From: Halobacteriales archaeon
Lineage (GTDB): Archaea > Thermoplasmatota > E2 > JACPAO01 > JAHFTW01
NCBI GenBank assembly: GCA_020201445.1
Contig: JAIVGU010000061.1
Location: 1-5,009, forward strand
Length of the DNA: 5,009 nt
Reading direction: 5' to 3'
Shown here: one piece after another, positions 1-5,009 of the stretch
Position numbering within the stretch: the stretch's first letter is position 1
Layout: each line of letters begins with the position of its first letter
Notes under the pieces: model-generated
The model's input: only the letters and a program-made list of their open reading frames with translations
Databases searched by the model: none
Told to the model about the DNA's origin: nothing
Position numbers and translations under genes: made by a program

Positions 1-1403
1 CAAGTGGTCTCGGCGTAATCCAGGGCCTTCTTCTGCTGGACGCCAGGATGGGCGTGCACCCACTCCAGGAGGTCATGCAGAGGGGGCTCGCGCATGAGGA
101 CCGTCTTCTGCCACCCTGGGCCCGCCTTCGCGGGAAAGAAGCGGTGGCTACCGCGCTGCTCGATCTCGGTCAGGAGTCGGCTGCGCACCAAGAGCGTAGC
201 GTGGGCGCGCAGGGTCGTGCGGGGGATTCCGGTGGCCCGGCTCAACTCGCGCAGCGTGGTGCCGGGGTGCTGCTGGACGTAGTCGTGGATGGCCTTGCGG
301 CGCGGGTTCTGGAGCCCCCGCTCGAACAAACGCGTGAACAGGCCAGCCGCGATGATCTTGTACACCACCACAGTCGCGACGGCAATGGCTGCGGCCGCGC
401 CGGCGGTGGCCCAGCCCAGTTGTTCAAGGGTCACCTTGGCCACTGGCGTCTCGTCGAGGGAGAGGCCGGTGAGGTTGCCGCCGAATTGGGTCCGCATCCC
501 GGAAGGCGACGGCTCTAGCCCCGAGAGCTGGATTTGGCCTCGCGCCCAGAGCGTGTGGTTGGCCGGGTTGAAGCAATCGCCACAGCCCCCGGTGCTGTGG
601 CCTTCGGGCAAACGCACCCACCCTGCCACGTCCAGGTCGACGCGGGGGCCTCCGGCTAGGACCACAGCGGTCGTGCCGAAGCCGGTCAAGCGGCCTCCGG
701 TGGCGGCGAAGGCTCCGTAGGAGTAGGAGGTGGAAGTGATGCTTCGGCCCAGAGGGAGGGGAACCGTAGTCTTTGAGGAGCCACCCCCGCTCGGGCAAGG
801 GTCTTTGGAGCAAGTGATGGAGGCACTGTACCACTCCAGTTTGGTGACGTTCTCGGCTTCGACCTGGAAGGAGATTGTGCCGCCGCTAGGGGGGATTTCG
901 GCGCGCAGGGCGGCGTCGTGGGTGCCGCTGCACTGCGAGCGGGCGACGTGCTGGTAAAGTTCGGTGTCGCTCAACAAATCGCTCAGGCAGGACGCCGCGG
1001 GCTTGTCCTTCAGAAGTCCCGTGAAGTCCCCCGCCGTGAAGCGGAGGCGTTGCGCCTCGACGTAGAGGGAACCAGGGCGCTGCGCGAAGGCTGCATGGGC
1101 TTGAACACTCGCGAAGGTCGCGGGGTCATGACTCGTGACGGATTGCGGAGTGGCGTTGAAGCGGTAGCCATCGACGTGCGCCTCGGTGTCCGTCACGTTG
1201 TCATACTGGACCGGGCCCGCCAGGGTCGCGTCAAACCCTGCATCCTGCCCCTTGAAGATGAACAGGGCCCAGGTCCCGGTCCCGTTGAGCGTGCCGCCTA
1301 GCTGCGCTGGGGGCTGGAACTCGATGGCTTGCAGCCCGGCGCTGGCCGGCACACTGACCAAGGGCAGGCAAAAGAGCGCTAGGGGGACAGCGGCTGGGCG
1401 CAT
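1..1403 (-). CDS. Membrane-spanning winged-helix regulator with exported sensor-like domain (3' end missing)
   Basis: The reading frame starts at ATG 1403 and stays open to the left edge, giving 467 residues without a stop; the C-terminus lies outside the window. Residues 1-22 form a signal peptide (likely cut after SVPASA). Residues 23-325 are a probable extracytoplasmic region with paired cysteines (139/158, 198/203, 274/277, pairing inferred) and several N-x-T/S sequons. Residues about 331-356 are a membrane helix rich in Ala/Val. Basic residues follow (FERGLQNPRRK), fitting a cytoplasmic side. Residues 368-425 fit a winged helix-turn-helix: LRELSRATGIPRTTLRAHA as the HTH, then a beta-wing ending near RGSHRFFPA. 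A second similar module seems to begin at about residue 440 (LHDLLEWVHAHPGVQQKKAL) and is cut. Membrane-linked winged-helix proteins of this order are common in archaea; the ligand and DNA target are unknown. The start overlaps the upstream lipoprotein gene by 25 bases, with GGGGA seven bases or so upstream, suggesting translational coupling. Confidence 0.85.
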   Translation of the reverse strand, partial: MRPAAVPLALFCLPLVSVPASAGLQAIEFQPPAQLGGTLNGTGTWALFIFKGQDAGFDATLAGPVQYDNVTDTEAHVDGYRFNATPQSVTSHDPATFASVQAHAAFAQRPGSLYVEAQRLRFTAGDFTGLLKDKPAASCLSDLLSDTELYQHVARSQCSGTHDAALRAEIPPSGGTISFQVEAENVTKLEWYSASITCSKDPCPSGGGSSKTTVPLPLGRSITSTSYSYGAFAATGGRLTGFGTTAVVLAGGPRVDLDVAGWVRLPEGHSTGGCGDCFNPANHTLWARGQIQLSGLEPSPSGMRTQFGGNLTGLSLDETPVAKVTLEQLGWATAGAAAAIAVATVVVYKIIAAGLFTRLFERGLQNPRRKAIHDYVQQHPGTTLRELSRATGIPRTTLRAHATLLVRSRLLTEIEQRGSHRFFPAKAGPGWQKTVLMREPPLHDLLEWVHAHPGVQQKKALDYAETT

Positions 1404-2281
1404 TCGAAGTCCCCATAACGTTTGAGGTTGGCCGAGAGTTCCATGCTGTCGAACTTCTGGCCGGTCCCAAGGTAGGTGGTCATGCCGTTGTAGGTGTAGA
1501 GCATCGGCGGCTGCATCGTTCCCGGCGTGATGGCAAGGGGCACTTGGTCGAGCAGTGGAACGATGCGGAGGTTGGCGTAGCTCAGGTTGGTCGCGTTGAA
1601 CCAATACATGCGCTCTGTCGAAACAGGGCCTGTGCTACTGGTCGTGTCCGACACGTAGTAGGTGACCTGCGAGGCGGGCTTGCCGGGTTCATTCCATGAC
1701 CAGACCTGGGTGCCGACACCGTTGTGAACGTCCTGCTTGATGTTGAATTGGGCAAAGATGACGGGCAAGTCGTAGGTGGCCTTGAGGTAGTCGGCGAGGT
1801 CTTGGTCGTCCACCCAGAGGGAGTGGAGAATCCACAGCGCAACGATGCCGTCCGTGCCATCCAGGTTGGTGCAGTTCCGTGGGGGGTCCAAGTGGTTGTG
1901 GCGCTCAAACAGCAGGTGGATGGGTCCGCGCTCGAATGGCCCCCAAGAAATCCGGTTGCACTCCGCCATAAGCAAGGATACCTCATCCACGTTCACCGGG
2001 TCGGGGGCGGGCCAGGTCGACGGGTATTCGCCCGGCCCCACGGATTCAGGGTAGTCGAAGACTGTTCCCCCAGTTCGGCAGCGAGTAAGGGAAACCTCCA
2101 GTGGAACGGGCCTCCCTTCAGGAGGGACGAGCGGGTTTTCCGTATTCGTGTTCGTGACGCTGGGCCCACCGGTGGTGCTGGTTTGAGTTGTGGATTCATG
2201 GACAACTTGACCCATGCAACCTGCCAAGAAGAGGAGCGCGGCGAAGGCGGCGACGCCCTGCAACCTCAACGTGTCCATCAT
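1379..2281 (-). CDS. Predicted secreted lipoprotein of unknown function
   Basis: This is a 300-residue protein counted from ATG 2281. A longer GTG start at 2326 is in frame, but it would add 15 residues ahead of the signal peptide and overlap the upstream gene further. ATG 2281 has GGAG eight bases upstream and touches the upstream stop codon. The second ATG at 2278 is almost equally possible. Residues 1-21 are a hydrophobic signal sequence ending in a lipobox, L-A-G-C, with Cys22 as the likely lipidated residue. A Thr/Ser/Asn-rich linker follows (about 23-50), then a folded domain of about 240 residues rich in aromatic residues, with N-x-T/S sequons (NCT 136-138, NAT 229-231, NLS 232-234) and cysteines at 68, 108, 137 and 294. 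The product is probably anchored on the outer face of the membrane. I do not recognise the family. Its place between a secreted protein and a membrane regulator suggests a binding or sensing accessory, which is inference only. Confidence 0.85.
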   Translation of the reverse strand: MMDTLRLQGVAAFAALLFLAGCMGQVVHESTTQTSTTGGPSVTNTNTENPLVPPEGRPVPLEVSLTRCRTGGTVFDYPESVGPGEYPSTWPAPDPVNVDEVSLLMAECNRISWGPFERGPIHLLFERHNHLDPPRNCTNLDGTDGIVALWILHSLWVDDQDLADYLKATYDLPVIFAQFNIKQDVHNGVGTQVWSWNEPGKPASQVTYYVSDTTSSTGPVSTERMYWFNATNLSYANLRIVPLLDQVPLAITPGTMQPPMLYTYNGMTTYLGTGQKFDSMELSANLKRYGDFECAQPLSP

Positions 2282-2709
2282 CACGGGCACTCCAACTTCT
2301 CCACAACCTGAATGGTATGTGTCCACGTCCCCAAGTCCGCCATCCCATTCGCGTACCTCTTTTCACCAAGGTATTGGAAAGTGACAGATTTTGCCCAAGG
2401 CTCGGGCTGCACCGTTCCGGGGACGTCGAAAACCCAAGGGTCGAAGACGCGGCTGGACACCACGCAGAGACCACAGGGAGAGGTGTGGTCGAGGTAGCAA
2501 AGGAGAATGGCCGCTGGGGCAGGTTCCGTTGCGTTCGTGCCAGTCTGGTTGTAGAACTGCCCGGTGGCGGCGTCAATCTGGGCGTGCGCGAATGCCGTGA
2601 GTGCATCCATGATGCCGGGCACATCGTCGGGGGACGGAAGTGGGTCCGCGACCACGGTGGAAGAGATTAGCAGGACACAGAGCGTCAGACCAGGGAAGAA
2701 GCGCTGCAT
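2281..2709 (-). CDS. Small secreted protein of unknown function, first gene of the operon
   Basis: This 142-residue protein starts at ATG 2709 with a clear AGGAG seven bases upstream. Residues 1-21 form a signal peptide (MQRFF, a hydrophobic core, then likely cleavage at VVA-D). No further membrane segment is visible, so the mature product of about 121 residues is probably released or surface-associated. It has two adjacent N-glycosylation sequons (NQT 54-56, NAT 59-61) and a C-G-L-C motif at 79-82, plus Cys71 and Cys141. The CxxC could be a disulfide or a metal/redox site; there is no thioredoxin context to favour redox. The family is not recognised. Its TGA stop shares one base with the ATG of the lipoprotein gene, so the two are almost certainly cotranscribed and translationally linked. 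It is the promoter-proximal gene, so it may be the most abundant product of the operon. Confidence 0.82.
   Translation of the reverse strand: MQRFFPGLTLCVLLISSTVVADPLPSPDDVPGIMDALTAFAHAQIDAATGQFYNQTGTNATEPAPAAILLCYLDHTSPCGLCVVSSRVFDPWVFDVPGTVQPEPWAKSVTFQYLGEKRYANGMADLGTWTHTIQVVEKLECP
2290..2293 (-). promoter_or_regulatory. Ribosome-binding site choosing the lipoprotein start
   Basis: GGAG on the minus strand lies within the last codons of the upstream gene, eight bases before ATG 2281. It favours the ATG at 2281 (or 2278) over the upstream in-frame GTG at 2326, agreeing with the position of the signal peptide. Confidence 0.6.
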
Positions 2710-2716
2710 GGCATTT

Positions 2717-2721
2717 CTCCT
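2717..2721 (-). promoter_or_regulatory. Ribosome-binding site of the small secreted protein
   Basis: AGGAG on the minus strand sits seven bases before ATG 2709. It is the best Shine-Dalgarno match in the window and fixes the start codon. It also argues that the operon transcript is not leaderless. Confidence 0.75.
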
Positions 2722-2745
2722 ATGCTGGTCGCGAGGCGAGCCCCC

Positions 2746-2753
2746 TACTTATA
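2746..2753 (-). promoter_or_regulatory. Archaeal TATA-like box for the minus-strand operon
   Basis: Read on the minus strand the site is TATAAGTA, an AT-rich island in GC-rich surroundings. Its centre lies 40 bases upstream of the ATG at 2709. With the usual archaeal spacing of about 25-27 bases this predicts a start of transcription near 2723-2725 and a short leader that just includes the ribosome-binding site. The bases before it (GTGTGCC) are not a typical purine-rich BRE, so the promoter may be weak or need an activator. It could also be chance. Confidence 0.55.
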
Positions 2754-2760
2754 GGCACAC

Positions 2761-2809
2761 GCCCACTCTTTGGTAAATGATGGATGCTGCGATTTACCAA
2801 AGGGTGGGC
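2761..2809. repeat. Inverted repeat, 18-bp arms, candidate regulator-binding site
   Basis: The left arm GCCCACTCTTTGGTAAAT (2761-2778) and the right arm ATTTACCAAAGGGTGGGC (2792-2809) are reverse complements at 17 of 18 positions, separated by 13 bases. The arm centres are 31 bp apart, about three helical turns, so proteins on the two arms would face the same side of the DNA. The left arm ends only seven bases from the TATA-like box, overlapping where TFB would contact. This position suits an activator or repressor of the operon and possibly of the divergent gene. A remnant of a small mobile element is less likely: no target-site duplication is visible. Confidence 0.75.
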
Positions 2810-2896
2810 TATCCAGGTTAAGTCACCCAGTCATTGCCAGTGCTTGTGACGTCTGGCCCGCCTGAAGCCGCGCCTTGGCGGTGGTCGCCATTTGCT

Positions 2897-2927
2897 CCCC
2901 TGAAACCCCTCCAAACTTCCCTGTCCC
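2897..2927 (-). other. G-quadruplex-like motif on the minus strand
   Basis: Four runs of G (3, 3, 4 and 4 bases, minus strand, 5' to 3') are separated by loops of 3, 9 and 5 bases. The middle loop is longer than the classic limit of seven but itself contains GG. The plus strand has the matching C-runs within a G-poor tract. Folding is possible but not shown; base composition alone could produce it. Confidence 0.35.
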
Positions 2928-2950
2928 TCCATCCGCCAAAAAACCGACCA

Positions 2951-2988
2951 TCCCAGGACCGCGAAGCGGACGCGGTGCGAACCTGGGA
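2951..2988 (+). other. Bulged hairpin before the large surface-protein gene
   Basis: Outer arms TCCCAGG (2951-2957) and CCTGGGA (2982-2988) pair perfectly over 7 bp. Stacked directly inside them, ACCGCG (2958-2963) and CGCGGT (2971-2976) pair over 6 bp. This leaves a 7-base loop (AAGCGGA) and a 5-base bulge (GCGAA) on the 3' side. The structure ends 21 bases before ATG 3010, so it could sit in the leader RNA and affect translation or stability. It matches no riboswitch class I recognise. A DNA operator is an alternative reading. Confidence 0.5.
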
Positions 2989-3009
2989 CAACAACCCACA
3001 GGCGAAACC

Positions 3010-5009
3010 ATGAACCAGCCGACACACCGCACCGCCGCCAGCCTGGCGGTGGCACTCCTCACGGCCCTTGCCGTGATTCAGACCCCCGTCTCTGCCGACT
3101 CGTCAGCAGCGGTGGCCTCGACGCCCTGCCCCGCGAACAACCGGCTCATCACGGGCTCCAGCTTCGTCGTGCCCGCCAACGGCACGCTCGTCCTGGATGG
3201 TCCGACCACCATCCGCGCTGACTCCGTACAAATCCTCGGCACTCTGTTGACCGAGGATGCCGATGGAGCAGCAAAGGATGCGCCCTCTTTGTGCATCGAA
3301 GCCACAAGTCTGACGGTGAGCGGCGTCCTTTGCACTGGGCGCGGCAGCGACGGAACCGTAGCAGCCGGCCCCCTGGCCTGGGGCGGCAACGGTACGCGTG
3401 GGGGCAACTTGGCTGTGAACCTCGTGGCGAACGCTACCGCCAGTCCGTCGTTCACCCTTCAGGGTGGCTTGCTCTGCACCGGGAGCGGCGGAAATGGTGG
3501 ACCTGCCTTCGGCGCTGCGAACGGCGCTCAAAGCATGGTGGTCCTAGACCCCAAGCGGTTCACGCGGCTCTACTCTCTCTGCCAATCGCTTGGCGACGTT
3601 GGCGGAGATGCAGTGGGCCAGCTTGTCAACCTGAAGAAGAGCTCTCTGACCAACGACCTCAGTTTCACGACCCCTCAGATACAGCTATGCGCCTACCTGA
3701 TGCCGGTGCAGGATGTTTTCCAGGACCCGCAGGGCTTCCTCTGCAAGGCACTCACGATTGATGGCGACAGGCCTCCCAGGGTGTGCGACCCCGTCGACAC
3801 CTCCCCTGACCTTGGGAATCCATGCACGCTTCCCGGCATTTCCGAAGTGCCTCCTTGCGGTCCGGTCCCCCAACCTTGCAGCCTGCCAGCCATGGACCTC
3901 GCTCCCGTGATCTGCACACCCGTTCCCCCGACGTGCACTCTACCCGGAATGTCGCTGGTGCCCCTGCTCTGTGGGCCAGTACCGCCGACATGCAGCCTGC
4001 CTGAGGTGAACCTTCTTCCTGCAGTCTGCCAGCCTGTCCCTCAGCCCTGCACCCTGCCCGGAATGTCGCTGGTGCCACTGGTCTGCGGACCGGTTCCGCC
4101 AACATGCAGCCTCCCCGGCGTCTCACAGGTGCCGCCGGTCTGCAAGCCCATGCCCTGCATCACTATCCAGTGTTTGGCGCCTTTTCTGCACTGCGAGGGG
4201 CCTGATTGCGTCCCGCCGCCGCCCTGCACCCTGGACTGTGTTCCCACCTGCCAAGATGTGACACACTCCCCGTACTGTTCCTTCGACCCCATGCCCTATG
4301 TGGACCTAGCCTGGGCTTTGGCGATGGATGCAGCCAGGTTGGTGACAGACTGCTACTCGGCGTCCTCCACAAGCGCCTACGGTGGAATCGGGGCCGACGG
4401 AGGCTTCCTCAGCGTGAACTACCCGCCGGGGTCCACCTCCCTCAACGTTTCCCCTGGCTCCATCTTCCTCGGCAAGGGCGGCGACGGAGGGGACGCGGCC
4501 ACCTTGGGAAGCCGGTACGGGATGAAGACGACCCTTGGCGGGAACGGTGGCGCCAGCAAGGCGGCGTTCAACGACGGTCTTCTGTCGGAGCAGCTCCAGT
4601 GGTTCGGCTCGGGTTTCGGCGGACGAGGCGGCGTCGCGCAGGCGCAATCCAGTTGCATCCTTCCTGGGTGCAGCCTTGAGAACGCGACCTGGTGCGCTGC
4701 TGATTTCGTCGTCCAGAAGGCCTGTTTCAGCACGGCGCATCCAGACTGGGTTTCTGACTTCTGCACGGATGTAGAATACATGGTGCAGCAGTTCCTTGGC
4801 TTCGAGGTGCCTCTGGTGGGGACAGCAGGCAGCGCCGCAAGTGGCGCGACCGGGTCCGCAATCCCAGGCGGCGACGGTGCCAACGGTAGCCAGGGCCACG
4901 CTGGGGTTGACATGAGCGCCGACATTGGCGCTTCAGGCAAGGATGGCAGCGTCGGCCTGAGCTGCTCCGTCACGCATGGGGAGGCAGGGCACGACGGCAG
5001 GGACGGAGG
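3010..5009 (+). CDS. Large secreted glycine-rich, Cys/Pro-repeat surface protein (3' end missing)
   Basis: The frame opens at ATG 3010 and runs without a stop through the right edge: 666 residues so far. Residues 1-29 are a signal peptide (hydrophobic core, likely cleavage VSA-D). Residues about 30-170 have alternating hydrophobic strands and Gly-rich turns (TVSGVLCTGRGSDG at 102-115, LQGGLLCTGSGGNGG at 150-164), resembling beta-solenoid rungs of surface proteins. A less repetitive stretch (171-271) leads to six Cys/Pro repeats (272-382) and a Cys-rich tail (383-423). The Gly-rich rung pattern returns at 478-515 (SPGSIFLGKGGDGGDA) and again from about 605 to the edge, where DG/NG/GAxG patterns are dense. 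Several N-glycosylation sequons occur. No catalytic motif was seen; an adhesin, sheath or structural envelope protein is the likeliest role. The Shine-Dalgarno sequence is weak (AGGCG). The start was chosen for the signal peptide; the frame is also open upstream of it. Confidence 0.85.
   Translation, partial: MNQPTHRTAASLAVALLTALAVIQTPVSADSSAAVASTPCPANNRLITGSSFVVPANGTLVLDGPTTIRADSVQILGTLLTEDADGAAKDAPSLCIEATSLTVSGVLCTGRGSDGTVAAGPLAWGGNGTRGGNLAVNLVANATASPSFTLQGGLLCTGSGGNGGPAFGAANGAQSMVVLDPKRFTRLYSLCQSLGDVGGDAVGQLVNLKKSSLTNDLSFTTPQIQLCAYLMPVQDVFQDPQGFLCKALTIDGDRPPRVCDPVDTSPDLGNPCTLPGISEVPPCGPVPQPCSLPAMDLAPVICTPVPPTCTLPGMSLVPLLCGPVPPTCSLPEVNLLPAVCQPVPQPCTLPGMSLVPLVCGPVPPTCSLPGVSQVPPVCKPMPCITIQCLAPFLHCEGPDCVPPPPCTLDCVPTCQDVTHSPYCSFDPMPYVDLAWALAMDAARLVTDCYSASSTSAYGGIGADGGFLSVNYPPGSTSLNVSPGSIFLGKGGDGGDAATLGSRYGMKTTLGGNGGASKAAFNDGLLSEQLQWFGSGFGGRGGVAQAQSSCILPGCSLENATWCAADFVVQKACFSTAHPDWVSDFCTDVEYMVQQFLGFEVPLVGTAGSAASGATGSAIPGGDGANGSQGHAGVDMSADIGASGKDGSVGLSCSVTHGEAGHDGRDG
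3823..4155 (+). repeat. Six tandem Cys/Pro-rich coding repeats in a paired higher-order pattern
   Basis: Units begin at 3823, 3877, 3934, 3991, 4048 and 4105; the first is 18 residues, the next four are 19 and the last about 17. The consensus is C-[TS]-L-P-x5-P-x2-C-x-P-V-P-x2. Cysteines therefore recur with alternating gaps of 11 and 6 residues (10 in the first unit). Odd units begin CTLPG and carry C-G-P-V-P; even units begin CSLP and have T, Q or K after the second Cys. The array thus looks like three copies of a 37-38-residue pair. Units 3 and 5 differ by one residue but by several synonymous bases, so they are not a very recent duplication. The segment probably forms a rigid, disulfide-braced stalk. 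Confidence 0.9.

Follow-up and report, generated by a model that had tools for sequence, protein, structure and literature searches.

The stretch of DNA analysed here (called the window) is 5009 bases long and has a GC content of 0.64. It contains three adjoining genes, A, B, and C, probably of an archaeon, which may encode a receptor resembling the co-component systems, in which the lipoprotein B would act as the ligand-binding co-sensor of the membrane-spanning regulator C, with C controlling its own operon. This reading is put forward tentatively, as one in which the interaction of the two proteins, the ligand, and the binding of the operator are what we infer. To our knowledge, the signals and partners of archaeal transmembrane regulators are largely open, and a regulator, a lipoprotein with a barrel fold, and a candidate operator would together make a defined and testable receptor. 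If the proposal is true, an enzyme fold from central metabolism has been put to new use as an extracellular binding protein, and the co-component idea, first described for enteric bacteria, applies more widely.

Gene organization of the locus

Genes A, B, and C are consecutive, overlapping open reading frames (ORFs) on the minus strand. The stop codon of A and the start codon of B overlap in the motif TGATG, and the start of C overlaps the end of B by 25 nt (1379-1403); both overlaps suggest translational coupling. The GC content at the three codon positions is coding-like in A (0.60/0.48/0.72), B (0.57/0.46/0.78), and C (0.65/0.53/0.82), and all three products begin with an N-terminal hydrophobic segment in hydropathy profiles with 19-residue windows. 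The initial annotation had claimed three overlapping genes for a secreted protein, a lipoprotein, and a membrane-spanning regulator with a winged helix-turn-helix. The ORFs, their overlaps, and their codon-position GC bear out the three genes, and the claimed order, topology, and winged helix-turn-helix agree with the ORFs, the hydropathy, and a match to PF13412.

A divergent gene on the plus strand (3010-5009) runs off the window after at least 666 aa. Its product has a signal segment, 35 cysteines, 13% glycine, and GGxGG-type stretches flanking a Cys/Pro-rich block that contains an imperfect 114-bp tandem repeat (3934-4148). Searches of Pfam, NCBIfam, PHROGs, and plasmids gave no match for this gene.

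Relatives of B and C are present in the protein database. Scans of genome contigs with B and with a four-member B alignment gave 16 and 90 pattern matches, respectively, and scans of viral contigs with B, C, and A gave 10, 18, and 6; none of the matches in either set was confirmed, and these scans yielded no relative. The only plasmid match of C was to the winged helix-turn-helix of two Haladaptatus proteins; nothing was found in plasmids with B or A, or in phages with P0005, a relative of C.

The membrane-spanning regulator

Gene C (3-1403, minus strand) has 467 codons in the window, at whose edge it is incomplete, and encodes a transmembrane transcription regulator according to its ORF and to P0005, its single full-length relative, with which it shares 62% identity. 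After the signal peptide follow an outer domain of about 305 residues (residues ~23-327; 423-1337, minus strand), delimited by hydropathy and the P0005 alignment, a transmembrane segment within residues 328-360 (324-422, minus strand), and a first winged helix-turn-helix at residues ~366-421 (141-308, minus strand). The transmembrane stretch is the only internal one, seen in 19-residue windows starting at residues 328-342 with hydropathy values of up to 2.18, and the winged helix-turn-helix scores 24.6 bits with PF13412 (HTH_24), above the curated cut-off of 21.9. Beyond this domain, the alignment to P0005 places the start of a second winged helix (3-110, minus strand), which is cut at the window edge; residues 419-494 of P0005 are modelled as a winged helix, the second and C-terminal one in that protein. 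C combines a predicted DNA-binding domain with at least one predicted transmembrane region, the combination by which transmembrane regulators are recognized, and it would bind DNA through these winged helices.

A signal peptide, about 300 outer residues, one membrane helix, and a winged helix-turn-helix serving as DNA-binding domain had been proposed for C beforehand. The hydropathy and the PF13412 match above the curated cut-off uphold this topology; the description has to be extended in that C is incomplete at the window edge and P0005 continues into a second winged helix-turn-helix. Another protein matched through the winged helix-turn-helix of C, P0006 (744 aa), has a hydrophobic stretch between a long N-terminal region and a C-terminal tandem of winged helix-turn-helix domains. 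Perhaps it shares the layout of C and differs in the part that lies outside.

The outer domain of C contains six N-glycosylation sequons and six cysteines, the latter all kept in P0005; modelling gave no confident structure for this domain. A domain of this size with six conserved cysteines would be enough for a sensor, and partnerless single-pass transmembrane regulators are reported as common (PMC10269533). It is therefore a credible possibility that C senses alone, with A and B as its regulated outputs, envelope proteins produced in the presence of the signal and standing outside the sensor. The position of the candidate operator, ahead of A and so of the entire operon, also fits this scheme. 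What it leaves unexplained is why B should be a barrel resembling acetoacetate decarboxylase (ADC) without the conserved lysine. Sensing by C alone and sensing with B as co-sensor are hardly separated by the present evidence.

Promoter and candidate operator

An inverted repeat upstream of gene A (2761-2809) forms a candidate operator, with two 18-bp arms (2761-2778 and 2792-2809) that pair at 17 of 18 positions across a spacing of 13 bp. Pairing of 17/18 with a spacing of 3-30 bp was reached in none of 200 dinucleotide shuffles of the window, the best value being 16, which occurred once. The TATA-like CTATAAG (2748-2754, minus strand) begins 6 bases downstream of the end of the repeat and contains the only TATAA of the window on either strand, located at 2753 on the minus strand and 44 bp ahead of the ATG of A. 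A GGAG resembling a ribosome-binding site (2717-2720, minus strand) can be read from the sequence 7 nt ahead of the same ATG. The repeat presumably touches the usual position of the BRE beside CTATAAG. For TrmB-family regulators, binding sites upstream of BRE/TATA are associated with activation and those downstream with repression (PMC4158304); as the repeat lies upstream of BRE/TATA, activation is expected from it by analogy with this family. From its position, the repeat at 2761-2809 is probably bound by C, which would thereby activate its own operon.

Written as RNA, the repeat folds into a strong hairpin (-29.9 kcal/mol, z -4.76), and it would be present as RNA only if the transcript of the divergent gene started more than 200 bp ahead of its ATG. 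The repeat was rejected as an RNA element and kept as a DNA site because transcription of A-B-C is predicted to begin downstream of it and the window has no Rfam match. An exact search for the repeat (11-base arms with 10-16 bases between them) found no copy in viral contigs.

The repeat could also be the site of a different regulator, or it could serve the divergent gene that starts at 3010. In an improbable extension of this, the repeat, which does sit between divergently oriented genes, has either of these other roles, and A, B, and C share a transcript without any functional link. This is difficult to reconcile with both gene overlaps, which suggest translational coupling, and with the position of the repeat, which abuts the TATA box on the A-B-C side and is about 200 bp away from the start of the divergent gene.

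The exported proteins B and A

Gene B (1379-2281, minus strand) encodes a lipoprotein of 300 aa, the signal segment of which, seen in the hydropathy of the ORF product, ends in the lipobox LAGC with Cys22 (a motif read by eye). In the structure model, a barrel extends from the first to the last long strand of the modelled secondary structure, residues 62-287 (1421-2098, minus strand). The confidence of the model is middling (pLDDT 67.3, pTM 0.69), with pLDDT values of 63.5-48.7 for the other four models. Both Foldseek and VIA-align match it to ADC chains, its best matches among the families listed in VIA-align, where the alignment spans B residues ~51-296, and B is predicted from this model to have an ADC-like fold.

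Kinship of B and the ADCs at the level of sequence was considered and set aside. A comparison of five B relatives with six ADCs in hhalign gave a probability of 0.1, a B profile retrieved only chance-level chains from the PDB, and none of the five B-family members has a Pfam ADC match. The proposed ungapped register, which puts Val174 of B (1760-1762, minus strand) opposite Lys115 of ADC, comes out on top among 44,940 windows of 30 residues, as it does at 25 and 35 residues, and is third at 20. Its support from shuffling is modest, as column shuffles equal the match in 27 of 500 trials at 30 residues, 13 at 35, 101 at 25, and 151 at 20. Because the shuffles reach the register match, the sequence support is called weak and the fold is rested on the model.

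In this register, the five B-family rows read V, T, V, V, V at the position of Lys115 in 3bh2, and no column of the alignment holds a lysine in all five, whereas Pro-Lys is invariant in all six ADCs compared. B is therefore predicted to have lost the Schiff-base lysine of the ADCs. Four cysteines are conserved in B besides that of the lipobox. It is most improbable that B works as an exported enzyme through a new active site in the ADC barrel, in an operon with catabolic or detoxifying function under C. Arg110, Glu117, Arg118, Glu126, Asp158, and Arg224 are polar residues kept in all covering relatives, which would favour such a role, but the lack of a lysine common to the five rows speaks against known ADC chemistry, and the operon contains no other enzyme genes within the window.

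Gene A (2281-2709, minus strand), defined by its ORF and hydropathy, encodes a secreted protein of 142 aa with a signal segment at residues ~1-21, four cysteines in the mature part (Cys71, 79, 82, and 141), and one lone hydropathy window barely above the threshold at residue 66. The motif PGT(M/V)QP is common to A and B, near the end of each; A was rejected as a small relative of B, with alignment and profile scores falling within the shuffle range. The weak Pfam match of A to PSME4_C (E 0.087) does not rise above noise, and the matches of P0011 to DUF3558 (E 0.0014) and MbtH (E 0.56) are weak and below the cut-off. Neither A nor B matches a family in Pfam, NCBIfam, or PHROGs above noise. The statement in the initial annotation that neither exported protein belongs to a recognized family holds at this level for both, but has to be revised at the level of the fold for B with its ADC-like model.

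A proposed model of a receptor

In the proposed receptor, C would have its N-terminal domain outside, one membrane helix, and its C-terminal winged helices inside, and B would be a lipid-anchored, exported barrel of ADC fold without the Schiff-base lysine. B would most likely bind a small ligand, which it would leave unconverted, in the cavity that once was the active site, and would contact the outer domain of C at the membrane surface. Ligand-bound B, anchored beside C, may then alter this outer domain and through it the winged helices, so that C, bound to the repeat at 2761-2809 beside the TATA box, would activate its own operon. A would be a small secreted accessory protein, which is the weakest part of the proposal. 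That the lipoprotein might be a ligand-binding subunit had been suggested at the outset; the predicted ADC-like barrel without the conserved lysine supports this role, in which the binding of a ligand itself remains a proposal. The middling B model, the null result of hhalign, the register match reached by shuffles, and a gene order that is the reverse of VtrA/VtrC all count against the receptor. The fullest version of it, an independently arisen archaeal counterpart of the co-component systems, with a dead, exported, lipid-anchored ADC barrel as co-sensor of a tandem-winged-helix regulator that autoregulates through 2761-2809, is doubtful.

Comparison with known systems

A survey of 404 archaeal species reported transmembrane regulators in 367 of them. 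The single-pass form is the most common, and like C, those of archaea and bacteria carry a DNA-binding domain and a membrane helix on one chain (PMC10269533). The earlier assignment of C to the one-component transmembrane regulators fits this layout, and because such proteins are widespread in archaea, C taken by itself belongs to a kind already known. One studied archaeal case, ArnR/ArnR1, has an N-terminal helix-turn-helix and two C-terminal transmembrane segments (PMC6396743), in contrast to C with its signal peptide, N-terminal outer domain, and C-terminal winged helix-turn-helix.

VtrA/VtrC and ToxR/ToxS consist of a membrane-tethered helix-turn-helix protein and an exported partner from the same operon, which together form a receptor (PMC9214523, PMC4933562). 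The likeness to B and C lies in a tethered regulator and an exported barrel partner encoded by overlapping or adjacent genes. Unlike the VtrA/VtrC-type partner, which is encoded downstream, B is a lipoprotein encoded upstream of its regulator, and a third exported protein, A, accompanies B and C without a counterpart in the two bacterial systems. Regulators of the VtrA/VtrC superfamily have an N-terminal CadC-like helix-turn-helix followed by the transmembrane helix and a periplasmic domain, whereas that of C is C-terminal, past the transmembrane helix; the partner barrel is lipocalin-like in that superfamily, while the B model is, among the families listed in the structure comparison, closest to ADC chains. 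With the helix-turn-helix at the opposite end of the regulator and a different best fold match for the barrel, B/C fails as a member of the VtrA/VtrC superfamily. The bacterial proteins form a complex, whereas the B-C pair is known from genes and predictions. The co-component paper does not use the word archaea in its main text, and the available part of PMC4158269 contains nothing on the B/C gene pair.

Compared with the ADC superfamily (3bh2, 3cmb, MppR, Swit_4259), B differs in being an exported lipoprotein, in having no lysine common to all its relatives and four conserved cysteines besides the lipobox, and in the lack of a sequence-profile match. An exported lipoprotein of ADC fold encoded with such a regulator was not among the matches listed in the open-access literature. 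Many archaea have transmembrane regulators; what makes the module unusual is B, the partner of predicted ADC fold.
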